Shown: piece after piece, positions 1-32,066 of the stretch | Layout: each line of letters begins with the position of its first letter | How positions within the stretch are numbered: the stretch's first letter is position 1 | Source of the DNA: Sphingobacteriales bacterium | GTDB taxonomy: Bacteria > Bacteroidota > Bacteroidia > Chitinophagales > JADJOU01 | Assembly (NCBI GenBank): GCA_021297855.1 | Contig: JAJTHM010000019.1 | Span: 1 to 32,066 of the forward strand | Direction of reading: 5' to 3' | Length of the DNA stretch: 32,066 bases | The notes under the pieces: model-generated | What the model was told of the DNA's origin: nothing | Database searches by the model: none | The model's input: the letters and a program-made list of their open reading frames with translations, nothing else | Made by a program: the position numbers and the translations under genes

Positions 1-62
1 ACTTGCATGTATTAGGCCTCCCGCTAGCGTTCATCCTGAGCCAGAATCAAACTCTCCATAGT
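1..62 (-). rRNA. rrs: 16S rRNA, 5' end only (partial)
   Basis: Read on the minus strand, the first 62 bases contain AGAGTTTGATTCTGGCTCAG (the universal 27F site), then GATGAACGCTAGCGGGAGGC and CCTAATACATGCAAGT, the conserved start of 16S rRNA. GCTAGCGGGAGGCCTAATAC is the Bacteroidota form. By alignment with E. coli numbering (AGAG starts at about base 8) the mature 5' end is near position 62. The rest of the rRNA operon lies beyond the left edge. Confidence 0.97.
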
Positions 63-365
63 GAATTTTCTTCTGAACTTCTCTTAAGATTCTGACAGTA
101 TCGTCAGAAAATCGAAATTGTTGTTCTATTTGTTTGTCTTCTCTACATAAATATAGAGAGACGTTTTTTACGCTCTGTTTATCCCGATAAAAATCGGGAG
201 TACTGTTTTGCTCTATATAAATAAAGCAATCCTTACCTTTTTTTCCTTCTATACCTAAATGTCAATGAACACGTTTGACCCGACTTCTACCTCGGGATTT
301 TTTCTCCTCAATGTGCCTGTCTTAAAGACTTACACCTCAATTCAAAACCCTCTCCGTTTCCGAAT
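63..365 (-). other. rRNA operon leader with serial hairpins
   Basis: This is the untranslated leader between the rrn promoter and mature 16S. It holds five inverted repeats: 279-283/292-296 (CCCGA/TCGGG), 208-212/225-229 (TTGCT/AGCAA), 182-188/193-199 (TCCCGAT/ATCGGGA, loop AAAA), 140-145/154-159 (TCTCTA/TAGAGA) and 90-96/103-109 (TTCTGAC/GTCAGAA). I see no reading frame in it. Hairpins close to the 16S 5' end are likely processing or folding elements; this role is inferred. Confidence 0.6.
260..271 (-). promoter_or_regulatory. boxA-like antitermination motif in rRNA leader
   Basis: The minus strand reads TGTTCATTGACA, which lines up with the bacterial boxA consensus TGCTCTTTAACA (9 of 12 positions). 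It lies about 100 nt downstream of the predicted start site, where Nus-factor boxA sites sit in other rRNA operons. The assignment rests on motif and position only. Confidence 0.5.
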
Positions 366-372
366 GGGAGTG

Positions 373-405
373 CAAAGATAAACATATTTATTTTTTATAT
401 ACAAG
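373..405 (-). promoter_or_regulatory. rRNA operon promoter (Bacteroidota -33/-7 type)
   Basis: On the minus strand a perfect -7 element TATCTTTG (373-380) follows a CTTG at 402-405 with a 21-nt spacer, matching the Bacteroidota primary sigma consensus TTTG-N~20-TAnnTTTG. The spacer and flank are almost pure A/T, as expected for a strong rRNA promoter. Transcription should start near 366. Confidence 0.7.
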
Positions 406-484
406 CTTTTTTTTGAATATTGGATGAATTGGTCAACAAATGGCAGTTTGTCAGCATTTTACAGCTTGAAAAAAATCTTATTTG

Positions 485-500
485 AAGACCTAACGGTCTT
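485..500. repeat. Small inverted repeat upstream of ppk
   Basis: AAGACC (485-490) and GGTCTT (495-500) flank the loop TAAC, and the right arm is followed by TT on the plus strand. It lies between the divergent rrn and ppk promoters. It could be an operator or a weak transcription stop; nothing in the sequence decides between these. Confidence 0.35.
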
Positions 501-537
501 TTAACTTCGCTTATTTTAGTTTCTAGATTAAGTTCAC

Positions 538-545
538 TAATTTTG
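538..545 (+). promoter_or_regulatory. ppk -7 promoter element TAATTTTG
   Basis: TAATTTTG matches the -7 consensus TAnnTTTG. No clear TTTG is seen 20-21 nt upstream. A start site near 552 would leave a 15-nt leader before the GTG at 567. The TTG at 543 lies inside this element and so would not be transcribed. Confidence 0.5.
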
Positions 546-566
546 CGAAGAAATTTTGATGATATA

Positions 567-2651
567 GTGAATGAGTTAAAGATAAATTATATTGAGGATA
601 CCTTGCCAAAGGTGAATAGAGAGCTGAGCTGGCTGGCTTTTAATGAACGCGTATTATTTGAGGCTCTAGATAGTAATGTCCCTGTTTTAGAAAGGCTGCG
701 ATTTCTAGGAATATATTCGAACAATTTAGATGAATTCTTTCGAGTTAGAGTTGGCACCCTGCATAGGCTTATGCTAGAGTCGAATGAGGCCAAGCTGAAC
801 TATAGTCCAAAAAAAGTATTATCGCAAATTTACTTGAAACTTAGAGAAGATGAAAAAATCTTCGCAACTGCCTTTAATGACATAAAGGCTGAAATGAAGA
901 GTCAAGGTATTCAAATACTATCTGAGCACGAATTAAATGAAAAACAACTATCATGGTGCAGAGATTACTTCAAAAAGAATATTCGAAAAGGCATAGCCCC
1001 GCTTATTTTAAAGGATAGTCAAAGCTTTCCAACACTACGGGACCAGTCCATTTATCTAGCGATCAAACTGACGCTGCAAACTGGAAAAAAGGTTTATTCG
1101 CTCATAGAAATACCGACTGATTTTTTTTCTAGATTTATAGAACTGCCTGCCCCGAAAAAAGGAGAACATAGAGTCATACTTTTAGAGGATATGATACGGA
1201 TCAACTTAGATGAAATATATAAGGTCTTTAATTGTAAGGAAGCGTCTGCCTATACCATAAAACTGACGAGAGATGCTGAACTGGACCTAGATAGCGATTT
1301 CTCCAAGTCAGACTTGGGGTACTTATCAAAATCTCTCATGCAAAGAAAGAAAGGCCAGCCCGTTCGATTCATAGCCGACAAAACTATTGCGGAGGATTTA
1401 TTGGCTTTTCTATTGAAAAAAATAAAAATATCGAAGAGCAATTTGGTCCTTAGTGGCCGTTACCACAATTTCAAGGACTTTATGCAGTTCCCTGAATTTG
1501 GTTTGCGGCAGCTGAGATATCCAAAGATCGAGAGCCTACCCAATATAAAACTAGAGGGCCAGAGAAGTCTTCTTGAAGTCATTGAGAAGCAAGATGTCAT
1601 GCTATTTTACCCTTACAATTCTTTTTCCTACTTACTCGATTTTTTGAGAGATGCCTCGATCGATCCTTTTGTGGAAGAAATAAAAATGACCTTGTATAGG
1701 TTGTCTTCCAAATCTCAGATCGTTAATATTTTGACCAATGCAGTGAAAAATGGAAAAAAAGTGACCGTCATTATGGAAATCACCGCCCGTTTTGATGAAG
1801 CCAATAATATCTACTGGGCCAATCAAATGACTGAAGAGGGCATTCATGTCATATTTGGGCATCCTCAACTGAAGGTTCATTCCAAGCTGGTCTATATCGT
1901 AAAAAAAATAGGTCGAATAAGAAAGGAATATTGCAATATATCTACAGGTAATTTCAATGAAGTGACGGCGGACATATACAGTGATTTAAGTTTATTCACG
2001 ACCAATAAAAATCTAACGTTTGAGGTGGGAAAAGTTTTCAACTATTTAGAATTTTCTAAACCTCATAAATTTAAGCACCTATTAGTATCTCCATTTACTA
2101 TGCGTTCTCAAATTCTTAGTAAAATCAATAGAGAAAGGACTCATGCTATAAATGGAAAGAAGGCGGAAATTATAATTAAAATGAATAGTCTCGTAGATGA
2201 CGAAATCATCGATGCCCTGTATGAAGCGGAAAAAGTAGGAGTGAATGTCCAAATTATTGTTAGAGGCATTTGCTGTGTAGCGCTCGATATTCCAAAAAAT
2301 AAACAGTTATATGTTATTAGTATCGTCGATAAATTTTTAGAACATGCGCGTGTGCTATACTTCTATAATGATGGCGACGAGGAATGCTATATAAGTTCCG
2401 CCGATTTGATGGTAAGAAACCTAGATTATCGAATAGAAGTGGCTGCGCCGCTGCTGGATCCTATCATATTGCAAAAAGTAAAACATTTTCTAAATATTCA
2501 GCTCAGTGATAATGTCAAGGGACGAGTGCATAATGACAACATGAGCAATGCCCGAAATACCCTACAAAAACAGAAAAAGAAAGTGAGAAGCCAAATAGAA
2601 ATATACAACTGGCTAGAGCAGGACTATCTAACAAAAAAGGCAGGTAAATAA
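567..2651 (+). CDS. ppk: Polyphosphate kinase 1
   Basis: PPK1 reversibly moves the terminal phosphate of ATP onto inorganic polyphosphate, usually as a membrane-associated oligomer. The family start block RELSWLAFNERVL is present near the N-terminus, and the body is full length (694 aa from GTG 567). The autophosphorylated histidine is in VHSKLVYI (about H438, E. coli H435), followed by the STGNFNE motif. The second histidine is in FLEHARV (about H593, E. coli H592), before YISSADLMVRNLDYRIEVA. A TTG at 543 gives 8 more residues, but it sits inside the TAATTTTG promoter element, so GTG 567 is preferred. The gene stands alone, divergent from the rRNA operon and convergent with trxA. The function is secure; only the start is in doubt. 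Confidence 0.96.
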   Translation: MNELKINYIEDTLPKVNRELSWLAFNERVLFEALDSNVPVLERLRFLGIYSNNLDEFFRVRVGTLHRLMLESNEAKLNYSPKKVLSQIYLKLREDEKIFATAFNDIKAEMKSQGIQILSEHELNEKQLSWCRDYFKKNIRKGIAPLILKDSQSFPTLRDQSIYLAIKLTLQTGKKVYSLIEIPTDFFSRFIELPAPKKGEHRVILLEDMIRINLDEIYKVFNCKEASAYTIKLTRDAELDLDSDFSKSDLGYLSKSLMQRKKGQPVRFIADKTIAEDLLAFLLKKIKISKSNLVLSGRYHNFKDFMQFPEFGLRQLRYPKIESLPNIKLEGQRSLLEVIEKQDVMLFYPYNSFSYLLDFLRDASIDPFVEEIKMTLYRLSSKSQIVNILTNAVKNGKKVTVIMEITARFDEANNIYWANQMTEEGIHVIFGHPQLKVHSKLVYIVKKIGRIRKEYCNISTGNFNEVTADIYSDLSLFTTNKNLTFEVGKVFNYLEFSKPHKFKHLLVSPFTMRSQILSKINRERTHAINGKKAEIIIKMNSLVDDEIIDALYEAEKVGVNVQIIVRGICCVALDIPKNKQLYVISIVDKFLEHARVLYFYNDGDEECYISSADLMVRNLDYRIEVAAPLLDPIILQKVKHFLNIQLSDNVKGRVHNDNMSNARNTLQKQKKKVRSQIEIYNWLEQDYLTKKAGK

Positions 2652-2664
2652 AAACCTGCCTTTT
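2635..2664. terminator. Bidirectional intrinsic terminator between ppk and trxA
   Basis: AAAAGGCAGG (2635-2644) and CCTGCCTTTT (2655-2664) form a perfect 10-bp stem with a 10-nt loop and T-runs on both strands. The hairpin overlaps the last codons and stop of ppk, so it can end both ppk and the convergent trxA transcript. Confidence 0.85.
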
Positions 2665-2688
2665 GTATAATTTTGATTCAAAATAAGT

Positions 2689-3006
2689 TTAGATGTGTTT
2701 GTTGATCAAGTCAACTAAAGCGGCCTTAGGCGCAGCTCCCACCTGCTTATCTACTACTTCGCCATTTTTTATGAATAGTATAGTTGGAATATTGCGAACG
2801 CCAAACTGAACTGCTAAATCGCCTTGTTCTTCTACATTCACTTTGCCAATGGTTGCTCTACCGGCGAACTCTTCACTCAATTCATCAATAACAGGTCCTA
2901 TCATTTTACAAGGACCACACCACTCCGCCCAAAAATCTGCAACGACTAATTCATCTTTTTTACCGGTTAATTCTTTGAAATTCTCTGTTGTAATTGCTAC
3001 TGCCAT
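2689..3006 (-). CDS. trxA: Thioredoxin
   Basis: A 105-aa cytoplasmic thioredoxin that reduces protein disulfides and is itself reduced by thioredoxin reductase. The redox site W29-C30-G31-P32-C33 is exact, preceded by the family's VVADFWAEW strand. The cis-proline is P74 in RNIPT, and length and fold order match classical TrxA. There is no signal peptide, so it acts in the cytosol. It is monocistronic and converges on ppk. A TATCTTTA (3076-3083, minus), one mismatch from the -7 consensus, lies about 70 nt upstream and could be its promoter. Confidence 0.97.
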   Translation of the reverse strand: MAVAITTENFKELTGKKDELVVADFWAEWCGPCKMIGPVIDELSEEFAGRATIGKVNVEEQGDLAVQFGVRNIPTILFIKNGEVVDKQVGAAPKAALVDLINKHI

Positions 3007-3098
3007 TTTTTATTTATTTAAAATTATTATCTATCGTCTTTAGGTATTACGAATGTCCAAACAACATAAAAATAGTAAAGATAGTTTCTTAAATATGC

Positions 3099-4124
3099 TT
3101 AAAGTGAAGGACAACCTGTGCGCTTGGAGCTTCGACCGAAACATCCATAGAAGTTCACAGACAGCTCTGGAGAACTCACCCCGCTTAGGTTCTGAGATAC
3201 CCCACCTATATGCAGATCGTAGCTGAAAGCAATAGACATTCTGCCCACATCCAATCTAGCTGAAGGTACAATAGCATCATTACTTTTATACCAAAATCCC
3301 AGATAGCCAATAATAGGATTCCTTGTTTCATGTCCTGAAACCAATGTCGTGCCAAAATACCCTCCCACATTATAATTTGTGTGCTGCTGATACTGAACAT
3401 ACACAGTCGGTAGAATAAAAAATCCACCTCGATACAGATTAGCTCCAGCATGAAAATTAACCCGCATAGGGAGTTTATATTCATTATTTGTAAAGGAGAT
3501 ATTGGGACTCAATAGATGCATAATCGATGCGCCACCGTATAGATTGGTGTTTTCATTTGGATTAAGGGTTATCAAAGCCCCGAAATTGACCTCAGGATAG
3601 AATATAGAGTTGGAGTTAAAACTTTCACCGGATGTCATATTTGGGATTGGTCTACCGAAAGCATCCAACTCACTAGCGAATGTATATCTTCCAATATTAG
3701 CCCCTCTATTTCCAAGTCCAAGACCCATGCCAAACGAAAGGAAATTTTGCCCTTCCATCCCAAATCGAGCATGATAGGCCAGATTGGCCATTACGCTAAA
3801 ATTGGTAAATGCTCCTACACCCGCCTGATCATAGGATGCCATTAAACCCAAACCCCAAAGATTGAGTTGTTCGTTATACACATTATTTAAATTGAAATCA
3901 CCGGCTATGGTGCCTGATTTATATGAGTTTACATTCTGTACCCCAGTCCATTGGCTGCGGCCGATGGCTGACACTCGATAATTACAAGCGTTATTTCCAG
4001 CAAAGGCTGGATTAACCGCCAAAGGCATGGCATTGAATTGAGAATATATCAAGTCTTGGCTCATTAGAGGAATAGCGCAAAGAGACCCAATTAATACAAT
4101 AAAACTTAATTTGAATTTATTCAT
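3099..4124 (-). CDS. PorP/SprF family outer-membrane protein, second copy of the operon
   Basis: A 341-aa member of the T9SS-associated PorP/SprF family. A signal peptide ends near PLMSQ, followed by the family hallmark DLIYSQFNAMPLAVNPAFAG and then a run of alternating amphipathic strands typical of an outer-membrane barrel, with the conserved RSQWTGV block near residue 55. SprF-like proteins are known to be needed for secretion or attachment of partners carrying type B C-terminal domains. It is the last gene of the 8498-3099 operon, 8 bp after its likely partner at 4133-5845. Family confidence is high; the pairing is inferred from position. Confidence 0.9.
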   Translation of the reverse strand: MNKFKLSFIVLIGSLCAIPLMSQDLIYSQFNAMPLAVNPAFAGNNACNYRVSAIGRSQWTGVQNVNSYKSGTIAGDFNLNNVYNEQLNLWGLGLMASYDQAGVGAFTNFSVMANLAYHARFGMEGQNFLSFGMGLGLGNRGANIGRYTFASELDAFGRPIPNMTSGESFNSNSIFYPEVNFGALITLNPNENTNLYGGASIMHLLSPNISFTNNEYKLPMRVNFHAGANLYRGGFFILPTVYVQYQQHTNYNVGGYFGTTLVSGHETRNPIIGYLGFWYKSNDAIVPSARLDVGRMSIAFSYDLHIGGVSQNLSGVSSPELSVNFYGCFGRSSKRTGCPSL

Positions 4125-4132
4125 GATCTAGA

Positions 4133-5845
4133 CTATCTTAGTACGGTAATTTCTCCTTGAAAGTTTAATACTTCATCATTTTTACATACAGCTGATATGT
4201 TGTAAATATATAATCCCAGAGGCACATCTTCGCCGTTATTGTTGATTTTGCCATTCCAATAGTATTGTTTATCATCCGCTGGTACGTTGGTCACATTAAA
4301 CACTTTATTACCCCAGCGATTATACACATTGAACGATAAAATGGTCTTTAAGGCAAAAGACTTGATATAGAATTCATCATTCAGGGCATCTCCATTCGGA
4401 GAAAACGCCGTTGGAATTTTTAAAGAATCTACCTGACAATCTGTATTGACAAAAATGGTTGCAGAGTCTTCTTGAGAGCAGACATAGTTATTTAAGCTAT
4501 AAAAAAGCTTCACTCTATAAGTAGTGGTTAGCTTAGGTGCTGCGCCGGTAGAGTCAAATTTTGGTCTAGACAAGCTAGAATCTGGTGTCCAAAAAAGGCT
4601 ATCTAATATACCATTCGTTTTTAGTTTCATACTGCTGACTGCACCTCTCAGTATATACTGAGGCTCGGTGGTTACCTTGGTCTCCAAAGGCTGTACAACA
4701 CTTATTTTTATATCTTTACTTGTTGGCGGACATTGTGGTGTTTTGCCATATACTTTATACGTTATTGTATTTCTTGGAGTAAATAAAACGATAGAGTCTC
4801 CGCTTATCTTATTTCCCCACTGAAAATTTCCATACCATATGGTATCAGAACCTCGAGTGGTATATTGAACGCTCTCTCCAAAACAGATAGTAGTATCTGT
4901 ACGAGGGGTGATCACGAGCGTAGGAGTCGTGTCTACCTGACTAATAAATACATCTGAGGTATCTTTACATCCATACTTATTTGCTCCAATCAGATATACG
5001 AAAGCCTGCTTTGCATAAAATGGGTGTGTATGCGTAGCATTTTCAAATAGTTTGCCCGTGCCATTTATCTGTTTAAATGAAGGTAGTATAAATGAATCTT
5101 GCCCCAGACTTCCTTTTATGAATAAACTATCAATAAAATCCCACTCCCAAACCCAAGTAGAATCCCTACCATCTGTTCTATTTTCATACAAAACCAACGA
5201 ATCCTTGCAGCGGGGCTGAATAGGAATAAATTTAACTTCTGGTTGTTTAATTATTGTGAGTTGCAGACTTGCGCTGCTTACACAGTTTTTATTGTCTCTC
5301 ACAGTATAGGTGGCATTATATACCCCCATAGCTCCATAAGCATATAATAGGTTATTATTAACGGAGCCAAAAAGCACAGAATCTGTGCCGTCGCCAAACT
5401 TTACGTTCCAATTCGTTAAAAAAGCCCCGTTGGCAGGATCGAATCGAGAATATGTTTCAAATCTTAAAGTGACGCCAGGACAGGTAATATTTCTATTGAC
5501 CTTAAATGAATCGATAATGGGAAGTGCCCAAATTCTAATGACTCTAGTAAATGAGGCCGTTGTAGCATCGTCATATACGACTGTCATTGATACAGTAGAT
5601 TGATTGCCTGCAATGGTATTGGCGAAAGCAAAGTAAACGCTGTCCTCAACTGTGGTATCCTTATTTACCCCATCAAAGTCCCAGTATCTGGTCTGAACAG
5701 TTTTTCCTCCAGGAACGCTATGCACGTCTTTAAACATCACCGTTGTATTGCCGCATACATTCGTGTCTGCTATGAATATTTGCGCAGACCATTGTTGAAA
5801 GGTTAAAGCAAATAGGGATAAAACGAGTAATCTAAACATCTTCAT
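4133..5845 (-). CDS. Secreted PKD-like protein with T9SS type B sorting domain
   Basis: A large extracellular protein (570 aa). A signal peptide (MKMFRLLVLSLFALTFQQWSA) is followed by Ig/PKD-like segments with recurrent WDFDG and DGTDSV blocks. The last ~90 residues are the gliding-motility-associated (CHU_C, type B) sorting domain: IPTAFSPNGDALNDEF, then FNVYNRWGNKVF, a YYWNGK segment, PLGLYIYNI and a C-terminal GEITVLR. Such domains direct export through the T9SS and, in studied cases, need a cognate SprF. A TTG at 5860 would add five residues, but the ATG at 5845 gives the better signal peptide. It follows the first PorP-like gene by 18 bp and precedes the second by 8 bp. The ligand or polymer it binds is unknown. 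Confidence 0.88.
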   Translation of the reverse strand: MKMFRLLVLSLFALTFQQWSAQIFIADTNVCGNTTVMFKDVHSVPGGKTVQTRYWDFDGVNKDTTVEDSVYFAFANTIAGNQSTVSMTVVYDDATTASFTRVIRIWALPIIDSFKVNRNITCPGVTLRFETYSRFDPANGAFLTNWNVKFGDGTDSVLFGSVNNNLLYAYGAMGVYNATYTVRDNKNCVSSASLQLTIIKQPEVKFIPIQPRCKDSLVLYENRTDGRDSTWVWEWDFIDSLFIKGSLGQDSFILPSFKQINGTGKLFENATHTHPFYAKQAFVYLIGANKYGCKDTSDVFISQVDTTPTLVITPRTDTTICFGESVQYTTRGSDTIWYGNFQWGNKISGDSIVLFTPRNTITYKVYGKTPQCPPTSKDIKISVVQPLETKVTTEPQYILRGAVSSMKLKTNGILDSLFWTPDSSLSRPKFDSTGAAPKLTTTYRVKLFYSLNNYVCSQEDSATIFVNTDCQVDSLKIPTAFSPNGDALNDEFYIKSFALKTILSFNVYNRWGNKVFNVTNVPADDKQYYWNGKINNNGEDVPLGLYIYNISAVCKNDEVLNFQGEITVLR

Positions 5846-5863
5846 TCTGTTATCATTCAAATA

Positions 5864-6853
5864 TTAAAAGTTTTTCAAGTTTGGACATTCTGCTCTAGAT
5901 TTGAAGACCTTTTCTATGAATCCTATATATCCTAAGCTCAGTTCTAGAGCACCAAATCCACCCGTAGCAGAAGATAGCTCTGTCAGTGCATGATCGTAAC
6001 TCAGGCCAACTTGTATGCCTCTATTCTCATATCTAAACATACCGATTAAGGCATCAAATCCTTCGTTGCCCAATCTGCCATAGACTCCGATTTGGAAGTT
6101 GGCTTTATTATCGTAATATTCGCGCATGAGTAACTGGGCTGCAGTACCAAAATTTATTTGCTTATGAGGACCCTGCATAGCTGTTAGAAAAGTGGGGATC
6201 ATGTATACGGCCTCATTCACCTTTAACCTAGCTGAAGAGTAAATGGTAATGCGTTTTTCATTTTGAACATTACTATTATAAATGGAGATTTTATCCGAGA
6301 TAATATGATCTACTGCTCCACCGAGAAAGACATTTGCAAAACTTGGAAAAACGATTTGATAGTTTAATCCAAGGCCAAGATTTGGAACAAATAAATTAGC
6401 ATGTTGAAATGCAACTGGCTCTTCTGGAAAAATTAAGTCTTTATTTACTTGTCTGTAATCCATCCCGAAATTGGCTCCTATCGATAGATAGTGCTTGGTA
6501 TCACCGTAGCCCAATCGTTTGTGATAGGCAAGATTTAATCTACCAGTATTATTTGCTAGTCTCCCATACAAATCATCGCGATAGATACTTATCCCTGCAC
6601 CGACATAGTCTTTCTCACCTTCATGATCACCAAATTTTAATTCTCCATTGACTCCATAGGTGTTAACCCCAGAGCTTATGCTAGTCCATTGGGTTCGATA
6701 ATGAGCATTAATGCGATAACTACCGTCAAAAAAGCCTGTCATTGCAGGATTTAAATAGGGCTGTGATGCAAAGTATTGGGAGAAAATTGCATCCTGTGAT
6801 TGCAGTCCTATGGTCGAAATTATACAGATGAAAACTAAACTAAACTTCTTCAT
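5864..6853 (-). CDS. PorP/SprF family outer-membrane protein, first copy of the operon
   Basis: A 329-aa paralogue of the protein at 3099-4124. It has a signal peptide ending near GLQSQ, then the diagnostic block DAIFSQYFASQPYLNPAMTG and YRTQWTSI. The rest is beta-strand rich with many aromatic strand ends, and LELSLGYIGF lies near the C-terminus. It starts 4 bp after the stop of the type B protein at 6858, its likely partner. The divergence between the two PorP copies suggests each is matched to its own substrate; this is inferred. Confidence 0.9.
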   Translation of the reverse strand: MKKFSLVFICIISTIGLQSQDAIFSQYFASQPYLNPAMTGFFDGSYRINAHYRTQWTSISSGVNTYGVNGELKFGDHEGEKDYVGAGISIYRDDLYGRLANNTGRLNLAYHKRLGYGDTKHYLSIGANFGMDYRQVNKDLIFPEEPVAFQHANLFVPNLGLGLNYQIVFPSFANVFLGGAVDHIISDKISIYNSNVQNEKRITIYSSARLKVNEAVYMIPTFLTAMQGPHKQINFGTAAQLLMREYYDNKANFQIGVYGRLGNEGFDALIGMFRYENRGIQVGLSYDHALTELSSATGGFGALELSLGYIGFIEKVFKSRAECPNLKNF

Positions 6854-6857
6854 ACAA

Positions 6858-8498
6858 TTATCTTTCTAATAAAATTGTGCCTTTTTTTATTTGCAATTCC
6901 AATGGTTTTTGAATAGTGCTATATTTCATCAAAAAGGTATAAATACCATTCATCACAGGCTGACCTTTTGCATCATTACCGTCCCATTCAAATGTTTCTT
7001 CATATGAATTAAAAATCATATTACCCCAGCGATCATATACCTTGAATTCAAACGAACTGAATAGCTTCACAGAGCCCCCATTATTATCTAAATCCTTTAG
7101 TTTGTATTTTGAATTTTTAAGCGCCCCAGGAGTAAATATATTTGGGATGTTCTCTTCCTTCAGCGCATCTTCTTTTTCAATAACCTTAATCGTAATATTA
7201 GCCTTCGTTTCACATTTTGGTCCATACTTGGCTACGACAAAATAGGTCGTATTTTCTGTTACATTATTAGATCGAATGCCTGCGTCATTGTTAGAAAGTA
7301 TATCATACTTCTTTTCTGGAATAGAAGTCCATACAATGTCATATAAATTAGCCGGGCTATCAATGATGAGCATTTGCGGTGTCAATTTAATAACCTCTTT
7401 ATATTCTGGGACAATAGTGATGATCTTCTCAGGATAAGGGTGAATAGTCCAGCGCGCTGTGTCTTGACATCCTGCCCTGTCTGTGACGACACACTCGTAG
7501 TCACCGGCTACTATTGCTGATCCCTCTACGACTTTGGTTGTTTGACCTTGATTCCAATTATAATTTACATTGACACTATCTCCCAGCGTCACGAACACTT
7601 CCATTTTCCCAAAACCGACATTTGGACAGATTGTATCAGTCCCCTTAATAATCGCTTTCGGCTTAGGATTTTGCTTTATCTCGATATCCTTGATCTCTAA
7701 TGGATAGCATTTTAAAGAATCTGTTACTATTAGAGTATATTTGCCTGCGGGCAGCGAATCTATGAAATTAAGTGTATCTTCGACAGGTCTATTGAGCCAC
7801 TTATATCTTATATCCTTGTCCCAAAAAGCGGAGTTATAATGTCTCGCTTGGATAATAACTGTGATCTTCCCATTTGGGCTGTCACAACTGGTAGGAAGAA
7901 TAATCGTATCGATAGCTAACATTTTGCCTAGAAGTTCTGTCACTTCCATATCGTCTCTTTCAAATCGACAATTGGCGTTATCGGTTATAGTGACAGCATA
8001 CTTGCCCTTCATGGCTGGTTTAACAATGGAGTCATTGTTCGTAAAAGGAGTTCCATCCTTTCTCCATTGGTAGGTGATAGGGTAAGAAGCATTTTTGATA
8101 GTCAATGCTAAACGACCATTTGTAGAGGTATCACAACGTGGACTGTCTATGTAATGTGTAGCCGAAAGAGCATTTACAGCAGGATCTAGCACTATATCCA
8201 CTAGAGAATCCTGACAGCCAGAGCTATTATCCTTTACCACCACCTTGTAGGTCCCCGGCACTAAAGAGTTTAGGTTGGCTATATTGCCATTGATACTAAC
8301 CAGGAAACTGCCATCGCGATAGACTTTGTAATTGGCTCCTGAAGTCGGAGGAGGGGTCAAGGAAAATGATAAAAGGCCATTACTTCCGCATGTAGGCTGA
8401 ATAACTGTTTTGTTGATCACGTATGCACAGGCATGTATTTTCGACGATACTGGGCATAAAAGCAATAAGGCAACAATTCGAATCAAAAATTTTCTCAT
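6858..8498 (-). CDS. Secreted repeat protein with a degenerate T9SS type B sorting domain
   Basis: A 546-aa surface or extracellular protein, first gene of the operon. It has a signal peptide (MRKFLIRIVALLLLCPVSS) and several SprB-like repeats, each with a conserved C, a GTYKVVVKDN / GKYAVTITDN / GKYTLIVTDS strand and a following C. The C-terminal ~95 residues have the type B layout (IPNIFTPG, FEFKVYDRWGNMIF, WDGNDAKGQPVMNGIYTF, final KKGTILLER). The usual NGDGxND motif after FTP is replaced by GALKNSKYK. The ATG at 8498 is supported by the signal peptide. A TATCTTTG promoter lies about 95 bp upstream. Function beyond secretion is unknown. Confidence 0.87.
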   Translation of the reverse strand: MRKFLIRIVALLLLCPVSSKIHACAYVINKTVIQPTCGSNGLLSFSLTPPPTSGANYKVYRDGSFLVSINGNIANLNSLVPGTYKVVVKDNSSGCQDSLVDIVLDPAVNALSATHYIDSPRCDTSTNGRLALTIKNASYPITYQWRKDGTPFTNNDSIVKPAMKGKYAVTITDNANCRFERDDMEVTELLGKMLAIDTIILPTSCDSPNGKITVIIQARHYNSAFWDKDIRYKWLNRPVEDTLNFIDSLPAGKYTLIVTDSLKCYPLEIKDIEIKQNPKPKAIIKGTDTICPNVGFGKMEVFVTLGDSVNVNYNWNQGQTTKVVEGSAIVAGDYECVVTDRAGCQDTARWTIHPYPEKIITIVPEYKEVIKLTPQMLIIDSPANLYDIVWTSIPEKKYDILSNNDAGIRSNNVTENTTYFVVAKYGPKCETKANITIKVIEKEDALKEENIPNIFTPGALKNSKYKLKDLDNNGGSVKLFSSFEFKVYDRWGNMIFNSYEETFEWDGNDAKGQPVMNGIYTFLMKYSTIQKPLELQIKKGTILLER

Positions 8499-8592
8499 TA
8501 TTGATTAATTTCTTTTGTTTATTAATATTTTGCGATAGTCATATAAGAATTTCCATAGAATCAAATCTTACTAAACCTCATATTCCAACGAC

Positions 8593-8600
8593 CAAAGATA
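8593..8600 (-). promoter_or_regulatory. -7 element TATCTTTG of the T9SS type B/PorP operon
   Basis: On the minus strand TATCTTTG matches the Bacteroidota -7 consensus exactly, inside a very A/T-rich stretch. No clear TTTG stands 20-21 nt upstream. A start near 8586 gives a leader of about 88 nt before the ATG at 8498. Confidence 0.5.
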
Positions 8601-8742
8601 CAAATTATTTTAAAAAATTAAGTGATTAATAATAAAACTATTCCTTATTTAAATTAAAATACCCCCGCTATATTTCAAAAAACTACCCATGGTAGGAAAT
8701 AAATCAATGTCATAACTACCGAATAAATCCTTGAAATCTATT

Positions 8743-8784
8743 CATTTTGTCATAATTAAAGACAATATTTCGCCATTTTGTCAT
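8743..8784 (+). repeat. Direct repeat CATTTTGTCAT upstream of dnaK
   Basis: CATTTTGTCAT occurs at 8743-8753 and again at 8774-8784, 31 bp (about three helical turns) apart. A third TGTCAT core is at 8708-8713. The first copy also forms an inverted repeat with a 9-nt spacer, TTGTC (8747-8751) / GACAA (8761-8765). Same-face spacing suggests a regulator binding site; which regulator is unknown. Confidence 0.45.
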
Positions 8785-8800
8785 TGGCATATCAATTGCT
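8784..8800 (+). promoter_or_regulatory. Sigma-54-like -24/-12 promoter for dnaK
   Basis: TTGGCAT (8784-8790) and TTGCT (8796-8800) reproduce the sigma-54 consensus TTGGCAY-N5-TTGCW with the correct GG-to-GC spacing of 12. The predicted start near 8811 leaves a ~20-nt leader before the dnaK ATG. No good TAnnTTTG element is present in the 150 bp before dnaK. A chance match cannot be excluded. Confidence 0.45.
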
Positions 8801-8829
8801 ACAGATAGTTTAAAATAAAATACAACAAA

Positions 8830-10734
8830 ATGGGAAAAATAATAGGAATAGACTTAGGTACTACCAATTCATGCGTTTCAGTCATTGAGGGGAACGAGCC
8901 GGTAGTCATAGCGAACGATGAGGGTAGAAGAACGACTCCTTCCATCGTAGCATTTTTAGAAAATGGGGAAAGGAAAGTGGGAGACCCCGCCAAGCGTCAA
9001 GCGATCACCAATCCAACTAAAACCCTACACAGCGTCAAGCGATTTATAGGAAGAAGGTTCAGTGAGCAAGAAAAAGACGCGGCTAAAATGCCATATAAGG
9101 TAGTCAAAGGAGACAATGATTCTATCAAAATAGATATAGATGGCAGAATGTATTCACCTCAAGAAATCGCGGCCATGGTTCTTCAAAAAATGAAAAAATC
9201 AGCCGAAGATTTTCTAGGAACAGAGGTGACAGAAGCGGTCATAACAGTGCCTGCGTATTTTAATGACTCTCAGCGTCAAGCTACGAAAGAGGCAGGAGAA
9301 ATAGCGGGTCTTAAAGTGATGCGTATAGTTAATGAGCCCACTGCTGCGGCCTTGGCCTATGGCTTGGAGAAAAAAGACAAAGATATGCGAATCGCGGTCT
9401 TCGATTTAGGGGGTGGTACATTTGATGTTTCCATTTTAGATCTAGGAGGCGGGGTATTTGAAGTGAAGTCTACCAATGGGGATACAAGCCTAGGTGGTGA
9501 TGATTTTGACCAAGTAATCATAGACTGGCTGGCGAATGAGTTCAAATCATCAGACAATATAGATTTACGAAAAGATCCAATGGCGCTTCAGAGATTAAAA
9601 GAAGCTGCTGAAAAAACAAAGATTGAATTATCTAGTTCTAGTGAAGCGGAAATTAATCTTCCTTACATCACGGCCATCGATGGTGTGCCAAGGCACTTGG
9701 TTAAAAAATTATCCAGAGCTAAATTTGAACAGCTAGCAGATACTCTTTTTCAAAGAACATTGGAGCCTTGTAAACAGGCACTAAAGGATGCCAATATGAG
9801 CACAAGCGACATTGATGAGGTTATCTTAGTAGGAGGTTCTACCCGTATACCAAAAGTAGCGGAAATGGTTGAGCAATTCTTTGGCAAAAAACCTTCAAAA
9901 GGAGTGAATCCTGACGAGGTGGTAGCTATGGGTGCCGCTATCCAAGGAGGTATTATCAGTGGCGATGTCACAGATGATATCGTACTAGTCGATGTCACAC
10001 CTCTATCATTAGGTATCGAGACAATGGGTTCTGTGATGACTAGAATCATCGATTCCAACACGACCATCCCTACCAAGAAATCTCAAGTATTCACCACTGC
10101 TGCCGATAACCAACCTTCTGTAGAGATTCATATTCTTCAAGGCGAGAGAACCAAAGCTGCAGACAATAGAACATTGGGCAAATTTCACTTGGATTCCATT
10201 CCTCCTGCTCAAAGAGGCACTCCGCAAATAGAAGTTACATTTGACATAGATGCCAATGGCATAGTGAAAGTGTCTGCAAAAGATAAAGGAACAGGAAAAG
10301 AACAGTCTATAAGAATTGAGGCATCGACATCACTTTCAAAAGATGATATAGAAAAAATGAAGGCAGAAGCAAAAGCGAACGAAGAAAACGATAAGAAAGA
10401 AAGAGAGCGAATAGAAATGATGAATGCAGCCGACAGCTTAGTTTTCCAGACGGAGAAGCAATTGACTGAATTTGGAGATAAGATATCTGCAGATAAAAAA
10501 GCAACCATTGAGTCTGCAAAAGATGCTCTAAAATCAGCGGTAGATCAGAAAATCTATGATGGTATCGAAGGCTTGACAAAAGCACTAAATGATGCATGGG
10601 CTGCTGCGAGTGAAGATATGCAAAAAGCACAGCAAGCACAAGGTGGTTCGGAACAAGCAAATGCGGGAAATAATCAACAAGATGGAAACTCTTCTGGTGA
10701 TGCAGAAGATGTAGAATTTGAAGAAGTGAAGTAA
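8830..10734 (+). CDS. dnaK: Chaperone DnaK (Hsp70)
   Basis: A 634-aa cytosolic Hsp70 that binds exposed hydrophobic peptides in an ATP-dependent cycle with DnaJ and GrpE. The nucleotide-binding domain starts with [14 protein letters not shown]. The phosphate-loop motif [16 protein letters not shown] and adenosine motif [11 protein letters not shown] follow. The interdomain linker and substrate domain begin at [14 protein letters not shown] (about residue 385). The C-terminus is a low-complexity Q/G/N tail ending EDVEFEEVK, the usual form. Length is normal. dnaJ and grpE are not adjacent; the gene stands alone between the divergent T9SS operon and a strong terminator. Control may involve the sigma-54-like site and repeats just upstream. 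Confidence 0.98.
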
Positions 10735-10754
10735 TAAATATTTTCCAATATTAT

Positions 10755-10788
10755 AAAAAGCGAATATCATTCATGGTATTCGCTTTTT
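10755..10788. terminator. Bidirectional terminator after dnaK
   Basis: AAAAAGCGAATA (10755-10766) and TATTCGCTTTTT (10777-10788) form a 12-bp stem, and an inner CAT/ATG pair extends it further. It is flanked by A-rich and T-rich tails, so it serves dnaK and the convergent threonine aldolase operon. Confidence 0.9.
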
Positions 10789-10795
10789 TTATTCC

Positions 10796-11812
10796 CTATA
10801 ACTTGGTGAGCAAATACTCTAAATCATCCTCCGTGAAATCTAAATGCGTGACCATTCTTATCAATTGATGCCCAAAAGGAATACATCTGATTCCATCTAA
10901 AACCAATTTGTCTACATACTCTTTTGCAGTTAAATAATCATTAACTTCGAAAATCACAATATTTGTCTCAACAGGATAAACTGATTTTACATCTTTAGAT
11001 CTTGAAAGAAACTCGCCAATTCGTTTGGCTCTCATATGATCCTCCTTTAATCGCTGAATATTGTTCTCCAATGCATAAATACCTGCTGCCGCAAGAAACC
11101 CAGCTTGACGCCATCCGCCTCCCATCAATTTTCTAAAGCGCCTTGCTTTCTGAATAAAGTCATTATTGCCTAGCAATAAAGAACCTACGGGACATCCCAA
11201 ACCTTTGGATAGACATATAGAAATCGAATCAAAAACTTGACCATAATCTTTTGGAGTTTCCTTAGTCTCTACCAATGCATTGAATAGACGCGCACCGTCA
11301 AGATGAAGGATTAGATTTTTCTCTTCACAAACGGATTTAATTTTTAAAATTTCGTTGAAATCATAGATACTTCCGCCGCCTCGATTAGCCGTGTTTTCAA
11401 GTGATACCAATTTGGAAATAGGCTGGTGAATATCATTCGGATTATTAATGGAATTTCGAACTTGTTCCGCAGTGATTTTTCCTTGATGACCATGTATTGG
11501 TTTGACAGAAGAAAATGCATTGACTGCAATGCCTCCACCTTCATAGATATAGACATGCGACTGTGCATCACAAATAACTTCAGAACCAGGTGAGCAGTGA
11601 GTTCGTATCGCCAATTGATTGGTCATCGTCCCCGAGGGACAAAAAATAGCTGCTTCCATTCCAAAAAGTTCTGATGCTTTTTTCTCCAACGAATTGACTA
11701 CTTCATCTTCTCCGAAAACATCGTCTCCAACTTTAGCTGAGAACATAGCCTCTAGCATTACATGGGTCGGTTTTGTGAAGGTGTCAGAGCGGAGTTCTAT
11801 ATTTCTTCTCAC
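10796..11812 (-). CDS. ltaE: Low-specificity L-threonine aldolase
   Basis: A 338-aa PLP enzyme of fold type I that splits L-threonine and L-allo-threonine into glycine and acetaldehyde. It begins with the family signature IELRSDTFTKPT, has the PLP-phosphate loop PSGTMTNQ (about 59-66), LHLDGARLFNA with D172 pairing the pyridine nitrogen, and the Schiff-base lysine K203 in CLSKGLGCPVGS. The start is GTG, one base after the stop of the upstream membrane protein, and it places the RSDT motif at the usual distance from the N-terminus. It is the last gene of the 12550-10796 operon. Confidence 0.94.
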   Translation of the reverse strand: MRRNIELRSDTFTKPTHVMLEAMFSAKVGDDVFGEDEVVNSLEKKASELFGMEAAIFCPSGTMTNQLAIRTHCSPGSEVICDAQSHVYIYEGGGIAVNAFSSVKPIHGHQGKITAEQVRNSINNPNDIHQPISKLVSLENTANRGGGSIYDFNEILKIKSVCEEKNLILHLDGARLFNALVETKETPKDYGQVFDSISICLSKGLGCPVGSLLLGNNDFIQKARRFRKLMGGGWRQAGFLAAAGIYALENNIQRLKEDHMRAKRIGEFLSRSKDVKSVYPVETNIVIFEVNDYLTAKEYVDKLVLDGIRCIPFGHQLIRMVTHLDFTEDDLEYLLTKL

Positions 11813-11813
11813 A

Positions 11814-12191
11814 TTAAATAATTGGAATTAAAAATAAAATAAATCCACAAAAGAAAACAAAGGTAAGCAAATGCAATATCCAATGATTTCTTCTTAAATA
11901 AACAAATTGAAGTATAAATCGTATTAACCAAAAAACTGAATTCATTAAAAGTACTGCATGCCCCAGCTTAGTATTTAAAAGATCTTGACCAAAACTTAGA
12001 CAGATTATTCCCATACAGATGAAATAAAAAATGCCAAGGACATTAAAAATCTGAATAATTGCTCTATTTGCGAAAAACAACTGTTTTAGATCGTTTTCCC
12101 ATTTGAAAAGTTTCCAAAATCCTAAATGAAAAATTGCAAAAGCGAAATTATAAATTGCTCCTACTACAATCAAACTGCTATTTTCAATCAT
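11814..12191 (-). CDS. Small four-helix membrane protein, unrecognised
   Basis: A 125-aa protein with about four hydrophobic segments (around residues 6-24, 45-68, 78-97 and 106-125). I do not recognise the family. The start at 12191 is chosen because its ATG overlaps the TGA of the upstream DUF1304 gene (ATGA), a classical coupled arrangement. A longer frame opening at 12329 runs inside that gene and is unlikely. The middle position in a three-gene operon with DUF1304 and threonine aldolase suggests constant co-expression, not a shared reaction. Confidence 0.75.
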   Translation of the reverse strand: MIENSSLIVVGAIYNFAFAIFHLGFWKLFKWENDLKQLFFANRAIIQIFNVLGIFYFICMGIICLSFGQDLLNTKLGHAVLLMNSVFWLIRFILQFVYLRRNHWILHLLTFVFFCGFILFLIPII

Positions 12192-12550
12192 AAGTTGTAT
12201 ATTAAAATAAGCGCAATCAAAGCTGGAACCGCTTGAACATAAAAAATACGCTTGCTGGCTGTGAATCCTCCATAAATGCCCGCGATAACTATACAGGTCA
12301 GGAAGAAAATAGAGATGTAAAATTTCCATTCTATGTTATCAATAAAAAAAGTCCAAATCAAGCCTGCTGCGAGAAATCCATTGTACAATCCTTGATTAGC
12401 TGCTAAAACTTTAGTAGGGGTAAATAGTTCTGGAGCTAGACTTTTAAACGTCTTCTTCCCCACCGTTTCCCAAGCAAACATCTCCATCCATAAAAAATAC
12501 AAATGTTCAATCGCAATTATACAGATCAATATATTGGAGATTAAAATCAT
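12188..12550 (-). CDS. DUF1304 family membrane protein
   Basis: A 120-aa integral membrane protein with four predicted helices and the DUF1304 pattern: AIEHLYFLWMEMFAWET near the N-terminus, then NQGLYNGFLAAGL in the second helix and GIYGGFTASKRIFYVQA between the last two. The family has no established biochemical role. The start follows TAGATTTG-AATT-ATG, so the transcript is probably leaderless. It is the first gene of the operon ending in ltaE. Confidence 0.85.
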   Translation of the reverse strand: MILISNILICIIAIEHLYFLWMEMFAWETVGKKTFKSLAPELFTPTKVLAANQGLYNGFLAAGLIWTFFIDNIEWKFYISIFFLTCIVIAGIYGGFTASKRIFYVQAVPALIALILIYNL

Positions 12551-12554
12551 AATT

Positions 12555-12562
12555 CAAATCTA
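12555..12562 (-). promoter_or_regulatory. -7 element TAGATTTG of the DUF1304-ltaE operon
   Basis: A perfect TAnnTTTG on the minus strand ends four bases before the ATG at 12550. The usual start site, about 7 nt beyond the element, falls at or next to the ATG, implying a leaderless mRNA. Confidence 0.5.
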
Positions 12563-12572
12563 CAATTTATTT

Positions 12573-12683
12573 TCAAAGTACATCTTTTTTATACCCAGTA
12601 GATTTTGCTTCAAATCCAACAGAGAGATAAAATTTATGTGCAGAATCAAGCTCCTCTCGATTCCAAAATTCACGCGACTGATT
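12573..12683 (-). pseudogene. GNAT acetyltransferase C-terminal remnant
   Basis: The minus strand encodes 36 codons with the typical end of a GNAT acetyltransferase: REFWNREELDSAHKFYLSVG followed by FEAKSTGYKKDVL and a stop. The AH-x-FY-xx-x-GF pattern is the acetyl-CoA-binding helix and following strand of the family. An in-frame stop precedes it, no start is available, and the rest of the domain is missing. The -7 element of the next operon lies just past its end. It is a decayed gene end beside the AbiEii module. Confidence 0.6.
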
Positions 12684-12718
12684 CTAGATCGGTGGTAATG
12701 TAGTCACGAGGAATATCG

Positions 12719-12742
12719 CTAGAATTTATCATAAATATCTAG
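12719..12742. repeat. Inverted repeat at the end of the AbiEii gene
   Basis: CTAGAATTTA-TCA-TAAATATCTAG forms a hairpin with one bulged base that covers the stop codon of the AbiEii gene. No U-run follows on the minus strand, so it is a weak terminator candidate or an mRNA-end stabiliser. Confidence 0.35.
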
Positions 12743-13365
12743 GCTAAATAATCTCGAACGGCCTTTTGAATTCCTGATTTTACCGTTTCCCATGTTTGAC
12801 CATTCAATGAAACGGGGTCTTCAGATTCATCTGCATCTACAAAGTAAGTGAGGGCATAGGGAATAGAAATAGGAATACTATTGTTAACATACTTTTTCTT
12901 GTATGAAATTATAAAATCTTCAACAGAATAGTAGTTCAATAATTCAATAATATCATAAAAATCCTTTTTGACACCTCTTTTAAGAATTGCTAGAGATTTC
13001 ATAGCCATGATATCTTGGTCTCCAAACATTCTAATGCCATCTACAACAATAGTTTCAGATATTTTATTAAAAAAATGGTGTCTCACTAAATCAATTTTTA
13101 CATTATCAATAAATCCAAAAACACCGATTGGATTTGAATTGTTTTTATAACTAAAAGTTTGAAAATTTCGCTCTAAGATTTCTATAATCTGATCATTTTC
13201 AAATTCTACTGTACTAAATAAATCTATATCGACAGAGATTCGGTGACCGTATCGTAAAGATAAATTTGTACCACCGACTAAATAAAAGTTCTCCAGTTCT
13301 TTAATTTGGAAAATATTTTTTAATATGTCCAGTGTTCCTTCTGCGACTGTGCTTGTATATAACAT
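12739..13365 (-). CDS. AbiEii/AbiGii-type nucleotidyltransferase toxin
   Basis: A 208-aa protein of the AbiEii/AbiGii nucleotidyltransferase family, the toxin side of type IV-like toxin-antitoxin and abortive-infection systems. The motif FYLVGGTNLSLRYGHR followed by SVDIDLFS (about residues 27-50) gives the GG(T)xLxLR and DxD metal-binding motifs. A third acidic strand is in VKIDLVRHHF, and DIMAMKSLAILKRGVKKDFYD is the downstream family helix. It overlaps the upstream small gene by 46 bp, so the two are probably co-translated. Codon use is more A/T-rich than the flanking sugar-nucleotide genes, which fits transfer. Whether it is active is unknown; the motifs are intact. Confidence 0.85.
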   Translation of the reverse strand: MLYTSTVAEGTLDILKNIFQIKELENFYLVGGTNLSLRYGHRISVDIDLFSTVEFENDQIIEILERNFQTFSYKNNSNPIGVFGFIDNVKIDLVRHHFFNKISETIVVDGIRMFGDQDIMAMKSLAILKRGVKKDFYDIIELLNYYSVEDFIISYKKKYVNNSIPISIPYALTYFVDADESEDPVSLNGQTWETVKSGIQKAVRDYLA

Positions 13366-13616
13366 CTAAACTCTGTAATTTTTTTATCAATAATTGCAGC
13401 AGCGAAGTAAATAGTATTTAAAGGCAACCACTTAGCTGACAATAGCACTTCACTTACTTTTTCATCACCATAATATCTTCTACAATTGCGAATATCTTCC
13501 ACATCGCCACGCTCAAAAACTCGCTCAATGACAAATCTTGCTTTTGCATCGTAGTCAATCGCTTCAAAATTGACATCCCAGAATATGCGTTTTTGGAAGA
13601 TGGGCTTGGGTTTCAT
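13320..13616 (-). CDS. Small partner of the AbiEii toxin, DUF6922-like
   Basis: A 98-aa soluble protein with the block FWDVNFEAIDYDAKARFVIE, then RVFERGDVEDI, RRYYGDEKV and a C-terminal EFRCYI. I recognise this as the small DUF6922-like family found next to AbiEii genes in Bacteroidota; the family name is from memory and less certain than the pairing. Its end overlaps the toxin by 46 bp in another frame. Position and size suggest an antitoxin or accessory role in place of AbiEi. It begins 23 bp after the stop of uxs, so it may be read from the upstream sugar-nucleotide transcript. Confidence 0.7.
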   Translation of the reverse strand: MKPKPIFQKRIFWDVNFEAIDYDAKARFVIERVFERGDVEDIRNCRRYYGDEKVSEVLLSAKWLPLNTIYFAAAIIDKKITEFRCYIQAQSQKEHWTY

Positions 13617-13639
13617 TTTATTCGAAATTATAAACCAAT

Positions 13640-14632
13640 TTAATACTTATTATACTTCGTAAAATCATTGTGCTCCACTTTATTCAAATCTTCAGCAGTC
13701 AAAGTTTTGAAATAATCGAAGGTGATTTTTAGGCCTTCTGCACGATCTACTTTAGGTTCCCATCCTAATATTTCTCGTGCTTTGTCTATATTCGGCTGGC
13801 GCTGCATAGGGTCGTCTTGAGGAAGTGGTTGATAGATGATTCCTGATTTAGCATCTGTCAGTTTGGTGATTTCTTCAGCAAATTGCTTAATGGTGATTTC
13901 ATTTGGATTTCCAATATTGACAGGATAGGCATAGTCACTCATAAGCAATCTATAAATACCTTCAATCAAATCTGAAACATAACAAAATGAGCGCGTCTGG
14001 CTACCATCACCAAAAATAGTCATAGGCTCTCCCCGCAGTGCTTGCCCAATAAATGCTGGCAAGACACGTCCATCATTCAATCGCATTCGAGGTCCATAAG
14101 TATTGAATATTCGGACGATTCGAGTTTCTAAACCATGAAACCGATGATAAGCCATAGTAATCGCTTCTTGAAATCGCTTGGCCTCATCATATACACCGCG
14201 TGGACCGATAGGATTTACATTTCCCCAATAGTCCTCCGTCTGTGGGTGAACCAATGGGTCGCCATATACTTCGGAAGTCGAAGCAATGAGCATTCTTGCA
14301 TTTTTAGCCTTGGCTAAACCTAGTAAATTATGCGTACCTAAGGAACCTACCTTCAAGGTTTGAATCGGAATTTTTAAATAATCAATCGGACTAGCTGGCG
14401 AGGCAAAGTGCAAGATATAATCTAGGTCTCCCGGAACATACACGTAGTTGCTCACATCGTGATGATAGAATGTAAAATCAGGATGACCCATTAGATGATC
14501 AATATTTTTCATATTGCCTGTAATAAGGTTATCCATTCCTAATACGCTAAACTCTTTCGCTATAAAGTAGTCGCAAAGATGCGAACCAAGAAATCCTGCT
14601 GCACCTGTTATTAAAACTGTTTTATTTGCCAT
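13640..14632 (-). CDS. uxs: UDP-glucuronate decarboxylase (UDP-xylose synthase)
   Basis: A 330-aa extended SDR enzyme that turns UDP-glucuronate into UDP-xylose with bound NAD. The Rossmann motif [10 protein letters not shown] is at 10-19. The catalytic region [10 protein letters not shown] is near 117-126, with Y148 and K152 in VYDEAKR. The UXS-specific [16 protein letters not shown] and [12 protein letters not shown] blocks follow. There is no N-terminal membrane anchor, unlike animal UXS. It lies 93 bp downstream of ugd, whose product is its substrate. UDP-4-keto-pentose forming ArnA-like activity is unlikely, given the length and motifs. Confidence 0.93.
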
Positions 14633-14725
14633 TAATATTCAATTAAAATTTCGAATTACCTATAGTTTGCACCTAATTACTTGAGTTTCCCTTTGACTAA
14701 ATATTGAGATCTAACCATTTCTACT

Positions 14726-16039
14726 CTATCTTTCCGCCTTAATCACTTGTCGACCAATGCTAAAGTAGTCGAATCCTGAGGATTTCATATCGGCATGGTC
14801 AAATACATTTCTGCCGTCAAAAATAGTTCGTCCATGCATCATCGATTTCATTTTGTCAAAATCAGGAGTTCTAAAAACAGGCCACTCAGTTACTATGACT
14901 AAAACATCTGCTTCATCTAATGCATCATACATATTCTCAGCATATTGAATCTTGTCTCCAATTTTTCTTTTTACATTGGCCATCCCTTCAGGATCATAGG
15001 CTGTAACAGATGCTCCCGCTTCAATTAATTTATCAATAACATAGAGTGCTGGAGCTTCTCGTATATCGTCTGTATTTGGCTTGAAGGATAATCCCCAAAG
15101 GGCTACTCTTTTTCCCTTTACTTCTTTATTTGTCAGAATTGTTCTGATAAACTTTTCTTTCTGCAATGCATTAACATCAATCACTGCATTAAGAATCTTA
15201 AAATCAAACTGATTTATAGACGAAATGTGCTGGAGTGCTTTGACGTCTTTGGGAAAACAGGAACCGCCATAACCGAGGCCAGCATATAAAAAAGCACTGC
15301 CAATTCTATTATCAGTACCTATTCCGCGACGAATACTATCTATATCTGCGCCAACTTTTTCTGCTAAATTGGCCATTTCGTTCATGAAAGAGATTTTCAA
15401 AGCCAAAAATGAATTTGCTGCATACTTTGTTAACTCGGCAGATTTTTCATCCATTACAAAAATAGGATTGCCTTGACGAACGAAAGGCTTGTATAATCTT
15501 GTCATCAGCTCTATGGCCCTTTCACTGCTGCTGCCTATAACTATTCTATCTGGTTTTAAAAAGTCTTCGACAGCAAATCCTTCACGAAGGAATTCAGGAT
15601 TAGAAACCACGTCCACCTTGACCTTGCAGTTTTCATCGAATATTTTTTGAGTCATAGCTGCTGTACCCACTGGGACAGTACTTTTGTTGACCACAACTTT
15701 ATATGATGCTATAATGCCTGATAGAGTTTCAGCCATTTTTAATACATAACTCAAATCTGCTGAACCATCCTCACTCTCGGGAGTTGGCAGGGCTAGAAAA
15801 ATAATGTCTGATTTATCTACTGCTTGCTTTAAATCCATAGTAAACTGAATCCTACCTTCATGGAAATTTCTTTTGAGGTATGTATCCAGAAGTGGTTCGT
15901 AGATTGGGACCTCTCCAAGATTTAGTTTTTCTATCTTCTCTTTATTATTATCTACACAGATTACATTCACACCTGTTTCTGCAAAACATACACCTGAAAC
16001 CAAGCCTACATATCCCGTACCAATAACTGCTATATTCAA
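14726..16039 (-). CDS. ugd: UDP-glucose 6-dehydrogenase
   Basis: A 437-aa enzyme that oxidises UDP-glucose to UDP-glucuronate in two NAD-dependent steps. The N-terminal NAD motif is IAVIGTGYVGLVSGVCFAE, with NKSTVPVGT (about 118-126) and NPEFLREG following. The catalytic cysteine is C261 in GYGGSCFPKDVKAL, and the C-terminal UDP-binding domain starts at LWGLSFKPNTDDIREAP. The start is a TTG: no ATG occurs in frame before the upstream stop, and the next residues are the nucleotide-binding strand, so TTG is well determined. It follows the FAD/Fe-S gene by 29 bp and feeds uxs. Confidence 0.95.
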   Translation of the reverse strand: MNIAVIGTGYVGLVSGVCFAETGVNVICVDNNKEKIEKLNLGEVPIYEPLLDTYLKRNFHEGRIQFTMDLKQAVDKSDIIFLALPTPESEDGSADLSYVLKMAETLSGIIASYKVVVNKSTVPVGTAAMTQKIFDENCKVKVDVVSNPEFLREGFAVEDFLKPDRIVIGSSSERAIELMTRLYKPFVRQGNPIFVMDEKSAELTKYAANSFLALKISFMNEMANLAEKVGADIDSIRRGIGTDNRIGSAFLYAGLGYGGSCFPKDVKALQHISSINQFDFKILNAVIDVNALQKEKFIRTILTNKEVKGKRVALWGLSFKPNTDDIREAPALYVIDKLIEAGASVTAYDPEGMANVKRKIGDKIQYAENMYDALDEADVLVIVTEWPVFRTPDFDKMKSMMHGRTIFDGRNVFDHADMKSSGFDYFSIGRQVIKAER

Positions 16040-16068
16040 TTGACTATATATTTAAAAATGTGAAAATA

Positions 16069-18993
16069 TTACTTTTTTAATGCTTCATACAAAATCTCTA
16101 CGGGGTGCATTGCTTTTCTTTTTGTGCCATCCTTGATTTGGTGTCGGCAGGAGGTCCCGCTTGCCGCAACTGTTTTATTTTTTTCGCTTCGAATCCTTGG
16201 GAAAAGCACCAACTCCCCTATTTTCATGCTCAAATCATAATGCTCATATCCAAAACTCCCCGCCATCCCACAACATCCACTTGGAATTTCTTTTGCAGAG
16301 AAATTTTTAGGGAAGTTCAATATGTCAATGGCAAACTTAGAGGCACTCAGGGACTTTTGATGACAATGACCATGGTAGATAATTTCTTTCTTCTCCGCAC
16401 TAAATTTTTCCTTCAAATCCTCATTATTTGAAAACAAATCTGCCAGAAACTCTTCCACTAGGAATGTTTTTTTGCTAATAGTTTCTAAAGTTGATTTTAA
16501 GTCCGCATGAATCAAACGGTGATAATCATCTCTTAAACCCAATATAGCTGAAGGCTCAATTCCTATTACAGGAAAATCATTTTCTGCTACATGCTTTATA
16601 GAACTTATAAATTGATTAACATTGTTCTTTGCTTCTTCAAGGAAACCTTTGGATATAAGACTTCTAGAGCTATCCGCAAATGGCAGTAACTCTACCTCTA
16701 TTCCAAGTTCATTCAATAAGAGATATACCTTCTTTCCTATCTCTGCATCTAAATAATTGGTAAACTCATCTATATACAAATATACTTTGTCTTTTGAGTT
16801 TAGGTTGTTTATTCTCCTTTTTGGCACCCATTTTTCAAATGATTGAATAGAATATCTCGGCAAGCTTCTGCGCTGATCTATTCCAGAAAAGTATTTAATG
16901 GTATGTGAAACAACTGGCAAGACTTGAACTATATTCGTAAAAAAGGCAAAAGGAGAAACAAGTTTTGATAGTCTATAAAAACTTGCTGTAGACTTTTCAA
17001 TCTTGCTTAGTGCGTTTGATTTATGGTATTGATAGAGAAATTCGGATTTTAAGGCCGCCATATCTACAGAGCTTGGACACTCACTGATACATGCTTTACA
17101 ACTCAGGCATAGTTTGAGTACATCATATATGTCACGATGATTTAACCCTTGCATTGAATCCTGATGCGTAAGAAATTCTCGCAACATATTGGCTCGAGCC
17201 CTTGTAGAATGCTCTTCCTCCCCTGTCGCCTGATAGCTTGGACATAAGGTGCCTCCAATGAGTGCTGATTTTCTGCAATCTCCAGACCCACTGCATTTCT
17301 CTGCTGCTTTTATCAAACTTCCTTCTTTTTCAAAACTAAACATGGTTTGAATCGAGTCCGATTTAGTAGTATATTCCTCTCTCAAATTTTCATCCATCGG
17401 CGGAGCGTCGACAATCTTCCCAGGGTTAAATATTGCATGTGGATCCCAGGTTTTTTTTATTCTGCGCAATAGTTCATAATTTCTTTGTCCTAAAGCAATT
17501 GGAATAAACTCTGCGCGAACCAAACCATCCCCATGCTCGCCGCTGAGAGAGCCATTGTACTTTTTCACTAGGTGAGCTGACGCTTCTGCTATAGCACGAA
17601 ACTTTCTTCTTCCTTCTTCTGTTTTCAAATTTACTTTCGGTCTGGTATGCAATTCTCCTGCTCCAGCATGCGCGTAGAAAACACTGGTCGTTCCTAGATC
17701 TTTGATCATTTGATTAAAGTCTCTGATATAAGCTGGTAGATCTTCGATGTGCACCGCGGTATCTTCTACAAACTCTACTGGTCTCTCTTCCCCTTTCATG
17801 TTTTGCAAAACCCCTAGACCAGCTGCTCTGAGCTGCAAAGCACGCTTAATATCCTCGCCGAATAGCACGGAATAGGATGAGGCTAGCTCTCCTAATTGGT
17901 TTTGCATTTCAGTCGTTTGCTCGGCCAATGTTTTACTTTCTGTCTCTTCGACTTCTATCATCAATATGGCCGCTGGATCCCCTTGGATAAAAAATCGATT
18001 CTTGGCTTGAACTAAATTATCTTTGGTACAATCAAGTATGGCCTTATCCATCAACTCACACTGATTAGGTTTCAGCCTCATAGCTTTTACAGCTCCATTC
18101 AGGCTATCTTCCAGACTGTCGAAATGTGCACATATCAAGGCAATTTTATCCGTTGGTGCATCGACCAATTTTACTTTAATTTCGCTAAACAACATAAGAG
18201 TCCCCTCGCTGCCACAGAGCATTTTAGAAAAATTGAAGGCGTCATAGCCTCTGTGAAATGGCTCTGTATTTAGCAAGAAATCAATCGCATAGCCTGTATT
18301 TCTTCTGGTGACTCCGGCCTTTGGAAATTCTTTATCTATCTCTGACTGGGTTACAGGATGATTTAACTCGAAGGCAATCTGTCGGTAAATGGAACTTTCT
18401 ATGCTCGTTCCGTGACATTTCGTTCTAAACTCATTGGTGGTTAAATCTTTAAACTCAGCCTCCGAAGCATCACTTAAATACCCTTTTATAGAGATCACGT
18501 TTTCTCTCGTTGTTCCATATTTTATAGAATATGAACCGCTGGAGTTATTTCCAACCATGCCTCCTATCATAGCTCTATTGGATGTGGAGGTATTTGGGCC
18601 GAAATGCAGTTTATATGGCTTAAGTGCAATATTCAATTCATCTCGCACAACACCAGGCTGAACTATAGCATATTTCTCCTCAGGATTTATCTCTAAAATT
18701 TTATTCATGTATCGAGAGACATCTACAACAATTCCTTCGCCTACACATTGCCCTCCTAGTGAAGTGCCTGCAGTTCGCGGGATAATCGAAGTTTTATTAT
18801 TGATACAAAAAAGAACAATATTTTTTAAATCTTGGTTTGTCTTAGGATATACCACAGCTAATGGCAGTTTTCTGTATAGCGATGCATCCGTAGAATATAA
18901 AATACGCATCTTTTCGTCAGTGAATACATCTCCGTCAAAATAAGCCTTGAACTTATTCAATTTTCTAAGAACCAATTGTTTGTTTTCTTCCAT
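16069..18993 (-). CDS. FAD-linked oxidase / Fe-S fusion dehydrogenase (YdiJ-like)
   Basis: A 974-aa fusion. Residues ~1-260 are the FAD_binding_4 domain, with PRTAGTSLGGQCVGEG as the FAD pyrophosphate loop. Residues ~270-540 are FAD-oxidase_C, including HAHAG-type and SGEHGDGLVRAEF motifs. A 4Fe-4S section follows with cysteine clusters in CSGSGDCRKSALIGG and CLSCKACISECP (C629 onward). The C-terminal part holds CCG-domain motifs, HGHCHQKSL and GCCGMAGSFGYE. This is the D-lactate / D-2-hydroxyglutarate dehydrogenase architecture seen in E. coli YdiJ (~1000 aa), which passes electrons to the respiratory chain. The exact 2-hydroxyacid cannot be read from sequence. It begins directly after the dprA stop, so the two are co-transcribed. 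Confidence 0.9.
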   Translation of the reverse strand: MEENKQLVLRKLNKFKAYFDGDVFTDEKMRILYSTDASLYRKLPLAVVYPKTNQDLKNIVLFCINNKTSIIPRTAGTSLGGQCVGEGIVVDVSRYMNKILEINPEEKYAIVQPGVVRDELNIALKPYKLHFGPNTSTSNRAMIGGMVGNNSSGSYSIKYGTTRENVISIKGYLSDASEAEFKDLTTNEFRTKCHGTSIESSIYRQIAFELNHPVTQSEIDKEFPKAGVTRRNTGYAIDFLLNTEPFHRGYDAFNFSKMLCGSEGTLMLFSEIKVKLVDAPTDKIALICAHFDSLEDSLNGAVKAMRLKPNQCELMDKAILDCTKDNLVQAKNRFFIQGDPAAILMIEVEETESKTLAEQTTEMQNQLGELASSYSVLFGEDIKRALQLRAAGLGVLQNMKGEERPVEFVEDTAVHIEDLPAYIRDFNQMIKDLGTTSVFYAHAGAGELHTRPKVNLKTEEGRRKFRAIAEASAHLVKKYNGSLSGEHGDGLVRAEFIPIALGQRNYELLRRIKKTWDPHAIFNPGKIVDAPPMDENLREEYTTKSDSIQTMFSFEKEGSLIKAAEKCSGSGDCRKSALIGGTLCPSYQATGEEEHSTRARANMLREFLTHQDSMQGLNHRDIYDVLKLCLSCKACISECPSSVDMAALKSEFLYQYHKSNALSKIEKSTASFYRLSKLVSPFAFFTNIVQVLPVVSHTIKYFSGIDQRRSLPRYSIQSFEKWVPKRRINNLNSKDKVYLYIDEFTNYLDAEIGKKVYLLLNELGIEVELLPFADSSRSLISKGFLEEAKNNVNQFISSIKHVAENDFPVIGIEPSAILGLRDDYHRLIHADLKSTLETISKKTFLVEEFLADLFSNNEDLKEKFSAEKKEIIYHGHCHQKSLSASKFAIDILNFPKNFSAKEIPSGCCGMAGSFGYEHYDLSMKIGELVLFPRIRSEKNKTVAASGTSCRHQIKDGTKRKAMHPVEILYEALKK

Positions 18994-20109
18994 CTAAATC
19001 AGTTCATATTTATTACCAGGCAAGGTATTAATCATACCCTGTAATTCTAACTCCAGCAGAGCCTCAACTAGTTGTCCATGCTCCAAGTTAGAATCTATAA
19101 GTAATTTTTCCAATTCAATCTTAGGAGTTTTACGAATCACATCTAGCACATTCTTTTGCATAGATGTTCCTTCAAAATCTAACTCCAAGGTTTTCGGTAC
19201 ATTCTTATTGGTAAAGGTATTCCAAGACATAGATTCAATTAAATCACTAGGACTATTCACAATAGAAGCCATATTTTTTTGAATCAAATTGTTACAGCCT
19301 CTTGATTGTGCATCTGATACCCTTCCTGGAAGGGCGAAGACTTCCTTTCCATAATCATTCGCCAACAATGCGGTAATCACAGAGCCTCCTTTAAGATCTG
19401 TTTCTGCGACAAAAAGTGCATCGCTGAGACCCGCGATCAAACGATTGCGCCGAGGGAATACCCCTTGGGAAGTTTTGCTTTGCGAGGAGGTTTCTGAAAT
19501 CCAGCCACCTTCAGCATCTAAAATCGATTTTGCTAAATTGGTATTCTGGGCTGGATATATTTTATCTAGACTCAAGCCCATTACTGCCAGAGTAGGTATG
19601 CCGTTTTTAACACATAGAGAATGGGCTTTCTGATCTATCCCTAGCGCCAATCCGCTCACCACCAATAAGTCCTTGACCTCTCGCAGTTTCTCAAACAATT
19701 GCTCTAAAAATTTATGCCCGTATTCTGTAGATTTTCTAGTCCCCACTATGGCTAGAGTTCTTTTCATCTTGGGAAAAACATTCCCTTTCTTATATAAAAC
19801 TAAGGGTTTATCTTCTAGTAAATGGAGGCGCACTGGATATCTAGGATCGTGAAAAGTGATTATGTCAATTTTATACTTCTCACAGAACTTAAGCTCCTCT
19901 TCAATCTCATTAAATGTCGCCTTTTCGGTAATTTGAGCTAGTATTTCTTCTTGAAGGAAGGGAAATTTTAATTTTAAATCTTTGCGAGATGCCTTGAAAA
20001 TTTCAGAGGCAACGGGAATTCCTTTTAAAAGCATATTTGCTTTTATCGGACCTAACCCATCGATAGATTGAAGTGCCATTAAATGAAAATCTTCTAAAGA
20101 AATGCGCAT
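18994..20109 (-). CDS. dprA: DNA-processing protein DprA
   Basis: A 371-aa protein that binds incoming single-stranded DNA and loads RecA during natural transformation. It has an N-terminal HhH/SAM-like region (LQSIDGLGPIKANMLL), the Rossmann-like DprA core with AIVGTRKSTEYG, VVSGLALGIDQKAHS, GVFPRRNRLIAGLSDALFVAE and ITALLANDYGKEVFALPG, and a C-terminal winged helix. The start at ATG 20109 is preferred over the TTG at 20118: that TTG is the end of the -7 element TATTTTTG, and the ATG lies six bases after it. It heads the transcript that continues into the FAD/Fe-S gene. Confidence 0.94.
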   Translation of the reverse strand: MRISLEDFHLMALQSIDGLGPIKANMLLKGIPVASEIFKASRKDLKLKFPFLQEEILAQITEKATFNEIEEELKFCEKYKIDIITFHDPRYPVRLHLLEDKPLVLYKKGNVFPKMKRTLAIVGTRKSTEYGHKFLEQLFEKLREVKDLLVVSGLALGIDQKAHSLCVKNGIPTLAVMGLSLDKIYPAQNTNLAKSILDAEGGWISETSSQSKTSQGVFPRRNRLIAGLSDALFVAETDLKGGSVITALLANDYGKEVFALPGRVSDAQSRGCNNLIQKNMASIVNSPSDLIESMSWNTFTNKNVPKTLELDFEGTSMQKNVLDVIRKTPKIELEKLLIDSNLEHGQLVEALLELELQGMINTLPGNKYELI

Positions 20110-20115
20110 AATTGC

Positions 20116-20123
20116 CAAAAATA
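20116..20123 (-). promoter_or_regulatory. -7 element TATTTTTG of dprA
   Basis: The minus strand reads TATTTTTG-GCAATT-ATG, an exact TAnnTTTG six bases before the dprA ATG, implying a leaderless or near-leaderless mRNA. No -33 TTTG is evident. Confidence 0.45.
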
Positions 20124-20198
20124 CAGCTTTTTCTAGATTTTCATTGAGGAATGAATATCAATTTTATTTAAAAATATTCGATGTCATTTCATTTAACC

Positions 20199-20206
20199 TA
20201 AATTTG
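20199..20206 (+). promoter_or_regulatory. -7 element TAAATTTG of bshA-galE
   Basis: TAAATTTG-TATT-ATG: the element ends four bases before the bshA start, so transcription should begin at or very near the A of the ATG. A weak TTCG lies at 20177-20180 as a possible -33 element. Confidence 0.5.
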
Positions 20207-20210
20207 TATT

Positions 20211-21335
20211 ATGAATATCGGTATAGTCTGTTATCCCACCTATGGTGGAAGTGGTGTAGTCGCCACAGAGCTGGGCAAGGGCCTAGCTCTCAAAGGTCAT
20301 TCTGTGCACTTTATTACCTATAAGCAACCTTTTCGCTTAGATAGCTTTCATCCAAATATCAGCTATCATGAAGTGAGTTTCGAAAATTATGCCTTGTTTC
20401 AATACCCTCCTTATGAGACGGCCTTGGCTTCGAGAATGGTGGATGTCGTTCAGTTTGAAAAACTTGATATTCTACATGTACATTATGCGATTCCGCATGC
20501 TTCTGCAGCCTACTTGGCGCAGCAAATTCTTAAAGAAAAAGGTATATCCATTCCCTTTATAACCACTCTGCATGGTACAGATATTACCCTCGTCGGCAAG
20601 GATAAATCTTTTCTTCCTGTCGTAGAGTTTTCCATTAATAAATCCAGTGGGGTGACCACGGTGTCCCATTCACTAAAAAAGGATACCTTGGACTCGTTTC
20701 AAATAAATAACGAAATTGAGGTCATACATAATTTTATCAACCTCAATCGTTTTTCGAAAATAGAAAAGCCGCATTTTAGAAAATTAGTAGCTCAAGATGA
20801 TGAGCGTATTCTCATCCATATATCCAATTTTAGAAAAGTAAAACGAACGGAGGATGTCATTAAAATGTTCGATTTATTGGTCAAACAATTGCCCTCAAAG
20901 CTCCTCATGGTTGGCGATGGACCAGAAAGACAAAAATGCGAAGAATTGTGTCGGGAACTAAAGATTTGTGACAGCGTAAAATTTCTAGGCAAGCAAGAGG
21001 CCGTCGAAGAGCTATTTGCCATTAGCGATTTGATGGTTCTACCCAGTGAATCAGAGAGTTTCGGTCTAGCAGCTTTGGAAGCTATGGCATGCCATGTACC
21101 TGTGCTATCTAGCAATGCCGGTGGTTTGCCAGAATTAATAGTCAATGGAGAAAACGGTTTTATGTGTGAAGTAGGCGATATAGAATCAATGGCCGAATCA
21201 GCAAAAAAGGTACTCCAATCTGAAGCCATTTTGAAGGAATTTAAAGCTAAAGCCTATAAGACTGCGCAGAAATTTGATATTGAAATCATACTTCCTCAGT
21301 ACGAGAGTTATTACAAGAAAATATTAGCCAAATAA
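20211..21335 (+). CDS. bshA: N-acetyl-alpha-D-glucosaminyl L-malate synthase BshA
   Basis: A 374-aa GT4 glycosyltransferase that joins GlcNAc from UDP-GlcNAc to L-malate, the first step of bacillithiol synthesis. The N-terminus MNIGIVCYPTYGGSGVVATE is the BshA signature, followed by HVHYAIPHASAAYLA and TTLHGTDITLVG, which distinguish BshA from other GT4 enzymes. The donor-site ESESFGLAALEAM motif (E-x7-E) and AGGLPELI are in the C-terminal domain. It is cytosolic, with no signal. galE follows after 5 bp. bshB and bshC are not in the window. Confidence 0.93.
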   Translation: MNIGIVCYPTYGGSGVVATELGKGLALKGHSVHFITYKQPFRLDSFHPNISYHEVSFENYALFQYPPYETALASRMVDVVQFEKLDILHVHYAIPHASAAYLAQQILKEKGISIPFITTLHGTDITLVGKDKSFLPVVEFSINKSSGVTTVSHSLKKDTLDSFQINNEIEVIHNFINLNRFSKIEKPHFRKLVAQDDERILIHISNFRKVKRTEDVIKMFDLLVKQLPSKLLMVGDGPERQKCEELCRELKICDSVKFLGKQEAVEELFAISDLMVLPSESESFGLAALEAMACHVPVLSSNAGGLPELIVNGENGFMCEVGDIESMAESAKKVLQSEAILKEFKAKAYKTAQKFDIEIILPQYESYYKKILAK

Positions 21336-21340
21336 TATAG

Positions 21341-22357
21341 ATGAAAAAAGTATTGGTCACTGGTGGCACTGGGTATATCGGATCTCACACCGTTGTCGAT
21401 TTGTTGGAAAATAGCTATGAGGTAATCATTATTGATAATTTAAGTCGATCTAAACGAGAAGTCATCGAAGGGATAGAAAAAACGACAGGTAAGCTTCCTC
21501 GTTTCTATTCGGCAGACTTATGCGATAGAACTGCTCTCGAAGAAGTATTTCAAAAAGAAGGAACTATTGACGGAATTGTTCATTTCGCTGCCTATAAATA
21601 TGTAGATGAGAGCGTGAAGGAGCCTCTCCTCTATTATAGAAATAATGTGGAAGGACTCATCAATCTTCTCGAGCTCGTAAAGAAATATCAAGTAAAAAAC
21701 TTCGTATTTAGCTCTAGTTGTTCCGTGTATGGCAATATTGAAACTCTTCCAGTTTCGGAATCGACCAAATTGAATCCAGCTGAGAGTCCATATGCATCCA
21801 CCAAGGTAATAGGTGAAATGATGCTCGAAGATGTCAAACTTGAAATTCCTGCCAATTTTATTTCATTGCGCTACTTCAACCCAGTAGGGGCTCATACTGC
21901 AGGATTTATTGGTGAAAATCCGTCTGTCGTGCCAAACAATTTGGTTCCAAGAATAACGGGAACCGCCATCGGCAAATTTGAAAAATTAATGATTTTTGGT
22001 AACCAATTGCCAACCCGAGATGGGAGTTGTATTCGAGACTATATTCATGTAATGGATGTAGCCAAAGCTCATACAGCGGCTTTGAAATATTTAAGTGAGT
22101 TGTCGAGTCTTCATACCCATGAAATTATCAATATAGGTTCTGGCAAGGGAGTGACCGTGTTAGAACTTATAGCTGCATTTGAAAAAGTGACAGGAATCCA
22201 ACTCAAGAAAGAATTTGCATCTCCAAGAGAAGGGGACGTTATCGCCGTCTACTCTGACACGACCAAATCATCAAAACTTTTAAATTGGACAGTGGAAAAG
22301 TCTATTGAAGAAATGATGCAAACAGCTTGGAATTGGGAGGAAGCTAATAATACTTAG
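21341..22357 (+). CDS. galE: UDP-glucose 4-epimerase
   Basis: A 338-aa SDR enzyme that interconverts UDP-glucose and UDP-galactose (some also act on the N-acetyl forms). It has GGTGYIGSHT at 8-17, FSSSCSVYG with the catalytic serine near 124-126, and Y151-A-S-T-K155. RYFNPVGAHTAG, PTRDGSCIRDYIHVMDVA and NIGSGKGVTVLEL follow as in GalE. It probably shares the bshA promoter. With ugd and uxs it supplies nucleotide sugars for surface glycans. Confidence 0.95.
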   Translation: MKKVLVTGGTGYIGSHTVVDLLENSYEVIIIDNLSRSKREVIEGIEKTTGKLPRFYSADLCDRTALEEVFQKEGTIDGIVHFAAYKYVDESVKEPLLYYRNNVEGLINLLELVKKYQVKNFVFSSSCSVYGNIETLPVSESTKLNPAESPYASTKVIGEMMLEDVKLEIPANFISLRYFNPVGAHTAGFIGENPSVVPNNLVPRITGTAIGKFEKLMIFGNQLPTRDGSCIRDYIHVMDVAKAHTAALKYLSELSSLHTHEIINIGSGKGVTVLELIAAFEKVTGIQLKKEFASPREGDVIAVYSDTTKSSKLLNWTVEKSIEEMMQTAWNWEEANNT

Positions 22358-22359
22358 AG

Positions 22360-22440
22360 CCGCAAAGTTGTAACACAAAGCCTGCCTTATCGTCAGATAG
22401 GTTCCACAAAGGAAAGCACAAAGTTACTCAAAGTTTTTTT
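22360..22440. repeat. Degenerate CTTTGTG/CTTTGCGG repeat with nested mini-hairpin
   Basis: On the minus strand this stretch reads as imperfect copies of CTTTGTG (AACTTTGAGTAACTTTGTGC, CCTTTGTGG, CTTTGTG, ACTTTGCGG). Between two of them sits CCTGCCTTATCGTCAGATAGG (22381-22401), a partly self-complementary segment that looks inserted. Such arrays occur in intergenic DNA of Bacteroidota. It begins just after the galE stop and codes for nothing visible. Confidence 0.5.
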
Positions 22441-22474
22441 GCAGGGTTATTAGGTGCATTTTAGTTTATCCCAA

Positions 22475-22634
22475 ATTAATCATTAGAAATGATTAATCGC
22501 ATAATATTTTGTAATTCAGTCAAATAAAATTTGACTGAAACAAAATCTATAGCGGGATTACCCTCATAAACGCTTTATTCATTTACTATGCAAATTTTTA
22601 AAGCGTAATTCGGGTTTATCAAGTTTGTGATAAA
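22475..22634. repeat. Cluster of four inverted repeats
   Basis: Four hairpins follow each other: ATTAATCATT/AATGATTAAT (22475-22497, loop AGA), TTCAGTCAAAT/ATTTGACTGAA (22515-22539, loop AAA), ACGCTTTA/TAAAGCGT (22570-22606, loop 21 nt) and TTTATCA/TGATAAA (22615-22634, loop 6 nt). The first two are perfect, with 10- and 11-bp arms. GCGGGATTACCC lies between the second and third. The last two overlap the small reading frame at 22579-22716. The cluster may be a REP-like element, a structured RNA or mRNA 3' ends of the convergent genes. Confidence 0.5.
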
Positions 22635-22716
22635 GCTGCTCTAAAGAATTTATAGTTATAAAGAAATTGTCTTCTAGTTTAAAAACTTTTTGTCCTTTGC
22701 TATGAACTTGGCGCAC
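22579..22716 (-). CDS. Possible 45-aa small protein or gene remnant
   Basis: An open frame from GTG 22716 to TGA encodes 45 residues ending HKLDKPELRFKNLHSK. Its composition looks protein-like (GQKVFKLEDNFFITINSLEQ). It is in the same frame as the tau part of dnaX and is open from directly behind the tau TAA stop, so the 49-codon stretch could be a lost extension, a fragment of another gene or a chance frame. I do not recognise a family. Confidence that it is expressed is low. Confidence 0.25.
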   Translation of the reverse strand: MRQVHSKGQKVFKLEDNFFITINSLEQLYHKLDKPELRFKNLHSK

Positions 22717-22731
22717 TTTACGTTTAAATTT

Positions 22732-23253
22732 TTAGGTATGAAAATCCAACTTAAATGTATCGTGTATGTCATTTAGAATTGGATATTTTTTTGCTAACTC
22801 TTCAAAAGCTTGGCGCTTATTCATATCTTCTATTTGACCAGACGTATCGACCTCACACCTAAATTCGGCTAGATTTCCAGTTATAGCGGTATAGATTTTT
22901 TTCAAAACTGAAAAGGTTGATTCAACCATTTTGGCGAGGCTTTCGCTTTGTAGGTGCAAAACAAAAGTTTCATTTTGGATATCGGGTTTTAAGGCTATAA
23001 GCATTTGTTTCTCTGAAAGTGTTCCCTCAAATTTATCTATAAGGAGACCCCAAATATTCTCTTGCGTTATGGGTTTCAATTCAGGAATATTCTTCTGCGG
23101 ATCTTGTTTCAGATGAGAATCCACCTTAGATAAAATATCATCCAATTTCACCCCAAAATTACTCCCTAAGGACTCACTTGGAGGCTTAGATGTTATATTT
23201 TCTACCTTTCGAGGTTTTGACGAATGGACTAGGCTATCAGATTTTTTTTTTTT
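22732..23253 (-). CDS. dnaX: DnaX tau-specific C-terminal part (alternate frame)
   Basis: From the A12 run this frame is open without interruption for 173 codons. It gives a Lys-run, a Ser/Pro-rich linker (SDSLVHSSKPRKVENI...) and a folded C-terminal segment with TQENIWGLLIDKFEG, LLQ-like and KIYTAITGNLAEFRCEV blocks that resembles the C-terminal domain of Bacteroidota gamma/tau. No ATG begins it; a GTG at 23151 would cut the linker away. It is reached from the dnaX frame by loss of one A (or gain of two) in the run, giving a 548- or 549-aa tau-like protein. In known systems tau binds the polymerase alpha subunit and DnaB. Confidence 0.75.
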   Translation of the reverse strand, partial: KKKKSDSLVHSSKPRKVENITSKPPSESLGSNFGVKLDDILSKVDSHLKQDPQKNIPELKPITQENIWGLLIDKFEGTLSEKQMLIALKPDIQNETFVLHLQSESLAKMVESTFSVLKKIYTAITGNLAEFRCEVDTSGQIEDMNKRQAFEELAKKYPILNDIHDTFKLDFHT

Positions 23254-24379
23254 CGCCGAGCTCTGTCCAGCTTGTTTGCATTAGTTTCTTTGTATAGCAC
23301 ATTTTTAGCAGTGCCAGCTCGACCGCAAGGCGCCTGTTGCGAGTAGTTTTCATCTGTACTTCACACTCAGAGATAATCTGCAATAAATTGAGCATATAGG
23401 CCTCATCAAGTTCTTTACTTTGGGCTACGAACTGAGACTTCACTTCAGCATTAAACTCTAGCAGGGATAGTGTAGTTTCCTTCTTAGCTACCCATAGATG
23501 TCGAATATGCTCAGCCAGTCCCGACAAAAAAACTTCCAAATCAAAGCCATTGGAAAGGACCTCGTTTAGCTGAAGTAGAACTCCATCACTTTTTTCATTT
23601 ACTATTTGTTCAATGAACTGAAAATAAACTACATGATCCAGAATATTAAGGCTCTTAACTACTGTCGTATACTCCAGTTTTTGTCCATTCATACTGACCA
23701 AACGATCAAACATAGAAAGGGCATCTCTCAAACCGCCATCTGCTTTTTGAGCTATTAGGTTGAGTGAATTATCATCTGCTTCAATACTCTCCTTATCGGC
23801 AATTTTTTTCAAATGTTTCTGAATATCCTCAATACTGATTCGCTTAAAATCGTAGATCTGACATCGCGAAAGTATTGTGGGAAGTATTTTGTGTTTTTCT
23901 GTTGTGGCTAAAATGAATTTAGCATAAGAAGGAGGTTCTTCTAGTGTCTTTAGAAATGCATTGAAGGCACTCGGAGAGAGCATGTGTACCTCGTCAATTA
24001 TAAAAACTTTATACTCTGCATTCTGAGGAGCATACTGCACCTGTTCTATCAAATCTCGAATATCATCGACGGAGTTCTTGCTTGCTGCATCCAATTCAAT
24101 AATATTGAAAGATGCATTTCGATTAAACGATAAACATGCATCACACTGATTGCAGGCCTCTCCATCGGCTTGGAGCTCTTTGCAGTTGATCGTTTTGGCA
24201 AATATTCTCGCTATGGTTGTTTTCCCTATTCCTCTAGAGCCAGTAAATAAAAATGAATGTGCGAGCTGCTTGTTGCGAATAGCATTCTTCAGCGTCTGGG
24301 TAGTCGCTTCCTGCCCTACCACTTCGTCAAATCGCTGTGGTCGGTACTTTCTAGCTGATACTATAAATGCTTCGCTCAT
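23237..24379 (-). CDS. dnaX: DNA polymerase III clamp-loader subunit DnaX, gamma-like product
   Basis: The encoded frame gives 380 aa: domains I-III of the clamp-loader ATPase. It begins SARKYRPQRFDEVVGQE, has the Walker A loop FTGSRGIGKTTIAR, a zinc module with Cys in INCKELQ and CNQCDACLSF, Walker B FIIDEVHMLS, sensor LATTEKHKILPTILSRC with the SRC motif, and an oligomerisation domain. It ends LGEKKKI with TGA immediately after a run of 12 A. The usual tau C-terminus lies in another frame just beyond. The product therefore has gamma architecture, and the run is a likely slippage site. A hairpin lies 12 bp upstream of the ATG. Confidence 0.95.
   Translation of the reverse strand: MSEAFIVSARKYRPQRFDEVVGQEATTQTLKNAIRNKQLAHSFLFTGSRGIGKTTIARIFAKTINCKELQADGEACNQCDACLSFNRNASFNIIELDAASKNSVDDIRDLIEQVQYAPQNAEYKVFIIDEVHMLSPSAFNAFLKTLEEPPSYAKFILATTEKHKILPTILSRCQIYDFKRISIEDIQKHLKKIADKESIEADDNSLNLIAQKADGGLRDALSMFDRLVSMNGQKLEYTTVVKSLNILDHVVYFQFIEQIVNEKSDGVLLQLNEVLSNGFDLEVFLSGLAEHIRHLWVAKKETTLSLLEFNAEVKSQFVAQSKELDEAYMLNLLQIISECEVQMKTTRNRRLAVELALLKMCYTKKLMQTSWTELGEKKKI
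23242..23253 (-). promoter_or_regulatory. A12 slippage site in dnaX
   Basis: The mRNA has GGCG-A12-TCTGATAGC. In the gamma frame it reads GAA AAA AAA AAA ATC TGA; in the tau frame AAA AAA AAA AAA TCT GAT. A run of 12 A in a gene family known for programmed frameshifting (E. coli A AAA AAG; Thermus transcriptional slippage at A9) fits RNA polymerase slippage. A homopolymer sequencing error is the alternative. Confidence 0.65.
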
Positions 24380-24390
24380 ATATTTATTTT

Positions 24391-24431
24391 GTTGATATTA
24401 TGACTGAGAATCCCCCAGCCATAATATCAAC
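24391..24431. promoter_or_regulatory. Long hairpin just upstream of dnaX
   Basis: GTTGATATTATG (24391-24402) and CATAATATCAAC (24420-24431) are perfect 12-bp arms. A further CTG/CAG pairing across one wobble gives a ~16-bp stem with a 9-nt loop. It ends 11 bp after the stop of the lipoprotein gene and 12 bp before the dnaX ATG. No U-run follows on the minus strand, so it may be an operator, a 5'-UTR control or an mRNA-processing element. Confidence 0.5.
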
Positions 24432-24441
24432 TCTAAAGTCT

Positions 24442-25188
24442 TTACATCTTATATCTCTTGACCTCTTGAATATAATCACTATTTAGTCCAAAACTAGGAT
24501 TCTTTGGGGTAAATGTCCTAACAACCCCAACACACTTAGCATAAAATTGTGTACCTCCATCTGTAATAGTTGAACCAACAACTGAACCATTCAATTTTGT
24601 CTCAGCTTTTAATTTCATATTGACTTCAATCACGTCATTAAATTTTAGTCCATTTGACAATGTATAATTGGCATGTTGTTTAACTATTTTGAATGTATAT
24701 GAATTCACCGCTTCTATTCCTGAATTCGAAATTACGAATTGGCCTCCTGCCCATTCTTCATTTACCTTTTTAGTCTCATCCAAAATAATCAATTCAAATT
24801 TGGATGGTGTAGTATATGAGTAGGATATAAGCTTTCCTCCTTCGCGTCGAATTAATCCCAAAGTTTGACCAATGCTTGGCTGCAAACTATTTAATATAGT
24901 ATACTTTTTGCCGTCTACTGTGGTATCCTTCCCGGGAAAGCTACCGTATATTGTATCTGTCATTGACCCATTGACTGAAAAAGTATAATTTGAGTTTTTA
25001 AACATCGGATAAAATGTGCCGCAACCAGTAGGCTGCACATTCATAGCCGTATTTGGGCTATTAGGTGAATTGGTGGTTGGGAAAGGTCCAGAATTTACGG
25101 CACCCGATGAAGCTTCTTCTTTACTGCATGACCCCACTAAAAATGCGAATGTAATTAATACACTCAAGTTTAAAATTTGTTTTTTCAT
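24442..25188 (-). CDS. Surface-exposed lipoprotein, unrecognised
   Basis: A 248-aa lipoprotein. The signal MKKQILNLSVLITFAFLVGS ends in a lipobox with Cys followed by SKEE, which resembles the Bacteroidota lipoprotein export signal (acidic or K-E-E residues after the Cys) that sends lipoproteins to the cell surface. A Ser/Asn/Pro-rich linker follows, and the rest is a beta-rich domain of unknown family with two Cys near the ends. An upstream in-frame ATG at 25239 would bury the signal peptide, so 25188 is chosen. A TAGATTTG promoter lies 23 bp upstream. dnaX is next downstream. Confidence 0.8.
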   Translation of the reverse strand: MKKQILNLSVLITFAFLVGSCSKEEASSGAVNSGPFPTTNSPNSPNTAMNVQPTGCGTFYPMFKNSNYTFSVNGSMTDTIYGSFPGKDTTVDGKKYTILNSLQPSIGQTLGLIRREGGKLISYSYTTPSKFELIILDETKKVNEEWAGGQFVISNSGIEAVNSYTFKIVKQHANYTLSNGLKFNDVIEVNMKLKAETKLNGSVVGSTITDGGTQFYAKCVGVVRTFTPKNPSFGLNSDYIQEVKRYKM

Positions 25189-25211
25189 TTTACTATTTTT
25201 TTTGTTCGGCG

Positions 25212-25219
25212 CAAATCTA
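25212..25219 (-). promoter_or_regulatory. -7 element TAGATTTG of the lipoprotein gene
   Basis: An exact TAnnTTTG on the minus strand. The predicted start near 25205 leaves a leader of about 17 nt before the ATG at 25188. A TTG lies upstream, but only 17 nt from the element. Confidence 0.45.
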
Positions 25220-25239
25220 TAAAATTTGCCTCCTAACAA

Positions 25240-25553
25240 CTGAATAAATTAAATGGACTAACAGACTTACCCAGACTTCAAACTCACAAAAAAAATGAAA
25301 TCGCATTCATTTTAGATTGAAAAAAGTCGTGAGTAGAACAACAATATACTCAAGTTGAATATGCGAATCTTAAACAACCTTAATTTTTAACCCACTTATT
25401 ATTAAAGACTTAACTATCCCACAATACCAAAAAAAGTGAGTCCTAACAAAAGAATTTTGACATTAGAAAATGTATCAATTAGATTAACTAGTTATTCTAT
25501 GTACTTAGCTAGACTATTTGTTACAATTTCAATAGGAGATAGAAGAATCGTCC
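25240..25553. other. Intergenic region between divergent genes
   Basis: About 310 bp, strongly A/T-rich, with stops in all frames. It holds one hairpin, AAAATGAA/TTCATTTT at 25292-25313, followed by T8 on the minus strand, but no minus-strand gene lies upstream to be terminated. Apart from the promoters at its two edges I see nothing else. Confidence 0.4.
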
Positions 25554-25561
25554 TAAATTTG
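25554..25561 (+). promoter_or_regulatory. -7 element TAAATTTG of the DUF423 gene
   Basis: An exact TAnnTTTG ends 15 bases before the ATG at 25577. A TTTG at 25517-25520 is too far upstream (33-nt spacer) to be its -33 partner. Confidence 0.45.
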
Positions 25562-25576
25562 ACGAAAACTAATTGA

Positions 25577-25954
25577 ATGAGAAGAATTGGAATCATGGCA
25601 TGCACTCTTGGAGCCTTTGGGATATTATTTGGAGCATTTGGAGCCCATAGTATCAAAAGTAAAATAGATCCTAGTAGATATGCTGCGTATCGAGTTGGAA
25701 TTGAATACTTATTTTTTCATATAGCTCCACTGCTATATATAGCCACACATGCATACAGCAAGTATCTCGAAAGAATAGGATATTTGTTTGTGTTGGGCAT
25801 TGTGTGTTTCACTGGCTCCAATCTATTGATGACCACGGAAGCCATTCATCATATTAATTTTCATTTTCTCTGGCCAATAACCCCATTAGGAGGAATTTTA
25901 TTTATCCTAGGGTGGGGAATGCTTGCTAAGCATTTCATTAATAAAAAAGATTGA
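25577..25954 (+). CDS. DUF423 family inner-membrane protein
   Basis: A 125-aa protein with four hydrophobic helices. It starts with LGAFGILFGAFGAHSIKSKI, the DUF423 signature (GAFGAH), followed by YRVGIEYLFFHIAPLL and the terminal ITPLGGILFILGW block. E. coli YgdD belongs to this family; no activity is established. Its TGA overlaps the TTG start of the next gene (TTGA), so the two are probably translated together. Confidence 0.9.
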   Translation: MRRIGIMACTLGAFGILFGAFGAHSIKSKIDPSRYAAYRVGIEYLFFHIAPLLYIATHAYSKYLERIGYLFVLGIVCFTGSNLLMTTEAIHHINFHFLWPITPLGGILFILGWGMLAKHFINKKD

Positions 25955-27183
25955 GAAAACTTGGATTTTTATTATCAATGGTTATGTGCCAAGCTATTCA
26001 GGCGCAAAACTATCTATACGTTTTCGATAGTGCTACCAATACTCCTCTAACAGGAGTTTCTCTGGCAGTTTCTAGGTATTCTTCCATCAATTTTTCGGAT
26101 CTAGAAGGCAGAGTATGGCTTCCTCGGCAACTCAGCGCATATGATTCTATTCAGGTATCTTGTCTTGGATATGAACGAAAGATTTATTCTGCGTCTGCCT
26201 TACCAACCACAATCTTTTTATCCCCTCGAAATTATATATTGCAGGCAGCAGTTATTAGACCTATAGAGCCGAAAACATATATCCAAAATGCCTTTGATAG
26301 CTTTTATTCCAATCATTTGCCAAAGGCATTTAGTCAAAAAGTCTTTTATCGGGAAGAATTTATTGTCAATAATCAATATGCTCGTTTTCAAGAAATGGAT
26401 GTAGAGGTATATCAATTCCAAAAAAATAAGGATAGCAGAAAATACTATGTTTCAGGATCCTTTCCCAAGGTCCATAAATTTTATAAAAAGGATGATAGCT
26501 TTTTATTAAACGATATCAAAGCCTCCTTAGGAAAAATTGCTGGCAGTCAGTTTAAGTATAATTATCTGACGGGATATAGTTATATCAAGGGAGTAAATAT
26601 GCTCAATTTCATTTTCACTCAGCTATTGGAGAATAAAGACATAGAATATAAGTATCTTGGAATAGAGAACGTGAAAGGCTATCAAGCTATTCATATCCGA
26701 GGTCACTATTTCAAGAACAAGGTGAACTATAACAACATAGATATATATCTGGAGGAAAACACCCTCGCCGTTCTTTATATCACCGTGCAGGCGAATGATG
26801 AAAATCTAACCAAGCAATTTTTAGATTTTAAAACCCGCACAATTCTATGGTTATTAGGAATAAAAATTAATGTCAAAAAATATTATTCCAAAATTCAATT
26901 TACACAAACTAAGCATGGATTCTGGACGGTAGACGATTTTATGCTCATGTTTCCTGTCTCAATCGAAAAGAAGAAAAAATTAGATATGTATTTAAATATT
27001 GGATACAGAATGGACCCTTCACTAAACTTTAATTCCAAACCTCTCGGTTATTCCGTTTACCAAGAGAATCAACATCTATTTGATACAAAGAGCGAAAATT
27101 TAAGATTCTCCGATGAGCTCAAGTACAATATACCTATTCTTCCAAGCCAAATTGAACGATTAAATAGAATGAGAATTAAATAA
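25951..27183 (+). CDS. Secreted or outer-membrane-associated CarboxypepD_reg-like protein
   Basis: A 410-aa protein with a signal peptide (MRKLGFLLSMVMCQAIQAQ) starting at TTG 25951; the first ATG, 9 codons later, would remove the basic start of the signal. Residues ~20-100 form a CarboxypepD_reg-like beta domain (SATNTPLTGVSLAVS, SDLEGRVWLP, QVSCLGYERK), common at the N-terminus of TonB receptors and related Bacteroidota envelope proteins. No TonB plug or barrel follows; the remaining ~300 residues are beta-rich with many Tyr and Lys and no catalytic motif I recognise. It overlaps the DUF423 gene by 4 bp. Confidence 0.8.
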   Translation: MRKLGFLLSMVMCQAIQAQNYLYVFDSATNTPLTGVSLAVSRYSSINFSDLEGRVWLPRQLSAYDSIQVSCLGYERKIYSASALPTTIFLSPRNYILQAAVIRPIEPKTYIQNAFDSFYSNHLPKAFSQKVFYREEFIVNNQYARFQEMDVEVYQFQKNKDSRKYYVSGSFPKVHKFYKKDDSFLLNDIKASLGKIAGSQFKYNYLTGYSYIKGVNMLNFIFTQLLENKDIEYKYLGIENVKGYQAIHIRGHYFKNKVNYNNIDIYLEENTLAVLYITVQANDENLTKQFLDFKTRTILWLLGIKINVKKYYSKIQFTQTKHGFWTVDDFMLMFPVSIEKKKKLDMYLNIGYRMDPSLNFNSKPLGYSVYQENQHLFDTKSENLRFSDELKYNIPILPSQIERLNRMRIK

Positions 27184-27203
27184 TACCTTAGTTTATAGTT
27201 GGT

Positions 27204-29315
27204 CTATTTTAAAAAGTCCATCAAAATAGCACTTGCACTCTCTGCAATGATAGTCCCAGGTCCAAAAATAAATTTGACTCCATCTTTATACAAATTGTCA
27301 TAATCCTGTTGAGGGATAACCCCACCAGCTACTATGACGATATCTTGTCTTTCGTATTTATCAAGTTCCAATTTTAGTGTTTTGATTAAGGATTTATGAC
27401 CTCCTGCAAGAGAGGACACTCCTACTATATGTACATCGTTTTCAACAGCTTGCTTGGCTATTTCTTGGGGTGTTTGAAACATTGGACTTATATCGACATC
27501 AAATCCTAAATCGGCAAATGCAGTCGCAATGACCTTAGCACCTCTATCATGACCATCTTGACCCATTTTAGCAATCAGTATACGCGGACGTCGGCCATAT
27601 TTATCTGCGAATTGTTGACTGAGAATCGTCGCTTCTTTAAATAGTTTATTATCTTTCATTTCTTTTGAAAATACACCGGAGATTAAATTGGGCTTAGCAT
27701 TGTATCGACCATAAATTTTTTCTAAAGCGTCGGAAATCTCTCCTAGAGTAGCGCGCTCCTTGGCAGCTATAATAGCCATAGATAAAACATTCATTGAAGT
27801 GTCCGTAGCTGCTTCTGTTATCTTTTTCAGACAATCATGTACTTTGGTTTCATTCCTAGTTATCTTTATTTTTTCCAGTCTAGCTTTTTGCTTATTTAAG
27901 ACTTCCATATTATCAATGGACAACACTTCTATATTTGATTTTTCTGTCGTTTTATATTTATTTACCCCTACTATCGTATCTATACCTGCATCTATTTTAG
28001 CTTGGCGTTTGGCAGCTGATTCCTCAATCCGCATCTTAGGAATACCTTTCTCTATAGCCAAGGTCATTCCACCATTTTCAATGACCTCTTGCATGAGTAT
28101 CCTCGCTTTTTTTATCAACTCATTCGTCAAAAATTCCACATAAAATGAACCAGCCCATGGGTCGATAGCCTTACAAATATTGGTATTTTTTTGAATATGA
28201 ATTTGTGTATTGCGAGCTATGGCTGCTGAAAAATCCGTAGGTAAAGCAATCGCTTCATCGAGCGCATTGGTATGCAGTGACTGCGTGCCTCCAAAGGCTG
28301 CAGACATAGCTTCGATAGTAGTTCTAGCTACATTATTGTATGGATCTTGTTCTGTCAAACTCCAACCACTCGTCTGGCAGTGTGCTCTCAATGCAAGCGA
28401 TTTCGAGTTTTTTGGATTAAATTTTTGGACAATTTCAGCCCATAGAACTCTCCCTGCTCGCATCTTGGCTATTTCCATAAAGTGATTCATACCAATGCCC
28501 CAGAAAAAAGAAAGCCGTGGGGCGAAATCATCGATGGCCAATCCACTATCCACGCCAAGTTTTAAATATTCTAGACCATCTGCTAAGGTATACGCCAATT
28601 CGATATCTGCACTAGCTCCAGCTTCTTGGATATGGTAACCTGAGATGGAAATCGAATTAAATTTTGGCATGTACTTGGAAGTATATTGAAATATATCCGC
28701 TATCAATCGCATAGAAGATTTAGGTGGATAGATATAGGTATTCCGCACCATAAACTCCTTGAGAATATCATTTTGAATAGTGCCAGAAAGCTTGTCTGGA
28801 CTCACACCTTGCTCCTCGGCCGCTACTATATAAAATGCCATGATGGGAATCACTGCTCCATTCATAGTCATAGAAACCGACATTTCATCGAGAGGTATTT
28901 GGTCGAATAAAATTTTCATATCCTCCACGGAGTCTATAGCTACACCAGCCATACCCACATCACCGATCACGCGCGGGTGGTCGCTATCATAGCCTCTATG
29001 TGTGGCCAAATCAAATGCCACAGATAAACCTTTCTGACCAGCAGCAAGATTTTTTCTATAAAATTCATTTGATTTCTCCGCTGTAGAAAATCCTGCATAT
29101 TGACGAATCGTCCATGGTTTATTGATATACATCGAGGCATAAGGCCCTCTCAAAAACGGAGGCTGACCACAGCTATAGCCTAGATGGTCTATATCGTTTG
29201 TATCCTCAGAAGTATAGGTAGACTTAACTTCTATTCCTTCGACAAATTTATAAACGGATTTTTCAGAGGCTTCTATTCCTCGATATAATTCTTCAAATGA
29301 ATATTTATACGACAT
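27204..29315 (-). CDS. Methylmalonyl-CoA mutase, catalytic (large) subunit
   Basis: A 703-aa adenosylcobalamin enzyme that interconverts succinyl-CoA and (R)-methylmalonyl-CoA, used in propionate metabolism. The TIM-barrel part has [41 protein letters not shown] and the [17 protein letters not shown] block. The C-terminal B12 domain has the base-off motif [11 protein letters not shown], with the cobalt-ligating H589, and VIVAGGVIP near the end. The large subunit is usually paired with a small one, which is not adjacent here. It starts 2 bp after the secreted hydrolase gene and converges with the CarboxypepD_reg-like gene. Confidence 0.96.
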
Positions 29316-29317
29316 AT

Positions 29318-30493
29318 TTATTCCAATACTATTTTTTGAACTGATTCTTTATATTTAATGAGATAAATACCTCTTGCTATATTACCAACATCAATGGTTT
29401 TAGAATTTTCATTTTTCAATTCAACTTTCTTTCCAAGTAAATTATACAGTTCAATAGCGTCCGCATTCACACCTTCAGAAAGAGTTAAAATACTTCGCAC
29501 AGGATTTTCAAAATAAATTTTCGGTGTTTGTAAATCCGCTAAAGAACTTGTTCCTTGATCGCACTTCATTACCTTATAGAGAAATTTTCTCAGATTTTCA
29601 GAAGTCAAATTGAGATTAGTAAGAGCTGTAAGAAAGTCAGCTGAAGCGAAAGCTGGATGGTCCGATGATTTAAATGAATCTAAAACATAATAATTTCCCA
29701 TAGATTTCATTCGCTGAGCTACGTTATAGCTGCCATGTATAAAGGTCTTGGACTGGCCATTTAAAGGATAGCCTGAGCGAAAGGGTACTGTAGCGTCTCC
29801 ATTGGCATGATTTAAGTATACTGGGAGATCAATACTAGAAATATGATTGGTATCCAGTATCCCTCCAGCAAAATTAAACAATCCTTTTACGCGTGAAGTT
29901 GGAGCTAAACTATTGGTCGTTCCATCCCAGCCGCCAAGATTATTTATAGAAATTTTGACCGAATCTTTAAAATCATCATACTGAGAATACCCTAAGGTCA
30001 GTGCAGTGATTCCGCCCGCAGATGTGCCACCTATAAACATCATGCTACTATCAATGCCAAAATCTGAGGATTTACTTTTCAAAAATCGAATGGCAGCCTT
30101 CGCATCTTGGACAGCGCGTATCACGGCGCCATTCTCTCCATTTGCGGTTAAATTAGCTTGATTATCTAGTCTATAATCAATACTCGCGCATACAAACCCT
30201 CGCTGAGCTAATTGAGAGGCAAAAAAGACTAATTCAGGCGAAGAGCGAACACCAGAAACAAAGCCTCCTCCAAAACAAAAAACCACGCAGGGACGATTTT
30301 TAACAGTATCCCCGACAGGACTATAAAGGTCTAAACTCAACTTCTTGTTTGCGCCCGAATAGTCTGTATTCTCCCCATATTGATGTATTGAGGTGCTGGT
30401 ATTCGGAAAAATCGGAGTAGTGTATCGATTGCCACATTGAGCAGCGAGTAGTGAACTAAATGCCATGAGAAGTGAAATGAGAAAAACTCGCAT
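29318..30493 (-). CDS. Secreted alpha/beta hydrolase with T9SS type A sorting domain
   Basis: A 391-aa exported esterase-like protein. It has a signal peptide ([19 protein letters not shown]), then an alpha/beta hydrolase fold with oxyanion loop FGGGF (about 74-78), nucleophile S158 in GGTSAGG and a C-terminal HP motif in SSDHPAF. Residues ~315-391 are a type A T9SS sorting domain: [42 protein letters not shown]. Substrate unknown; the fold is that of carboxylesterases and lipases. ATG 30493 is preferred, because the TTG 21 bases upstream lies in the TATATTTG promoter. Confidence 0.88.
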
Positions 30494-30511
30494 AGAATAT
30501 GATTGTAGAGA

Positions 30512-30519
30512 CAAATATA
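30512..30519 (-). promoter_or_regulatory. -7 element TATATTTG of the hydrolase-mutase operon
   Basis: An exact TAnnTTTG on the minus strand ends 18 bases before the ATG at 30493, giving a leader of about 12 nt. The apparent TTG start at 30514 lies within the element. Confidence 0.5.
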
Positions 30520-30585
30520 GTTTAAATTAATTTCTAGTATTTACTAAAATTAGCTTAAATTCGTCCTACTTAAACAATAAATTTT

Positions 30586-30951
30586 ATGAAAAGAAAAGGG
30601 TTAGTTAGTGATATAAAGACTAAAATTATCGAAAAAATGACGCAGTGTGGACTAACACAAACTATCTTAGCACAAAAAATAGACACCAGCCAGCAAGCAT
30701 TCAATAAACTGCTCAATCAAAGTGATGACATATCAATAACAAAAATGGAAAAAATAGCCGAAGCATTCGACATCAAATTCAATGAATTGCTGCCATTGAA
30801 CATTAATCAAAACAATAGTGACAGCTCTAAGGAAAATGTTCAGACCATAAATATTAATGAAAAAGAAATTCTGAATCAAATCCTTGAGAGTCAAAAACAA
30901 CTCATGGGGCTGATCAAGCAAGTCATAGAGCGCGATAGCGTTGGGAAGTAA
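30586..30951 (+). CDS. XRE-family helix-turn-helix regulator
   Basis: A 121-aa cytosolic DNA-binding protein. Residues ~22-66 form a Cro/CI-type HTH domain (LTQTILAQKIDTSQQAFNKL, then ISITKMEKIAEAFDIKFNEL). An Asn-rich linker leads to a short C-terminal coiled coil (EKEILNQILESQKQLMGLIK), probably for dimer contact. A TAAATTCG (30556-30563), one mismatch from the -7 consensus, lies upstream. Inverted repeats just downstream may be its binding site or an mRNA end. Target genes are unknown. Confidence 0.88.
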   Translation: MKRKGLVSDIKTKIIEKMTQCGLTQTILAQKIDTSQQAFNKLLNQSDDISITKMEKIAEAFDIKFNELLPLNINQNNSDSSKENVQTININEKEILNQILESQKQLMGLIKQVIERDSVGK

Positions 30952-30955
30952 AAAA

Positions 30956-30983
30956 TACAACTAAAAGTTGTAGTGATTACAAC
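30956..30983. repeat. Overlapping inverted repeats built on GTTGTA/TACAAC
   Basis: TACAACT-AAA-AGTTGTA (30956-30972) overlaps GTTGTA-GTGAT-TACAAC (30967-30983), so the middle arm can pair with either flank. There is no U-run. The site lies between the XRE regulator and the next gene, so it could be an operator or a two-state RNA switch. Confidence 0.5.
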
Positions 30984-30990
30984 CTCCAAA

Positions 30991-31022
30991 TTTGTCTATC
31001 TCAGAACTTTGTTTTTATTTTG
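30991..31022 (+). promoter_or_regulatory. Promoter candidate for the 31047 gene
   Basis: TTTG at 30991-30994 and TATTTTG at 31016-31022 are separated by 21 nt, close to the Bacteroidota -33/-7 pattern but one T short in the -7 part. The predicted start near 31029 precedes the ATG by about 18 nt. Confidence 0.4.
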
Positions 31023-31046
31023 CTCTAAATTTTAAATGTATAAATT

Positions 31047-31502
31047 ATGAGAAAAATAAAAGTAACATACCTCTTGCTTGCATTAATGGTTACAATTAAG
31101 AGTTACGCCCAATGGAATCCGTTAGGGCCTAAAACAACTAATGCGGATTTAAATATTGGCGGCATGCAATTTGGAAGATTTCATATCAAGCACAATCAAT
31201 TGCCTTTGATGGCTGCAGAAATAGGAGGAGCTAGTAATGGTCACCAAAACGTTTTAAGTTTGAGTAAAGAAGTTGGTAATAGTCTTAGTTTATGGCCAAA
31301 TCCTCCTAGTTCAACTATTACCTCTATTCCAACTTGGGGTTTTGCAATTGATAACCAAGATAATGGATTGCGGTTTACATATACTGACTTAATCAATCAA
31401 CCTTCTACTATATGGTCATGGAATGGTTCATCAATGACTCCAACTCCTATTCTTACATGGCCTAATGTAAGAGAAGTTTTTAGCATAATACCGACAAGGT
31501 AG
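31047..31502 (+). pseudogene. Secreted surface-type protein, N-terminal part (broken)
   Basis: 151 codons with a signal peptide (MRKIKVTYLLLALMVTIKSYAQ) and a Gly/Asn/Pro-rich beta region. It then hits TAG. In the frame one base back, the codons across the stop read DKVESFSNMFVSRWLGNGG and join smoothly to the next segment, so one base appears to be lost near 31485-31495. The product would be an N-terminal fragment of a larger surface or tail-fibre-like protein of a type common in Bacteroidota. Confidence 0.65.
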
Positions 31503-31516
31503 AATCCTTCTCAAAC

Positions 31517-31951
31517 ATGTTTGTTTCAAGATGGCTGGGGAATGGAGGAAATCTCACAATTGAAGGAGAATTTCGGGTAAGGGATGTTAATGGAAACAAC
31601 CAATTTCTGATTGATAATACTGGCTTTGTAAGAGCTAGAGAAATAAAGGTAGATATGCAACTTATTCCCGATTATGTTTTCAAATCTGGTTATAAACTTA
31701 TGTCTCTCGGAGAGCTAGAAAAATACATTATAACCATTGTTGTCCGAGATAAATTTGATGTATATATGCCTGAAATTGATAATCGATACTGGATATTCAT
31801 TTCAGCTGAGAATGGCAAAATGCTATCTAAAATTACTCAAAAATGTAATGGAACAGCGGAAACAATCTACAGTGGTACTCAATCAATTGTTACAAGCCAA
31901 CTACCAAATACGAGTCCCCCCTACACACTTATTAATAAGTGCATAATTTAG
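31517..31951 (+). pseudogene. Surface-type protein, C-terminal part (frameshifted)
   Basis: This frame carries GNGGNLTIEGEFRVRDVNG, then VRAREIKVDMQLIPDYVFKS and GYKLMSLGELEKYI, the conserved pre-C-terminal block of many secreted Bacteroidota proteins. The expected continuation (INENGHLPxIPS..., then a coiled coil) is absent. After ~31730 the usual residues appear piecemeal in two frames (ENGKMLSKITQK here, KNVMEQRKQSTVV in the next), so at least one more indel is present. The ATG at 31517 is internal to the ancestral gene. Confidence 0.65.
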
Positions 31952-31974
31952 TGATACAATTGGGTTGAAATTAT

Positions 31975-31982
31975 TATCTTTG
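31975..31982 (+). promoter_or_regulatory. -7 element TATCTTTG of the right-edge gene
   Basis: TATCTTTG-CCTC-ATG: an exact -7 element four bases before the ATG at 31987, implying a leaderless mRNA. Confidence 0.5.
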
Positions 31983-31986
31983 CCTC

Positions 31987-32066
31987 ATGAATAAAATTAG
32001 AGGTACAAAAGATAGTCAGGAGACTAAGCGAAAGCTAGTAGTTTCTTATCTCAAGAAGAAGAAAGG
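31987..32066 (+). CDS. Start of an unknown gene, cut by the window edge
   Basis: Twenty-six codons are visible from ATG 31987, beginning MNKIRGTKDSQETKRKLVVS and continuing lysine-rich, with no stop before the edge. It is a basic, soluble-looking N-terminus. The family cannot be told from this. The perfect promoter element directly before the ATG supports a real gene. Confidence 0.5.
   Translation, partial: MNKIRGTKDSQETKRKLVVSYLKKKK

Follow-up and report, generated by a model that had tools for sequence, protein, structure and literature searches.

A predicted sigma-54 promoter in front of dnaK points to a possible enhancer-controlled chaperone regulon in Bacteroidota

The window, by which we mean the whole 32,066-nucleotide stretch analyzed, is contig C4 of the 3.1-Mb genome of a Sphingobacteriales bacterium. 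Its plus strand carries dnaK (8830 to 10734, with the ATG at 8830), which encodes an Hsp70 protein of 634 amino acids with a PF00012 domain. Divergently from dnaK, the minus strand between 4133 and 8498 encodes two CHU_C proteins, which bear the type IX secretion signal, with a PorP/SprF protein between them; type IX secretion genes are found in the window. On the other side of dnaK, an AbiEii-type nucleotidyltransferase (12739 to 13365; PF08843, a type IV toxin-antitoxin family) is encoded near lyase and sugar-epimerase genes.

The original prediction placed a sigma-54-like promoter, TTGGCAT-N5-TTGCT with −24/−12 spacing, in front of dnaK. We found an exact match at 8784 to 8800 of the plus strand, consisting of a −24 element TTGGCAT (8784 to 8790), assigned by pattern match, matrix score, and conservation, the spacer ATCAA (8791 to 8795), and a −12 element TTGCT (8796 to 8800). 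TGGC at −24 and TTGC at −12 are thus present at exactly the fixed spacing, and 29 nt separate the end of the element from the dnaK ATG. The usual geometry of sigma-54 promoters puts the transcription start 12 nt past the C of the −12 box. With C8799 as this base, transcription would start near 8811 (8810 to 8812, plus strand), about 19 nt before the ATG and in agreement with the roughly 20 nt originally proposed. The remark that no good TAnnTTTG box precedes dnaK also held, as none is present in 8499 to 8829.

The exact pattern occurs only once in the window. To rank sites, we used a matrix of 66 named and 22 same-order dnaK sites (the two sets are defined below), from which the site of the window was left out. 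This site nevertheless came first in the window with 17.5 bits, as compared to 10.3 bits for the runner-up, while the maxima of 20 first-order Markov windows averaged 12.7 and reached 16.8 at most. Moreover, the element lies in a footprint conserved within the genus: in four species, 46 of the 56 columns from 8743 to 8798 are invariant, as compared to 37 of the other 144 upstream columns. A fifth species of the genus (L082, a 62% complete genome) lacks this 56-bp block. The TTGC of the −12 box is not kept in the congeners, three of which have TTGT, and the part that is kept corresponds to TGGCA-N6-TTG.

When the element was looked for in relatives, it was found in front of dnaK in most of them. 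In the same-order set, dnaK was matched in 37 of the 40 relatives, the window's genome included, and one match fell short of the start, leaving 36 loci. TGGCA-N6-TTG lies within 150 nt before the dnaK start in 30 of these (24 of 30 and 6 of 6 loci, the window's genome included), while shuffles of the 30 upstreams yielded a mean of 0.2 and a maximum of 2. The named set comprised the best 80 of 588 dnaK relatives, 78 of them with at least 100 nt of upstream sequence. Its titles include Chitinophagaceae, Saprospiraceae, Mucilaginibacter, Flavobacterium, Bacteroidales, and Porphyromonas, and the top rows among these best 80 are Chitinophagales and Saprospiraceae MAGs with 72 to 74% identity, from which the bacterium would belong to the Bacteroidota, in or near this order. 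Here, the motif precedes dnaK in 67 of the 78 Bacteroidota loci (shuffles: mean 0.4, largest 2). The alternative spacings N4, N5, N7, and N8 occurred at most once per set, and only one of 304 other gene starts from the same loci carried TGGCA-N6-TTG. The motif is absent within 150 nt of dnaK in 6 of the 36 same-order and 11 of the 78 named loci.

In 30 further genomes, the motif was never found directly before dnaK; in the family f22, the gene ahead of dnaK is hsp20, and the site is found upstream of this gene. In this other family, represented by 28 genomes, the canonical TTGGCAY-N5-TTGC was present before 27 of the 28 hsp20-dnaK units (26 detected by script, together with L336, whose site falls inside an over-long ORF call; the identity of one hsp20 was checked with Pfam). 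The 28th unit, from the genome G331, carries the one-mismatch form TTGGTACGGTCATTGC before hsp20-dnaK. Two loci from two other families (L341 and L342) have no hsp20 upstream of dnaK; the best site is CTGGCACGATTCCTGA, 43 nt away, in the former and TTGGCACGAGTAATGC, 125 nt away, in the latter, and neither was counted as a match.

The −12 box varies among lineages, with TTGC in the window and in f22, TTGT in three congeners, and TTGA in most relatives. Among the 66 named sites, the box most often ends in A (51 sites), followed by T (11), C (3), and G (1), and their consensus reads tTGGCA(C/T)A-N3-ATTGA. The C at −12 is nearly invariant in textbook sigma-54 promoters, and the −12 box of pspA is TTGT, not TTGC. 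Judged from the aligned sites, the −12 box common in the phylum departs from the sigma-54 consensus, ending in A or T in most relatives, and the TTGC of the window is a local state, TGGCA-N6-TTG being the conserved portion.

Within the 3.1-Mb genome, TTGGCAN6TTGCW occurs 11 times, as compared to once for the reversed pattern; nine of these sites lie within ORFs, while the other two precede dnaK and htpG, whose product belongs to the Hsp90 family. The looser TGGCN7TTGCW has 57 sites (7 reversed), and among the 52 inspected, the intergenic ones with a gene downstream were again only those of dnaK and htpG. TTGGCAYN5TTG has 31 sites (9 reversed); 30 were inspected and three were intergenic, in front of dnaK, htpG, and, at a distance of 113 nt, a 463-amino acid ORF (L113). 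An element of this type also precedes groES. In the 30 best-scoring groES upstreams of 40 genomes, TGGCAY-N6-TG was found in 21 and not in the other 9, as compared to 0.2 in Markov sequences, and four alternative spacings gave 0 or 1. The groES gene of the window's genome has CTGGCATGGAATCTGAT upstream.

The sequence above the −24 element contains repeats, with copies of TGTCA starting at 8708, 8748, and 8779, and GACAA at 8761. The proximal copy, CCATTTTGTCAT (8773 to 8784, plus strand), is a candidate activator half-site that shares T8784 with the −24 element and is invariant in four congeners. The distal candidate enhancer site (8743 to 8765, plus strand) is composed of CATTTTGTCAT followed by GACAA, which gives the inverted repeat TTGTC-N9-GACAA, and CATTTTGTCAT is repeated at 8774 to 8784. 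The additional TGTCA at 8708 to 8712 of the plus strand may be there by chance.

We counted TGNCA (TGTCA, TGACA, TGCCA, or TGGCA) over the 130 nt that precede the −24 box. The order (n = 28), named (n = 70), and f22 (n = 28) sets contain 3.2, 2.9, and 2.0 copies per upstream, as compared to 0.66, 0.59, and 0.51 expected, and at least two copies are present in 27 of 28, 64 of 70, and 18 of 28 upstreams, respectively, versus 3.8, 8.7, and 3.0 expected. The most frequent pair in the named set is TGNCA-N3-TGNCA (27 of 70 versus 0.3 expected), which in the order set ties with a pair separated by a 35-nt gap (7 of 28); in f22, an equal period is seen as GTCA-N4-GTCA (15 of 28 versus 0.13 expected). 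The htpG upstream of the window's genome reads TGTCA-ATT-TGTCA, and all 30 groES upstreams have at least two TGNCA copies (6.5 expected). We take these repeats to be a likely candidate enhancer. The stricter wording TTGTCA-N{0,30}-TTGGCAY-N5-TTGCW was found in 7 of 148 phylum genomes, namely, the window's genome (dnaK and htpG) and six others with single matches, one of which (G127:C24:102873) is an hsp20-dnaK promoter, as judged by adjacency to the dnaK match. By these counts, neither the strict TTGC form nor the TTGTCA wording is more than local, and conservation rests in the looser TGGCA-N6-TTG and TGNCA.

The A-ending form of the element was searched for in 59 genomes of the order, where TTGGCAYAN3ATTGA has 59 sites in 33 genomes, as compared to 9 for the reversed pattern. 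Two of these are dnaK sites; of the 57 others examined, 23 lie inside long ORFs and 34 do not. The genes behind the 34 include dnaK (6), lon (4), and clpB (1), with one lon and clpB identified by Pfam and the remaining genes named by eye. As a separate observation, many of the 34 sites precede non-chaperone genes and, by eye, have no TGNCA. What looks like a second class, TTGGCAYA-N3-ATTGAA, precedes exported, small, or thioredoxin-like proteins (L222, L223, L219, L220, L270, and others), likewise without TGNCA by eye, and such sites are perhaps targets of another activator. In the window's genome, rpoN itself (on C39) is preceded by ATGGCACAATCTTTGA (L052:2266-2281), which ends 17 nt before the ATG and follows TATATTTG, a sigma-A-like box; rpoN may thus be partly self-controlled.

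The original prediction hinged on the presence of rpoN, and we found a match in the window's genome (C39:9273, E = 2e-50). The protein has the three Pfam sigma-54 domains AID, CBD, and DBD, and its residues 17 to 485 of 487, among them the ARRTVAKYRE box, can be aligned with sigma-54 chains of solved structure. Enhancer-binding proteins are encoded as well: among seven PF00158 matches in the genome, two are strong (E < 1e-68), and we refer to them as EBP1 and EBP2. The presence of rpoN and activators, the strict spacing, the conservation in several orders, and the like element before htpG, groES, and, in relatives, lon and clpB all support a promoter of the sigma-54 type for dnaK, and 8784 to 8800 is very probably such a promoter.

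EBP1 is a PspF-like protein of 412 amino acids (C31:7291-8529, corresponding to L050:4292-5530), with PF00158 at residues 13 to 179, HTH_8 (a Fis-type HTH) at 370 to 405, and no receiver. Its AAA+ domain carries a GSFTGA loop and is not preceded by an N-terminal regulatory domain, and 107 poorly conserved residues lie between the AAA+ lid and the HTH. The protein has no recognizable sensor domain. EBP1 has a best match in all 40 relatives (54 to 100% identity, three partial). Among the 21 orthologues compared, the LGIS[ED]RTLYRK motif of the HTH is present in 21 and GxFTGA in 20; one EBP1 orthologue carries a GSFTSA loop. In 8 of the 40 relatives, many of whose genomes are fragmented, EBP1 is followed at a distance of 1.7 to 5.9 kb by groES, encoded on the same strand of the same contig, while in the window's genome groES (C63) is on a different contig. 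Twenty EBP1 loci were compared, comprising the eight with nearby groES, fetched on purpose, and twelve others. We found that EBP1 comes after miaB in 18 of them and that the genes downstream include lptE (17 loci) and secG (14 loci); the eight chosen loci all reach groES, and seven reach groEL within the stretch. Based on this gene order, it is reasonably probable that EBP1 is the activator of the dnaK promoter.

In E. coli, the AAA+ activator PspF, which has no N-terminal regulatory domain, serves the sigma-54 promoter of the stress operon psp. EBP1 shares this architecture, and PspF chains are among its PDB relatives. It differs from PspF in the 107-residue stretch between the AAA+ lid and the HTH, in its proposed targets, which are cytosolic chaperones, and in that no PspA-type inhibitor was found among the four EBP1 neighbors scanned in the window's genome. 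In Myxococcus, HsfA is an activator of the sigma-54 type that acts on the heat-shock protease gene lonD; HsfA is a response regulator, whereas EBP1 has no receiver.

Since EBP1 is tied to the chaperones by gene order, the sigma-54 promoter might instead be opened by another activator, such as EBP2 (L051:4543-5910, on C111), in which case the chaperones would answer a two-component signal. EBP2 combines a receiver with AAA+ and HTH domains, and second activators at its match level are present in most of the 40 relatives. However, its contact loop reads GSFTSA instead of GxFTGA, and on this ground EBP2 may be unable to act on sigma-54, although one EBP1 orthologue has the same loop. In addition, the neighbors of EBP2 resemble, by eye, a signal peptidase and an RND pump and not chaperones, with groES synteny having been examined for EBP1 alone. 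We regard an activator other than EBP1 acting on this sigma-54 promoter as unlikely.

It is less probable still that the element is the promoter of a different sigma factor, either ECF or a sigma-A variant, that shares TGGCA-N6-TTG. The −12 box, which is TTGA and not TTGC in most lineages, would agree with this, as would the genome G331 (98% complete), the only one of 296 phylum genomes in which no rpoN match was found and which carries a near-canonical element. In G331, either rpoN was lost, possibly recently, or it is missing from the assembly, or the element is independent of RpoN. On the other hand, the fixed spacing and TTGGCAY fit sigma-54, the f22 sites are canonical in 27 of 28 cases, and the rpoN of the window's genome has ATGGCACAATCTTTGA just before its ATG. 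Furthermore, 295 of the 296 genomes have an rpoN match, and because of this, rpoN and the motif cannot be cross-tabulated.

The element could also be an operator or another kind of site, with transcription starting elsewhere, since TGGCA also fits the TGNCA half-site, to which a repeat-binding protein could attach. We consider this very improbable. Half-sites of CIRCE (TTAGCACTC-N9-GAGTGCTAA), searched for as TTAGCAC or GAGTGCTAA, were found in none of 108 dnaK upstreams; TAnnTTTG was present in 7 of these 108 upstreams (150 nt), as compared to 7.4 in shuffles, and thus shows no excess; and the spacing of TGGCA-N6-TTG is fixed. Last, a chance match is hardly conceivable, for although the pattern with two mismatches allowed is not in excess in the window (9 matches versus 12.2 expected), conservation before dnaK and the genus footprint rule it out.

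A link between sigma-54 and the chaperones of Bacteroidota is already in print as a prediction. A study from 2025 (PMC12316311) reported that predicted sigma-54 promoters are enriched for DnaK, DnaJ, GrpE, GroES, and GroEL in Bacteroidota, with HSP90 and protease COGs also represented and predicted sigma-54 chaperone promoters in Planctomycetota too, and it cites a Blattabacterium genome paper (its reference 80) for sigma-54-dependent grpE and groES. The sigma factor, target genes, and phylum are the same as in our case. Thus, the original notion that sigma-54 control of dnaK would be unusual for this phylum has to be given up, as most of the dnaK upstreams that we examined carry the element and the enrichment had been reported earlier (PMC12316311). 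While this premise of rarity was wrong, the observation itself is sound and points to a circuit spread through the phylum.

According to the portions of PMC12316311 considered here, activator specificities were not available for all organisms and only activators with the GAFTGA motif were retained; taken literally, such a filter would miss EBP1 with its GSFTGA loop. The same portions describe no TTGA form of the −12 box, no upstream repeats, and no chaperone activator. What is apparently new are the mostly TTGA-type −12 box, the upstream TGNCA repeats, and the gene of a receiver-less activator in a miaB-EBP1-lptE-secG cluster. Neither the activator nor the TGNCA repeats nor the TTGA form was the subject of a title or abstract among the open-access papers considered. 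The main text of PMC3162934 does not contain "Bacteroid," "dnaK," or "groES," and a table in it shows the COG class that contains chaperones as over-represented. The main texts of three papers on B. thetaiotaomicron (PMC7366714, PMC10994844, and PMC12596196) do not contain "rpoN," and the portion of PMC10434189 considered here holds nothing on the question of rpoN and chaperones.

Taken as a whole, we consider it quite likely that 8784 to 8800 is a sigma-54 promoter that drives dnaK as part of a chaperone regulon, with EBP1 as its most likely activator. This regulon would include dnaK or hsp20-dnaK, groES-groEL, and htpG, in relatives also lon and clpB, and its genes would be expected to depend on RpoN and to be induced by heat. 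RpoN-polymerase would bind 8784 to 8800 and stay closed, and a hexameric AAA+ activator seated on the TGNCA repeats (8743 to 8783) would open the promoter using ATP, so that dnaK transcription would begin near 8811. EBP1, whose gene is flanked by miaB upstream and lptE-secG downstream and is close to groES-groEL in some relatives, would be this activator. As a guess, EBP1 might be controlled by a partner such as free chaperone, and it may be held off by the very chaperones that it induces.

Sigma-32 and HrcA/CIRCE control the same heat-shock genes, the former being of another sigma family and the latter acting by negative control. The dnaK genes examined differ from the HrcA/CIRCE type in that their 108 upstreams have no CIRCE half-site. 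Tentatively, and with somewhat more doubt than confidence, one might extend the model so that the cytosolic heat-shock response of Bacteroidota is a single sigma-54 regulon replacing sigma-32/HrcA, in which EBP1, as a dedicated activator lacking a receiver, reads TGNCA-N3-TGNCA enhancers and the −12 box is shifted to TTGA. Because no sigma-A box is above chance at dnaK, even basal DnaK would then be RpoN-dependent, and the need of basal DnaK for RpoN could explain the presence of rpoN in nearly all of the phylum genomes.

How Bacteroidota switch on their chaperones is not explained in the literature examined. Sigma-54 promoters are opened at the expense of ATP and stay inactive unless an activator is present; thus, if the model is true, the core chaperones would be under strict enhancer control. 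With one activator gene and one short repeat, heat-shock control in this phylum, a major one in the gut and the environment, would then become directly testable, and rpoN would gain a housekeeping role in Bacteroidota.
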